This document shows, piece after piece, positions 1-50,537 of a stretch of DNA of 50,537 nt (the stretch's first letter is position 1; the number at the start of each line of letters is the position of its first letter). Below the pieces are notes generated by a model. That model ran no database searches, was not told the origin of the DNA, and saw only the letters and a list, made by a program, of their open reading frames with translations. The DNA comes from an uncultured Duodenibacillus sp. (GTDB lineage Bacteria; Pseudomonadota; Gammaproteobacteria; Burkholderiales; Burkholderiaceae_F): the NCBI GenBank assembly GCA_944388865.1, contig CALXKM010000023.1, positions 1-50,537 of the forward strand. The letters run 5' to 3'. The position numbers and the translations under genes were made by a program.

Positions 1-140
1 TAAAAGACAAGGCATGGCGAGAAAAAGACGGCCGACCAACTGCTGTTGCGCACAAACGCCTTTGAGCTTCGCTTTTCTTGTCGGCGACTGCGGCGTTTTC
101 TTGAAAACATCCTTGCGCCTTCATCCTTTTCTTGGCGACA

Positions 141-170
141 TTGCAGCCTCTGACAGCCAGAGGGCTGCAA
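141..170. other. Stem-loop in the left-edge non-coding stretch
   Basis: Positions 141-148 pair with 163-170, and 149-152 pair with 158-161 (G162 bulged, loop 153-157), giving a 12-bp stem. No strong T-run follows on either strand. I see no convincing gene in positions 1-223. The hairpin may be the 3' end of a transcript entering from the left. Confidence 0.4.
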
Positions 171-223
171 AATAATTTCGCCATGCCCGAAGCTTGCCCG
201 AACATGGCGTCAGCAGAACTCTC

Positions 224-244
224 AAAAAAGAGTCGTTCTCTTTT
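224..244 (-). terminator. Terminator of htpX
   Basis: Read on the minus strand, AAAAGAG (244-238), a 5-nt loop and CTCTTTT form a 7-bp stem running into six Ts that end at 224. It lies a few bases past the htpX stop codon, where an intrinsic terminator is expected. Confidence 0.6.
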
Positions 245-250
245 GCGCTC

Positions 251-1147
251 TTAAAGCTGAATGCGGCGCAGCGCGTCAACACGATCCTCAATCGAAGGAT
301 GCGAAGCAAAGAGGCTGCCGATGCCGCCCGAAATGCCAAGCCCCTTGACCGATGCAGGCAGCTCCGCGGGCTGCATGGTGCCCAGACGCTGCAGAGCAGA
401 AATCATGGAGGCCGACTCGCCCATCACGCGGGCAGCTCCCTCATCAGCTCTGAACTCACGGTGACGCGAGAACGCCGCCACGACCATGCCGGCCAAAAAG
501 CCCAGCGCGATGTCAAGCACCAAGCTCGTAATGAAGTAGCCCGCTCCCGGACCGTCGTTTTCGTTTCTGAGAATCTGGCGATCAACAACCCAGCCGACCA
601 AACGTGAAACAAAAACCACAAAGGTATTCATCACGCCCTGCACAAGCGTCATGGTCACCATGTCGCCATTGGCAACGTGGCTCATCTCATGCGCAAGGAC
701 GGCTTCCACCTCCTTTTGATTCATCATCTGCAACAGCCCCGTCGAAACGGCTACCATGGAGCTATTTTTCGTCGCTCCGGTTGCAAAGGCATTGGGCTCG
801 CCCTCATAGATGCCGACTTCAGGCATCTTCACGCCGAGCTTGTCGGCTTGCTGACGAATGACGCCCACAAGCCAGGCCTCAAGGCCGGGCGCGGGGTTGT
901 GGGTGTTGATCAGCTGCACCCCCATTGAGGTGCGGGCCATGGTTTTGCTCATCAAAAGCGAGATGATTGAACCGGCAAAGCCCACCACCAGCGCAAACAC
1001 GAAAAGCGCGCCCATATCAAGGCTGCTGCCGGCCATCTGGCCGAAGTTAAGCCCCGTGAGCATGCTCACAACGTTCAACACAATGCCCAGCATCACCACA
1101 ATGGCAATGTTGGTGAGAATCAAAAGCGCAATTCTCTTGAAAGACAC
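251..1147 (-). CDS. htpX: Protease HtpX, membrane zinc metalloprotease
   Basis: HtpX is an inner-membrane M48 endopeptidase that degrades misfolded membrane proteins as part of envelope quality control. The 298-residue product has hydrophobic segments at about 6-32 and 46-66. The zinc motif HEMSH is at 153-157, followed by two further membrane segments, a C-terminal EFRADEGAA stretch supplying the third zinc ligand, and the usual [11 protein letters not shown] end. I chose the GTG at 1147 because AAGGAA lies 7 nt upstream and translation then begins VSFKRIALL, like the family's MFKRIA start. The open frame continues to 1438, but the extra 97 residues have no family counterpart. Length matches the usual 285-300. 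Confidence 0.93.
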
Positions 1148-1478
1148 GTCAATATTCCTTGTAAAAAACTTTTGTCGCGCCGCCCGGCCGTCTGACACGG
1201 CTCGATTGCGTCTCTTCAAACTCGGCCTCATTCGCCCAGAGATTGAAAAGCCGCCTTTGATCTGCCACACAAAGCGGTCTTGAATGCTTCTGTCGGGCAC
1301 GGCAAAACAAGCCGCAGGGCGCGAATTGTCATGCAGCTTGCGTAATGTGAAGTCTACTGAGTTTGCAGCCTGCTCTCTTTTAAGAAACCCACGAATTGTT
1401 TTCAAATTGTTTATAGATTCAGCCAGACAGTTCTTCAAGCCGATCTTCGCCCAAGCCGCTAAGGTAGAATCGGAGCCT

Positions 1479-2054
1479 ATGAGAAAAGCTTTTTACGACA
1501 CCCGAGCCGTCGATGAACTAGACGAGGATCTCGGACCATCCAAATCCCAAAGAAAGCGCGACTCCGAAGCCATGCAAAAGCTCGGCCAGGAGCTTGCGCG
1601 GCTGCCTGCTGACCAATTCGAGCGCATTGATCTGCCCGAGGACATCCGCGAGGCCATTGTCGAGTATCAGCGCATGAAGTCTTTTGGCGCCATGCGCCGC
1701 CAAATGCAGCTCATCGGCAAGCTGATGCGAAGACTTGAAGCCGATGCCGTGCGCGAAGCCATTGACCGCGCCACGGGCGAGAGCCGCGCTGCTGTCGCCG
1801 CGCATCATCGCGCAGAACGCGCCCGAGACGCCATGCTTGCCTCCGACGATGCCCTCACGGACTATGTCGAGCAGCACCCCGAGGTCGACGTGCAGCGGCT
1901 GCGACAGCTCGTGCGCGCCGCACGCAAGGAAAAGGAGTCCGCCAAACCCCCGAAATCCGCGCGCGAACTCTACCGCCTCATCCACGCCCTGGAGCTGCCG
2001 CCCATCGCACTTGAAGCCGACGATGGTGCTCAGGATGCCTCCGAGCAAGCCTAA
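1479..2054 (+). CDS. darP: DarP/YjgA (DUF615) ribosome-associated protein
   Basis: The product of 191 residues matches the DUF615/YjgA family, now called DarP, which binds late 50S assembly intermediates and helps maturation of the peptidyl-transferase centre. Visible family marks are the N-terminal [16 protein letters not shown], the [22 protein letters not shown] segment split here by its conserved LP pairs, the [19 protein letters not shown] helix, and a charged arginine-rich C-terminus. The open frame extends upstream to 1284. I placed the start at the ATG giving MRKAFYDTR because homology begins there and GGAG precedes it closely. It diverges from htpX across a short intergenic region. 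Confidence 0.87.
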
Positions 2055-2138
2055 AGACGACTAAAAAAAAACAACTCTCAAGCACCTTGCTGCAGTCGGC
2101 AGAGCTTGAAAATTTCTTGATCAACCTAAGCACAGAAA

Positions 2139-3755
2139 ATGCCCTCTGAACGTTGCACACCAAACGAACTCATCCTTGGTCTGGTTTCCATTTCCGACCG
2201 CGCCAGCCGCGGCGAATACCAAGACGAGGGGCTGCCTGCCCTGCGCACCTGGTGCGAAGACGCCATCATCTCACCCGTGCAGTACCACGAGCGGCTCATT
2301 GCCGATGACCGCTACACGATTGAAGAGACGCTGCGCGAGCTCGTCGATCGCATCGGCTGCGACCTTGTTCTCACCACCGGCGGCACGGGGCCGGCGCTGC
2401 GCGACGTAACGCCCGAGGCAACGCTTGCCGTCGCCACACGCGAAATGCCCGGTTTTGCCGAACAGATGCGGCGCATTTCTCTTAATTTCGTGCCGACTGC
2501 CATCCTTTCTCGACAGGTTGCCGTGCTGCGCGAAATCCCGGGGCACGCCGCGCTCATCGTCAACCTTCCCGGCCGTCCGAAAGCGATTGCCGAGACGCTC
2601 GAAGGACTCAGAAGCGACGCTGGCGACGTCATTGATGCAGGCATCTTTGCAGCCATTCCCTACTGCATTGATCTGATCGGCGGCCCGCGCATCGAAACCA
2701 ATCCCGAAATCGTCGCCGCCTTCCGCCCCAAGGAAAAGCAGCGCCGCGAACCAACCGCAGCCAGCGCCGCACCGGTCCAAGAACCACGCCCAGCTTTTTG
2801 CGCAGCCGTCCCGCAGCCCGCGAGCTTTGAGACGCAAGCGCCTCAAAGCGCAGATGCGCTTCCAAAGACGCCTCTTCACGCCAATCCCTCAGCGCAGCCT
2901 GCTGCCTTTTCAGCCGCAGCGCTAAACCCCTTTAAAAATGAGCCCGCAACAGCCCCGGCCCGCGACATGCGGCCGCCGCGAGCAGAGCGTACTGATCGTC
3001 CGCGCATGAGTCCGGAGGCTATTGCCAGACGCAGCGTGCAGCACGGCGTGCCGCTTTTCAACAGCCGCCCCCGCAACGCCATTGAGCCGCTTGAACTCAT
3101 CGTGAAGGACCCGCAGGGAGGCATTGAGCCGGCCTGCACCGTCATTTGGCTGCACGGTCTTGGCGTAGATGCCCACGATTTTGAGTCTTTCCCGCAGGAG
3201 ATCATGGATTTCGGGGGGCCTGCCGCGCGCTTCATTTTGCCCAATGCGCCCGAACTTGCGATCACCGCGCACAACGGCTACACAACGCGCGCCTGGTACG
3301 ACCTGCTCAACACCAGCTTCACTTCGCCAGAGGATACGCAGGGACTCGCGCGCATGCATCTGCGCATTTCGCAGATCATCAACGATGTCGTCAGCTCCGG
3401 CTTGCTGGCCGAAAAAATCTTCATCGGCGGCTTCTCTCAGGGAGCGGCCATGGCGCTTTACTGCGCCCTGCGTCAGGCGCGCACGCTTGCCGGATGCATC
3501 GCGCTCTCAGGCTATTTGCCCGCACCCGAACTGCTTGACAGAGACATCACGCCGGCCGGGCGCAGCACGCCGATATTCATGGGCCACGGCTCCTTTGACA
3601 GCGTCATCAATCCGCTCATCGCGCAAAAGGGCTCGGAAATCGTCGAGCACTACGTCGATACGCTCATCTGGCGCGAGTACAACATGGAGCATGAAATCTG
3701 CCCAGAAGAACTCACGCACATTGCTCAGTTCATGAACACGGCGCTGCAGCATTAA
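2139..3755 (+). CDS. MogA-carboxylesterase fusion protein
   Basis: One uninterrupted 538-codon frame encodes two enzymes. Residues 1-203 are a full MogA (molybdopterin adenylyltransferase, molybdenum cofactor synthesis), very close to E. coli MogA: SISDRAS at 18-24, LVLTTGGTGPALRDVTPEAT around 76-95 and the IPYCIDLI end. Residues about 204-315 are a low-complexity linker rich in Ala, Pro and Arg. Residues 316-538 are an alpha/beta hydrolase of the phospholipase/carboxylesterase family (EstB/YpfH type) with WLHGLG at 337-342, nucleophile Ser433 in GFSQG, Asp487 in GHGSFD and His518 in MEHE. All three catalytic residues are present. I know of no functional reason to join Moco synthesis to an esterase. 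A terminator follows at 3775. Confidence 0.92.
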   Translation: MPSERCTPNELILGLVSISDRASRGEYQDEGLPALRTWCEDAIISPVQYHERLIADDRYTIEETLRELVDRIGCDLVLTTGGTGPALRDVTPEATLAVATREMPGFAEQMRRISLNFVPTAILSRQVAVLREIPGHAALIVNLPGRPKAIAETLEGLRSDAGDVIDAGIFAAIPYCIDLIGGPRIETNPEIVAAFRPKEKQRREPTAASAAPVQEPRPAFCAAVPQPASFETQAPQSADALPKTPLHANPSAQPAAFSAAALNPFKNEPATAPARDMRPPRAERTDRPRMSPEAIARRSVQHGVPLFNSRPRNAIEPLELIVKDPQGGIEPACTVIWLHGLGVDAHDFESFPQEIMDFGGPAARFILPNAPELAITAHNGYTTRAWYDLLNTSFTSPEDTQGLARMHLRISQIINDVVSSGLLAEKIFIGGFSQGAAMALYCALRQARTLAGCIALSGYLPAPELLDRDITPAGRSTPIFMGHGSFDSVINPLIAQKGSEIVEHYVDTLIWREYNMEHEICPEELTHIAQFMNTALQH

Positions 3756-3774
3756 CGACATTGCGCTTGAGCCC

Positions 3775-3811
3775 AATCCCTGCAGAATTGATTTTCTGCG
3801 GGGATTTTTTT
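3775..3811 (+). terminator. Rho-independent terminator after the MogA fusion gene
   Basis: ATCCCTGCAGAA (3776-3787) pairs with TTCTGCGGGGAT (3794-3805) through a 12-bp stem with one T-G pair, followed by a run of seven Ts. The stop codon of the upstream gene is 20 nt away. Confidence 0.87.
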
Positions 3812-3911
3812 GCACTTCTGAGCGTACAGCGACGCCTTTCGTCGTGCCTACATTTTGAGCACGGGAAAATTTGTGTTTTGCGACAAGGATTTAGCAGCTC
3901 CACCACTGCTT

Positions 3912-3934
3912 CTTTCCACAGAAGCTGTGGAAAG
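3912..3934. promoter_or_regulatory. Perfect 10-bp palindrome upstream of the flavoprotein gene
   Basis: CTTTCCACAG (3912-3921), spacer AAG, then CTGTGGAAAG (3925-3934) is a perfect inverted repeat. It lies in the 287-nt non-coding stretch 3812-4098 before the flavoprotein gene and has the size of a dimeric repressor/activator site or an RNA hairpin. Nothing else recognisable lies in this gap apart from a ribosome-binding site AAAGGAG at 4083-4089. Confidence 0.45.
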
Positions 3935-4098
3935 CTTAAACGCAGCTTTGCGAGAATTTTTTGCCACGAGCCAAACTTGCCGCAGGCAACTATCCCTTTT
4001 GAAAGCCAAGGAAAACATGGACTTTTCGCTGCTGTGCCTCTCCAACGAGACTCCTAAAATGGATTTCGTGCTTTTTTGCCATAAAGGAGAGAAACACC

Positions 4099-5895
4099 AT
4101 GCGCAAATCGATCATTTCCTTTGTTGGTGCCGGACTGTTAGCCGGAGCCAGCGTTTATGCCGCGGCTGCCGACGGCACCTTCAGCGCGCAGGCTCAGGGA
4201 CAAGGCGGCCCGGTTCCTGTTACCGTCACCATCAAAAACAAACAAATCACCAATATTTCGGTTGGTCCCAACAAGGAAACTGTCGGCATCGGCGCTGTTG
4301 CCGCTCCCAAGATGGCCTCGCGCATCATCAATGCGCAAAGTCTCAATGTTGATGCCATTTCGGGTGCAACCGTCACATCTGAGGCTGTTCTTGCCGCCGT
4401 CAAAGACTGCCTTGTCCAATCAGGCGCCGACCTCAAAGTCTGGAATAAGGCTTCCCCGCAGAAAGCAGCGCTTCTTCAAAAATCTCTTGACGCCGACATC
4501 CTCGTTATTGGCGGCGGCGGTGCAGGCATGATCTCCGCGATCAACGCCTCGCAGCAAGGCGCCAAAGTCGTGCTGCTCGAAAAAATGGACTTTCTCGGCG
4601 GTGCATCCGGCATCTGCGCCGGCGGCATGCTGATCGAAGGCTCGAAACTTCAGAAAGATTTGGGCGTCAAGGACGACACGCCCGAGAAATTCGTCTCTGA
4701 CATGCTCGCCAACGGCCGCAATCTCAACAACAAAGAAATTTTGGATGTCTATGCCCGCAATGTCGGCGCCACCGTTGATTGGCTGGTCGCTCAGGGCGTG
4801 CAGCTGCGCACAGAAGGCGGCGTGCAAAAGCGCGCTGAATTCAAAACGCCGCGGCTTTTGCTTCTCAAGGGAGGCTGTCCCGGATACGCTCAAACGCTGC
4901 GCGAGCTCGTTCAAAAATCCGGCGCGCAGGTGCTGCTTGGCACGCGAGCAAGCGAGCTCATCGTTAAAGACGGCAAAATTGCAGGCGCTTCTGCCCAAGG
5001 CGACGGCGTGAAGTACACCATCAACGCCAAGGCCGTCATCCTTGCCACGGGCGGCTACGGCGCCAACCGCGACATGTTGGAAGGCAGCCTGAAGCAAACG
5101 CTCTATTACGGCCCGGTTTCGTCAACCGGAGACGGGCACAAGATGGCCATGAAGGTCGGAGCCGGCATGCAGCTTATGCCTTATGCCAAGATCTACTACA
5201 ACGGTCTTGAGGTTGCGCCGGGCACGGCCAAGTCAACGCTCACGGGCAATGCTGCTGCTCTTTCGCTTGGCGCCATCATGGTTGACAAAAACGGCAAGAG
5301 AGTCGTCAACGAAAAAGGCACGGGCCGCTCGATTGTGACCGCGCAGTCCAAGGCCCCGGGCGGTCAGCTCTATCTGGTCATGGATGAGCCCACTTTCAAA
5401 GTCTTCCGCAACGGCATCAAAAACAACGGCGTCAGTCCCGAAGAAGTCGACAAGTGGCTTGCACAAAACGGCAAAGGAACTCCGCTTTTTGCGCACGGCG
5501 CTACGCTTGAGGAAGCTGCCCGCAACGCAGGCCTCAACGCCTCTGCGCTCAAGCAAACCGTTGCTCAATTCAACAGCTTTGTAGCCAAGGGCAAAGATGA
5601 GGCCTTCGGCCGCACCAAAGACAACCTCAAAGCCGCCATCTCGGACAAGGGACCTTATTACGTCGTTGAGCAAAAGCCTCGCTTTGCCACAACCATGGGC
5701 AGCGTACAGCTCTCGAAAACCATGCAGGTTCTTGACAAGTCCGGCCGCGTCATTCCCGGTCTTTACGCAGCAGGCGAAGTTGCCAACTGCGTGCACGGCG
5801 ACGACTCGGCTCCCGCGGCCAACGTAGCCTGGGTCGCAACAAGCGCCAAGCTTGCTAGCGATGCTGCCGTCAAAGCTGTCAAAGCTGCCAAATAA
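4099..5895 (+). CDS. Exported FMN- and FAD-binding fumarate-reductase-like flavoprotein
   Basis: The 598-residue product begins with a Sec signal peptide (cleavage near AYAAAA, residues 18-25). Residues about 27-108 form an FMN-binding domain with DAISGATVTS (85-94), the site where ApbE attaches FMN to a threonine. Residues about 131-598 form the FAD_binding_2/fumarate reductase domain with GGGGAG at 138-143. Proteins of this build (Shewanella UrdA, Klebsiella FRD) reduce fumarate, urocanate or other enoates in the periplasm using external electron donors. The C-terminal substrate segment reads GEVANCVHGDDSAPAANVAW. It keeps the VHG histidine but not the NR pair of true fumarate reductases, so the substrate is uncertain. 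AAAGGAG lies 9 nt before the start, and a terminator follows. No cytochrome gene is adjacent. Confidence 0.92.
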   Translation: MRKSIISFVGAGLLAGASVYAAAADGTFSAQAQGQGGPVPVTVTIKNKQITNISVGPNKETVGIGAVAAPKMASRIINAQSLNVDAISGATVTSEAVLAAVKDCLVQSGADLKVWNKASPQKAALLQKSLDADILVIGGGGAGMISAINASQQGAKVVLLEKMDFLGGASGICAGGMLIEGSKLQKDLGVKDDTPEKFVSDMLANGRNLNNKEILDVYARNVGATVDWLVAQGVQLRTEGGVQKRAEFKTPRLLLLKGGCPGYAQTLRELVQKSGAQVLLGTRASELIVKDGKIAGASAQGDGVKYTINAKAVILATGGYGANRDMLEGSLKQTLYYGPVSSTGDGHKMAMKVGAGMQLMPYAKIYYNGLEVAPGTAKSTLTGNAAALSLGAIMVDKNGKRVVNEKGTGRSIVTAQSKAPGGQLYLVMDEPTFKVFRNGIKNNGVSPEEVDKWLAQNGKGTPLFAHGATLEEAARNAGLNASALKQTVAQFNSFVAKGKDEAFGRTKDNLKAAISDKGPYYVVEQKPRFATTMGSVQLSKTMQVLDKSGRVIPGLYAAGEVANCVHGDDSAPAANVAWVATSAKLASDAAVKAVKAAK

Positions 5896-5952
5896 TTGCT
5901 TGTAAAGCTTGCATCACGAACTCCGTACCGAAGTTCTGAGCACACCCAACAT

Positions 5953-5988
5953 ACCGTCCTTTTGCATTGCAGCACAAGGACGGTTTTT
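5953..5988 (+). terminator. Terminator after the flavoprotein gene
   Basis: ACCGTCCTT (5953-5961) pairs perfectly with AAGGACGGT (5976-5984) over a 14-nt loop and runs into five Ts. It lies 58 nt past the stop codon. Confidence 0.86.
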
Positions 5989-6070
5989 GTCTGCGCGAAG
6001 ACCTTAGCCGTTGTTCCAAACTGAACCACGCAGCAGAACATGTTTTCCTCTGTATTGACAAAGCATTTTT

Positions 6071-6101
6071 CCCGAAGCCGCTTTGCGCCTCGGGATTTTT
6101 T
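6071..6101 (+). terminator. Second hairpin with T-run between convergent genes
   Basis: CCCGAAGC (6071-6078) pairs with GCCTCGGG (6087-6094) with one mismatch and is followed by ATTTTTT. The T-run is on the + strand only. This would be a back-up terminator for the flavoprotein transcript, overlapping the stop codon of the converging MFS gene. Confidence 0.5.
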
Positions 6102-7296
6102 ATCGGGCAGAATGCCTGCGCATCAGCCCAAAAGAACTGGCCGCCAGAATGACAAGCAGCAATGCCGCCAGCGACAGCGAGGCTAAAAGCCCTATGTGCT
6201 CGGCCAAAAATCCGAATGTCGGAGGAAACGCCAGAAGGCCGCAATAGGCGCACATGGCAATCACCGAAGTTGCCTTCTCCACTGGGATGCCGTCGAACTT
6301 GCTGGTCAAGCTAAAAAGCAGCGGCACAACCGGCGCTAGTCCCGTGCCGAGCACCGCATAGCCCAACAAGCACAGCGGCCACCATGGCGAAACAAGCACA
6401 ATGATCATGCCGCTTAAAGCCACCAAAGAGCCGATGAACATGAGCCTGAAGTCGCCCAGTACCATGCGCAGCCGATCCGCTCCCAAGCGGCAGGTAAGCG
6501 CGCAAATCGAATACATTCCGTACACGAGCGCGGCAATCGACTCGGGAGCCTCTTTTTCCTGGTACACAAAAAGGCTTCCCCACTCGCCAGAAGAGCCTTC
6601 AACGACGTACGAAACCATGGCCAAAAATCCCCAGCCGTAGACCCACAGCGGCACGCCTTTGCTGCGGGAAGACTGCGCTTTGTCCTGAGATTTCTCAGGG
6701 CCCGCAGGATCAATGTGCAAATGTTCGCGCTGCGGATCAAGCAGTCTTGGCGTTGCCCAAAAAAGCATCAGCACGAAAGCCAGACTCGGGCAAAGAAAAT
6801 TCAGAAACGGGCCAATTTGAGCCGCTGCAAACAACGACCCCAAAATGGATCCGGAAAAAGCTCCGATGTTGTAGCCCGCATGCAGCAGATTCATGCTCGG
6901 CGCATTGTATTGTCGCTCAACCTCTACGCCTTGCACGTTCATGGCAACGTCAAGCAGCCCCATGCCAAAGCCGCTCAAAAGAACCATCAGAGCCAGCTGC
7001 CAGACGCTCGCCGCAAGGCCAGCTGCGCACACCGCACCCAAAGCCAGCGCGCAGCCCCCCAAGAGCACCGTCTTGGCGCCGAATCGTCCAATGCAGTAAG
7101 AGGCGATCGCGAGTCCCGCCACTGCGGCAATGCCAATGCACAAAAGCACCATGCCGAACTCATCGGGCGAAGCGTGCACTTGCGTTGTCAGGGCAGGCAC
7201 GCGCGAGACGAACAGTCCGTAGGCAAGTCCTGGCGCAGCAAAAAAAATCATGCAGGCCAAACGCGCCTGCCAAAGCGACAACTGCTCCGAACGCAC
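6100..7296 (-). CDS. MFS transporter, YbjJ/fucose-permease-like
   Basis: This is a 398-residue major facilitator protein with about twelve hydrophobic segments in two halves separated by a hydrophilic loop near residues 185-215 (DPQREHLHIDPAGPEKSQDK region). The stretch LLDVAMNVQGVEVER followed by MNLLHAGYNIGAFSGSILG resembles the YbjJ/FucP-like branch. The substrate cannot be told from sequence. I selected the GTG at 7296 because AGGAG sits 7 nt upstream; a TTG eight codons earlier lacks such a site. It converges on the flavoprotein gene and diverges from lysP, so it is probably monocistronic. Confidence 0.85.
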   Translation of the reverse strand: MRSEQLSLWQARLACMIFFAAPGLAYGLFVSRVPALTTQVHASPDEFGMVLLCIGIAAVAGLAIASYCIGRFGAKTVLLGGCALALGAVCAAGLAASVWQLALMVLLSGFGMGLLDVAMNVQGVEVERQYNAPSMNLLHAGYNIGAFSGSILGSLFAAAQIGPFLNFLCPSLAFVLMLFWATPRLLDPQREHLHIDPAGPEKSQDKAQSSRSKGVPLWVYGWGFLAMVSYVVEGSSGEWGSLFVYQEKEAPESIAALVYGMYSICALTCRLGADRLRMVLGDFRLMFIGSLVALSGMIIVLVSPWWPLCLLGYAVLGTGLAPVVPLLFSLTSKFDGIPVEKATSVIAMCAYCGLLAFPPTFGFLAEHIGLLASLSLAALLLVILAASSFGLMRRHSAR

Positions 7297-7450
7297 CTCA
7301 TTACTCCTGCCGAAGAACAAACAAAATTCGCCGCAATGATGCCACAGGCCTCAAAAGATTTGGCTTGCTCAGGAAACTTCAGACAAAAAATCGCGCATAT
7401 ACTGGATACAATCGCCTTTTGTCATTTCGGGCATCTAAAGTCCTTTTGCC

Positions 7451-8968
7451 ATGGCCCAGACCGAACAGCAAGACTCCATCCAAACTTCCAATCTGCAGCG
7501 CAGCCTCAAGTCTCGCCACCTAACCATGATCGCCATTGGCGGCTCAATAGGCACGGGGCTTTTTGTTGCTTCTGGAGCAACAATTGCGCAAGCAGGCCCT
7601 GCCGGCGCGCTCGTCTCCTACGGCGTCATCGGTCTGATGGTCTTTTTTCTCATGATGAGTCTGGCTGAACTATCGGCTTTTTCTCCAACAACAGGCTCTT
7701 TTTCCACATACGGAAGCAAATTCATTGACCCAGCCTTCGGCTTTGCTCTCGGCTGGAACTACTGCTACAACTGGGCCTCGACCATTGCCGTGGACCTGGT
7801 GGCCGCGCAGCTCGTGATGAAATGGTGGTTTCCGGACGTGCCGGGCACGCTCTGGAGCGCTTTGTTTCTGAGCTTGATCTTTGGCCTGAACTACTTTTCC
7901 GTCAAGCACTTTGGCGAGGCCGAGTATTGGTTTGCTATTTTGAAAGTTGCCACAGTGATCGTCTTCATCGTCGTGGGGCTAGCCATGATCGCGGGCATTC
8001 TGACCGATGCCCAGCCGCCAGGATGGGAAAACTGGACCGTAGGAGAGGCTCCTTTTGTCGGCGGACTGCCTGCTCTTGCCGGCGTTGCCATGGTCGTAGG
8101 ATTTTCGTTTCAAGGCACTGAACTTGTCGGCATCACGGCGGGCGAAGCTAAGGATCCTGAAAAAAACGTCCCCAAAGCGCTCAAGCAAGTTTTTTGGCGC
8201 ATCCTTCTTTTTTATGTGCTCTCGATTTTCGTCATCAGCCTCATTATTCCGTACACAGACCCAAGGCTGCTGCGCAATGACGTGACCGACATCGCTGTAA
8301 GCCCATTTACGCTTGTTTTTGAACGCGCAGGACTGCTTGCGGCCGCTGCCGTCATGAATGCCGTCATCCTGACATCAATTCTGTCGGCGGGCAACTCCGG
8401 CATGTACGCCTCCACGCGCATGCTCTTTGCTCTTGCCGAGGCAGGCTACGCACCGAAAATCTTTTCAAAGCTCACCGCCGGCGGCGTTCCGCGCAATGCT
8501 CTTTTTGCCGTGACCTGCGTGGCCATGCTGTGCTTTCTTACCTCGGTTTTCGAAGATCAGCGCGTGTACTTGTGGCTTTTGAACATCAGCGGCATGGGAG
8601 GCTTCATCGCCTGGCTCGGCATTGCCATCTCGCACTATCGCTTCAGGCGCGGATTTCTTGCTCAAGGCGGAGACCCTCAAAAACTCCCCTACCGTTCACC
8701 ATTTTTCCCCTGGGGACCAATCTTTGCCTTTGTGATATGTCTGGCCATCACGCTGGGGCAAAACTATCAGGCATTCCTAGCCGACAGCATTCAATGGGAG
8801 TCAATCGCCGCCACCTATATAGGCATTCCGCTTTTTCTTGCTCTCTGGCTCGGCTACCGCTGGGTGCACAAGACGCATTTCGTGCGTTATGAGGAAATGC
8901 AGTTTCCTGAGCACATGCTGACAAAAACTCAGAGGCGGCCTTCCGAGTCAAGCGCTGCTATGGACTGA
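7451..8968 (+). CDS. lysP: Lysine-specific permease LysP
   Basis: The 505-residue protein is strikingly similar throughout to E. coli LysP, a proton-coupled APC-family lysine importer of the inner membrane. It shares RHLTMIAIGGSIGTGLFVASG (near residues 21-41, broken here by the glycine-rich TM1 turn), FALGWNYCYNWA, FSFQGTELVGI, IIPYTDPRLLRNDV and the THFVRYEEM tail. Twelve membrane segments are expected. In E. coli LysP also restrains the CadC regulator; no cad genes are visible here. The ATG at 7451 lies 130 nt from the divergent MFS gene. I saw no lysine riboswitch in that interval. Confidence 0.95.
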   Translation: MAQTEQQDSIQTSNLQRSLKSRHLTMIAIGGSIGTGLFVASGATIAQAGPAGALVSYGVIGLMVFFLMMSLAELSAFSPTTGSFSTYGSKFIDPAFGFALGWNYCYNWASTIAVDLVAAQLVMKWWFPDVPGTLWSALFLSLIFGLNYFSVKHFGEAEYWFAILKVATVIVFIVVGLAMIAGILTDAQPPGWENWTVGEAPFVGGLPALAGVAMVVGFSFQGTELVGITAGEAKDPEKNVPKALKQVFWRILLFYVLSIFVISLIIPYTDPRLLRNDVTDIAVSPFTLVFERAGLLAAAAVMNAVILTSILSAGNSGMYASTRMLFALAEAGYAPKIFSKLTAGGVPRNALFAVTCVAMLCFLTSVFEDQRVYLWLLNISGMGGFIAWLGIAISHYRFRRGFLAQGGDPQKLPYRSPFFPWGPIFAFVICLAITLGQNYQAFLADSIQWESIAATYIGIPLFLALWLGYRWVHKTHFVRYEEMQFPEHMLTKTQRRPSESSAAMD

Positions 8969-9331
8969 CTTGCCAAAACCAAAGAAATTTATCTGCATCG
9001 GATTGGCGTTGGCCTGTAGCTAGACATCGCCGTCCCTGGTACAATCGTGCGCTGCATCAAAACGGTTTTGGCTTTTTGCCGTCGTCCGAACAGGGCGAAA
9101 ACAAAAGCATTTTTCAAAAATTCATCACCCTTCGCGGGCGTTGGCCCGCGGTTTGCGCGAGCGCATCAGGCATCTTCTGTTTCTCGTTGACTTTTTTCTT
9201 GCCAAGCAGCAATGAAAAAGACCAACGAACAATGAATGTGCCCAAACATGCGTTTTTCGTGCATCTCATGGGGGGTCTTCGCTTCGTCGATGAGGTTTTT
9301 CCATCGTTTTAGCAAAAAGGAGACACATGCC
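8969..9331 (+). other. Long non-coding leader before the AAA ATPase gene
   Basis: No convincing gene lies in these 363 nt. They contain a perfect hairpin, CGCGGGC (9133-9139) with GCCCGCG (9144-9150), and a ribosome-binding site AAGGAG at 9317-9322. Immediately after it the two-codon ORF ATG-CCA-TGA (9327-9335) overlaps the ATPase start codon. Open frames here (for example 9076-9312) have poor codon use and no recognisable product. Confidence 0.5.
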
Positions 9332-10339
9332 ATGATGCACTTTAACGCGCGCATTCCGGCCCGAGCATTCGGATTTGAGTCCGATCACACGGTCCTAGGG
9401 TTCAAGCCGACGCAAAAGACGCCCGCTGCGGCACGCCTCATCACGCCCGATGAAGATCACCTCTTTGATCCCGAGTTCTTCGAAGAGCTCAGGCTCTGGT
9501 GGGAATGGGACGACACCCGCTCGCCCCTGTACATCTCCGGCCCGAGCGGCTGCGGCAAAACGTCTACCGTCTTGCAGTTTCTTGCCCGCGTCCAAGCGCC
9601 CGTCGTCACGATTACGTGCCGCAGACGCACGGAGAAAAATGACCTGATCGGTCAGTGGGGCATAAATGCCTCGGGCGGCTTTTCCTGGTTCGACGGCCCT
9701 GCCGCCATAGCATGGCGGCACGGATGCGTTCTCGTCATCAATGAGTTTTCGCTTGCGCCCTCAGAAGTCTGGGTGGCGCTCAACGATCTCTTTGAGGGCG
9801 ATGCGCTTTTCATTGAACGCAAAAGAGAACTCATCGCCCGGCACCCCAACGCACGCGTCATAGTCACCGACAATTGCCGCTGCGGCGGAGCCGGAATGGA
9901 CTCTCAGTACCTTGCCCGCAATCTGCAAGACACGAGCACAATCGAGCGCTTCTGGCACCTTGAGGCCAGATGGCCTGCGCGTGAAGCCGAAAAGATGCTG
10001 CTGATGCGAAAAACCCGCAAAGCAGCCTCAGGCTTATCTGCACTCGAGCACGAAGCCATTGTCGAGGCACTGCTGCAGTTTGCAGCAAAGACTCGGCAAA
10101 CGGATGAAACTCAGACAAAGAAAAACCCGAATCTGCGGGCAATTTCACCCCGCGTTCTGATTCGCTTTGCCGAGATTTTTCTGACGCTTGTCTCGCAGCA
10201 CGCGCCCGTGCCCGACCCCGTCAAGACGGCTCTTGCCATGGCATTTGCCAACGGCTGCGCGCCGTCGGAAAGCTACGCCTTGCAGCAGCTTGCTCACTTT
10301 GAGCTCGCTGGCCTTGCCGCTGCGCGCAAAACTGCCTGA
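9332..10339 (+). CDS. CobS/MoxR-like AAA ATPase of the conjugation-type module
   Basis: The 335-residue product is a single AAA+ domain of the MoxR/CobS clade. Walker A is GPSGCGKT at 70-77, Walker B region VLVINEFSL at about 133-141, and sensor 1 region VIVTDNC follows. The usual Walker B Asp-Glu is Asn-Glu here, which is unusual. Related cobS-like genes are carried on SXT/R391 elements, which fits the TraD gene downstream; the actual role is unknown. There is no sign of cobalt chelatase partners. Two ATG codons are possible (9332 or 9335). AAGGAG is 9 nt before the first, and a two-codon ORF overlapping the start could allow reinitiation control. Confidence 0.8.
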   Translation: MMHFNARIPARAFGFESDHTVLGFKPTQKTPAAARLITPDEDHLFDPEFFEELRLWWEWDDTRSPLYISGPSGCGKTSTVLQFLARVQAPVVTITCRRRTEKNDLIGQWGINASGGFSWFDGPAAIAWRHGCVLVINEFSLAPSEVWVALNDLFEGDALFIERKRELIARHPNARVIVTDNCRCGGAGMDSQYLARNLQDTSTIERFWHLEARWPAREAEKMLLMRKTRKAASGLSALEHEAIVEALLQFAAKTRQTDETQTKKNPNLRAISPRVLIRFAEIFLTLVSQHAPVPDPVKTALAMAFANGCAPSESYALQQLAHFELAGLAAARKTA

Positions 10340-10504
10340 AGCTTCCGTCTTCTAAGGGTTTGCCGCTTAGCCAATGCCGGCATCTGAAAATTTTTTCTTT
10401 GCTTTTTGGGGACAAACCCGCAACTTTTCCCCAAAAGCCGCACGCGGCGCAAAGGAGAAATTTGCGTGCACTCTGTCCCCCTTTTTATGGAGGAGATCTG
10501 CACC

Positions 10505-10780
10505 ATGCAGCAAGCATTTGACTTTCGACTGACGACGGAATCGGCGCCCGCGTTTCTGACTCGGCCCGCAGACAGAAGTTCTGCGCCCGACGTTTTAGAC
10601 AAAGACAAGCCCGAGAGCTCAGCCCTCAAGGCACCTCTAGCGCCCTGTCCTTTCTTTGTCATTGCCAGAGACCACGCTCTTGCCGATAAAAGAAATGCGC
10701 CCGATGCTGCGCGAAAAGCGCCCGTTAAAAGGCGCTGCCGCCCGGCAGCTCAAAGGACTCCAAGCGAAGTCTCGCTTTGA
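10505..10780 (+). CDS. Hypothetical 91-aa protein, possibly frameshifted
   Basis: I do not recognise this product. A strong site GGAGGAG lies 9 nt before the ATG, so translation beginning here is likely. The protein is hydrophilic and starts MQQAFDFRLTTES; its last third is basic and rich in Arg, Ala and Pro, which looks like out-of-frame sequence. From about 10650 the +1 frame has better codon use and a more protein-like pattern of hydrophobic residues. A frameshift or programmed shift between about 10641 and 10750 is possible. It sits between the AAA ATPase and the 518-aa protein. Confidence 0.55.
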   Translation: MQQAFDFRLTTESAPAFLTRPADRSSAPDVLDKDKPESSALKAPLAPCPFFVIARDHALADKRNAPDAARKAPVKRRCRPAAQRTPSEVSL

Positions 10781-10904
10781 TGTCTTCGACCTGACGCTTT
10801 TTGTCTTCGTGCTTGAAAAATTTTTGACCAACGGCTTCGTCCCGGAGTTGTACCGCTTCTTGAGGCGTTCATGCACTCCGGGCCGGCGCCTTCTCTGTAA
10901 ATAG
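10692..10904 (+). CDS. Overlapping small ORF or displaced C-terminus of the preceding gene
   Basis: This 70-residue frame is +1 relative to the gene starting at 10505 and overlaps its last 89 nt. It reads MRPMLREKRP at the start and includes an amphipathic or hydrophobic stretch FDVFDLTLFVFVLEKFL. In the same frame a TAG at 10638-10640 blocks extension upstream. No good ribosome-binding site precedes the ATG, so it is either translationally coupled or the true C-terminus of the upstream gene after a frameshift. No family recognised. Confidence 0.35.
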   Translation, partial: EMRPMLREKRPLKGAAARQLKGLQAKSRFDVFDLTLFVFVLEKFLTNGFVPELYRFLRRSCTPGRRLLCK

Positions 10905-10964
10905 CCGTCTTGTCGCTGCTGTCAGCACATGCCTGTGTAGAACTTTCCGTGTTCCCTGCAATAG

Positions 10965-12521
10965 ATGTCGTTTGCCTCAACGCTTCGCCCTACCAAATCA
11001 AAAACAACCGCAGAACGTGTTCTGGCAAAAGGCCTGCTTGAGAGGCGCTTGGGCACTACGCGTCTTATCGATGAGCTGCTTGCTTTGGATATTTCTTTAT
11101 CTCGGGCGCTTGAACTCGCTCAGCTTGCGGCCGCGCTTTTGATCCAAACAAAAAACGACGGACTTCACTTGCATGTCCTCGAACAAAGTCTGAAGCTGCT
11201 GCGGCTTGCCGCCGCGGCAGGAGCACTGCGAAATCTCTCGGCTTGCCAGAGCCTTGCCTACATCCTGGCCGGCGCTGCAAGCCTCCTGCCTTGCCCGGCT
11301 CTTGCTCTCAAGAACATCATCGGACGCCGCAGTCTGCTTCTTTATTGCGCACTCGTGCGTTTTGTCCGCAAAGCACAACTGCAAGTGAGCGCACACGAAC
11401 GCCTTCTTTTGCCCGCTTGGCAATTTCTGCTACTTGCCCGCATTGCGGCAAAGACAAATCGCACCGCTGACCACAGGCTTGCTTTTACCCAAGACATCAT
11501 GATGGCCCTTGCCTCAAGCGCCGCTCGCTCTCCTGAGCCCGTTCGCGTGCTCAAAGCCCGCAGTCCCGATAAAGGCATGCTCTTTTTGGTGCTTGCCGAT
11601 CTTGCGCACTTTCTGCTCAAGGAAAACAATGCACAAAAGCTTTCCTGCAAACCTTCGCGCAGAATGCTCAGAGAGTGCGAGCGCAGAATCTGCTCTGCGC
11701 TGTTTGCCTGCGGTGCGGCGCACTCCGTCGTCGAACTTGCCGATCCCCTTGGCGGCATGTTCGGCACTCATGCGAACGCAAGACGCAAAGCTCTTCTTCT
11801 AGAGCACTCTTTTGCCGAAGGACTCATTGATCTTCTTGTATCAACAGCCTCTGCCTGCCAAACAACGCTCCCCGTATTTGTTTTTGAACAACTGCTTTTT
11901 AGTTGTCTTTCGAAAGAAACAGGCCTTGCGCTGCAGCAGAATACGACCGAGGGCGAAATTGCCGTCTGTGAGCATGAGCTCAAAACACAAGCCTTGCCTG
12001 TGCCGCTGCTCACTGAGTTCAGACAAGCCGCCCAAGAAATTGAAAAGAGCATTGCCGCCAACGCCTCGCGAAAAGACTTTCACGTCTTTCGCGCAGCCTT
12101 TTCCTATGTTGAAGAACAGATTGAAGCCCCCTTTGAGGCTGAGAATCATTTTTTTATTTTCATCGAACGCTCGCGCCTTCCAGATGCTGCGCTTTGGGCG
12201 CCTGTGCTTGGCTCATGCGGAGTGCTCGTCTGTGAATCAAAAGGCGCACCCGAGCGCAAATGGCGCAGCGAACGCGCAGACTTTTTCAAAATGGAAGTTG
12301 CCGACGGCTTTGTCTTCGTTCTTGACCGCACGCCGCTTCTTGAGCTGCAGCCGCTTGCGCTTGCCTCAAGGCTGCGCAGCCGAAAAGCAGCCCCTGCGGC
12401 AGCTTTGAACCTTCTGGCATGGACGGCAAGCGAGCTGCTCTTATTCAGCGAGCTCAAAAAAGAAATCGCAGAACTGCGCGCTCTTTTAGAGTCTGAACAG
12501 CAAAAGGGAGACGTTTCTTGA
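10965..12521 (+). CDS. Unrecognised 518-aa protein in the traI position
   Basis: I cannot assign a family. The protein is rich in Ala, Leu and Arg and mostly predicted alpha-helical without clear membrane spans or a signal peptide. Two histidine-containing stretches near the N-terminus (GLHLHVLEQSL around residues 65-76, and HERLL near 143-147) recall loosely the histidine-rich GGLLxHSLEVA region of MobH/TraI_2 relaxases, but the catalytic pattern is not complete. Its position directly before traD with an overlapping stop/start (TGA at 12519-12521, TTG at 12518) is the traI position of SXT-type elements. A diverged, inactive relaxase or an unrelated module protein are both possible. The ATG at 10965 lacks a strong ribosome-binding site. 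Confidence 0.7.
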   Translation: MSFASTLRPTKSKTTAERVLAKGLLERRLGTTRLIDELLALDISLSRALELAQLAAALLIQTKNDGLHLHVLEQSLKLLRLAAAAGALRNLSACQSLAYILAGAASLLPCPALALKNIIGRRSLLLYCALVRFVRKAQLQVSAHERLLLPAWQFLLLARIAAKTNRTADHRLAFTQDIMMALASSAARSPEPVRVLKARSPDKGMLFLVLADLAHFLLKENNAQKLSCKPSRRMLRECERRICSALFACGAAHSVVELADPLGGMFGTHANARRKALLLEHSFAEGLIDLLVSTASACQTTLPVFVFEQLLFSCLSKETGLALQQNTTEGEIAVCEHELKTQALPVPLLTEFRQAAQEIEKSIAANASRKDFHVFRAAFSYVEEQIEAPFEAENHFFIFIERSRLPDAALWAPVLGSCGVLVCESKGAPERKWRSERADFFKMEVADGFVFVLDRTPLLELQPLALASRLRSRKAAPAAALNLLAWTASELLLFSELKKEIAELRALLESEQQKGDVS

Positions 12522-14368
12522 ATAAACGCCGTTCGCTTTTTACGGCCGATGCCCAAAGTCTTATCGCCCGCACCTGGCGTCCTGTCGTTGAGCTGCCTGC
12601 CGCCATGATCTGGTGCGCCGCAGCCGTTTATGCGCTTGTCTGCTCTGCCCCACTATCGATCAGCAGGGCGCTTTTAGCCGTCTCAATCGTGATGGGGCTG
12701 CGGCGGCTGCATTCAGCCTTCGTCGTGCTGCGCGCACGCGCACTTCTTGCCGGCAGGGCGCCAGGTTTTCACAGCACAGAATCCTTGGCGCGCCGCGTCA
12801 GGCGCTCATTCAAACCCCGCTCTCTGGTTTGGTTCGGCAAAGGCTTTGATTGGACGCCCGAACACTCGCAAAAGCTCTATGAGCTAAGCCGCGTCGACAT
12901 CTCCCGCATGGTGCCTGCGGCTGCGCTAAGGCGCATCCTTGTGCGCGCACCTGCGCCGCAGCCGGGAGCCATCGGGCTTGCCGCCATTGACGGACTCGAG
13001 AAAGAGCTCTCGGACATCACGGTTTCCGACAAAACGCTCGAAGGCGGCACGCTCATCGTTGGCACCACGCAGGCCGGGAAAGGCGTGCTGCTCACAAACC
13101 TCGTCACACAGGCCATCGTGCGCGGCGACACCGTCATCATCGTCGATCCCAAAATGAGCTCTCGACTCAAGGACGCTGCCTCAGCTGCGTGCAGAAGCGC
13201 CGGCCGCTGCGAACCTGCATTTTTTCATCCAAACGCCGAGCACGGCATTCGCCTCAACCCGCTCGAGCACTTTGAGCGCGCAAGCGAACTTGCCAGCCGC
13301 ATCACGGCCGTCATGACCGAAGACGGCCCCTTCACCGCCTTTGCCTGGTCTGCGGTCAACATGGTCTGCAATCTGCTCTTAGCCTGCGGACAAAAGCCAA
13401 CTCTGGCCGACATTGAGTCCGTGCTCAACGGGGCGCTCGAAGCAAAGCTCGCCGAGGCACTGCGCAAAAGCTGGGGTGAAAATCGTTTTGAACTGTGCAA
13501 AACCGATGCGCATTCGCGCGGCCTCAGAGGGCGCGAGCTGATGCTCGACATTTTGAAAAACTGGCGACAGTCTTCTGACCTCAATCCCGCCATTGAAGCG
13601 GCTGCCGCCGTCTACGGCCACGATCCCCTGCACTACGCCAAGATCACAGCAAGCCTCATGCCTGTCTTAGGCATGCTTACGAGCGGCTCGCTGCGCTCGA
13701 GCCTCTCACCTGGGGCCGAAAACGACAACGATCCAAGGCCGGCAGCGTCCTTGACGGACATTCTCGACAAAAAAGGCGTGCTCTATGTCTGCCTCAATTC
13801 CCTTCCCGATCCAATGGTTGCTTCGGCCATCGGTTCCATTTTGCTTGCCGACCTTGCCAGCTGCGCGGGCAACCGCTACAACAACCCCGACATCGAACGC
13901 AACACGGTTTGGCTTTTTGTCGATGAGTGCTCCAACGTCATGAACAAGTCTCTCATCGAAATTCTCAACAAAGGCGCCGAATCGGGCATTCGCACCACAG
14001 CAGCCATGCAGACGGTAAGCGACCTGGCCGCTCGTCTTGGCAGCGCCGATGAAGCCCGCATGGCTTTGGGAAACTTCAATACGCTCGTCGCTCTACGAAC
14101 GAAGGATCGCTTCACGCAGAACTTCGTCACGGAGACCTTCGGCAGAACCTATATCGCCAATCACGGCGCAACGCTCACCACGTCCTCGGACTCCTTGCAG
14201 GCGGGCAGCTTTTCGGCCTCTTATTCAAGACAGCTTTCGGGCGAACGCGATGACCTGATTCCTCCAGAAATGCTCGGGCGTCTGCCCAACTGCGAATTCT
14301 TCGCAAGCATTGCGGGCGGGCGCATCGTCAAAGGCCGCATTCCGATACTCTCAAGCACCAGACAATAA
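12518..14368 (+). CDS. traD: TraD-type conjugative coupling protein (VirD4 family), altered Walker A
   Basis: The 616-residue product matches coupling proteins of SXT and PFGI-like integrative elements, which dock the relaxase-DNA complex to the secretion channel and pump DNA. Two membrane segments lie at about 24-44 and 48-62. WFGKGFDW at 105-112 is typical. The nucleotide-binding region runs GGTLIVGTTQAGKG to about 189, then VIIVDPK. Walker B is VWLFVDE at about 464-470, and TKDRFTQNFVTETFG follows. The P-loop ends GKG where GKT or GKS is needed to coordinate Mg-ATP, so activity is doubtful. I chose the TTG at 12518: GGGAG lies about 8 nt upstream and it overlaps the preceding stop. Confidence 0.88.
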   Translation: MNKRRSLFTADAQSLIARTWRPVVELPAAMIWCAAAVYALVCSAPLSISRALLAVSIVMGLRRLHSAFVVLRARALLAGRAPGFHSTESLARRVRRSFKPRSLVWFGKGFDWTPEHSQKLYELSRVDISRMVPAAALRRILVRAPAPQPGAIGLAAIDGLEKELSDITVSDKTLEGGTLIVGTTQAGKGVLLTNLVTQAIVRGDTVIIVDPKMSSRLKDAASAACRSAGRCEPAFFHPNAEHGIRLNPLEHFERASELASRITAVMTEDGPFTAFAWSAVNMVCNLLLACGQKPTLADIESVLNGALEAKLAEALRKSWGENRFELCKTDAHSRGLRGRELMLDILKNWRQSSDLNPAIEAAAAVYGHDPLHYAKITASLMPVLGMLTSGSLRSSLSPGAENDNDPRPAASLTDILDKKGVLYVCLNSLPDPMVASAIGSILLADLASCAGNRYNNPDIERNTVWLFVDECSNVMNKSLIEILNKGAESGIRTTAAMQTVSDLAARLGSADEARMALGNFNTLVALRTKDRFTQNFVTETFGRTYIANHGATLTTSSDSLQAGSFSASYSRQLSGERDDLIPPEMLGRLPNCEFFASIAGGRIVKGRIPILSSTRQ

Positions 14369-14376
14369 CGATCGCC

Positions 14377-15018
14377 ATGGATGTCGTTTTTCTTTTGCGC
14401 CGCACCCTGGCGGCAAGTCTTGCGCTGAGCATTGTGCTGTGGACGACGGCAGCCTTGCTCGCGACTCCCGAAACTGCCAGCCGCGTCCTTTCGGCTGAGT
14501 TGAGCTCATCCTCGTCGGCGTGCAGACAGCACCTTGTCGACTGCGCAAGGCCCATTGCCGCTCCCTTTTCATTTGTTTTGCGCTCCCTCCCGCGACCGAA
14601 TCCAGACCTTTCTTATTTCTTGCCTGAAGAGGCGGCAGTCATCGGCGACGCACTCCATGCGCTGCGCCGCAGTTTGTCGGAATGGCTCGAAGAGCGCACA
14701 AGAACCCTCAATCTGCTCGTTTTGCTAGCCGTTTTGCGCTGCTGCGGACTGGTCGATGGATTTTTGGCGCTTGCTGTTTTTGCCGCAGCCGCGCTCACAG
14801 ACGCTTTGAGCATGCGCAAAATCGCCGCACTTGGCTTCATGCCGCCCTTGCCGGGCATAAATTTCTGGCTTGCCCGTGCAGGTTCAGTTTGTCTCGGAAT
14901 CTCGGCTGGCGTAGGCGTCATGCCTTTTTCGGCAGCGCCCCTGGTGATGTTCTGGGCGTTGGCAGCAGCACTTTGCTGCGCGGCAGGCTGGGTGAGAACC
15001 TTTCACAGGTTTCGTTGA
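14377..15018 (+). CDS. DUF4400/TraJ-like integrating-element membrane protein
   Basis: The 213-residue protein has an N-terminal membrane segment (about 8-30), a central hydrophilic part and two or three more membrane segments (about 107-130, 150-172, 178-200). The segment CCGLVDGFLALAVFAAAALTD resembles the LVDG core of DUF4400 proteins, which directly follow traD in SXT- and PFGI-like elements; this order is kept here with an 8-nt gap. Their role is an accessory to transfer and is poorly known. The assignment rests on position plus a short motif. No further tra genes follow: the next feature is the IscB locus on the other strand. Confidence 0.6.
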   Translation: MDVVFLLRRTLAASLALSIVLWTTAALLATPETASRVLSAELSSSSSACRQHLVDCARPIAAPFSFVLRSLPRPNPDLSYFLPEEAAVIGDALHALRRSLSEWLEERTRTLNLLVLLAVLRCCGLVDGFLALAVFAAAALTDALSMRKIAALGFMPPLPGINFWLARAGSVCLGISAGVGVMPFSAAPLVMFWALAAALCCAAGWVRTFHRFR

Positions 15019-15021
15019 GAA

Positions 15022-15043
15022 GAAAAAGCGGTGCGGGCACCGC
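15022..15043 (-). terminator. Terminator downstream of iscB
   Basis: On the minus strand GCGGTG, a CCCG loop and CACCGC form a stem followed by TTTTTCTT. It lies about 160 nt past the iscB stop codon. The T-run is only on this strand, so it serves leftward transcription. Confidence 0.75.
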
Positions 15044-15126
15044 CTCCTGCGCCCGAGGCTTTCGGCATTGATGCAGGATGCGGTGCTCGTCTTCAGGCAA
15101 GAAGAGAGATGAACTTATGGATATTT

Positions 15127-15140
15127 CCCAAAAGCTGTGG
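15127..15140 (+). repeat. Degenerate third copy of the iscB-flanking repeat
   Basis: CCCAAAAGCTGTGG matches the first 14 bases of the repeat at 15183-15200 at 13 of 14 positions. With the preceding ATTT it matches the inward-reading right copy at 17 of 18 positions. It lies in direct orientation 56 nt left of the perfect copy. Confidence 0.6.
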
Positions 15141-15182
15141 GTTCTGCATGTTTTTGACTCCTTCCGAATCAGATGTTTCTAT

Positions 15183-15200
15183 CCCAAAACCTGTGGAGTA
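15183..15200 (+). repeat. Left arm of an 18-bp inverted repeat bracketing iscB
   Basis: CCCAAAACCTGTGGAGTA is an exact reverse complement of 16754-16771. It ends 3 nt from the iscB stop codon (15204-15206). The arms enclose the iscB gene and the omega-RNA region, so they may mark the ends of a 1.59-kb unit. I see no target-site duplication just outside. Confidence 0.75.
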
Positions 15201-15203
15201 CGG

Positions 15204-16502
15204 TCAGGCAAATGCGTAGCCATATCCGTCACTTCTTGCCAGTACACGACAGTTTTTTGCCTGTCCTTTGACTCGAAAACCAGGCATCAGAAGAACCACA
15301 CTGCCGTCGGCAGACGGATAAGCATTTCCGTTCCAAATGCCCGGATGCTTGCCTTTACTCACCTTGATTTGGACATAGTCTCCGGTTCCTACTCCGTGCG
15401 GACGCTTTTGCCGCATGAAATAACAGACCGGAAAGCCGTATCTGTCTGTGCGCGTGCGTTTGTACTGTCCGCGGCCTGTGCAGGTCACAGACAGCACCCG
15501 CATGTCCGGGCAATAGTTCACAGCGTTGACGCAGCCGACGCAAAGCGCATCTAGCCAGTGTTCCTTAGGAATATCGAAGACATGCCGGTTGAATTTGGTC
15601 TGAGCGCCGGATCCGGTTTGCACAGAAAGTCCGGTGGCCTTAAGCTGCCGGAACAAAGCCCACCGCGTCGCATTGACAGAGGCAGCATCCTTAAGCGGCG
15701 ATTTGAGCTGTTTCCGGATGCGGGTCAGAAGTGCCGGCTTGCCCTTAAGAAACTCCTCAAGCGGCCTTGCACCTTTTTTCTGATTGCACTGCACGCACGC
15801 TATCGCAAGGTTGGAAACACGGTTTGAGCCGCCCTTCGCTTTCGGGACAATGTGCTCAATATTCAAAGGAACTCCGCTTTTGCCGCAGTAGACGCATTTG
15901 CGGCCAAACTTCTCAAGCAGACATTCCTTCAGTTCATATCCGGCAAGTTCTCCCTGCTGATACTCAACGCCTGCAATATCTGCTTTCTGCATCTGATGCG
16001 TGTCAAACTTCACAAGTTCCTGCACCAGACCGATGACAGGGGCGAGCCGGCGCAAGCGGTTTACCCATGACAAAGTTGTATTGACGCGGTGCTGCAGACT
16101 GGGCGGCAGCCAGCCCTCCGGTCTTCTGCGGTTGTTGAAGCGTTTTGCCCTGTAGCGAAGATTGCGGCTTCGTCGGCCTCTGCGCAAGGCACGTCTTGAC
16201 AACAGGGCATCCCGAATCGAAACGCCCCGGTGTTTCAGATTGATGAAAAAGAGTGCGTGGTGCGCTTTATTTTCATCTTCACGGACAACGGCAATGCCGG
16301 TCTCTTTGGAGCCTGGATCAATCTTTACGAGCACGGACTGCACTTTGCTGTCGGCAAGCGTGCGATCGACAAGTCTGATCGTAAACGGATGCAGCCTGTG
16401 AACACGTGCGCGTCCTTTTTTGAGAATGCGTCTTGCTCGTGCCGGCGTTGTCGGCATCAGCGGCTTGTGATCCTTATCGAGTACAAAAACTTTCACTGTC
16501 AT
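15204..16502 (-). CDS. iscB: IscB, omega-RNA-guided HNH/RuvC nuclease
   Basis: The 432-residue protein has the complete IscB architecture. The N-terminal PLMP domain has KPLMP at 13-17. RuvC-I has Asp62 in VKIDPGS. An arginine-rich bridge helix covers about 103-127 (RRALRRGRRSRN). RuvC-II has Glu162 in LVQELVKFD. The inserted HNH domain has zinc-type cysteines CVYC at 203-206, EHIVPKAKGG at 216-225 and CVQCN at 236-240. RuvC-III has His315/Asp318 in KEHWLDAL. All catalytic residues appear intact. IscB proteins, ancestors of Cas9, are encoded by IS200/IS605-type elements and cut DNA guided by an omega-RNA transcribed just upstream, which is present here. No TnpA transposase is adjacent. The start ATG overlaps the last RNA hairpin region, with AAGGGA just before it. 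Confidence 0.94.
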   Translation of the reverse strand: MTVKVFVLDKDHKPLMPTTPARARRILKKGRARVHRLHPFTIRLVDRTLADSKVQSVLVKIDPGSKETGIAVVREDENKAHHALFFINLKHRGVSIRDALLSRRALRRGRRSRNLRYRAKRFNNRRRPEGWLPPSLQHRVNTTLSWVNRLRRLAPVIGLVQELVKFDTHQMQKADIAGVEYQQGELAGYELKECLLEKFGRKCVYCGKSGVPLNIEHIVPKAKGGSNRVSNLAIACVQCNQKKGARPLEEFLKGKPALLTRIRKQLKSPLKDAASVNATRWALFRQLKATGLSVQTGSGAQTKFNRHVFDIPKEHWLDALCVGCVNAVNYCPDMRVLSVTCTGRGQYKRTRTDRYGFPVCYFMRQKRPHGVGTGDYVQIKVSKGKHPGIWNGNAYPSADGSVVLLMPGFRVKGQAKNCRVLARSDGYGYAFA

Positions 16503-16735
16503 TTCCCTTACGGGAGCAGGCGGCGGCGTCTTCCGAAACCGACACCCGTGTCAAATCAAAATGTTCCCCTCGCCCATGTTGAACACCGGCATCACGTCCG
16601 CACCCGTTTCGTGCTCTCCCACAGCTTGTCTGCTGCGCGGACTTCAAGAGGCCGGAGCTGAGGAAGCACCCCGGCGTTGGTCTTTAACACTGTGTTCAAC
16701 GTAGTTCACTCCACATAAAGTTCACTTGGGCTGGG
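16503..16735 (-). ncRNA. Candidate omega-RNA scaffold of IscB
   Basis: The non-coding region immediately 5' of iscB is heavily structured on the minus strand. GTTGAACAC (16700-16692) pairs perfectly with GTGTTCAAC (16586-16578), enclosing the middle. A hairpin GCCGG/CCGGC spans 16675-16651. GTCCGCGC (16642-16635) pairs with GTGCGGAC (16603-16596). CCC-GTAA-GGG at the 3' end abuts the start codon. Length (about 230 nt) and position match known omega-RNAs. The guide should be the 5' end of this RNA, reading from outside the element, but I cannot fix the 5' boundary, so the end given is approximate. Confidence 0.72.
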
Positions 16736-16753
16736 CTATCGAAATCTGCGGGT

Positions 16754-16771
16754 TACTCCACAGGTTTTGGG
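16754..16771 (-). repeat. Right arm of the 18-bp inverted repeat
   Basis: TACTCCACAGGTTTTGGG is the exact reverse complement of 15183-15200. It lies 12 nt beyond the stop codon of the flavodoxin-like gene and about 250 nt upstream of the iscB start, just outside the omega-RNA region. Confidence 0.75.
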
Positions 16772-16783
16772 AAATAGCCAAAC

Positions 16784-17638
16784 TTATTTCGTGTACTTGA
16801 ACTTCTTGTCAAGATGCTTGACAAGGTCGGCTCTGAGAGCTTCGATTTCCTTGCCGTAGTTTTTGGAAAGATTGGCAGGGGTCTGATCGTTGCAGAAGCG
16901 TCCGAGGCTCTTGACTCCCCAGAATCCTGCGGTGTCGTCGTCGAGCACCTTGAAGGCATTGAGATACTTGTCCCAAATTGCATTGCCGTCGATGCCGTCG
17001 CCGACATCGCCGCGACCGCGGCCGATCCAGCCGCTGTTCATGATGGTGTAGATCGACTTGCCCTTAAGAAGTCCTTCAAGTCCCTTGTCGGTGTCGCGGT
17101 AAGCAAACTTCTTTTGGAAAACACGCTCCATGTATCCCTTGACCATGGGGTTGGGCGTGTCGTGCCAGTTGGGATAGGCAAAGACGATGTAGTCGGCGGC
17201 GGCTACCCAGAGCTGCTCCATGGCAACGTCTTCGGGCGTCTTGCCGAAGCCGTCCTTGGCCTGAAAGAACGTCTCGCGCGTGAGCACCGGGTTGAACTTC
17301 ATCTCATAGAGGTCGCGCAGCGCCACCTCGCAGCCCTTGTCCATAAAGTGCTTCATGGCCGTATTGACAAGATCCCACTCGACGGACTCATGGCGCGGAT
17401 CACCCACAACAAAGAGCACGCGCACCTTCTTGCTGCCCTTGGTAAAGCCGTTGGGCTTGACGCTTTGACGGAACTTCGGCGGCACCACAGAAGCAGACGT
17501 GACGGCGTCGACATTCTTGGGCATCTCGGTGCCTTCAATGTTGACTTTCATAGTCGCGCCTGTGACGGCATCGGCAGCGCCCGCCTCAATAGCAAAAGCA
17601 GCGGCTGCAGCAGCAGCCAGAGCGATGAATTTTTTCAT
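16784..17638 (-). CDS. Exported flavodoxin-fold NAD(P)H dehydrogenase-like protein
   Basis: The 284-residue product has a Sec signal peptide (MKKFIALAAAAAAAFAIEAGA) and a flavodoxin-like NAD(P)H:quinone reductase fold (PF02525 type). VLFVVGDPRHESVEWDLVN opens the fold, and ADYIVFAYPNWHDTPNPMVKGYMERVF is the FMN/partner region typical of NQO and KefF proteins. Most relatives are cytoplasmic, so export is unusual. Between signal peptide and domain lie DAVTGATMK and DAVTSASVV, two near-copies of the D-x-x-[ST]-G-A-[ST] flavinylation motif used by ApbE; this suggests a remnant of an FMN-binding segment or a site for covalent flavin. The start is the ATG before the signal peptide, with GGGAAG 7 nt upstream. 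It may shuttle electrons in the periplasm; that is inference. Confidence 0.82.
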   Translation of the reverse strand: MKKFIALAAAAAAAFAIEAGAADAVTGATMKVNIEGTEMPKNVDAVTSASVVPPKFRQSVKPNGFTKGSKKVRVLFVVGDPRHESVEWDLVNTAMKHFMDKGCEVALRDLYEMKFNPVLTRETFFQAKDGFGKTPEDVAMEQLWVAAADYIVFAYPNWHDTPNPMVKGYMERVFQKKFAYRDTDKGLEGLLKGKSIYTIMNSGWIGRGRGDVGDGIDGNAIWDKYLNAFKVLDDDTAGFWGVKSLGRFCNDQTPANLSKNYGKEIEALRADLVKHLDKKFKYTK

Positions 17639-17812
17639 GTTTGAGCTTCCCATCGGAAAATTTGTTGGCAAAAAGAAAAGTGTTGACGCCGATGCCTATG
17701 CTTTCATTCACAAAAGAAATGCACAACAGGCAGGTTGAAGCACGCTTGAGGGAAACTTGCCGCGCAGACAACGACGCCCTATGAAAGCATCGTGCGACGG
17801 CGAAACGTTGAG

Positions 17813-17878
17813 GATGCAGGAGACTGTCGGGATGCATTTTGAAGGAAACCCCGACGCCTGCATCTAGCCAGATGCAGG
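17813..17878. promoter_or_regulatory. Three-arm alternative hairpin in the divergent intergenic region
   Basis: GATGCAGG (17813-17820), CCTGCATC (17857-17864) and GATGCAGG (17871-17878) form a set in which the middle arm can pair with either flank but not both. Inside the first option GTCGGG and CCCGAC form a further stem, giving a long two-part hairpin. This mutually exclusive layout resembles an attenuator or riboswitch expression platform. It lies in the 526-nt gap between the minus-strand flavodoxin-like gene and the plus-strand importer, and could act for either. Confidence 0.5.
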
Positions 17879-18062
17879 AAGCAAAATTTTCGCTTCTGTA
17901 AGCCGCATTCTATCATTGGCGCCTGCGATTGACGTAAATTTTCCAAATCCGGAGGACGGACTGACATTTGCGAAGCACGACGCGGCCGTGCTGCGCTGAT
18001 CGCTTCCAAACTACCTTTCGGACGATGTCGTCTTCTCAAAAAGGATCAGAACATTGCCGAAA

Positions 18063-18134
18063 TTAAGCAAAGGATTAGGCCTTCGGCATCAGAGACGCCA
18101 AATCCCGAGACGTTTTGCTTAAGATGCCGAAAGG
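18063..18134 (+). promoter_or_regulatory. Pseudoknot-order structured leader before the ABC importer
   Basis: Three helices interleave. TTAAGCAAA (18063-18071) pairs with TTTGCTTAA (18114-18122). GGATTAGGC (18072-18080) pairs with GCCAAATCC (18097-18105) with one mismatch. CCTTCGGCATC (18080-18090), in the loop of the second helix, pairs with GATGCCGAAAGG (18123-18134) with one bulge. The last two 3' arms are directly adjacent, as in a coaxially stacked pseudoknot. The structure ends 30 nt before the start codon of the substrate-binding protein. It does not match the cobalamin riboswitch consensus that I know. Confidence 0.55.
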
Positions 18135-18164
18135 TTCCCAAATTCATTCGCATAAAGAGAAAAA

Positions 18165-19310
18165 ATGAAGCCTTTTGCCCGCATCTCGCGCAGACAGTTT
18201 TTGGAAATTTCCGCCGCCGGTCTTTTCGCTCCGAGTGTTCTCGCCTCATCCAAGGCTGAGCTCTCCGTCGTTGACCTTTGCGGCCGCACGGTCGTGCTCA
18301 AAAAACCCCCGCAGCGCTTTGTCGTTGCCAACTACATCCTGAACTTTCTGATGGTTTCGGGCGCCGCCGGCGTCAACAAGATCGTCGGCCTCACGCAAGA
18401 CGGCTGGCTTGAGACGCGTCGCGCCGAATATGTTCTTCTGCAAAAGGCCTTTCCGCAGCTGATGACGAGACCGAGCATCGGGGGCTACCACGACAGCATT
18501 CTCAACAGCGAAAAAATTCTCGCCTTAAAGCCCGACGTTCTTCTCATCAACCGCACCCAGTACGAGGACAACACGCAGCGCATTCGCATTTTTGAAGCCG
18601 CAGGCATTGCCGTCATCGTGCTCGACTACCACTCAATGAAGCCCGAGGCGCACGCAGCAAGCACTCGCATTCTTGGCGCTTTGCTCGGCTGCGAAGACAA
18701 AGCACGCGCCCAGTGCGAACGCTACAGCGAAGTGCTGGCCGACATCAAAAAGCGCATTGCCGCCCTGCCTGAAACCAAAAAGCACGTCAAGGTCTACATC
18801 GAAGCCGGCAACCGCGGCGTGGCCGAATACGGCAACTCCTACAACCGCAACGTGCTCTGGGGCGCGATTCTGGAAAATCTTCAGGCCAAAAACCTCGCAG
18901 CCGACATGAAGCAGCCCTACGGTGCGCTTGATCGTGAGTATGTCGTAGGAGGCAACCCTCAAATCATCATCATTGCCGGCAGTCTCTGGGAAAATTCCGA
19001 GGCAAGCGATCTGATGCGCATGGGGCTTACTGTTGATCCCAAAACCGCACAAAAGCGCCTTGGCGCCTTTGCCCGCCGCAGCATGTGGCAAAATCTCGAT
19101 GCGCTCAAAACCGGACGCTTCTACGGCATTGATCACGGCAGTCTGCGCTGCATGATGGACTATGCGTTTTCCATTTTTCTTGCGCAGGCCCTTTATCCCG
19201 GAGTCTTTGACGATTACGACGCAAACGCCGAAATCCAGGGCTTTTTCAAAACCTACCTGCCCGAGATCGACGCCAAAGGCACGTTCTTCATCCGGCTTGC
19301 GCAGCAGTAA
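18165..19310 (+). CDS. Periplasmic substrate-binding protein of a FecB/BtuF-type importer
   Basis: The 381-residue product has a twin-arginine-type leader (SRRQFLEISAAGLFAPSVLA, residues about 8-27) and a PF01497 periplasmic-binding fold. VDLCGRTVVLKKPPQRFVV is the usual first strand, and ALKPDVLLINR near residue 120 and NPQIIIIAGSLWEN near 265 are lobe strands. Such proteins deliver ferric siderophores, haem, cobalamin or related metal complexes to an inner-membrane ABC importer. The permease and ATPase genes follow in the same direction with a 29-nt gap and then a 4-nt overlap. The ligand cannot be deduced. The ATG follows a weak AAAGAGA site and a structured leader at 18063-18134. Confidence 0.87.
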   Translation: MKPFARISRRQFLEISAAGLFAPSVLASSKAELSVVDLCGRTVVLKKPPQRFVVANYILNFLMVSGAAGVNKIVGLTQDGWLETRRAEYVLLQKAFPQLMTRPSIGGYHDSILNSEKILALKPDVLLINRTQYEDNTQRIRIFEAAGIAVIVLDYHSMKPEAHAASTRILGALLGCEDKARAQCERYSEVLADIKKRIAALPETKKHVKVYIEAGNRGVAEYGNSYNRNVLWGAILENLQAKNLAADMKQPYGALDREYVVGGNPQIIIIAGSLWENSEASDLMRMGLTVDPKTAQKRLGAFARRSMWQNLDALKTGRFYGIDHGSLRCMMDYAFSIFLAQALYPGVFDDYDANAEIQGFFKTYLPEIDAKGTFFIRLAQQ

Positions 19311-19339
19311 CAATACAAAAACAACGGACTTCTCAGCGC

Positions 19340-20377
19340 ATGTCTTGTCATCAGGCCTATCGAGACACCGTCAAGCATCGCACAGCGATTCTTTTTTCGA
19401 CTGCGATCATTCTTGGCATTTTGTTCGTCGCCGATCTTGCCGTCGGCGCCTCGGACATGACCATCATGCGCGCTGTCGGAGCGCTTTTTGCCGGCCCCGC
19501 GGCCGATTCGATCGACGCCGTCATCATCTGGTCGATTCGTCTGCCGATGACGCTCACTGCGCTTTTTGTCGGCACCTCGCTTGCTTTGGCCGGACTTGAA
19601 ATTCAAAACATCACTGCCAATGCGCTGGCAAGCCCTTCAACGCTTGGAATTTCTTCGGCCGCAAGCTTCGGCGCGGCGCTTTCCATCACGTTTGGAATTT
19701 CGCTCTTTGGGCAGGTTTGGCTCGGAACCGCAGCCTGCGCCTTTTGCTTTGCGCTTGTCGTCTCGGCGGCCGTCTATTGGATCGGCAGCCGCGAGGCCAT
19801 GCATCCGGCTACACTCATTCTCGCAGGCATCGTCATGAATTTCTTTTTCATGGCGCTGCAGCAATTTTTGCAATACCGCGCCAGCCCCGAGGTCGCTCAA
19901 GTCATCAGCGGCTGGACTTTCGGCAACCTTGAGCGAAGCACCTGGACGAGCACGGCTACAGCAGGAGCCGTCACGCTTGCGGCCGCTCTGTTTTTGGTGC
20001 GCCGCAGCTGGGCGCTCACCGCTTTGACGGTAGGCGAAGAGCGCGCCCGCAGCCTAGGCGTTCCGGTAGCTCGGCTGCGCGTTGAAGTTTTTGCCGCAAG
20101 CGCCCTGCTTGTTGCTGCCGCCGTAGGATTCATCGGCACCATCGGCTTTGTCGGATTGGTCGCGCCGCACTGCGCCAAGCTTGTGCTTGGCGAAGATCAG
20201 CGCTTTCTGCTTCCGGGCTCCATTCTTGCCGGGGGCGCCTTGATGCTGGCAAGCTCCATTGCAGCCAAACTTCTTTCGACGGGCGCCATGCTGCCTGTGG
20301 GCATCATCACATCGCTTGTGGGCGTGCCGTTTTTGCTCTTTTTGCTGCTTAAAACCAGGCGCGAGGGCTTTCAATGA
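19340..20377 (+). CDS. FecCD-family ABC importer permease
   Basis: The 345-residue protein has about ten hydrophobic segments and family marks of the FecCD/BtuC permeases: IRLPMTLTALFVGTSLALAG (near 54-73), the LASPSTLGISSAASFGA stretch, and GFIGTIGFVGLVAPH near 258-272 (coupling region that contacts the ATPase). It transports the ligand bound by the upstream protein across the inner membrane. The stop codon overlaps the ATPase start (ATGA at 20374), so the two are translationally coupled. Confidence 0.92.
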   Translation: MSCHQAYRDTVKHRTAILFSTAIILGILFVADLAVGASDMTIMRAVGALFAGPAADSIDAVIIWSIRLPMTLTALFVGTSLALAGLEIQNITANALASPSTLGISSAASFGAALSITFGISLFGQVWLGTAACAFCFALVVSAAVYWIGSREAMHPATLILAGIVMNFFFMALQQFLQYRASPEVAQVISGWTFGNLERSTWTSTATAGAVTLAAALFLVRRSWALTALTVGEERARSLGVPVARLRVEVFAASALLVAAAVGFIGTIGFVGLVAPHCAKLVLGEDQRFLLPGSILAGGALMLASSIAAKLLSTGAMLPVGIITSLVGVPFLLFLLLKTRREGFQ

Positions 20378-21117
20378 CGAGTCTGGCAATCGACAATTTG
20401 TGCGTGGATCTGGGCGGACGCCCTGTCTTGAAAAACATCACTGCCTCCTTTAATGGCGGAGAATTGGTAGGCGTGATCGGTCAAAACGCTGGAGGCAAAA
20501 CTACGCTGCTGAAAGCTGTGGCAGGACTCGTTCCCTCCAAATCGGGCAGCGTCGTCATTGATGATCATCTTGCCCGCATCGCCTACGTCCCGCAGCTAAG
20601 CCACGTCGCAAGCCGACTGAGCGTATTTGAAATGGTGCTCCTTGGTCTCGTCAAAAACCTTTCGCTGCGCATAACGCGCGAAATCTTCGATCAGGTCGAT
20701 GAAACGCTTCACGCCATGGGCATCAACAAACTTGCTCAAACGCCCGTGTGCCGCCTCTCGGGCGGACAAAAGCAGCTTGTCTTCATGGCTCAGGCCTTTG
20801 TTTCGCGCCCGCGCGTATTGCTGCTTGACGAACCCACCAGCGCGCTTGATCTGCGCCATCAGCTCGTGGTGATGAATGCCGCGCGGCGCTACACCACCAC
20901 GACAGGAGCGGTTACCATGGTCGTCGTGCACGATCTGCTTACGGCTGCCCGCTTCTCAGACAAGCTTCTGCTGCTTGCCGACGGCCGCGTTCGCATCTTC
21001 GATGAACCCAAGGCTGTTCTTGATCCCAAAGTGCTCTCTGAGGTCTATCAGGTCTCAGTAAGCGTTGAGCCGACCAAACCCGGATTCTTAAACGTCGTGC
21101 CCATTGAGCCGCTGTAG
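20374..21117 (+). CDS. ABC importer ATPase, FecE/BtuD type
   Basis: The 247-residue ATPase has Walker A GQNAGGKTT (near residues 36-44), where the usual GxNGxGKST/S is varied (Ala for Gly), signature LSGGQKQ near 127-133, Walker B VLLLDEPTSALD near 148-159 and the switch histidine in VVVHDLL. It powers the FecCD-type permease encoded just upstream. No TonB receptor gene is adjacent. It is the last gene of the three-gene operon. Confidence 0.92.
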   Translation: MTSLAIDNLCVDLGGRPVLKNITASFNGGELVGVIGQNAGGKTTLLKAVAGLVPSKSGSVVIDDHLARIAYVPQLSHVASRLSVFEMVLLGLVKNLSLRITREIFDQVDETLHAMGINKLAQTPVCRLSGGQKQLVFMAQAFVSRPRVLLLDEPTSALDLRHQLVVMNAARRYTTTTGAVTMVVVHDLLTAARFSDKLLLLADGRVRIFDEPKAVLDPKVLSEVYQVSVSVEPTKPGFLNVVPIEPL

Positions 21118-21145
21118 ACTCAACCGTCTGCTTGCGTCTATATAT

Positions 21146-21184
21146 GCAAACGGCCGCCCGATTTTTTCCGAGCGGCCGCTTTGC
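21146..21184. terminator. Long imperfect hairpin between convergent genes
   Basis: GCAAACGGCCGCCCG (21146-21160) pairs with CGAGCGGCCGCTTTGC (21169-21184) with one bulge and one mismatch, and a T-run sits in the loop. No T-run follows on either side, so it may stop both converging transcripts in a T-run-independent way. Confidence 0.5.
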
Positions 21185-21206
21185 AAAAGCAAACAATGTG
21201 CGCCGG

Positions 21207-21872
21207 CTATTGAACCTTGACGAGCTCAACTTCAAAAATGAGCGTCGCGTAGGGAGGAATCACGCCGGGATAGCCCTGCTCGCCGTAGGCCAGGTTGTAG
21301 GGAATCACAAGCTTGCGCTTGCCGCCGACCTTCATGCCGCCCAGTCCGAGCTCCCAGCCCGGAATCACCATGCCCGCGCCCAGAGGAAATTCGATGGGTT
21401 CTCCGCGCTCAATGCTCGAATCAAAAACCGTGCCGTCTTCGAGCCTACCCGTGTAGTGCACAGACACCGTCTTGCCCGGCACCGCCTCAAGTCCCGTGCC
21501 GATTTCAATATCTTCCACCTCAAGGTCGCCAGGCTCCGGAACTTCAGCCGCATCAAGAAGCTCAACATCAAAAACAAGCGTTGCATTCGGGGGAATGACG
21601 CCGCCTGCTCCCTGCTCGCCGTAGCCCATGTGCGGAGGAATCGTCAGCTTACGCTTGCCGCCGACTTTCATGCCGGCAAAGCCCTGATCCCAGCCGGCGA
21701 TCACGCGGCCTGCGCCGAGCACGAATTCAAAGGGCGTGCCGCGCTCGATGCTCGAGTCAAAGACCGTGCCGTCTTCAAGCTTGCCCGTGTAGTGCACGCT
21801 GATGCGCATGCCGGGCTTGGCTTCTGCGCCCTCGCCCAGTTCGATATCCTCAATGACAAGCGTATCGCTCAT
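21207..21872 (-). CDS. Tandem FKBP-type peptidyl-prolyl isomerase (two domains)
   Basis: The 221-residue protein consists of two consecutive FKBP domains, residues about 3-108 and 115-221, with very similar cores: [18 protein letters not shown] and [18 protein letters not shown], then [17 protein letters not shown] and [17 protein letters not shown]. Both keep the aromatic and Asp residues of the prolyl-isomerase pocket. There is no signal peptide, so it acts in the cytoplasm as a folding helper. The usual small FKBP of this type has one domain of about 110 residues, so this is an internal duplication. GGATTTTTT precedes the ATG at 21872. Confidence 0.93.
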
Positions 21873-22102
21873 AAAAAATCCTTTCTTTGCAAACGTTGAC
21901 TCTCCGGCATCCGACTACAGGACGCCGCTGAGAAATACCGTATCTTGCCGTGTCTGGGGGCTTTTGTCCATCAAAGATGGAACAAAAAATTTTGTTCTCC
22001 TTTTCTGCTCCGTAATTTAGGCAACATCGGCATTTGCTTGCCATTCGCTTGATTCGCTTGTATTTTTTGACAATCACATTTGTACCTGAACAGGGAAACA
22101 CC

Positions 22103-23896
22103 ATGTCGTCTTTTCGTGCAATCCCTTCTTCTTTTTTTGTCCTTGCATTGCTGAGCTCTCAGAACATTTTCTGTCAACCAAACAGCTCTCTTCCTCCCGT
22201 TACCATAGGTATAAGCCCATTTTCCCCGTACTCTATGAACGAGCCAATCGTTCCGGCCACTATCGAAGCAATTCGAAAAGCGATATCTCCCAGGGGCCTT
22301 AAGGTCCTAACAAGCCCAACACTTGAGTCCTTTGCACACAGCATCAAAGGTGGATGCTGCGACTTCATGCTAACTTCCGCTGGGTTTTACCGCCGAATGA
22401 CCTACATTGAGGTAGGAGCTAAAGACATCGCCACAGTGATCAGTGATCAAACCCCAAATCCCAATGAAGCCGAAGGTTCTGTGTTTTTCACACTCAAAAG
22501 TCGCAACGATTTGCAAACCATAGAGGATCTGCAGGGTAAAAATCTAGCTATTAACCAAGACACAGGATTTTCCGGCTATCAAATTGCCATGGGCGAAATA
22601 AGTAAGAGAGGATACGATCCTGAAAATTTTTTCCGGAGAATTCAGTCGCTTGGGGTGGATACGGGAGATGTTGTCAAGGCAATTCGTGAAAACAAAGCCG
22701 ATGCAGGGGTAATACGAACCTGTTCCCTAGAAACTTTGCGAGAAAGTATCGAAGATTTAAAAGTTCTGTCCCCCAAAAATGCGCCCTGGTTAGGTTGCGT
22801 TCGCTCAACTGATCTTTATCCAAACTGGACATTTTCGACACTTCCCAGTGCGGCTCCCTCCGTTACCCGTGATGTTGCCCGTGCCCTTTTTTCGATGTCA
22901 GCACTTAAAAACGGTCTTCGCTGGGGAATTGCCACTGACTTCACCGCCGTAGATTCCCTGTTCCGAACTTTGAAAATCGGTCCATTTGCGTATCTTCGAC
23001 AATGGACCGTTTCCCGTGTATGGGATGAATTCAAACTCTGGATTATTCTGGGGCTGTTTGCTCTTGGCGGAGCCGTGGCACATAGCTTCAGATCTTCAGT
23101 GTTAGTTCACCGTGCCCGAGAACAACTTTCCGTATCACACCAACATGAAATGCAGCTTGAGCAACAATCCCGTCAAGCTGCAGAACGCATGGATAAAATG
23201 CAGAAACTTGGTGCTGTGACCCAAATGGGTACGCTGATGGCTCACGAATTGAAACAACCTCTAGGAGCCATCTCGTCATATTGCTTCGGGTTGCTGAAAA
23301 TGCAGGAAAACGGTTCCCTCAGCCCGGAATTGTTACGAGAAACCTTGGCAAGGATTTCTGAACTTGCTAAGAAATCAGGAAGCACCATTGATCACGTGCG
23401 CTCTTACGCCAAAGGGCAGTCTGAAGCCGAAACTTTTGATGCGATTGCAGAAATTCAGGAAATTGCAAAACGTTTCCGCAAAAGCGGTCGCTACCCGTAT
23501 TGCATTGAGGAAATTTATGACGCGACCTCAGCAACCATCTGCATCAACAAACTTGAATTTGAGTTACTTATCCAGAATATCCTACAAAATGCTTCCGAAG
23601 TACCTTCGGACATTGAAGAGCCAAAGATCCTCATACGTTGTGCAGTTAACGACAATCTGCTTCTAATCTGTTTTGAAGATGACGGAAAAAAACTCAGCCT
23701 GTCCGAATTTGATCGCATCTGTAACTTTGAACCTCACACATCCAAACAAAACGGCCTTGGGCTAGGGCTTTGTATTGTTCGGAGCATTGTTGAGAGAGCC
23801 ATGGGAGAAATTCGTTTCACCAGAAAACCCGTAAGAGGTCTGATTGTGGAAATTCATCTTCCCATCCACACAAACACCCCTTCTGATTCACCATGA
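22103..23896 (+). CDS. TtrS-like sensor histidine kinase with PhnD-type periplasmic sensor
   Basis: The 597-residue protein has a signal sequence (about 1-24), a periplasmic PhnD/substrate-binding-like sensor (about 30-300), a membrane segment at about 310-328 (LWIILGLFALGGAVAHSF) and a coiled linker. The histidine kinase core has His381 in MAHELKQPLGAI and an ATP-binding lid GLGLGLCIVRSIVE. The layout and length match TtrS, the tetrathionate sensor, and its relatives. I placed the start at ATG 22103 because AGGGA lies 7 nt upstream and the signal peptide follows; the frame is open to 22034. It overlaps the regulator gene by 4 nt. The downstream flavoprotein and cytochrome genes suggest it senses their substrate. 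Confidence 0.88.
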   Translation: MSSFRAIPSSFFVLALLSSQNIFCQPNSSLPPVTIGISPFSPYSMNEPIVPATIEAIRKAISPRGLKVLTSPTLESFAHSIKGGCCDFMLTSAGFYRRMTYIEVGAKDIATVISDQTPNPNEAEGSVFFTLKSRNDLQTIEDLQGKNLAINQDTGFSGYQIAMGEISKRGYDPENFFRRIQSLGVDTGDVVKAIRENKADAGVIRTCSLETLRESIEDLKVLSPKNAPWLGCVRSTDLYPNWTFSTLPSAAPSVTRDVARALFSMSALKNGLRWGIATDFTAVDSLFRTLKIGPFAYLRQWTVSRVWDEFKLWIILGLFALGGAVAHSFRSSVLVHRAREQLSVSHQHEMQLEQQSRQAAERMDKMQKLGAVTQMGTLMAHELKQPLGAISSYCFGLLKMQENGSLSPELLRETLARISELAKKSGSTIDHVRSYAKGQSEAETFDAIAEIQEIAKRFRKSGRYPYCIEEIYDATSATICINKLEFELLIQNILQNASEVPSDIEEPKILIRCAVNDNLLLICFEDDGKKLSLSEFDRICNFEPHTSKQNGLGLGLCIVRSIVERAMGEIRFTRKPVRGLIVEIHLPIHTNTPSDSP

Positions 23897-24495
23897 AAAA
23901 TATCGTAATTCGCATTGTTGATGACGATGTCGACATCCGTTCTTCGCTTGAATTCGTTCTCAGAAGCGATGGTTGGAATGTAGTGTCTTATTCGAGCGGA
24001 GAAGATTTCCTTACCAATGACATACTTTCTGCTCCGGGTTGCGTCTTGCTCGATATTCGCATGTCTGGCATGAGCGGACTTGAAGTACAACAAACTATGA
24101 ATGCCCGTGGCATCAGTATTCCTATTATTTTCTTAACCGGACACGGCGATCTCGAAATGGCCGTGGAGGCCATGAAGGCCGGTGCCTACGACTTCCTCGT
24201 CAAACCTGTTGACAACGAACGCCTTCTGACAACTATTTCCCGAACTTTGCGAAAGGCCAAACTTCCGCAGTCATTCCGTCTGGCCCTGGCCCAAGCTCAT
24301 TGGGACGGCTTAACAACTCGGGAAAAGCAAATCCTGATCCTTCTGTCCGAAGGTCTGCTCAACCGATCAATCGCAGAACGTCTGGGCCTAAGTATGCGTA
24401 CCGTAGAGGGGCATCGACAAAGAAGCATGAAAAAACTTGGGGTTGTCAACATAGCAGAATTAAACGCCTTCATGCAAGAGATTTCTGTCAATTGA
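23893..24495 (+). CDS. TtrR/FixJ-like response regulator
   Basis: The 200-residue product has a receiver domain (acidic pocket DDD at 10-12, phospho-acceptor Asp54 in VLLDIRMSG, Lys in FLVKPVD) and a LuxR-type helix-turn-helix at about 135-195 (LTTREKQILILLSEG and SMRTVEGHRQRSMKKLG). It should activate transcription when phosphorylated by the kinase that overlaps it (ATGA at 23893). The probable target is the flavoprotein-cytochrome pair starting 82 nt downstream. No specific operator could be identified. Confidence 0.9.
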   Translation: MKNIVIRIVDDDVDIRSSLEFVLRSDGWNVVSYSSGEDFLTNDILSAPGCVLLDIRMSGMSGLEVQQTMNARGISIPIIFLTGHGDLEMAVEAMKAGAYDFLVKPVDNERLLTTISRTLRKAKLPQSFRLALAQAHWDGLTTREKQILILLSEGLLNRSIAERLGLSMRTVEGHRQRSMKKLGVVNIAELNAFMQEISVN

Positions 24496-24576
24496 TATGA
24501 GGCAAACTACTTGAGTACCCTTTGCCGCGACAATGTTTTCATGACCGATTTCGGTACTACTCCTAAGGAGGAATAT

Positions 24577-26160
24577 ATGAACACAATTAGTCGCAGAACA
24601 ATGCTTTCAAGCGCAGCACTAGCCGCCATTGCTGCACCGGCTGCAACCGGTTTTGCCGCTAGCATCCATAACGACAAAGATGTGAAGTGGGATGCCGAAT
24701 ACGATGTTGTCGTCGTGGGCTTCGGAGGTGCAGGTGCTTCCGCGGCCATCAGCGCACACGATGCAGGTGCAAAGGTTTTGATCATTGAAAAAATGCCTTC
24801 CGGCGGCGGCAACACTGCTGTGTCAGCCGGCGGGGTCATGATTCCCAAGAATGCCAATGACGCCTACACATATCTGATGAAGACCTTCGAATACGCCAAA
24901 AACGACTGTGACGAAAAACAGGTTCGCATCTTTTGTGATTTGGCTGCAGAGTCAGATCAATATCTCAAAAGTCTCAAACCAGAAACCAAGTTGACGGTCT
25001 ACGGCTACGCTGGCTTTAAAACTCTGCCCTGTGCTGATACCATCCGTAAGTTCCGCGTACGTGCGAAAAAACCTGGCGGACCTGCACTGTGGGACGTTTA
25101 TACCTATGCCATCGAACAACGCAAGATTCCAGTCTGGTGTGAAACTCCCGCAATGGAGCTAATCCACCGTGATGGTGAAGTCGTTGGCGTTGTTGCCAAA
25201 CGCAAAGGTAAAAAAATTAACATCAAAGCTCGCAAAGCCGTAATTCTTGCTACGGGCGGATATGAATACGACACTGAAAGTCTGAAGAACTTTGCTCAGG
25301 GAGACATGATCGGAGGATTAGGCAATCCTGGCAACACCGGCGATGGTCTGCGCATGGCTCAAGCAATGGGAGCGAGAATCTGGCACATGACCAGTTATTC
25401 CTGTCCGCTCGGCTGTGATCTGCCAGGCTGTAAAGCACGCTTTTTCTTCGGCATCAGCGCTCCGAGCTATATCTATGTTGACAGTGACGGGAAGCGTTTC
25501 GTAGACGAAAAAACGGTCGATACTCACACGATGCTATACGCAACCAATAAGTTCGATCCAATTCGCCACCGCTATCCGGCCATTCCGGCATATGTAATTT
25601 TCGACGAGACTGCCCGCCTATCCGGCCCCATGGGCTTCCTGAACTCAGGCTATGCATCTGTGGTGGAAGGCTACCAGTGGAGCAAGGACAGTAGTCAGGA
25701 AATCAAAAACGGTGTAGTAATCAAAGCTGATACCATTGAGGAACTTGCCAGTAAGCTCGGACTTCCGCGTGATACTTTGAAAGCAACCGTCGAACGCTGG
25801 AACAAGGATGTATCCGCAGGCAAGGATACGGAATTCAACCGACCGATCCGCAAGAAAGCCGGTGACAAAGCAGCTTATCTGGATCACGATGCTCCGCTTT
25901 TCTCTGCGCCAATTGCAAAGGCTCCGTTTTATGCAATCAAACTCATGCCTTCGCTCTTGAATACACAGGGAGGTCCCAAACGTGATGCGTCGGCTCGAAT
26001 CCTTGATGTCACCGGAAAAGTTATTCCGCGTCTGTATGTAGCTGGAGAGCTTGGTTCAATCTGGGGATCCATTTATCAGGGAGCATGTAACAACGCAGAA
26101 TCGCTTGTCTTTGGACGTATTGCCGGTAAAAACGCTGCGGCCGAAAAAACCTGGAGTTAA
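24577..26160 (+). CDS. Tat-exported FAD fumarate-reductase-like flavoprotein
   Basis: The 527-residue protein has a twin-arginine leader (ISRRTMLSSAALAAIAAPAA) and then an FAD_binding_2 domain: VVVVGFGGAGASAAI near residues 43-57, EKMPSGGGNTAVSAGGVMI near 71-89, VILATGGYEYD, and VIPRLYVAGELGSIWG near 482. There is no FMN domain, so electrons should come from the separate tetraheme cytochrome encoded next. Where fumarate reductases have GGVHGANR this one reads GSIWGSIYQGACNNA, so the catalytic histidine and arginine positions differ and the substrate is probably not fumarate. AAGGAGG lies 5 nt before the chosen ATG. The frame opens at 24511 without such a site. Confidence 0.9.
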   Translation: MNTISRRTMLSSAALAAIAAPAATGFAASIHNDKDVKWDAEYDVVVVGFGGAGASAAISAHDAGAKVLIIEKMPSGGGNTAVSAGGVMIPKNANDAYTYLMKTFEYAKNDCDEKQVRIFCDLAAESDQYLKSLKPETKLTVYGYAGFKTLPCADTIRKFRVRAKKPGGPALWDVYTYAIEQRKIPVWCETPAMELIHRDGEVVGVVAKRKGKKINIKARKAVILATGGYEYDTESLKNFAQGDMIGGLGNPGNTGDGLRMAQAMGARIWHMTSYSCPLGCDLPGCKARFFFGISAPSYIYVDSDGKRFVDEKTVDTHTMLYATNKFDPIRHRYPAIPAYVIFDETARLSGPMGFLNSGYASVVEGYQWSKDSSQEIKNGVVIKADTIEELASKLGLPRDTLKATVERWNKDVSAGKDTEFNRPIRKKAGDKAAYLDHDAPLFSAPIAKAPFYAIKLMPSLLNTQGGPKRDASARILDVTGKVIPRLYVAGELGSIWGSIYQGACNNAESLVFGRIAGKNAAAEKTWS

Positions 26161-26189
26161 CCGCTAGATTTAACCAATAAGAAACCTTA

Positions 26190-26217
26190 TGAGCCGACAT
26201 TTTTAAATGTCGGCTCA
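26190..26217 (+). other. Perfect hairpin between flavoprotein and cytochrome genes
   Basis: TGAGCCGACATTT (26190-26202) and AAATGTCGGCTCA (26205-26217) form a 13-bp stem with a two-base gap. No U-tract follows. It could set the relative level of the two genes by partial termination or by protecting the 3' end of the flavoprotein message. Confidence 0.6.
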
Positions 26218-26241
26218 ATTATCAAGTGTGGGAGAATTGCC

Positions 26242-26583
26242 ATGAATCTCAACGTTAAGTCTCTATGCTTTGTTTCCGTTATCTGTGCTGTTCTTCTTAC
26301 TCAGGGCGCAAATGCGAAGCCTCTGGCCGACAGACATGCTGCGCGGGGCATTAAATGTGAAAATTGTCATCTAACGATGCCGCCGCAGAAAAACGTCAAA
26401 GAAACCGCCTGCATAGCTTGTCACGGAAATTACGAAAAACTTGCAAAACAAACTGAAGATCTCGATGTGAATCCGCACGAGAGTCATCAGGGCGAAGTTC
26501 CTTGCGGTCGCTGTCATTCTGGACACCAAAAGTCCGTGTTGTTCTGCAACGGGTGCCATGAATTTCCGTTATCCGTTCCTTGA
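26242..26583 (+). CDS. Periplasmic tetraheme cytochrome c
   Basis: The 113-residue protein has a Sec signal peptide (MNLNVKSLCFVSVICAVLL to about residue 25) and four CxxCH haem-binding motifs at 39-43, 57-61, 88-92 and 102-106, with extra histidines (HAARG, HESH) for distal ligation. It resembles the small tetraheme domain fused to or partnered with flavocytochrome c reductases in Shewanella and Wolinella. It should pass electrons from a membrane quinol oxidase to the flavoprotein encoded upstream. No membrane cytochrome (CymA/NrfH type) is in the window. GGGAGA precedes the ATG. Confidence 0.92.
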   Translation: MNLNVKSLCFVSVICAVLLTQGANAKPLADRHAARGIKCENCHLTMPPQKNVKETACIACHGNYEKLAKQTEDLDVNPHESHQGEVPCGRCHSGHQKSVLFCNGCHEFPLSVP

Positions 26584-26639
26584 CAAATAAGCACTACTCG
26601 CAGAAAGAAGAGGCTTAAGCAACTACAACATTTTGCCTA

Positions 26640-26669
26640 TTGACAGCACCAACGCAAAACAGCTAGATT
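26640..26669 (+). promoter_or_regulatory. Sigma-70 promoter of the trp leader operon
   Basis: TTGACA (26640-26645) is a perfect -35, and TAGATT (26664-26669) at 18 nt spacing serves as -10. Transcription would start about 35 nt before the trp leader peptide ORF. Confidence 0.7.
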
Positions 26670-26710
26670 GTGCGCACCAAGGTTGTTTTTCCTCCAAAAG
26701 GAATTTAGAT

Positions 26711-26770
26711 ATGTCCACGTTCACCGCACGCGTTCATCAGGCTCAGTCCTGGCGCTGGCACCTCTCTTAA
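26711..26770 (+). CDS. trpL: trp operon leader peptide
   Basis: A 19-codon ORF, MSTFTARVHQAQSWRWHLS, carries two Trp codons (residues 14 and 16) around one Arg just before its stop. Its place between a promoter and a terminator hairpin, upstream of trpD, is that of a transcription-attenuation leader: ribosome stalling at the Trp codons when charged tRNA-Trp is scarce favours the antiterminator. Its upstream ribosome-binding site is weak (AAAGGA at about 26696-26701). Confidence 0.87.
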   Translation: MSTFTARVHQAQSWRWHLS

Positions 26771-26773
26771 GGA

Positions 26774-26849
26774 GCGGGTGTCTTTCGGTGCACATTTAAA
26801 ACAACCATCAAGCCATTGAAACCCGCGGACCTGAAGTCGGCGGGTTTTT
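26774..26849 (+). promoter_or_regulatory. trp attenuator: antiterminator and terminator arms
   Basis: The terminator is AAACCCGC (26819-26826) with GCGGGTTT (26840-26847), extended inside by GAC/GTC around loop CTGAA, followed by five Ts. The antiterminator is GCGGGT (26774-26779), right after the leader stop, which can pair with ACCCGC (26821-26826) and disrupt the terminator. The leader end GGCACC can in turn pair with GGTGTC or GGTGC in the second segment. This is the classic four-segment arrangement. A 204-nt stretch without further features follows to trpD. Confidence 0.85.
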
Positions 26850-27053
26850 CGTATCCCAGACAAGCAAATTCTTCCGTCTTCAGGCACCTCAGGCAAACCT
26901 AAAAAAAACCGGATGCAGGAAGACGAAAAATGACAAAGCAATTCTTCAGACAGGGCGCAAGCTTCAATCCCCTCGCAAAACCGCGATGGCGCAAAGAAAA
27001 GACAAACGGTCCCAATTGCAACGTTTTTTCTTTTCTTTCAAAGGATTTTCATC

Positions 27054-28106
27054 ATGACGCCCGCACTCGAACAACTCTATCGTCGCCAAGATCTCTCGGC
27101 TCTTGAGGCTGAAGAACTCTTTACGAAAATCTTCAACGGCGAGACCGACCCAGCCGTTTTCGCCTCGCTTCTGACCGCGCTCAAAATGAAGGGCGAAGCG
27201 CCGCAGGAAATCGCCGGCGCCGCACGCGCCATGGTTCGTCAGGCCGTGCATTTTCCGCGTCCGGCCGGCATTGAAATCGGTGAAATCGTGGGCACCGGCG
27301 GCGACGGCATGCACTCGATCAACGTCTCGAGCATCTCGGCGCTGTGCGCGGCCGCCAACGGCCTGAAAATCGCCAAGCACGGCAACAAAAGCGTGAGCTC
27401 GCAAACGGGCGCCTCGGATCTTTTGTCCGCTCTGGGCTTTTGCATTACGCCCACGCCAGAAGAGGCCGCGCGGCTTCTGATGGAAACGGGCTTTGCCTTT
27501 TGCTTTGCTCCTCTTTATCACCCGGCGATGCGCCACGTCATGCCCGTGCGCAAGGCGCTTGGCACGCGCACGATCTTCAACATCCTGGGTCCCCTTACCA
27601 GCCCCGCGCGTCCTGACTACGCCGTCATCGGCGTTTATGCTCCGGGCTTGATTGAACCCGTTGCCAAGACCTTAAAAGAGCTCGGCATGAAGCGCGGCTT
27701 CGTCGTGCACGGCTGCGGCTTTGACGAGGTCTGCATCACGGGCCGCACCGAGTACGCCGAACTCAGAGAAGACGGCTCGATCAAGACGTCCTTCTTTACG
27801 CCGTCCGACTTCGGCGTTACCCGCTCGTACGACAATGAGGACTTCGCCGGCGGGCTGCCGGCGCAAAACGCCGAACTCGCTCTTGCCATTGTCTCGGGAC
27901 GCGGCAGCCGCGCGCACAACGACATGATTGCCGCCAATACCGCGCTTCTTTTGCTCGCAGGAAACCGCGTGGGTACACTATCTGAAGGACTTAAGCTCGC
28001 GCACGAGACCCTCGCCGAGGCACGCGCAATGTCCGTCATCAACGCTCATCGCGCATTTGCCTCGAAGTACGCGCCTCAAAGCGCTGCGGCGCAAAAGGCT
28101 GCCTGA
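27054..28106 (+). CDS. trpD: Anthranilate phosphoribosyltransferase TrpD
   Basis: TrpD transfers phosphoribose from PRPP to anthranilate in tryptophan synthesis. The 350-residue product has the N-terminal helical domain, the PRPP loop VGTGGDGMHSINVS near residues 80-93, KHGNKSVSSQTGASDLL near 107-123 and the Mg-site region GFDEV. Length is normal for the family. It is the first gene after the trp attenuator. AAAGGA lies about 10 nt before the ATG. No trpE, trpG, trpC or trpF is beside it, unlike the usual trpE-G-D-C order of betaproteobacteria. Confidence 0.95.
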   Translation: MTPALEQLYRRQDLSALEAEELFTKIFNGETDPAVFASLLTALKMKGEAPQEIAGAARAMVRQAVHFPRPAGIEIGEIVGTGGDGMHSINVSSISALCAAANGLKIAKHGNKSVSSQTGASDLLSALGFCITPTPEEAARLLMETGFAFCFAPLYHPAMRHVMPVRKALGTRTIFNILGPLTSPARPDYAVIGVYAPGLIEPVAKTLKELGMKRGFVVHGCGFDEVCITGRTEYAELREDGSIKTSFFTPSDFGVTRSYDNEDFAGGLPAQNAELALAIVSGRGSRAHNDMIAANTALLLLAGNRVGTLSEGLKLAHETLAEARAMSVINAHRAFASKYAPQSAAAQKAA

Positions 28107-28187
28107 CATGCCGAGCCCCTCGAATTCATCACAGTCTGCAGTCTTTTCGAGAACAACACGAAAAAACAATTAAAAGGATCCATCATC

Positions 28188-29426
28188 ATGCTGCTTAATC
28201 CCTTCTTCGGCCGCTTCGGCGGACAATACATCCCCGAAATCCTGATCCCGGCGCTCGATCAGCTTGAAGCCGCTTTCGTCGAAGCCCGCGAGGATCCAGC
28301 CTTTCGCTCCGAGCTCTCAGAGCTTCTCACCACGTACGCCGGCCGTCCCACGCCGCTCACGCTGTGCCGCAACCTTACGCAGGGCACGGCAGCCAAGCTC
28401 TACCTCAAGCGCGAAGACCTCGTGCACGGCGGTGCGCACAAGACCAATCAAGTGCTCGGACAAGCTCTTTTGGCCCGCCGCATGGGAAAGACGCGCATCA
28501 TTGCGGAAACGGGCGCAGGCCAGCACGGCGTGGCAACGGCTCTGGCTTGTGCACTGCTGGGCTTTAAGTGCCGCATCTACATGGGCGCAAAGGACGTCGA
28601 GCGCCAGATGCCCAACGTCTTTCGCATGGAACTCATGGGCGCAGAAGTCGTCCCCATCACCGAGGGCGTGGGCACCCTCAAGGAAGCCTGCAACGCTGCG
28701 CTCAAAGATTGGGCAGGTTCCTTTGAAGACACCCACTACATGCTGGGCACGGCCGCAGGTCCTCACCCCTTCCCGACCATCGTGCGCGAATTTCAAAAAG
28801 TCATTGGCGAAGAAGCCAAAAAGCAGTTCATGGCCGCTGAAGCAGGCTTGCCCGATGCCGTAATCGCCGCCGTCGGCGGCGGCTCCAACGCCATCGGTCT
28901 TTTCGCCGACTTCGTCAAGGAAGAAGGCGTCAAGCTGATCGGCGTCGAGCCCGCAGGCAAGGGTCTCAACACCCACGAGCACGGCGCAACGCTTTGCAAG
29001 GGCACCGAGGGCATCTTCTTTGGCGCAAGAAGCCTCAACATGCAGACTTCCGACGGTCAGATCGAAGAATCCTATTCGATTTCGGCTGGGCTCGACTTCC
29101 CCTCGGTGGGCCCCGAGCACGCCTATCTGCAGGAAATCGGCCGCGCCCAGTATGTAGCGGCCACCGACAAAGAGGCGCTTGCGGCCTTCATGGAACTGTC
29201 GCTTAAAGAAGGCATCATCCCGGCGCTTGAAAGTTCTCACGCTCTGGCCTATGCCTTAAAGCTCATTCGCGAAAATCCCGACAAGCCCCAAAAGATCATC
29301 GTCAACCTTTCGGGCCGCGGCGACAAGGACATCTTTCAGGTTGCCAAGCGGCTGGAAGCCGATGGCTTGATGCACGACGGGCATCTCAAGGCCGACATCG
29401 TGCAGGCGCTACGCAGCGAGCAGTAA
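28188..29426 (+). CDS. trpB: Tryptophan synthase beta chain TrpB
   Basis: TrpB joins indole and serine using PLP. The 412-residue product opens with [14 protein letters not shown], has the PLP lysine Lys85 in GGAHKTNQ, the glycine-rich phosphate loop [10 protein letters not shown], and GVEPAG. It matches the TrpB1 class that pairs with TrpA. AAAAGGATCC precedes the ATG. It lies 81 nt after trpD and 32 nt before trpA, in the attenuated operon. Confidence 0.96.
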
Positions 29427-29458
29427 AAACAACGCAAAGATTTCAGAGGAAGAAAATC

Positions 29459-30286
29459 ATGACGACACAACGTTTTGAAAAGATGTTCGCCGCGCTCAAG
29501 GAAAAAAACGAAGGCGCCTTCGTCGCCTTCGTCAATCTGTGCGACCCGACCGAAGAGATGAGCCTTGAAATTCTCGAAACGCTCGCCGCCGCCGGCGTCG
29601 ATGCGCTCGAGCTCGGCATTCCGTTTTCCGACCCCTGCGCCGATGGCCCTGTCATCATGCAAAGCGCCAAACGCGCCCTTGATGCGGGAGCCGGCACGGC
29701 CAAGTGCATGAACGTCATTGAAAAATTCCGCGACAGGCACCCCGACATGCCCGTGAGCATCATGATTTACGCCAACTTGGTGTTTGCTCCGGGCATTGAG
29801 AACTTCTTTGCCATGTGCGCAGCAAGCGGCGTCGACTCGGTGCTTATTCCCGATCTTCCGCTTGAGATGCGCGAGATGGATCCGAGCTTTGACAACGCCG
29901 CCAAAGCTCACGGCATCGGTCTGGTTGCCATTGCGCCGCCCAACGCCAGACGCGACCATCTGCCGATTCTGGCCCGAGCAAGCGCGGGCTACGTGTACCT
30001 GCTCTCGCGACCGGGCATCACCGGGGCCAACAATCCGGCGCACATGCCTGCCGAAGAGATCATTGAAGCTCTAAAAAAGGCAAACGCCGCTCCCGGACTG
30101 CTGGGCTTTGGCGTGAGCACCTGCGAGCACGTGCGTCACGCCCTGCAGTGCGGCGCCGCCGGCGTCATCGTGGGTTCGGCAATCGTGCGCATCATTAACG
30201 AATATCTCAATGAACCAGAGACGATGTTGGCTCAGATCACCGACTATGTACGTACGATGAAGGCTGCCACGCGCATGGCCGCATAA
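29459..30286 (+). CDS. trpA: Tryptophan synthase alpha chain TrpA
   Basis: TrpA cleaves indole-3-glycerol phosphate to indole, which passes by tunnel to TrpB. The 275-residue TIM-barrel has the catalytic pair Glu51 in LELGIPFSDP and Asp62 in CADGPV, LIPDLPLE near 130 and the phosphate site GFGVSTCEHV. AGAGGAAG lies before the ATG. It is the last gene of the operon and converges on a RidA-like gene. Confidence 0.95.
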   Translation: MTTQRFEKMFAALKEKNEGAFVAFVNLCDPTEEMSLEILETLAAAGVDALELGIPFSDPCADGPVIMQSAKRALDAGAGTAKCMNVIEKFRDRHPDMPVSIMIYANLVFAPGIENFFAMCAASGVDSVLIPDLPLEMREMDPSFDNAAKAHGIGLVAIAPPNARRDHLPILARASAGYVYLLSRPGITGANNPAHMPAEEIIEALKKANAAPGLLGFGVSTCEHVRHALQCGAAGVIVGSAIVRIINEYLNEPETMLAQITDYVRTMKAATRMAA

Positions 30287-30291
30287 TCACA

Positions 30292-30350
30292 ACAAACAAA
30301 ACCGGCATCGCTCGCGCACAATTTGCTTTGCGTGCAGAGCCGATGCCGGT
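30292..30350 (-). terminator. Bidirectional-type hairpin, terminator of the RidA-like gene
   Basis: ACCGGCATCG (30301-30310) and CGATGCCGGT (30341-30350) pair perfectly, with a further CTC/GAG inside. On the minus strand the stem is followed by TTTTGTTTG, serving the RidA-like gene. The same stem lies 14 nt past trpA on the + strand, without a T-run. Confidence 0.75.
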
Positions 30351-30379
30351 TCAAGAAAACGGGACATTGCTCCCGCTTT

Positions 30380-30838
30380 TTATTGGACTTCTACCACTGC
30401 GCAGATTTCCACAGGGCTTCCTTCGGGCAATTCGTTGGCGCCAAGCGCAATGCGAGCGGCCACGCCTGCCTGACCATAGAGCTCCTTAAAAAGAGCCGAT
30501 GCGCCGTTGATGACCTGCGGGTGCTCTTCAAAACCCTTGGCGCAGCGCACATAGCCCATCACCTGCACGAACTGCTTGATTTTGTCCAGATCGCCCAGCT
30601 CAAGCTTGAGCACGGCAAGAATGTTGAGCGCTGCAAGCTGCGCGGCTTTTTGCGCCTGTTCAATCGTCAGATCATCGCCTACGACGCCCTTGACCTGCAG
30701 CACGCTGTTGATGTCGGGCGTTTGACCCGAAACATAGACCAGATTTCCTACGCGACGCGTAAAAACATAAAGCCCTGCAGGGGCAGCTACGGGCGGAAGT
30801 TCAAGCCCCATTTCTTTGAGTTTTTGCTCGACAAGCAT
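30380..30838 (-). CDS. RidA/YjgF-family protein (YjgF_like_1 group)
   Basis: The 152-residue protein belongs to the Rid family of small trimeric enamine/imine deaminases. YVSGQTPD near residues 44-51 and RIALGANELPEGSPVEI at the C-terminus are characteristic. It has the longer form of the YjgF_YER057c_UK114_like_1 group, where the arginine of canonical RidA is often replaced, so deaminase activity is not assured. The frame extends to 30898. GGAG lies 9 nt before ATG 30838 and only 3 nt before ATG 30844, so I took the inner one. It may remove reactive enamines from PLP enzymes; the neighbouring TrpB is one. Confidence 0.83.
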   Translation of the reverse strand: MLVEQKLKEMGLELPPVAAPAGLYVFTRRVGNLVYVSGQTPDINSVLQVKGVVGDDLTIEQAQKAAQLAALNILAVLKLELGDLDKIKQFVQVMGYVRCAKGFEEHPQVINGASALFKELYGQAGVAARIALGANELPEGSPVEICAVVEVQ

Positions 30839-30983
30839 CAACATGTTCTCCAAAAAACTATTCCATCGCCGTTGACAAACGGACTTTTTTTCGGTCATTT
30901 ATTCTACTGACCTGTCGCATCCAAAACTTAAGACAAGATATCCTTTCTCACTCAAGATATTGCTTTACTGGTAGGTTGTGGCC

Positions 30984-31532
30984 ATGACCTCTTTTCAGAT
31001 CTCTCTCAAGCCGCTTTCTGAAAGCGCCCGAGAAAACTTCATCGAGGAACTTCAGCGGGCATTTCAGTGCGCTGCCGAATTTTGGCTCGGCCCGCTCGAT
31101 AAAAAAGCCATTCCCAGAGCTGATATAGAGGCTTCGCTCAACACACCCGGCGCGCAGGCGCTTGTCATCGAACACAACGGCAAAACCGTCGGCGGCGCCG
31201 TCGTCATTATTGACGAGCACAAGCAGAAGAACTCTTTGGATCTTTTTTTCATCAAACAGTCGGCCTCAAGCCGAGGCCTGGGCTTTGCCGCTTGGCAGGC
31301 AATTGAAGCGCGCTACCCGCGCACCAAGCTATGGCGCACCGCAACGCCATACTTCGACAAGCGAAATATCCATTTTTACGTCAACAAATGCGGCTTTGAC
31401 ATCGTGGAATTTATAAACCCGCATCACCCAGCCGTCGACGACAAGCCAACCGATGCACCCGGACTCGAGTACTTCTTTCGCTTTGAAAAGACCATGCACC
31501 GCAGACCTCTCCCAAAGAAGAGCAAAGCTTGA
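30984..31532 (+). CDS. GNAT-family N-acetyltransferase
   Basis: The 182-residue product has the GNAT fold: VIEHNGKTVGGAVVIIDEH near 55-73, SLDLFFIKQSASSRGLGFAAWQAIE near 79-103 with the acetyl-CoA loop SSRGLG in place of the usual Q/RxxGxG/A, and KRNIHFYVNKCGFDIVEF near 128-145. Substrate unknown. The frame opens at a GTG six bases earlier; the ATG at 30984 has AGG about 9 nt upstream. Confidence 0.8.
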   Translation: MTSFQISLKPLSESARENFIEELQRAFQCAAEFWLGPLDKKAIPRADIEASLNTPGAQALVIEHNGKTVGGAVVIIDEHKQKNSLDLFFIKQSASSRGLGFAAWQAIEARYPRTKLWRTATPYFDKRNIHFYVNKCGFDIVEFINPHHPAVDDKPTDAPGLEYFFRFEKTMHRRPLPKKSKA

Positions 31533-31800
31533 GACGATGCCTGCTGTCGGTATCGTATAATGCGCGCTCTGCCAAGCTTTTGCCGGCAGCCTTTTAGAGT
31601 TGACTTGGATTAGACGAGTCAGCAAATTGAGCCGGTTGCGCAAGCTGCGTTTTTTTCAACGCGCCGTCCGATGCCCGCAAACCAAAAATCGCTACAAAAA
31701 CCGGCATCCATGCCAAGTCAAAGCGAAAAAGCGCGAGCCTTCGGACACTTTCCGCACAACAATTTCCGAACCTGAACAAGCTGATTTTTTTCCGTATTGC

Positions 31801-31844
31801 GTTCAGCTCACTGAACAAATGCCAGAGAGCTTGTTGTTGCTCTC
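31801..31844 (+). other. Two consecutive hairpins in the rhlE leader
   Basis: GTTCAG-CTCA-CTGAAC (31801-31816) and GAGAGC (31825-31830) with GCTCTC (31839-31844) are perfect small stems just upstream of the helicase start. The surrounding 355-nt gap (31533-31887) holds no gene. A TATAAT at 31556-31561 is a possible -10 without a good -35. A structured leader is a plausible target for autoregulation by the helicase, which is inference. Confidence 0.45.
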
Positions 31845-31887
31845 TATGCGTTTCGAGTTCGGGACACACTAGATAAACAAAATATTT

Positions 31888-33705
31888 GTGACAACTTCTT
31901 TTTCTCAGCTGGGACTTGCCCAGCCAGTATTAAAGGCCATTGAAGCCCTCAACTATGCTGAACCTACGCCGATTCAGCAAAAAGCCATCCCAGAGCTGCT
32001 CGCAGGCCGCGACGTGCTTGCCGCCGCACAGACCGGCACCGGCAAGACCGCTGCCTTTGCCCTGCCCGTCATCACGCGCATGCTCGAGCACCCCAAGCCA
32101 CGCGCCGCCAAACGCGTGCGCGCGCTGATTCTTGCCCCTACGCGCGAACTTGCCGCGCAGATCGATGAAAACATTCGCGCTTATGCCGCGGGCACCTCGC
32201 TGTCGAGCGCGCTTGTCTTCGGCGGCGTCAACATCAAGCCGCAGACTGAAGCGCTCGCCGCGGGGGCCGACTTTCTGGTCGCCACGCCCGGCCGGCTGCT
32301 TGATCATCTCGGTCAGCAAAACGTTGAACTCGATGCAGTCGAATTCTTTGTGCTCGATGAGGCGGACCGCATGCTCGACATGGGCTTTATTCACGACATC
32401 AAGAAAATCGTCAAGCGCCTGCCCGTCAAGCGTCAGACATTGATGTTTTCGGCCACCTTCAACGATGAAATCCGCGCGCTTGCGCAAAGCTTTCTGCATT
32501 CGCCCGCAGAAGTTGAAATCGCCCGCAACAAAGAAAACACGCTCATCGATCAGGAAGTCTGGCTGGTTGCCAAAAAGCGAAAGCGCGAACTCCTGCGCGA
32601 CCTGATTGCCGGCGGCAATTGGGATCAGGTTCTTGTCTTTACCCGCATGAAGCATGCGGCCAACCGGCTTGCCGCGCAGCTCAACACCGACGGCATCGCT
32701 GCCGCCGCCATTCACGGCAACAAAAGCCAATCGGCCAGAACCAAGGCTCTTGCCGGCTTTAAAGCGCACGACATCCGCGTGCTTGTCGCCACCGACATCG
32801 CTGCCCGGGGTCTAGACATTGAAGGACTGCCCCACGTGGTCAACTACGAGCTGCCCAATGTCGCGCAGGACTACGTGCACCGCATCGGCCGCACGGGGCG
32901 CGCCGGCTTAAAGGGCCACGCCGTGAGCCTTGTGAGCAAGGATGAAGCCGAGCTGCTCGCAGCCATTGAAAAGCTTTTAAAGAAAAAGCTCATCGTGCAA
33001 AAGGCCGTTGACTACGAGGGCGAACAGCCCGAAGAGCTCGCTCTTGAAGATGCGCAGGCCGAGCGCGAGCGCGCCCGAGAGCTTGAACGCGCGAAAAATG
33101 CCCGCAAAAAAACTTCCGCAGCCCGCCGCAAGGCCGTGCAAAGCGCCGAGCGCGCCGCCCGCGAGGAAGAACGCAGCGCCGGGCTCTCCGTCAATCCCGA
33201 CGATCGCTTTGAAAAGAAGATTGCCCGTCGCCCGGCTTTGAGCGCTCAAGCCAGCCGCTCTCAGGCAAATTCCTCTGCAGACAATGCGCGAGGCAAATCT
33301 CGCACTAGAAAAGACGCCCGATGCAAACCTGCTGCAAGCGAACTTTCGACCAACCGCGCAAAACCGCAAGGCAATTCTGACTCCCGCGGCAAAGACCGTC
33401 TTGCCAATCTAGTTGAGTCAACCCTTGGCAAGCGGACTTCCAAAGCTTCTGCCCGCAGCTCTCTTTTGTCCGACAAGGCTGCTAAGAAGGCTGCAGAGCC
33501 CCGAGTGCGCCGCGACGAGCAAAGCCTCGAAAAGCGCCGCCTCATTGAAGAGCGCAAAAGACGCGCAACCAACATCAAGTCGACCGTGATGCACAACGCG
33601 CACGCCTTTTTCGGCGATCGCGATGAGCCGCGCAGCGGCTCGCGCGTGCAGACCGTGCGCTCAAACCTGCCGCCCGAGCTGCAGCGCAAGCTTCGCGGTC
33701 GTTAA
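31888..33705 (+). CDS. rhlE: DEAD-box RNA helicase, RhlE type
   Basis: The 605-residue protein unwinds RNA duplexes with ATP, probably in ribosome assembly or RNA turnover. Q motif: FSQLGL and [10 protein letters not shown] (5-36). Walker [10 protein letters not shown] is at 46-54, then [12 protein letters not shown] box [13 protein letters not shown] near 155-167, SAT in MFSATF near 187, and [10 protein letters not shown] near 332. Beyond residue 385 there is a 220-residue Lys/Arg-rich, Ala-rich disordered tail that likely binds RNA. The start is a GTG; no strong ribosome-binding site is visible, which with the hairpins upstream suggests regulated or weak initiation. Confidence 0.92.
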
Positions 33706-33717
33706 AATCTCCGTTCT

Positions 33718-34098
33718 ATGAAAGCGTTCACTTCTTTTCAGAGAGCACTTGCCGGCGCCGTCATATCGGCGGCGCTGCTTGCCGGCTGCGCATCAACGAG
33801 CGACTCGGCCATTGAAGGCGTCAAAATCGACGACGCGCAGCTTGCCCGCGACCTCTCGGCGCTCATGGAAGCGCCCGATCGCATGCAGCTCACCTGCACC
33901 TCGGTGGATCCGCTTTCGACAAACACGGCGCTGCACGACATCGTCTTTTCCTGTCCAAAGCTTCAGATCGAAGCCACGCTCATTGAAATGCGCGACGCAG
34001 GCTGGAGACTGATGTCGGTTGACGTCGGCGCTGAATCCCGAGATCAAACAGGCCTTTTGAACATGCCTCTGACCGTTGAGGTCATCAAGCTTTTCTGA
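33718..34098 (+). CDS. Small putative lipoprotein, unknown function
   Basis: The 126-residue product has a lipoprotein signal peptide with lipobox LLAGC (Cys24), so it should be acylated and anchored in a membrane facing the periplasm. After it come about 100 residues without a family I recognise, including two cysteines (TCTSVDP and FSCPKLQ) that could form a disulfide. It starts 12 nt after rhlE, but their functions are not obviously linked. Confidence 0.75.
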   Translation: MKAFTSFQRALAGAVISAALLAGCASTSDSAIEGVKIDDAQLARDLSALMEAPDRMQLTCTSVDPLSTNTALHDIVFSCPKLQIEATLIEMRDAGWRLMSVDVGAESRDQTGLLNMPLTVEVIKLF

Positions 34099-34104
34099 TT
34101 CATG

Positions 34105-34170
34105 GAAAAAATCCGCCTTTGCCTGCCGAGGTGTATCCTCTAGGACGCAAGCAAATTTCGGGATTTTTTC
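34105..34170 (+). other. Inverted repeat whose right arm abuts the pepP start
   Basis: GAAAAAATCC (34105-34114) pairs perfectly with GGATTTTTTC (34161-34170). The right arm covers positions -2 to -11 before the ATG at 34172 and would mask the ribosome-binding region if folded. In the left-to-right sense it also resembles a weak terminator of the lipoprotein gene. Confidence 0.45.
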
Positions 34171-34171
34171 T

Positions 34172-35989
34172 ATGACGCTCTCATCTGAACTCAACTCGCA
34201 AAGCACCTCTCGCATCCGTCGTCTTCGCGCGGAAATGGCCGCTCGCGGCCTTGACGCCTGGATTGTCCCGACGGCAGACCCGCATCTGTGCGAATACCAG
34301 CCTCAGGACTGGGCCTTGCGAAAATATTTAAGCGGCTTTACGGGTTCGGCGGGCACACTCGCCGTGACCATGTCCTCGGCTGCGCTTTGGACCGACAGCC
34401 GGTACTGGGAGCAGGCCGCAATAGAGCTCAAGGACTCGGGGATCGACCTCATGCAAGAGGGCCTTCCCGAGACGCCTACGCTTGCCGCCGCTCTTGCCGG
34501 CGCTCTGCTGCCGGGCGCAAAAGTCGGCCTAGATCCGAACATGATGAGCGCCAAGCGGTTTTGCATGTTGAAAAAAAATCTGAATGAAGCCGACATTGAG
34601 CTCGTCTGCGACCAGACGCTCATCCATGCCGTCTGGCCCGATCGTCCGCAATTTTGCCCGCAGCCTGCGCGCGCTTTTACGTTTGGACAAAAAAGCACGG
34701 CCGACAAGCTCTCGATGCTCAGAAGCGAGCTTGCGCACGAAGGAGCCGATGCTGTATTGCTTTCTTCGCTCGAAGACATCGCCTGGCTAGTAAATTTAAG
34801 GGGATCCGATCTTGCCTGCACGCCTGTATTCAGAGCCTACGCGATTGTGCTCTCCGACAGAGCTCTGCTCTACACCGATGCCCTCAGGGAGCGTCCCGAA
34901 CTTGCCGCACAGCTTTCGTCTGCTGGATTTGAGCTCCGAGACTACAAACAAGCGCAAGCCGAGACCTCCGACGTTCTCAACTCGCACATCGTGCTCGTTG
35001 ATCCGGCAAAAACCTCTCAGGCTCTTTTTGAGACGCTTGAGACGGCAGGCATCCGCACTCTGCTGCGCCGGCAGCCGACGGAACTTTTGAAAAGTCGCAA
35101 GACGCAAGAAGAACTTTCGCTGCTGCGCGAAACAATGAAGCACGACGGCGCAGCCATGTGCGAGCTTTTTTGCTGGCTTGAAAATGAAATGCGCTCTGAG
35201 AGACGACTGACCGAAATGGACGTCTCCGACAAGCTCAGAGAGCTCAGAAGCCGCAGACCGGGCTTTATGGGCCTATCCTTTGAAACCATTGCCGCGGCCG
35301 GCGCCAATGCCGCGCTGCCGCACTATCAGCCCAGAGCCGAGTCAGCCGCCGAGCTCAAGCGCGGCGAACTGCTTTTAATAGACTCGGGCGGCCAGTACGA
35401 AGGCGGCACGACCGACATTACCCGCACGATTGCCCTGGGCGAGCCGAGCGCGGCCATGAAGCGCGACTTTACGGCCGTGCTCAGAGGTCATATTCTGCTG
35501 GCAAGCACGCATTTTCCTGAGGGCGCCTTTGCCTCGCAGCTCGATACGCTGGCGCGCATGCCGCTTTGGGAAATCGGCTGCGACTTCGGCCACGGCACAG
35601 GGCATGGCGTAGGCTTTTGTCTAGGCGTACACGAAGGGCCGGTGTCAATCTCGCCGCGAAGCCCTGCTCAAGACGCTTCGCGCGTGCTCGCTGGCCTTGT
35701 CGTCTCAAACGAGCCCGGGCTGTACCGGACAGGACGCTGGGGCGTGCGCATCGAAAATTTGGTAACCCCTGTGCCTGCCGAGCCAGAAGTCGCTCAGATG
35801 ATTCCCATGATGGTTTTTGAGACGCTCACGCTCTGCCCAATTGATACGCGACTCATCAACACGGCAATGATGACGCCTTTTGAAATCTGGTGGGTCAACG
35901 ATTATCACCGGCGGGTGAGGCAAGAGCTTGCTCCTTTGGTTTCTGCTCAAACGCTTGGCTGGCTCGAAAAGGCTACCGAAACCATCTGA
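34172..35989 (+). CDS. pepP: Xaa-Pro aminopeptidase, long (three-domain) form
   Basis: This M24B dimetal peptidase removes N-terminal residues ahead of proline. The 605-residue product has two N-terminal creatinase-like domains (TADPHLCEYQP, FTGSAGTLAV, WTDSRYWEQA at the start) and a C-terminal pita-bread domain. Its metal ligands are in LIDSGGQYEGGTTDITRT (two Asp, about 404 and 415), GHGTGHGVGF (His), SNEPGLY (Glu) and RIENLV (Glu). Length fits the long XPNPEP1-like form rather than the 440-residue E. coli PepP. The frame is open to 34076; I chose the ATG at 34172 because MTLSSELNSQSTSRIRRLR is the usual N-terminus. Confidence 0.92.
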   Translation: MTLSSELNSQSTSRIRRLRAEMAARGLDAWIVPTADPHLCEYQPQDWALRKYLSGFTGSAGTLAVTMSSAALWTDSRYWEQAAIELKDSGIDLMQEGLPETPTLAAALAGALLPGAKVGLDPNMMSAKRFCMLKKNLNEADIELVCDQTLIHAVWPDRPQFCPQPARAFTFGQKSTADKLSMLRSELAHEGADAVLLSSLEDIAWLVNLRGSDLACTPVFRAYAIVLSDRALLYTDALRERPELAAQLSSAGFELRDYKQAQAETSDVLNSHIVLVDPAKTSQALFETLETAGIRTLLRRQPTELLKSRKTQEELSLLRETMKHDGAAMCELFCWLENEMRSERRLTEMDVSDKLRELRSRRPGFMGLSFETIAAAGANAALPHYQPRAESAAELKRGELLLIDSGGQYEGGTTDITRTIALGEPSAAMKRDFTAVLRGHILLASTHFPEGAFASQLDTLARMPLWEIGCDFGHGTGHGVGFCLGVHEGPVSISPRSPAQDASRVLAGLVVSNEPGLYRTGRWGVRIENLVTPVPAEPEVAQMIPMMVFETLTLCPIDTRLINTAMMTPFEIWWVNDYHRRVRQELAPLVSAQTLGWLEKATETI

Positions 35990-36337
35990 AGCCGCCTTAG
36001 GCTCGCGCAAGGTCTGCTCGCCTCACGAAGGATGGTGATCAAAACGATTGCATCTGAGAGAAAAACTTCATGTTTTTTGCCTCTTCTGAGCAAAAACGAT
36101 GATTTCCGCGCATGCTATGCGCACAAGGTCGTGCGCTAAACTTTCGCATAGCAAAAACTTAGCTTTTATCGACCTTTTCTGACAATTTTTCCTTCGCACG
36201 CACCAGCCGCTGGCGGTGAGGCTTTCGCTTGTGCGTGTACGCTGCGGCCAGTCTGGAGCCTGCGCTCGACTTTTTCGACGAGCGCAGGCAGAGGGATTTT
36301 GCGCCGCACGACAATCTCAGAAACCCGAATACTTCTT
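35990..36337 (+). other. Non-coding region before the RND operon, with palindrome and hairpins
   Basis: No gene is seen in these 348 nt. GCGCAT-GCT-ATGCGC (36108-36122) is a perfect palindrome, a possible repressor site. CACGCAC (36197-36203) pairs with GTGCGTG (36231-36237). GCCTGCGCTCG (36258-36268) pairs perfectly with CGAGCGCAGGC (36279-36289). The last two would be leader hairpins of the efflux operon. Confidence 0.5.
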
Positions 36338-37444
36338 ATGCATAACGCATTTCTGAAAACATCCTTAGCAATTGCCTCCGTGTGCCTTGTGCTTGCAGGA
36401 TGCGGCGATCAAACACAAAAAACGACTGCCCGCGCTCCCATTGAAGTGGCCGCAACGACAATGTCCGCTGCGCCGGAACACATTTGGGTGGAGACGCTTG
36501 GACTTGCCGAAGGCGTGCGTCAGGCCGAAGTCCGCGCTCAGGTTTCGGGCACGCTTGAAAAAATCAACTATCAGGAAGGTGATCGGGTCAAAGCGGGCGA
36601 TTCTCTTTTTCAGATTGATCCGGCTCCCTACAAAGCCGCGCTTGATCAGGCGCTAGGCTCCTGCCGCGAAATCAAAGCGCAGCTTGCTCAGCAAGAACGT
36701 GAAGCGCTGCGCTACAAAAAGCTCTATGAGGCGCGAGCCGGCAGCAAAAAGCAATGGGACGACGCGCAGAGCGCCGTCAACATCACCCGAGGCCAGCTTG
36801 CCTCGGCAGAAGCGGCTGTGCGCAACGCCCGCATCGAGCTCGTTCGCACGCAGGTCAAGGCTCCGAGCAACGGCATCGTAAGCCGCTCGCTTGTCAACAC
36901 GGGCGCATTGATCACATCGACCGAGACGCTGCTGGCCACCATCACGCAGCCCGAACAGCTGCGCGTAACGTTTTCGGTCTCCGAGCGCGATCTGGCCGGA
37001 GCTCAAATCACCACCGACAACAAAGTGCGGCTGCGCCTAAACGACGCGGACATGGTTGATGCCAAGCTCGACTACGTCTCGCCCATTCTCGATGCGCAAA
37101 GCGCTACGCTCAACATGCGCGCCACGCTCGATGATCCTCACGGCCTGCGCCCGGGCCAATACGTTCACGTGCAGCTGCAGACCAAGACGCTGCCCGAAGT
37201 CTTTCGCGTCCCGCAAAAGGCCGTCTTGCAAAAGGCCGACGGCACCTACCTTGTCTATCGCCTTGAAGACGGTCATGCCCGTGCCGTGCAAGTCAAGCTC
37301 GGCACTTGGAAGGACAAGGACTGGATCGTGCTCTCGGGACTTAATGCCGGCGACAAAATCATCACCAATCAGATTCAGCGCCTGCGCGACGGCGCAGCTG
37401 TGATCGAACGTTCGGCCGAATCCCCTGCCGAAAAGGCACAGTAA
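36338..37444 (+). CDS. RND efflux periplasmic adaptor (AcrA/MexA family)
   Basis: This adaptor bridges an inner-membrane RND pump to an outer-membrane channel. The 368-residue product has a lipoprotein signal with lipobox LVLAGC. A lipoyl/barrel-sandwich half follows (VRAQVSGTLEKINYQEGDRVKAGDSLFQID), then an alpha-hairpin (about 100-165), the second lipoyl half (TQVKAPSNGIVSRS), a beta-barrel and a membrane-proximal domain. I chose the ATG at 36338 because the lipobox distance is then normal; the frame opens at 36299. The transporter gene follows 18 nt later. No regulator or channel gene is adjacent. Confidence 0.92.
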   Translation: MHNAFLKTSLAIASVCLVLAGCGDQTQKTTARAPIEVAATTMSAAPEHIWVETLGLAEGVRQAEVRAQVSGTLEKINYQEGDRVKAGDSLFQIDPAPYKAALDQALGSCREIKAQLAQQEREALRYKKLYEARAGSKKQWDDAQSAVNITRGQLASAEAAVRNARIELVRTQVKAPSNGIVSRSLVNTGALITSTETLLATITQPEQLRVTFSVSERDLAGAQITTDNKVRLRLNDADMVDAKLDYVSPILDAQSATLNMRATLDDPHGLRPGQYVHVQLQTKTLPEVFRVPQKAVLQKADGTYLVYRLEDGHARAVQVKLGTWKDKDWIVLSGLNAGDKIITNQIQRLRDGAAVIERSAESPAEKAQ

Positions 37445-37462
37445 CCGCCGGAGGGCAGGATC

Positions 37463-40400
37463 ATGCTCAGCAGCTTTTGCATTAAAAGGCCGATTTTTGC
37501 GACCGTCCTTTCGATTCTGATCGTTCTGGCGGGCTTTGTGGCCATGCGGGTATTGCCGCTTTCTCAGTACCCCAACATCACCCCGCCCACGGTGACGGTC
37601 TCCACGCAGTACGAAGGCGCCAATGCGCAGACCCTTGCCCGTACCGTGGCCGCCCCGATCGAAGATCAGCTCTCGGGCATTGAAGGCCTCATCTACTACA
37701 CGACCTCCATTCGAGCAAACGGCGAAGTTCGCATTCAGTGCGTGTTCGACGTAGGCACCGATCCCAACTACGCCATGCTCGAAATCAACAACCGCGTGCG
37801 CACGGCCGAACGCCGTCTGCCCGAAGAGGTCCGCCAAAACGGCGTCAACGTCAGAAAGCGCTCCGAAGAAGTGCTCATGATGGTGGCCTATACGTCGCCG
37901 GACGGCTCGTATACGCCCACGGAACTAGCCGACTACGCGCTCTTGAACGTGGTCGACTACATCAAGCGCCTGCCCGGCATCGGCGACGTGAGCGTCTTCG
38001 GCAATGTGCAGTCGGCCATGCGCATTTGGATGGATCCGCTGCGCATGGGCCAAATGGGCGTCACCACGCAGGACATTGAAAACGCCATTGAAGACAAGAA
38101 TATGGAGCGCGGCGCAGGCCAGATCGGCGGCGCTCCGGTGCTCTCAAACCAGCAGCTTTACTACACCTCGAAGACCCCAGGACAGCTGCTCACGCCCGAG
38201 GAGTTCGGCGCCGTGATCCTCAGAGCCGATGAAAACGGCTCCATCGTGCGCCTGCGCGACGTAGCCACGACCGAAATCGGCAAGCGCAGCTACGAAACCG
38301 TCAATGTCTTCAACGGCAAGCCCTCCATCACGCTGGGCGTCTATCTGCAGACGGGCGCCAATGCCGTAGCTGCCGCCGAAGCCGTCAAGGCTGAGCTCGA
38401 CAGACTGGCCGCTGACTATCCCAAGGACAAGGTTACGCACGAAATCACCGACGACACGACGATCTTCGTGGAAGCCTCTCTGCACGAAGTGCTGCAGACG
38501 CTGCTTGAAGCCGGCCTGCTCGTGCTCGTGGTCGTCTTTCTCTTTTTGCAGAACTGGCGCACGACCTTGATCCCGATGCTGGCCGTGCCCGTCTCGCTCA
38601 TCGGCACCATGGCCGGCCTCTGGGCACTGGGCTTTTCGCTCAATACGCTTACGCTTTTTGCCATGACGCTTGCCATCGGCATCGTGGTCGACGACGCCAT
38701 CGTGGTGCTCGAAAATATTGAGCGCTTGATGCGCTACGAGCATTTGACGGCAATGCAGGCCGCTGAAAAAGCCATGAAGGAAGTCGCCGGCGCCCTGGTA
38801 GCCATCGTGCTCGTGCTCTCGGCCGTGTTTGTTCCGGTGGCGTTTTTGGGCGGCATTGCGGGCGAACTTTATCGTCAGTTTGCCGTGACGGTAGCCGTAT
38901 CGGTCGCGCTCTCGGGCTTTGTTGCCCTGACCCTGACGCCTGCGCTTTGCGGCATTTTGCTCAAAAACGAAAAGCCTTCGACAAACCGCTTCTTTAAAGC
39001 CTTCAACACCGGCCTGTCGCGCTTTACCTTCGGCTATCTGCAGCTCGTAAAGCTCGCACTGCGCTTTCGCTACATTTCCGCGCTGATCCTCGTAGGCGTC
39101 ATTGCCGGCTGCTGGTACATGATTCAAAACACGCCCACGAGCTTTGTGCCCAGTGAAGACCAAGGCATCGTGCGCATGAGCATGACGCTTCCCGAAGGGG
39201 CGTCCTTTAACCGCACGGAAGAAGAAACCGAGCGCATCAGAAAAGAAATCGAAAAAGAAATCCCGGGGCTCGTGAGCGTACTGGTGCTCACCGGCTTTGA
39301 TACGCAAGGCAGCGACATTCGCCCCAACACGGCAACCTTCGTGCTTCGTTTGGACGACTGGGAAAAGCGAACCGAAACAGCCTTCGACATACGTCAGATA
39401 CTGCAGAAAATTGCCAACCGCAGCACCGATTCGGTTTCTGTTACTTCGCTTCCGGCGCCGATTCGCGGCCTGGGTTCAGCCAGCGGCTTTACGGGCTACA
39501 TTCAGGCTCGCGGCAACGACAATGTCGAACTGCTGCAGCAAGTCACCAACGACTTTATGGCCGCTCTGGCTGAACGCCCTGAGCTGACTAGTCTGCGAAC
39601 GTTCCTGCGCGCCGAAGCTCCGATTCTCAATGTAAGCCTCGATGAAACCAAGGCCATGCAGCTTGGCGTGTCTTCGCAAAACGTTTTTGACAGTCTGACG
39701 GCGTTTTTTGCCGGCACCTACATCAACGACTTTACGCGCAACGGCCGCATCTATCGCGTGATCATGCAGGCCGATCCCTCCTACCGAATGACGCCAGAGG
39801 ACTTTGGCCGCTGCTGGGTACGTTCGGATACAACGGGCGAGATGGTTTCATTGGGCTCGCTTCTTACCGTCGAGCGCAACACGGGCGCCGATAGTCTGGC
39901 CCGCATGAACGGCTACATGGCAAGCCAGTTCATGGGATCGGCCGTGCAGGGAGTGAGCTCGGGCGATGCCATTGCCATCGTCGAGCAGATTGCCGACGAA
40001 GTCCTCCCCGAGGGCTACGCCATTGAATGGATCGGACAGGCCTGGCACGAAAAGCGCATCGGCTCGTCGTCGTCGACGGCCTTTGGATTCGGTCTGATCA
40101 TAGTGTTTTTGATTCTGGCTGCGCTCTACGAGCGCTGGTCGCTTCCGATTGCCGTCATGCTCGCCGTGCCGTTTGCCGTGCTGGGCGCTTTGGTAAGCCT
40201 TTGGATTCGCTCGGCTCCCAACGACATCTATTTTCAGATCGGCCTGCTGGTGCTCATCGGCTTAACGGCTAAAAACGCCATTTTGATCGTGGAATTTGCC
40301 GTGCAGAAAATGCAAGAGGGCATGAATCCCTTTGATGCGGCTCTCGAAGCTGCGCATCTGCGACTGCGCCCGATTTTGATGACATCGCTGGCCTTCGTGC

Positions 40401-40561
40401 TAGGCGTCATGCCCCTGGTGTTTGCCACGGGCGCCGGCGCTCAGGCGCGCCACTCAATGGGTACGGGCGTTTTCGGCGGCATGATCGCGGCTACATTCAT
40501 CGCCACGATTTTCGTGCCGGTGTTTTTCACCTGGCTTGCCAAAGGCAAAAAACACAAATAG
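37463..40561 (+). CDS. RND multidrug efflux transporter (AcrB/MexB, HAE1 type)
   Basis: The 1032-residue inner-membrane pump exports lipophilic compounds using the proton gradient. It opens with FCIKRPIFATVLSILIVLAGFVAM, has the TM4 proton-relay motif AIGIVVDDAIVVLENIER (two adjacent Asp), GFSLNTLTLFAMTLA, and the C-terminal GLTAKNAILIVEFAVQKM with the TM10 lysine. Two large periplasmic loops are present. Length is the family norm. The GGAGGG site lies before the ATG, and a terminator follows at 40597. With the adaptor it forms a two-gene operon, so the outer-membrane partner must be supplied from elsewhere. Confidence 0.95.
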   Translation: MLSSFCIKRPIFATVLSILIVLAGFVAMRVLPLSQYPNITPPTVTVSTQYEGANAQTLARTVAAPIEDQLSGIEGLIYYTTSIRANGEVRIQCVFDVGTDPNYAMLEINNRVRTAERRLPEEVRQNGVNVRKRSEEVLMMVAYTSPDGSYTPTELADYALLNVVDYIKRLPGIGDVSVFGNVQSAMRIWMDPLRMGQMGVTTQDIENAIEDKNMERGAGQIGGAPVLSNQQLYYTSKTPGQLLTPEEFGAVILRADENGSIVRLRDVATTEIGKRSYETVNVFNGKPSITLGVYLQTGANAVAAAEAVKAELDRLAADYPKDKVTHEITDDTTIFVEASLHEVLQTLLEAGLLVLVVVFLFLQNWRTTLIPMLAVPVSLIGTMAGLWALGFSLNTLTLFAMTLAIGIVVDDAIVVLENIERLMRYEHLTAMQAAEKAMKEVAGALVAIVLVLSAVFVPVAFLGGIAGELYRQFAVTVAVSVALSGFVALTLTPALCGILLKNEKPSTNRFFKAFNTGLSRFTFGYLQLVKLALRFRYISALILVGVIAGCWYMIQNTPTSFVPSEDQGIVRMSMTLPEGASFNRTEEETERIRKEIEKEIPGLVSVLVLTGFDTQGSDIRPNTATFVLRLDDWEKRTETAFDIRQILQKIANRSTDSVSVTSLPAPIRGLGSASGFTGYIQARGNDNVELLQQVTNDFMAALAERPELTSLRTFLRAEAPILNVSLDETKAMQLGVSSQNVFDSLTAFFAGTYINDFTRNGRIYRVIMQADPSYRMTPEDFGRCWVRSDTTGEMVSLGSLLTVERNTGADSLARMNGYMASQFMGSAVQGVSSGDAIAIVEQIADEVLPEGYAIEWIGQAWHEKRIGSSSSTAFGFGLIIVFLILAALYERWSLPIAVMLAVPFAVLGALVSLWIRSAPNDIYFQIGLLVLIGLTAKNAILIVEFAVQKMQEGMNPFDAALEAAHLRLRPILMTSLAFVLGVMPLVFATGAGAQARHSMGTGVFGGMIAATFIATIFVPVFFTWLAKGKKHK

Positions 40562-40596
40562 CCCAGTCGCCGAAGGTGACAGCTTCTGTTGACCGC

Positions 40597-40627
40597 AAGG
40601 ACAGGCTCGTCTGGGCCTGTCCTTTTT
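40597..40627 (+). terminator. Terminator of the RND operon
   Basis: AAGGACAGGC (40597-40606) and GCCTGTCCTT (40615-40624) form a perfect 10-bp stem with an 8-nt loop, followed by five Ts. The stop codon of the pump gene is 36 nt upstream. Confidence 0.9.
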
Positions 40628-40713
40628 CGCCGTCTGTTTACGAATGGGCATGCGCGGGCTGAATTAGGTCAAACGGCCAGTAGTCTCCTTGGCTTAAAGA
40701 GACCCAAATTGCG

Positions 40714-41148
40714 TCAAACGCACCAATCTTGCCAAACGAGACCTTCGGTTTGAAGTCCTTCAAAAGCCTTGTGATCGTGGGAAATCAGAACCAAATCATT
40801 TGCAATCGCTTGAGCCGCGATAAACATGTCCGGCTGCTGCAAAACCCGACCGTTTTGCAACAGAGAAGCATTAAATTTAGCAGCCACAGCTGCAGCCTTC
40901 TCATCAAAGGGAATTGCGTTCAGGTTCTTTGCCCACTGTTGAAGTCTTGTTTGAATAGCAAGCAGACGCTTGCTCGAAGGAGTCTGCTTCAATCGACGCG
41001 CCAAACCGAACCACAGTTCATAACACGTAATAGAAGAAATAAACAGTTGTCCTTCGTCCACCTTTGCTATTCGCTCAATTAGGAGAGTGTTGTTCCCATC
41101 GAGCAGATAGGAGACGATATTTGTGTCCAACAAATAACCGGAAGACAT
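40714..41148 (-). CDS. vapC: PIN-domain toxin, VapC type
   Basis: VapC toxins are Mg-dependent RNases that cut tRNA or rRNA. The 144-residue product begins MSSGYLLDTNIVSYLLDG (first Asp), has YELWFGLARR (Glu near 44), the DMFIAAQA helix (Asp near 107) and LISHDHKAFE (Asp near 124), so all four acidic metal ligands are present. The start codon overlaps the antitoxin stop by one base (TAATG at 41146-41150), which couples translation. The toxin is downstream, as usual for vapBC. Confidence 0.9.
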   Translation of the reverse strand: MSSGYLLDTNIVSYLLDGNNTLLIERIAKVDEGQLFISSITCYELWFGLARRLKQTPSSKRLLAIQTRLQQWAKNLNAIPFDEKAAAVAAKFNASLLQNGRVLQQPDMFIAAQAIANDLVLISHDHKAFEGLQTEGLVWQDWCV

Positions 41149-41465
41149 TAGAAAACCTCACGCTCTTTCCATTCGTCTTCCGGGCGAACGTGCCAAGGTT
41201 CTTCCCCTTCGTAATCTTTTTCCGGCAGGCCTTTCTGAATTTCCGGCAGCATGGCAAATCGATTTTTGAACCCGACAGGAAGCTGGCCTTTGGAAATCAC
41301 TTCCCAGATATTGTCGTTGGGTGTGACAGTTTTGAGCGCAATGGCGTGTTCAATCATTCGACGCACCGCCTCTGAGACACTTAGCCCATGCTTTGCACAA
41401 AATTCAGCAAATTGAGTGCGCATTTCCTGCGGCAATCGAACGTTAATCAGTACGGAAGTCGTCAT
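41148..41465 (-). CDS. vapB: Ribbon-helix-helix antitoxin, VapB type
   Basis: The 105-residue product begins with a ribbon-helix-helix DNA-binding segment (VLINVRLPQEMRTQFAEFCAKHGLSVSEAVRRMIEHAI). It continues with an acidic, Trp- and Glu-rich tail (GEEPWHVRPEDEWKEREVF) that likely wraps the toxin. I chose ATG 41465 because GAGGAGG stands just upstream; the frame is open to 41498. It probably binds the palindrome at 41478-41498 that overlaps the promoter, repressing its own operon. Confidence 0.87.
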   Translation of the reverse strand: MTTSVLINVRLPQEMRTQFAEFCAKHGLSVSEAVRRMIEHAIALKTVTPNDNIWEVISKGQLPVGFKNRFAMLPEIQKGLPEKDYEGEEPWHVRPEDEWKEREVF

Positions 41466-41477
41466 GTTACCTCCTCG

Positions 41478-41504
41478 TTGTCTTACTTTGTAAGACAAAG
41501 TATA
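41478..41504 (-). promoter_or_regulatory. vapBC operator palindrome next to the -10
   Basis: TTGTCTTAC (41478-41486), spacer TTT, GTAAGACAA (41490-41498) is a perfect 9-bp inverted repeat. A -10 like TATACT reads on the minus strand at 41504-41499, directly upstream of it, and the antitoxin start is 12 nt downstream. No convincing -35 was seen. This fits autoregulation by a ribbon-helix-helix antitoxin. Confidence 0.7.
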
Positions 41505-41600
41505 GCTAAAAAACGCCCGGCTCTTTTCTCACGATAAACGAGACAAAAACTTTTCTCCTCTACAATCAAATCTCACTTCCGCTTTTTACTATTTTTTTCA

Positions 41601-42359
41601 ATGAACTGCAGCGATTTGCGCCGCTTCGGCGGCATCAACCGTCTTTACGGAGAAGCTGCTCGAGAAAAGCTCGCGCAGGAGCACGTGTGCGTCGTGGGCC
41701 TGGGCGGCGTCGGCAGCTGGTGCGCTGAGGCGCTTGCCCGCACGGGTCTTGGCAGGCTTACGCTCATCGATGGCGATACGGTTGCCGAAAGCAACATCAA
41801 CCGGCAGCTGCCGGCGCTTTCGAGCACAATCGGCCGCATGAAGGCGCAAGTGCTCGCTGAGCGCTTCGCCGACATCAATCCCGAGGCCAAAATCGAGTGC
41901 ATCCCAGAATACATTTCGGCCCAGAATATTGACCGCCTGATTCCGTGCGAAGCGCTGATCATTGACGCCATCGACAGCCTCCAAGCCAAGGCGCACCTCA
42001 TTGCCTGGGCAAGAGAGCACGGCCGCAAAATCATTGTTAGCGGAGGTGCGGGCGGCCGAGTGGATCCTTCGCAAATCCAGTCTGCCGATCTCGCTCGCGT
42101 CTCAAGCGATGCGCTGTTGTCCAAATTACGGGCGCGTTTAAGAAAAGAGCACGGTTTTCCTAAAGGAGCAGCTAAGCCCTCGCAGACCGAGGCATTCGGC
42201 ATCACGGCCGTTTTCTCCTCTGAAGCAGCCCGGCCCTGCGCAGCAGATGCCGCAGCCGCGGCAGGAGCCGCTGCGGGTTTCGGCACCTCGATCGTCGTCA
42301 CGGCAAGCATGGGGCTTAGACTTGCCTCAGAAGCCATTGCCGAGCTGCTGGGCCAATAG
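41601..42359 (+). CDS. tcdA: tRNA threonylcarbamoyladenosine dehydratase TcdA (CsdL)
   Basis: TcdA is an E1-like enzyme that uses ATP to cyclise t6A at position 37 of tRNA. The 252-residue product has RRFGGINRLYGEAAREKL at the start and the nucleotide-binding VVGLGGVGSWCAEALAR near 31-47. DGDTVAESNINRQLPAL is the adenylation site, then AIDSLQAKAHLI, and a C-terminal glycine/alanine-rich membrane-like helix typical of the family. No csdA or csdE gene is adjacent. The ATG at 41601 has only a weak ribosome-binding site. Confidence 0.92.
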   Translation: MNCSDLRRFGGINRLYGEAAREKLAQEHVCVVGLGGVGSWCAEALARTGLGRLTLIDGDTVAESNINRQLPALSSTIGRMKAQVLAERFADINPEAKIECIPEYISAQNIDRLIPCEALIIDAIDSLQAKAHLIAWAREHGRKIIVSGGAGGRVDPSQIQSADLARVSSDALLSKLRARLRKEHGFPKGAAKPSQTEAFGITAVFSSEAARPCAADAAAAAGAAAGFGTSIVVTASMGLRLASEAIAELLGQ

Positions 42360-42462
42360 CAGGCTCCTCCAGAACCCATTCACCCAGCTCAGCTTTGTGT
42401 TGGCGCTTCGCTTTGCGGTTACAATCTCAGAACTCAGTATTCTTTTTTGGAGATATTCAGTC

Positions 42463-42897
42463 ATGTACAAACGCATTCTGGTGCCTACCGACGGTTCCGA
42501 ACTCTCCATTGAAGCCGTCAAGGGTGCGGCTCGCTTTGCCAAGCCTCTGGGTGCCTCGGTGGTGCTCATCACCGTGATTGAGCCCTACAGCTACACCTCG
42601 CTTTCGGAGTACCGCCCGGAGTCGATCGATGACTATGACGAAAGGATGCGCAGCCTGGCTGAGGAACGTCTGGCTGAGGCACGCACCATTTTCGAAAAGG
42701 CGCAGGTCCCGGTACAGACGATCGCCGTGAAGTCGTTTTCTCCGGCAGAGGCCATCATGGAAGCAAGCGCGCAGTACGACTGCGACTGCGTCTTCATGGC
42801 CAGCCACGGCCGCAAAGGACTCGCAGCCGTGCTTTTGGGCAGCGAAACTCAAAAAGTGCTCACGCACTCCAAAGTGCCGGTCATGGTCTATCGCTAG
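42463..42897 (+). CDS. Universal stress protein, UspA family
   Basis: The 144-residue single-domain protein begins MYKRILVPTDGSELSIEAVKGA and ends with the nucleotide-binding MASHGRKGLAAVLLGSETQKVLTHSKVPVMVY, matching the G-2x-G-9x-G(S/T) motif of ATP-binding Usp proteins. Role: survival in stress and growth arrest; partners unknown. I selected ATG 42463 with GGAG 10 nt upstream; a longer frame opens at 42247 inside tcdA. Confidence 0.92.
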   Translation: MYKRILVPTDGSELSIEAVKGAARFAKPLGASVVLITVIEPYSYTSLSEYRPESIDDYDERMRSLAEERLAEARTIFEKAQVPVQTIAVKSFSPAEAIMEASAQYDCDCVFMASHGRKGLAAVLLGSETQKVLTHSKVPVMVYR

Positions 42898-42918
42898 AAT
42901 TAGCTTTCCTTTTTCAAC

Positions 42919-42964
42919 GGGTGTCTTGGACAGCGCGCATGAGCGCTGCTGAAAAAAGACGCCC
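42919..42964 (+). other. Two-helix hairpin between usp and the next gene
   Basis: GGGTGTCTT (42919-42927) pairs with AAGACGCCC (42956-42964) with one G-U, enclosing CAGCGC (42931-42936) paired with GCGCTG (42943-42948). It could be a terminator of the usp gene (only a mixed T-rich tract follows) or a leader structure of the next gene, 28 nt downstream. Confidence 0.55.
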
Positions 42965-42991
42965 CTATCATTTTCTTTTGACAGGACTGAC

Positions 42992-43375
42992 ATGTCTGAA
43001 CTCGACGATTTGAACGCCCAGATGGATGCGGCCAATCTCTACACCGAAGAAATTGTGACCGACCGCAAGATGGGCACGATTCACGTGATGACCCCGATTA
43101 CTGCCGACGGCGCCAAGGATCCGTCAAGAAAGCCCATTTTCACGGGCGAAGTGCAGATCATGACGCAGATGGGGCCTTTGCCGATTTCTTTTGAAATTGA
43201 GGCCCAAACCGTGGCCGAAGCAGTTGCCAACTACGGCGAAGCCGCCAAGGCCGGCGTCAAGAAGACCATCGAGCGGCTGCAGGAAATGCGCCGCGAAGCT
43301 GCCAGCAAGATCGTCACTCCGGGCACACCCGGCTTCGGCATGCCTCCGGCCGGCGGAAAGATTCAGATGCCTTAA
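42992..43375 (+). CDS. Hypothetical cytoplasmic protein, 127 aa
   Basis: I do not recognise a family. The product has no signal peptide or membrane segment. The first 70 residues suggest beta strands (TIHVMTPITADG, GEVQIMTQMGPLPISFEI), followed by an alpha-helical part (VAEAVANYGEAAKAGVKKTIERLQEMRREAA) and a Gly/Pro tail ending PPAGGKIQMP. The regular codon use and AGGA before the ATG support a real gene. A terminator follows at 43426. The upstream hairpin may control it. Confidence 0.75.
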   Translation: MSELDDLNAQMDAANLYTEEIVTDRKMGTIHVMTPITADGAKDPSRKPIFTGEVQIMTQMGPLPISFEIEAQTVAEAVANYGEAAKAGVKKTIERLQEMRREAASKIVTPGTPGFGMPPAGGKIQMP

Positions 43376-43425
43376 GAAGGCCGCAGAGCTCTAGCTCTGG
43401 CTTTAGCTCTGGCCAAAGCCAAAAC

Positions 43426-43465
43426 GCCGCACCCAGACTGATGTCGGAGTGCGGCATATTTTTTT
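43426..43465 (+). terminator. Terminator after the 127-aa gene
   Basis: GCCGCAC (43426-43432) pairs with GTGCGGC (43449-43455) and is followed by ATATTTTTTT. Just before it lies a short repetitive stretch in which TAGCTCTGGC occurs twice (43392-43413 region). Confidence 0.8.
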
Positions 43466-43497
43466 GCTTTTTTCGGGCCTTTCTTGAAGGTTTATGA

Positions 43498-44034
43498 CTA
43501 CGGCAAATCTGCCAGATCACGGATGCGAAGCCAGGCGCCGATGCCTTTTTTTGCCTTATCCCCAAGATAGGCTTCGGGCATGAGCGTCTGCGGCTTGAGC
43601 ACGCTCATTGAGCTGATGGCGCGCGCCGGCGCCACCCGGTGACAGGCGATCAAAATGGGAAATGGATTGGCCGCAAGCGCTCTGCCGACGGATCGAGCCG
43701 CCGAGGGCTCGCCGATGCGCTCGGCAATCTGCGCATAGCTCAGAATTTCTCCTGGCTCAAGAAAACTCACTTCGCGCAGCACCGCACGGGCAAAATCCGA
43801 AAGCCCCCGCATGCGGCTTAAGCTGAAAAGGTGCCTGCGATCGGCCGCCGAGAGCACATGCGGGTGCTCAAGCATAGAGCCCGCAATATCCATCCAGCGG
43901 CATATCTCTTCGGGGGCTCTGTCGGGGCCTTCAACAACTTCAAGTTCTGGAATCAGACTGTCGAATTCGCCATCAATGCACGTAAAACGCAGACTCCCCC
44001 ACGGAGCAGGCAGACGATAGCTTGCTGTTTGCAT
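43498..44034 (-). CDS. Methylated-DNA-protein-cysteine methyltransferase, Ogt type
   Basis: This suicide enzyme moves O6-alkyl groups from guanine to its own cysteine. The 178-residue product has the C-terminal domain with FLEPGEILSYAQIAERIGEPSAARSVGRALAANPFPILIACHRV, in which SYAQIA and the arginine-finger RSVGRA are canonical. The active-site motif, usually PCHRV, is ACHRV here; the cysteine, histidine and arginine are kept. The N-terminal domain is diverged. It lies 15 nt downstream of ispH on the same strand and is probably cotranscribed with it. Confidence 0.85.
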   Translation of the reverse strand: MQTASYRLPAPWGSLRFTCIDGEFDSLIPELEVVEGPDRAPEEICRWMDIAGSMLEHPHVLSAADRRHLFSLSRMRGLSDFARAVLREVSFLEPGEILSYAQIAERIGEPSAARSVGRALAANPFPILIACHRVAPARAISSMSVLKPQTLMPEAYLGDKAKKGIGAWLRIRDLADLP

Positions 44035-44049
44035 GGCTTAGATCCTGCT

Positions 44050-45021
44050 TTAGTGCTCAGCCAAAGACTTTCCTCGCGCGGCGGCAAGATCGCTCTCCCA
44101 AAGACCTTTGGGCATGGGAAAGGCAACGGACTCATCGGCTCCGTCCAATTCCTGGATCTCAATGTCGCCAAAGCTCTGCTTGAGGCTGTCGAGCACGCCC
44201 TGCACTAGAAACTCCGGAGCAGAAGCGCCGGCCGTGATGCCGACGCGCTCGACGCCTTCAAACCAGGAGCTCTCAAGGTGCTCGGCGCTGTCGATCAAGT
44301 AGGCCTTTGCTCCTTCGCGCTCGCCCACCTCGCGCAGACGATTTGAGTTGGAGCTGCTCACCGATCCGATGACCAGAATCAGATCAACCTCGCGAGCGAG
44401 CTTTTTAACTGCATCCTGACGGTTTTGCGTGGCGTAGCACACGTCGCTTTTCTTTGGCTCGGCAATCGCCGGAAAACGCTCTTTGAGCACATCAATCACG
44501 TTGCGGGCATCGTCGACTGAAAGCGTCGTCTGCGAGACATAGGCCAAATCAGCCGAATTCAGGACGTCGGCAAGAGCCTCGGCCGCCTGAGGCGACTCCA
44601 CAAGGATCATGCCGTCTTCGACCTGCCCCATCGTGCCTTCGACTTCGGGATGTCCGGCATGCCCGATCATGATGATGGTTTTGCCGGCCTCGCGCATGCG
44701 CACAACCTCGCGGTGCACTTTGGTCACCAGCGGACAGGTGGCGTCGAAAATGCGCAGACTGCGCCCCTGAGCCTCGCGCTGAACGGCCTTGGATACGCCG
44801 TGGGCCGAGAAAATGAGCGTAGCACCGTCAGGGACTTCGCTGACTTCATCAACAAAAACCGCTCCCTGATCTCGCAGCTTTTGCACAACCGTACGATTGT
44901 GCACAATCTCGTGCCTGACGTAGATGGGCGCGCCAAACACCTCAATGGCTCGTTCAACGATGGCAATGGCGCGCGTCACGCCCGCGCAAAAACCTCGCGG
45001 ACGAGCTAAGAGAACCTGCAT
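44050..45021 (-). CDS. ispH: 4-hydroxy-3-methylbut-2-enyl diphosphate reductase IspH
   Basis: IspH is the last enzyme of the non-mevalonate (MEP) isoprenoid pathway, an iron-sulfur protein making IPP and DMAPP. The 323-residue product begins [15 protein letters not shown] with cluster Cys12; the second cysteine is in FDATCPLV and the third in [19 protein letters not shown] and [11 protein letters not shown] supply substrate-binding His residues, and [10 protein letters not shown] the diphosphate site. The frame stays open to 45261, but homology begins at 45021. It is followed by an Ogt-like gene 15 nt away. Confidence 0.96.
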
Positions 45022-45254
45022 GGAAATTTTTTCCTTCTCTGACAAAAAAGCAACACTGCTTTGAAAGCCCGATTTTAGCGGCTCAAAGAGAACATCATGT
45101 CGCCTGAGCACATCGCCAAAGCATCTGCAGCCACAGCGGCAATGAACTTTTTTCAAAAAATTCAGTACAATACGCGCCCTGCGGCACAAATCCGTGCGAG
45201 AGATGCGCGCACGCGACAGCTTCTGAAGTCGACCACTTTTGCTGAGATCGAATC

Positions 45255-45283
45255 TTGGCAAGGGGTGTTTTTTGTCGTATAAT
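45255..45283 (+). promoter_or_regulatory. Strong sigma-70 promoter of rpmB-rpmG
   Basis: TTGGCA (45255-45260), 17-nt spacer, TATAAT (45278-45283). The near-consensus elements and spacing, about 90 nt before rpmB, fit a ribosomal-protein promoter. Confidence 0.85.
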
Positions 45284-45374
45284 ATTAGTCTTTCGAATTT
45301 TCGCGCTCACGCTCCTTCATAGAAGCCGAAGCGTGAAGCGTCATCAACATATTTTTTATTTACGGGAGTAAGCG

Positions 45375-45608
45375 ATGGCACGAGTGTGTCAAGTCACCGG
45401 CAAGGCGCCGATGGTCGGCCATCAAGTCTCGCACGCGAACAACAAGACCAAGCGTCGTTTCATGCCGAACCTGCAGTATCGTCGTTTCTGGGTCGAGAGT
45501 GAAAATCGTTGGGTCCGCCTGCGTTTGACGACGGCTGGTCTGCGTACTGTCGACAAGGTTGGTATCGATGCGGTTCTCGCGGATCTTCGCGCCCGCGGCG
45601 AAATCTAA
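45375..45608 (+). CDS. rpmB: 50S ribosomal protein L28
   Basis: The 77-residue product begins [34 protein letters not shown] and continues with [25 protein letters not shown], typical of L28 without zinc cysteine pairs. GGGAG lies just before the ATG. rpmG follows after 16 nt, the usual order. Confidence 0.97.
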
Positions 45609-45624
45609 TTTAGGAGATTGAACC

Positions 45625-45792
45625 ATGGCAAAGGGTGCACGCGAAATCATCAAGATGGAGTCTACGGCCAAGACCGGCTACTTCGTGACCACCACGAAGA
45701 ACAAGAAGAACTCCACGGGCAAGCTTGAACGCAACATGTTCGATCCGGTTGCCCGCAAGCACGTTCTGTTCAAGGAAGTCAAGCTCCGTTAA
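45625..45792 (+). CDS. rpmG: 50S ribosomal protein L33
   Basis: A 55-codon gene too short for many ORF scans. The product begins [20 protein letters not shown] and ends in [15 protein letters not shown], matching L33 over its whole length. It lacks the CxxC pairs of the zinc-binding form. TAGGAGA precedes the ATG. It forms an operon with rpmB and ends at a terminator at 45872. Confidence 0.97.
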
Positions 45793-45871
45793 TTTCTTCT
45801 CGCGGATTTAGCTTGCGTCTTTGCTCTGCGGTGAAGTTTTTCAATTGCTCGCCGCAAGCGAACGTGACAGT

Positions 45872-45912
45872 ACAAAAACCGATGGCTTTGTATGAAGCGC
45901 ATCGGTTTTTGT
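45872..45912 (+). terminator. Terminator of rpmB-rpmG
   Basis: ACAAAAACCGATG (45872-45884) and CATCGGTTTTTGT (45900-45912) form a perfect 13-bp stem whose 3' arm ends in a T-run. It lies 79 nt past rpmG. Confidence 0.87.
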
Positions 45913-46000
45913 TTATCTGCGTCCTGAAAAGAGCTTTTTCAAGCTACTATTGAGCCCATTGATTTTTTGTTCTGCGCTTGAGCGGCGCAGCTCTTTTGAT

Positions 46001-46486
46001 ATGAAAAAGCCAAAGCACGAAAGCGCAACCCCGGCCACCGAATGGCTCAAAGCTCACAATGTGAGCTTCATCGAGCACTCCTACTCGTACGTTGAGCACG
46101 GCGGCACGGCGCTTGCGAGCGCCTCGCTCGGCGTCGATCACCACACCATGATCAAAACGCTCATCATGCAAGATGAAAATGCCAAGCCGCTCGTGATATT
46201 GATGTGCGGCGACAAGGAAGTCTCCACCAAAAATCTTGCCCGTCAAACGGGGCGCAAATCCATCGCCCCCTGCAAGCCCGAGCAGGCTCAGCGCAACTCG
46301 GGCTACATGGTGGGCGGCACCAGCCCCTTCGGAACCCGCAAGGCGATGCCCGTCTTCGTCGAGCGCGAAATTCTCGAGATGCCCGTCATCTACATCAACG
46401 GAGGGCGCCGCGGCTTCATCGTTGAAATCGCAGGCTCCGTGCTCTCAGAAAAGCTTGGCGCCGTACCTGTTGACGTCGCCATTTGA
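46001..46486 (+). CDS. ybaK: Cys-tRNA(Pro)/Cys-tRNA(Cys) deacylase YbaK
   Basis: YbaK hydrolyses misacylated Cys-tRNA(Pro). The 161-residue product has SLGVDHHTMIKTLIMQ near residues 46-61 with the conserved lysine, VILMCGDKEVSTKNLAR, and the C-terminal YMVGGTSPFGTRKAMPVFVE and YINGGRRGF motifs of the family. The ATG at 46001 gives a normal N-terminus; the frame is open from 45950. It lies 24 nt upstream of lolC. Confidence 0.93.
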   Translation: MKKPKHESATPATEWLKAHNVSFIEHSYSYVEHGGTALASASLGVDHHTMIKTLIMQDENAKPLVILMCGDKEVSTKNLARQTGRKSIAPCKPEQAQRNSGYMVGGTSPFGTRKAMPVFVEREILEMPVIYINGGRRGFIVEIAGSVLSEKLGAVPVDVAI

Positions 46487-46510
46487 GTTTCATACAAGAG
46501 TTCGTTCATC

Positions 46511-47770
46511 GTGAATCTTCCCTTTGAATTGTCGGTGGCGCTGCGCTACACCCGCGCCGGCCGCAGGGGCCGCAGAAAAGACGGCTTCATGAGTTTTATT
46601 TCGGGCATGTCGGTGGCTTCGATTGCCCTGGGCGTCATGGCGCTCATCATCGTGCTCTCGGTCATGAACGGCTTTCAAAAAGAAGTGCGTGACCGCATGC
46701 TTTCTGTTCTCTCGCACATCGAAGTCGTCAACCTTGCCGGCCCCGTCGACAACTGGCCGCAGCGCGTTGAGGCCTTCAAAAAGGCCGACGCCGATGTGGT
46801 TGCAGGCGCCCCCTTTGTCTCCGGTCAGGCGCTGATGAGCACGGGCCGCACCGTACGCGGCGCGATGCTCCGCGGCATTGACCCGCAGGCTGAGCCCGGC
46901 GTGAGCGAGTTGGGAGAGTCCGTGCGCATGGGAAGTCTCGCCGATCTTAATCCCGGCAGCTTCAAAATCATTCTCGGGCAAGATCTGGCGCGCGCGCTCG
47001 GCGTCGGCTTGGGCGACAAGGTCACTCTCATTGTTCCAAAAGGAAATATGACTCCGGCGGGCTTTGTGCCGCGCATGAAGCAGATGACGGTGGCAGCCGT
47101 CGTGCGCTCGGGGCACTACGAATTTGACAGCACGCTTGCGCTCATGCATGTTGACGATGCTGCCGTGCTTTACCGCACGGGCGGTCCCACCGGAATCCGG
47201 CTTAAAATCGCCGATCTCTACGATGCGCCGATGGTGGCCGAGCGCATTGCCCTCACCCTGCCCTCGGGCTGGTACGCTCAGGACTGGACTATGCAAAACC
47301 GCACGTGGTTTGCCGCGGTTCAGGTTGAAAAGCGCATGATGGCCATCATTCTCTTTTTGATTGTGCTCGTGGGCGCCTTCGGTCTTATTTCCACTCTGGT
47401 GATGACGGTCACCGAAAAGCAGTCCGACATCGCCATTTTGCGCACGCTCGGCGCATCCTCACGCTCAATTCAAATGATCTTCATGATTCAAGGCGCCATT
47501 GTGGGGTTTGTAGGCGTTGCTTGCGGCGTTGGTCTTGGGCTCGCAGTCGCCCTCAATTTAGATGTGATTGTGCCGGCCATAGAATCGATGATGGGCATGC
47601 AGTTTTTGCCCAAAGAGATCTACTTCATCAGCTCCATGCCATCGGATCCGAGAGCCTCTGACATCGTGCCCATCGCAGTGCTGAGTTTTCTCATGAGCCT
47701 TGCAGCCACCGTCTATCCGTCCTGGCGTGCAGCACGCATTCATCCGGCGGAGGCACTGCGCTATGAATAA
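46511..47770 (+). CDS. lolC: Lipoprotein-releasing ABC permease LolC/LolE
   Basis: This permease, with LolD, frees outer-membrane lipoproteins from the inner membrane to LolA. The 419-residue protein starts (GTG) NLPFELSVALRYTRAG, has TM1 FMSFISGMSVASIALGVMALIIVLSVMNGFQKEVRDRML, a large periplasmic domain (about 55-270), and three C-terminal membrane segments with AILRTLGASSRSIQMIF as the coupling helix, ending YPSWRAARIHPAEALRYE. It overlaps lolD by 8 nt. One permease gene is present, so a single LolF-like homodimer is possible. Confidence 0.94.
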   Translation: MNLPFELSVALRYTRAGRRGRRKDGFMSFISGMSVASIALGVMALIIVLSVMNGFQKEVRDRMLSVLSHIEVVNLAGPVDNWPQRVEAFKKADADVVAGAPFVSGQALMSTGRTVRGAMLRGIDPQAEPGVSELGESVRMGSLADLNPGSFKIILGQDLARALGVGLGDKVTLIVPKGNMTPAGFVPRMKQMTVAAVVRSGHYEFDSTLALMHVDDAAVLYRTGGPTGIRLKIADLYDAPMVAERIALTLPSGWYAQDWTMQNRTWFAAVQVEKRMMAIILFLIVLVGAFGLISTLVMTVTEKQSDIAILRTLGASSRSIQMIFMIQGAIVGFVGVACGVGLGLAVALNLDVIVPAIESMMGMQFLPKEIYFISSMPSDPRASDIVPIAVLSFLMSLAATVYPSWRAARIHPAEALRYE

Positions 47771-48524
47771 TTCCACGGACAAAGAAAAAATCGTTCTTAG
47801 CGCCAGAGACGTTCGCAAAACCTTTTGCGATGGTGCCGGCAATCCGGTTGCCGTGCTCAACGGCGTTACTTTTGATATTTGCGCAGGCGAGATTGCGGCC
47901 GTCATCGGCAGCTCAGGATCCGGGAAATCAACGCTGCTGCAGATTCTGGGCGGACTTGATGCCTGCGACTCAGGAGACATTTGCATTGCGGGCCGCTCAC
48001 TCAAGAACATCAGTCAGGCAGAATTGGGGCGACTCAGAAATGAGTTGCTGGGGTTTGTTTACCAGTTTCACCATCTGCTGCCGGAATTCACTGCACTTGA
48101 AAATGTTGCCATGCCGCTTTCAATTGCTCGGCTCGATGAAAAAAGCGCGCATGAGCGCGCCCGCGAAGCGCTCAAAGCCGTTGGGCTTGAGCATCGCCTC
48201 ACGCACCTTCCAAGTCAGCTCTCCGGAGGCGAGCGTCAACGCACCGCCATTGCCCGCGCCATGGTGACGGGACCGGCGTGCATTCTGGCAGACGAACCCA
48301 CCGGGAACCTTGATCACGATACGGCCATGGATGTTTTCGAGCAGTTTGTGCAAAGCGCCCGCAGCAGAGGCTGCGCCATTTTGATCGTCACGCACGATCA
48401 GCTCATCGCCGAGCGCTGCGACCGAATTTTGCGGCTTGAAGAAGGCCGCATCGTTGATGAATGCGCTACCTCGCGCTCAGCAGGCGCTCTAAGAGCCGGC
48501 CATGGACAGGACGCGCTTTTTTGA
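47763..48524 (+). CDS. lolD: Lipoprotein-releasing ATPase LolD
   Basis: The 253-residue ATPase drives lipoprotein release with LolC. It has Walker A GSSGSGKST near residues 50-58, LLGFVYQFHHLLPEFTALENV as the Lol-specific Q-loop region, signature LSGGERQR near 152-159 and Walker B CILADEPTGNLD. The chosen ATG overlaps the lolC stop region and gives the expected N-terminus; the frame opens at 47700. Its 3' end overlaps the TatD gene by 23 nt. Confidence 0.95.
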   Translation: MNNSTDKEKIVLSARDVRKTFCDGAGNPVAVLNGVTFDICAGEIAAVIGSSGSGKSTLLQILGGLDACDSGDICIAGRSLKNISQAELGRLRNELLGFVYQFHHLLPEFTALENVAMPLSIARLDEKSAHERAREALKAVGLEHRLTHLPSQLSGGERQRTAIARAMVTGPACILADEPTGNLDHDTAMDVFEQFVQSARSRGCAILIVTHDQLIAERCDRILRLEEGRIVDECATSRSAGALRAGHGQDALF

Positions 48525-49320
48525 CACGCACTGCCACTACGCTGAGGCAGCCTTTGACGAAGATATTGATCTTTGCATTCAACGGGCCAGACTCGCGGGG
48601 TTTGCCGGCGCGCTCGTGTGCACCTGTTCGGGACTTGAATATGAAAAGGCCGGCTTGCTCGCCAAAAGGTTGGGACTCTCATTTGCCGCAGGAGCCTTTG
48701 ATTTTTCGCAGTCCCCGCGAATTGATCCGGAAAAAATGCTCGCCGAGCTTGACGCTGCCGTCGTTGCCTTCGCGCCATGCGCCGTCGGAGAAATCGGCAT
48801 TGACGGCAAGCACCTGAAAACAGAATCTGAAAGCGCCGTGCGCAAGCTTTTTGAAGGGGCGCTAGGTATTGCTCTCGAACACAATCTTCCCGTCAGCATC
48901 CACGCGCGCGGCGCAATGCATGTAGTTGCGCCAATGCTGAAGTCGCTGGCCTGCTCTTCTCTAAGAGGCGTCATTCACGCCTTCAACGGTTCGCTTGAGG
49001 AAGCTGCGCTCTTTACTCGTTTGGGCTTTAAGCTCGGTTTTGGAAGCATTCTGACAAATCCCGCGGCCAAACGAACGGCACGCGTGTTCACTGCTCTGAA
49101 GCGCGGCAGCTGGGTGCTTGAAACCGACGCTCCCTATATGGCGCCTTATTCAAAAAGACACTCCCCGACAGCCAGAAGCGAGCCGCTTGATCTGACGGAC
49201 ACGCTCAAGGCTGCGGCCGCTCTTCGCGGCATCTCGATTGAGTGCGCTGCCCAAGAGTCCTGCCGCGCCGCACTGGAAGTTTTTCCCGGTCTTGAGGCCA
49301 ACAACGCAAGGCCATCCTGA
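48502..49320 (+). CDS. TatD-family metal-dependent hydrolase (YjjV/YcfH type)
   Basis: TatD proteins are TIM-barrel metal-dependent DNases or deoxyribonuclease-like hydrolases. The 272-residue product opens FFDTHCHYAEAAFD (DxHxH metal motif), has VGEIGIDGK (Glu), PVSIHARGA (His), GVIHAFNGS (His) and ETDAPYMAPYSKR (Asp). All expected metal ligands are present. The start overlaps lolD by 23 nt, so translation is coupled. The C-terminal CRAALEVFPGLE is typical. Confidence 0.9.
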   Translation: MDRTRFFDTHCHYAEAAFDEDIDLCIQRARLAGFAGALVCTCSGLEYEKAGLLAKRLGLSFAAGAFDFSQSPRIDPEKMLAELDAAVVAFAPCAVGEIGIDGKHLKTESESAVRKLFEGALGIALEHNLPVSIHARGAMHVVAPMLKSLACSSLRGVIHAFNGSLEEAALFTRLGFKLGFGSILTNPAAKRTARVFTALKRGSWVLETDAPYMAPYSKRHSPTARSEPLDLTDTLKAAAALRGISIECAAQESCRAALEVFPGLEANNARPS

Positions 49321-49863
49321 ATCAGCAAGACCATCAAAACTCACTAAAACGTTCACAACCGTCGGAACTATTGGATCTTGCGAGGACGACAAGATTATTT
49401 GCAGCACCGGCCTCACACCTACCGCTGTCCTGTCTCGCTCAAGGCTTTAGGCAACCGATAGGCACGACCAAGATCCCGTCGTCTCGGCGATAAGCAAAAT
49501 CGCCGGAGGCGGTCAAAATCATAAGAAAAGAAGGGGAGCGCATGGCATCCGTATCGATTTTCTTAGAAAACGTCGTCAGGGTTTAACTAGTCGACAAAAA
49601 AACGAACAAATTTGTCATAACCTTAGCCTGCATCTTGCAAGTTCCCAACCAAACGTCACCAATTCGGCAGCCCAAGGCTGCCGATTGACGTTTTGAAGGG
49701 GTAGGGCGATCGCATCAAAATTTTTGCAACTACTAATTCTCGCGGCCTGAGAAGGCAAGAAAATCCTTTACAAACAAATGGTTGTTGATTTTTTTCACCT
49801 CAGTTTATGTGATCCTTATAAGCATAATATAATTACGCTGATCAATCTCTGACAAAGGTTAAA
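49321..49863 (+). other. Non-coding stretch before the transposase gene
   Basis: No gene is supported in these 543 nt. A long imperfect hairpin at 49651-49693 (AAACGTCA with TGACGTTT, and TCGGCAGCC with GGCTGCCGA, 4-5 nt bulge on the left arm) may end the lolCD-tatD transcript. TATAAT at 49828-49833 is a likely -10 for the transposase gene, without a clear -35. The element's terminal repeat could not be located because the other end is outside the window. Confidence 0.5.
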
Positions 49864-50537
49864 ATGGATACCGCTATGTCTACATCTCAACGCAACATGA
49901 CGCCCAGTGAACTGATGGCCCTCGTTCCTTCATCAGCTCCTGCCGGGCTTAAGCTCAACTGGAACAAAACCGCGGGCAAGTGGTACTACTACATCTCAAG
50001 CTATAGCTATGACCCGAATAAAAAACGTTCGGTTGAGAGCCGCACTTTGGTAGGTCATCTCAACAAGGACAACGAGTTCGTCTTCAATCAGCGCTACCTT
50101 CTGAGTTTGCGCGCTGCCAGAGCAAAGCCATCAATACCTGACGAGCAGACAAAGAATCTCATCAGAGACACTCGCAGCCAGTGCTCCGAGATGCTTCCGG
50201 ATCACCGAGCTCCTGCTCTGGTTGTCTATCCGCTCGATATTATTTTCGTCGTCTCATTTCTATCGAGTCTGTGCGGCGGATCCAACTGCATGCAGATTGC
50301 AGACTACTGGAAGACTCATCGTGATTATTTGGCGCAGCTTTTCGAGGAGTTCCCAAACAAAGACATCTCGCACGACACCGTGCACCGGGTTCTTATGCTG
50401 TGCGATCCAGACAAATTTGAAGAACTTTTCCGCACTTTTGCATTGCGCTTGGTCAATGAGGTGGGCTCGAGAGTTGTGAATTTTGATGGGCAAATGGTTC
50501 GAGCAACCAAACAATCTGAGACAGGGAAAAATGCACG
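49864..50537 (+). mobile_element. ISAs1-like transposase gene, cut by the window end
   Basis: A frame of 224 codons runs off the right edge. Residues from about 118 on match ISAs1/H-repeat transposases: YPLDIIFVVSFLSSLCGG (YPLDEILFLALCAVLCG in relatives), ISHDTVHRVLMLCDPDKFEELF, and NFDGQMVRAT in place of ALDGKTLRGS, with the first catalytic Asp. The first 115 residues are unusual: LKLNWNKTAGKWYYYISSYS and KKRSVESRTLVGHLNKDN, then FVFNQRYLLSLR, look like the N-terminal domain of other transposase families (IS1634-like). AAAGG precedes the ATG with 6 nt spacing; an inner ATG at 49876 is the alternative. The rest of the element is not visible. Confidence 0.8.

What the first reader, a model, noticed from the sequence alone, without database searches (positions are those of the whole stretch)
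15183..16771. IscB nuclease locus with intact catalytic residues and adjacent omega-RNA
The minus-strand gene has every IscB domain (PLMP, three RuvC motifs, bridge helix, HNH). About 230 nt of highly structured non-coding sequence lie directly upstream, including a perfect 9-bp long-range pairing (16700-16692 with 16586-16578). No tnpA is present, so it may be a solo unit mobilised in trans or a domesticated nuclease. It should be able to cut DNA using a guide read from the 5' end of the RNA.
Basis: partly seen in the sequence, partly recalled or inferred. Interest (0 to 1): 0.8.

Follow-up and report, generated by a model that had tools for sequence, protein, structure and literature searches.

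The report
IscB nuclease riding a foreign transposon
A Cas9-ancestor nuclease (IscB) and its guide RNA, normally moved by a single-strand transposase, here sit inside a different kind of jumping gene with inverted ends and 8-base target duplications, and one of those ends appears to double as the first hairpin of the guide RNA.

Summary
Confirmed: the minus-strand gene is a canonical IscB with its catalytic residues, and the DNA upstream is its omegaRNA (Rfam HEARO, E 7e-14, but below the curated cut-off). The unit (15119-16779) is bounded by 23-nt terminal inverted repeats and an 8-bp target-site duplication (7 of 8 matching). The closest Sutterellaceae IscBs share this architecture. One has an empty site in a relative that shows an exact 8-bp duplication. 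In a scan of 95 IscB loci nothing else scored near it. Sister IscBs keep ordinary IS200/IS605-like ends. The element therefore moves like a non-autonomous DDE-type transposon. The first base of its left repeat is position 1 of the omegaRNA model in the three copies that matched the model, so the repeat supplies the 5' arm of the RNA's first hairpin. In this clade the C-terminal target-motif (TAM) domain has diverged more than the rest. The transposase was not found. Cleavage, guide use and homing are inferred. Verdict: IscB reading right; "mobilised in trans" supported by footprint, "domesticated" not; a new variant of a known kind.

The parts
15204..16502 (-). iscB, 432 aa, RNA-guided endonuclease (PLMP, RuvC I-III, bridge helix, HNH, C-terminal TAM-interacting domain)
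16503..16779 (-). omegaRNA scaffold; HEARO model 1-211 covers 16558-16779
   Evidence: 71.5 bits, E 7.4e-14, below gathering 83; relatives
16757..16779 (-). left-end TIR (GGCTATTTCCCAAAACCTGTGGA); also the 5' arm of the first omegaRNA hairpin (16734-16779)
15119..15141 (+). right-end TIR (GGATATTTCCCAAAAGCTGTGGG), 20 of 23 matching the left one
16780..16787 (-). left copy of the 8-bp target-site duplication, ATAAGTTT; would be the TAM-proximal 8 nt of the guide
15111..15118 (-). right copy of the 8-bp target-site duplication, ATAAGTTC (7 of 8)
16780..16795 (-). predicted 16-nt guide TACACGAAATAAGTTT (from the 3' end of the flavodoxin-like gene; guide length recalled)
   Evidence: inference
15105..15110 (-). 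hypothetical TAM position, ATCTCT (pyrimidine-rich in 5 of 5 clade elements)
   Evidence: inference, post hoc
15182..15200 (+). second, inner copy of the TIR near the right end, 19 of 19 complementary to 16754-16772; no duplication at its edge by eye
15119..16779 (-). whole element, 1661 bp, non-autonomous

Best explanation
An active-looking IscB-omegaRNA unit has left the IS200/IS605 (Y1, 'peel-and-paste') lifestyle and become the cargo of a non-autonomous transposon with 23-nt TIRs and 8-bp target duplications, moved in trans by an unidentified DDE-type transposase. The outer edge of the left TIR is the first base of the RNA scaffold, so each insertion places the new flank, including the 8-bp duplication, where the omegaRNA reads its guide. 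Shown: IscB gene, omegaRNA match, TIRs, TSDs, one exact empty site in a relative, restriction to one IscB clade among the loci scanned, divergence of the C-terminal domain in that clade. Inferred: the DDE class (from the footprint); that IscB is expressed and, guided by the flank, cuts the uninserted site (sister chromosome or after excision), so that repair copies the element back; that its TAM specificity changed when the insertion chemistry changed.
For: TIRs of 23 nt and 8-bp TSDs in the window (20/23, 7/8), G053 (20/23, 8/8) and G043:C14 (22/23, 7/8) score 27-29 of 31; the best other locus scored 21 (95 of 101 loci scanned, 6 with too short flanks). Foreign or random right flanks against the window's left flank reach at most 20 (40 trials). 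Empty site: the G043:C14 element (L052:1601-3217) is absent from G105, whose two matches overlap by exactly 8 bp, GCTTCTTG; G105 has an intact 471-aa ORF there, and the part of it downstream of the insertion in G043 is an NYN-domain protein. A second G043 copy, split over two contigs by other insertions, pairs TAGAAACG (left, L082) with TAGAAACC (right, L050) (that these are one copy is inferred). A 38-bp element of just two such TIRs in the window's genome (G000:C33:72874-72911) has a perfect TSD, GAACATTC. HEARO position 1 maps to the first TIR base in the 3 clade-B sources that matched (window, L051, L052). The hairpin folds better than shuffles: z -3.9, -2.0, -3.9, -3.1 in 4 copies. Clade B is one branch, 100/99. 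dN/dS 0.14 between the two G043 copies, 0.06-0.11 between more distant ones with near-saturated synonymous sites. Identity of residues 331-432 to 19 outside IscBs is 38% for clade B and 55% for 4 intact clade-A proteins, while in the other three segments B is higher (60, 54, 55 against 56, 53, 52).
Against: No transposase with these TIRs was found, so 'DDE' rests on the footprint only. Three of four IscB TSD pairs have one mismatch. The window itself has no usable empty site in 67 family genomes. Clade-B HEARO scores (61-71.5 bits) are all below the curated cut-off, and the two halves of the broken G043 copy (L050, L082) gave no match at E 0.001. The hairpin of the G053 copy is weak: its best fold does not contain the expected outer pairs. 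Swapping hairpin arms between copies does not consistently favour native pairs. Activity, RNA and guide use are untested.
Confidence: 0.85

Rival explanations
1. Ordinary solo IscB of the IS200/IS605 (ISC) kind, moved by Y1 TnpA in trans; the inverted repeats are just its subterminal hairpins.
For: Sister clade A has ISC-type ends; Y1 transposases exist in the genome (G000:C12:26909, E 2e-36, and a fragment on C40) and in 7 of 8 genomes searched.
Against: IS200/IS605 insertion makes no TSD (recalled); here 8-bp duplications at 4 insertion sites and an exact empty site. None of the clade-B right ends closes at ATG(A/G), as 5 of 5 clade-A right ends do by eye.
Confidence: 0.06
2. An ISC element inserted into a pre-existing MITE and was then fixed; the TIRs belong to the MITE and have nothing to do with omegaRNA function.
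For: A 38-bp TIR-only element exists in the same genome; the window has a second TIR copy near its right end.
Against: The sister-clade first hairpin (GTCAAY..) is replaced, not flanked, by the TIR, and the model's position 1 falls on the TIR's first base. Several insertions of the whole unit exist in relatives. Origin by such a capture followed by loss of the old ends is not excluded.
Confidence: 0.1
3. Decaying passenger: IscB is no longer used and the element is a plain MITE-like parasite.
For: Few copies per genome; L088's reading frame is broken near its 3' end and L052 lacks 4 residues in the C-terminal domain; HEARO scores are low.
Against: Catalytic residues intact in the 4 aligned clade-B proteins, dN/dS 0.06-0.14, conserved RNA core.
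Confidence: 0.2

Closest known systems
IscB / HEARO (ISC elements, IS200/IS605 superfamily)
   Same: Same protein family, catalytic motifs, omegaRNA core and gene order (RNA upstream of iscB), guide expected from the left flank
   Different: Bounded by TIRs and 8-bp TSDs, not by hairpins next to ATG(A/G); first RNA hairpin sequence replaced by the TIR; C-terminal domain diverged
ISL3 or IS1595 type insertion sequences of Sutterellaceae
   Same: Ends beginning GGYT and 8-bp TSDs where both ends could be placed
   Different: Their TIR sequences (GGYTCTTC.. or GGTTCATC.., GGCTCTGTT..) do not match past the first bases; this element has no transposase gene
MITEs and other non-autonomous TIR elements
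   Same: Two TIRs, TSD, no transposase; a 38-bp TIR-only relative is in the genome
   Different: Carries a selected RNA-guided nuclease and its RNA
Fanzor nucleases in eukaryotic DNA transposons (recalled, not looked up)
   Same: RNA-guided nuclease as cargo of DDE-type transposons
   Different: Fanzor derives from the TnpB/Cas12 lineage; this is the IscB/Cas9 lineage in bacteria, with the TIR inside the guide-RNA scaffold

Membership tests
IscB RNA-guided endonucleases | Full-length match to the curated IscB model | tested here: met
   NF040563 444.7 bits, cut-off 175, model 1-314/314
IscB RNA-guided endonucleases | RuvC and HNH catalytic motifs intact | tested here: met
   D62, E162, H217, H315, D318 present and invariant in 8 sequences; all four clade-B proteins have EH where the four clade-A ones have DH in the HNH motif
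IscB RNA-guided endonucleases | Upstream omegaRNA (HEARO) | tested here: met
   Model 1-211, E 7.4e-14, but 71.5 bits against gathering 83; seven sister loci 94-117 bits
IscB RNA-guided endonucleases | RNA-guided DNA cleavage | not testable with these tools
   needs biochemistry
IS200/IS605-type (ISC) transposon | Insertion without target-site duplication, right border at ATG(A/G) (features recalled; border seen by eye in clade A) | tested here: not met
   8-bp TSDs and empty site
IS200/IS605-type (ISC) transposon | Y1 transposase in the element | tested here: not met
   PF01797 matches in the window's genome lie on contigs C12 and C40 only, not on C23
TIR transposon of DDE type | Terminal inverted repeats with fixed-length TSD | tested here: met
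TIR transposon of DDE type | Cognate DDE transposase with the same TIRs | tested here: not met
   None seen in 67 family genomes, 399 order genomes or IMG/VR exact patterns; 22 of the loci rescanned for paired ends, none; so non-autonomous, partner unknown
ISL3 family | ISL3-like TIR | tested here: inconclusive
   Starts GGCTATT against GGYTCTT and 8-bp TSD agree; the rest does not match; G043 has the element but no ISL3 match

The most novel reading that the evidence does not exclude
A hybrid selfish element in which one DNA stretch is both a transposase-binding end and the first hairpin of a guide RNA. The transposase's 8-bp duplication becomes the guide's seed, so every insertion reprograms IscB against its own empty site through a new pyrimidine-rich TAM. 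The duplication also leaves a TAM plus 8-nt seed at the right junction, a self-target that the element may escape by mutating the seed: 3 of 4 duplications carry one mismatch, all in the two TAM-proximal positions, while the IscB-less 38-bp element has a perfect duplication. The exception, G053, has a perfect duplication with IscB.
Probability: 0.3. Interest if true: 0.92.

Novelty: new variant of a known kind. Interest (0 to 1): 0.77.

Why it matters
IscB is regarded as the ancestor of Cas9 and is usually explained as a helper of Y1 transposition (recalled). An IscB lineage that changed its mobiliser, kept its RNA core and altered mostly its target-motif domain would separate what the nuclease does for itself from what it does for TnpA. 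It makes the question of how RNA-guided nucleases pass between transposon types directly testable in bacteria, and predicts an IscB with a new TAM.

Tried and rejected
Search for the mobilising transposase. TIR patterns: at up to 1 mismatch 5 of 67 family genomes had hits, 10 places: the window's left end, two for the 38-bp element, four in the G043 IscB elements, three isolated ones. Up to 3 mismatches gave hits at about control level. At up to 2 mismatches 12 of 399 order genomes had hits, the window's genome included. IMG/VR gave 0 exact hits for two patterns. A first script for paired ends (42 loci) was not sound: with 1.5-kb flanks it could not even recover the known 1.6-kb elements. It was redone with flanks of mostly 3-4 kb on 22 loci (20 fetched plus L080, L081), with positive controls: window, L085 and L051 scored 25-26 of 28, the 22 tested loci at most 19; the 38-bp element is too short for that script. 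ISL3 transposases match in 44 of 67 family genomes and IS1595 in 8 of 67. Ends were sought in 32 ISL3 loci (six copy comparisons) and 11 IS1595 loci: where both ends and an 8-bp TSD could be placed, the TIRs were different; in most loci no clear ends were found. Other transposase families were not searched genome-wide, apart from Y1.

Empty site of the window's own insertion: the flavodoxin-like gene was found in relatives, but the intergenic DNA is too diverged.

Hairpin arm-swap test: the window's arm folds best with its own or L082's partner, but the G053 arm folds better with another copy's partner; not used as covariation evidence.

Structure prediction: mean pLDDT 44.8, not used; no fold search made.

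Papers. Searches: 'IscB' with 'terminal inverted repeats', with 'target site duplication', HEARO/IscB/inverted repeat, HEARO/ATGA, IscB/IS605/DDE transposase, IscB/TnpA/excision, TnpB/MITE, IscB/IS110/Tn7/non-autonomous, IscB/Sutterella. Listings with titles and abstract starts were seen; I saw none reporting this, but only listed rows were seen and full texts were not read. Passages were seen in PMC9755519, PMC10910872 and PMC10782964. Three primary papers (Altae-Tran 2021, Kapitonov 2015, Weinberg 2009) are not held, so nothing of them was seen.

Rows dropped: L088 from the tree and from the dN/dS range (frame broken; its ratios were 0.65 and 0.42); L164, L091 and L090 from the final domain-identity table because of broken frames or stops. 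With L091 in clade A and L090 outside, the contrast in residues 331-432 is weaker (A-A 41, A-B 36, A-out 46, B-out 38); with L164 in clade A, A-A 56 and A-B 40. In one search, L084 (the G043 copy with a broken left end) scored in the background. That survey used the best 80 of 169 genome loci (capped) and 19 viral loci, some of which are copies from one record, and would miss longer elements.

Full report
What is there. The window's minus strand encodes a 432-aa IscB at 15204-16502, recognised by the curated IscB model (444.7 bits, cut-off 175) and by Pfam RRXRR and HNH. The catalytic residues are present and invariant in an alignment of 8 IscBs, the window's and 7 from relatives. In sequence it matches solved IscB structures such as TbaIscB and OgeuIscB. 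Upstream, Rfam's HEARO model aligns end to end (1-211) at 16558-16779 with E 7.4e-14 and 71.5 bits. That is below the gathering score of 83, so a default scan lists nothing.

Inverted repeats flank the unit: outer arms of 23 nt, and an inner, perfect 19-nt pair. Read as an element from 15119 to 16779, the ends are GGCTATTTCCCAAAACCTGTGGA and GGATATTTCCCAAAAGCTGTGGG (20 of 23). The eight bases outside them are ATAAGTTT and ATAAGTTC (7 of 8).

Is it more than chance. I scored available IscB loci (best 80 of 169, 19, the window and G053) for the best combination of a 23-nt TIR and an 8-bp duplication around the gene. Of 101 loci, 95 had enough flank. Three scored 27, 28 and 29 of 31 (window, G053, G043:C14). 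The others scored 21 or less; one of them is a clade-B copy with a broken left end. Pairing the window's left flank with 20 foreign right flanks or 20 random window stretches gave at most 20.

The empty site. In G105 the same region is uninterrupted: the two matches to the G043 flanks overlap by exactly 8 bp, and the site reads GGCGGGAAGCTTCTTGAGGAA, against GGCGGGAA-GTTTCTTG-element-GCTTCTTG-AGGAA in G043. G105 carries an intact 471-aa ORF there; the part downstream of the insertion in G043 is an NYN-domain protein. This is the footprint of an integrase that makes 8-bp staggered cuts. A second G043 copy appears split between contigs C30 and C17 by other mobile DNA (a Mutator-family transposase lies beside the left half); its ends are flanked by TAGAAACG and TAGAAACC. 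That these two halves are one insertion is my inference. The window's genome also holds a 38-bp element made of little but the two TIRs, with a perfect duplication GAACATTC.

How it differs from its sisters. The four clade-B proteins form one branch (100/99) within a Sutterellaceae group (99/94). The sisters (clade A) have a left end beginning GTCAAY, and by eye the right end closes immediately before ATGA or ATGG in 5 of 5 cases with a right end in hand (L053-L056, L059). That is how I recall ISC/HEARO elements to insert. The clade-A loci included stayed in the background for TIR plus duplication; the G033 copies were not in that scan. In clade B the RNA scaffold starts with the TIR instead: HEARO position 1 falls on the first TIR base in the three sources that matched, window, L051 and L052, while the broken halves L050 and L082 gave no match. 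The alignment of the RNAs shows the TIR where clade A has its own first hairpin. The TIR folds with DNA just inside the element into a hairpin in the same place (z -3.9, -2.0, -3.9 and -3.1 in window, L051, L052, L082). The G053 copy (L051) is weak: the expected outer pairs are not in its best fold. An arm-swap test did not give a clean covariation signal. The RNA scores 61-71.5 bits in the three clade-B matches and 94-117 in seven clade-A loci.

The protein changed mostly in one place. Mean identity to 19 outside IscBs is 60, 54 and 55% for clade B and 56, 53 and 52% for four intact clade-A proteins over residues 1-200, 201-260 and 261-330, but 38% against 55% over residues 331-432. A passage in PMC9755519 assigns target-motif recognition in HEARO enzymes to a C-terminal TAM-interacting domain. 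The simplest reading is a change of TAM preference on the branch where the insertion chemistry changed. With frame-damaged sequences included the contrast is smaller.

How it most likely works. Shown: the element moves as a TIR/TSD unit. Inferred: an unidentified transposase acting in trans (DDE type, because of TIRs and fixed-length TSDs) inserts it. The omegaRNA, transcribed from the left flank, carries the flank as guide. The 8-bp duplication is then the guide's TAM-proximal half. IscB should cut the uninserted site if a TAM follows the duplication, and repair from the inserted copy would retain or spread the element. Two weak, post hoc observations fit. The six bases after the right duplication are pyrimidine-rich in 5 of 5 elements (27 of 30; 0 of 100,000 random draws from their own flanks; 11 of 24 on the left side of 4 elements, Fisher p 7e-4). 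One of the five, L088, has only its right end in hand. And the mismatches in 3 of 4 duplications all lie in the two TAM-proximal positions; in the one case with an empty site, the right copy is the changed one. A changed right copy would remove a seed-plus-TAM self-target. The fourth duplication, in G053, is perfect although the element carries iscB. Both observations need an independent set of insertions.

Selection. dN/dS is 0.14 between the two G043 copies and 0.06-0.11 between more distant clade-B members, with synonymous sites near saturation, so the nuclease has been maintained. Pairs with L088, whose frame is broken, gave 0.42 and 0.65 and were set aside.

What is missing. No transposase with these TIRs was found: 67 family genomes, 399 order genomes, IMG/VR exact patterns. 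A first paired-end script was unsound; the repeat on 22 loci with positive controls found no second end (controls 25-26 of 28, tests at most 19). ISL3 and IS1595 elements of the family, where ends could be placed, share the 8-bp duplication and the first bases, but not the rest. Other transposase families were not searched. Y1 transposases exist in the genome, so trans mobilisation by Y1 cannot be excluded on gene content, only on the footprint. The window's own site has no usable empty counterpart.

Known or new. PMC9755519 notes that only a few HEARO nucleases are associated with TnpA (passage). In the listings of the nine full-text searches named in Tried and rejected I saw no report of IscB in a TIR/TSD element; the primary IscB and HEARO papers are not held. 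I file it as a new variant: a genuine IscB in a non-canonical mobile chassis.

Noticed in passing
window 15180-15202: A second TIR-like copy (inverted, 19/19 to the left end) sits about 40 bp inside the right end; only the outer copy is bordered by the target duplication. Possibly a remnant of an earlier right end.
   Followed up: partly
G000:C33:72874-72911 (L060): 38-bp element consisting of two such TIRs back to back with perfect 8-bp duplication GAACATTC.
   Followed up: yes
L082 (G043:C30) 260-2041 and L050: A clade-B IscB element apparently broken inside the omegaRNA by nested mobile DNA; a Mutator-family (IS256-like) transposase lies beside it.
   Followed up: partly
G007 (same genus): 17 matches to a distant IscB lineage (32-37% identity) and 6 ISL3 matches in one genome; an apparently expanded IscB family.
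   Followed up: no
L081 (G056:C288:8678-8696): Isolated TIR (GGCTATTTTCCAAAACTGGCAGG) next to sequence that looks like a group II intron end (recalled motif); no partner end in the 6.5 kb held.
   Followed up: partly
L346 (G038:C35:18456-18564): Two TIR-like ends facing each other 109 bp apart (15 of 20 paired, duplication 4 of 8); possibly a degenerate mini-element, possibly chance.
   Followed up: partly
IscB protein residues 216-217: HNH motif is EH in all four clade-B proteins and DH in the four aligned clade-A ones.
   Followed up: no
window 9236-15018: Beside the element lies part of a conjugative region: AAA ATPase, SXT-type TraD (NCBIfam 514 bits) and a weak DUF4400 match (below cut-off).
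   Followed up: partly
window 22034-23896: Histidine kinase fused to a phosphonate-type periplasmic binding domain.
   Followed up: no
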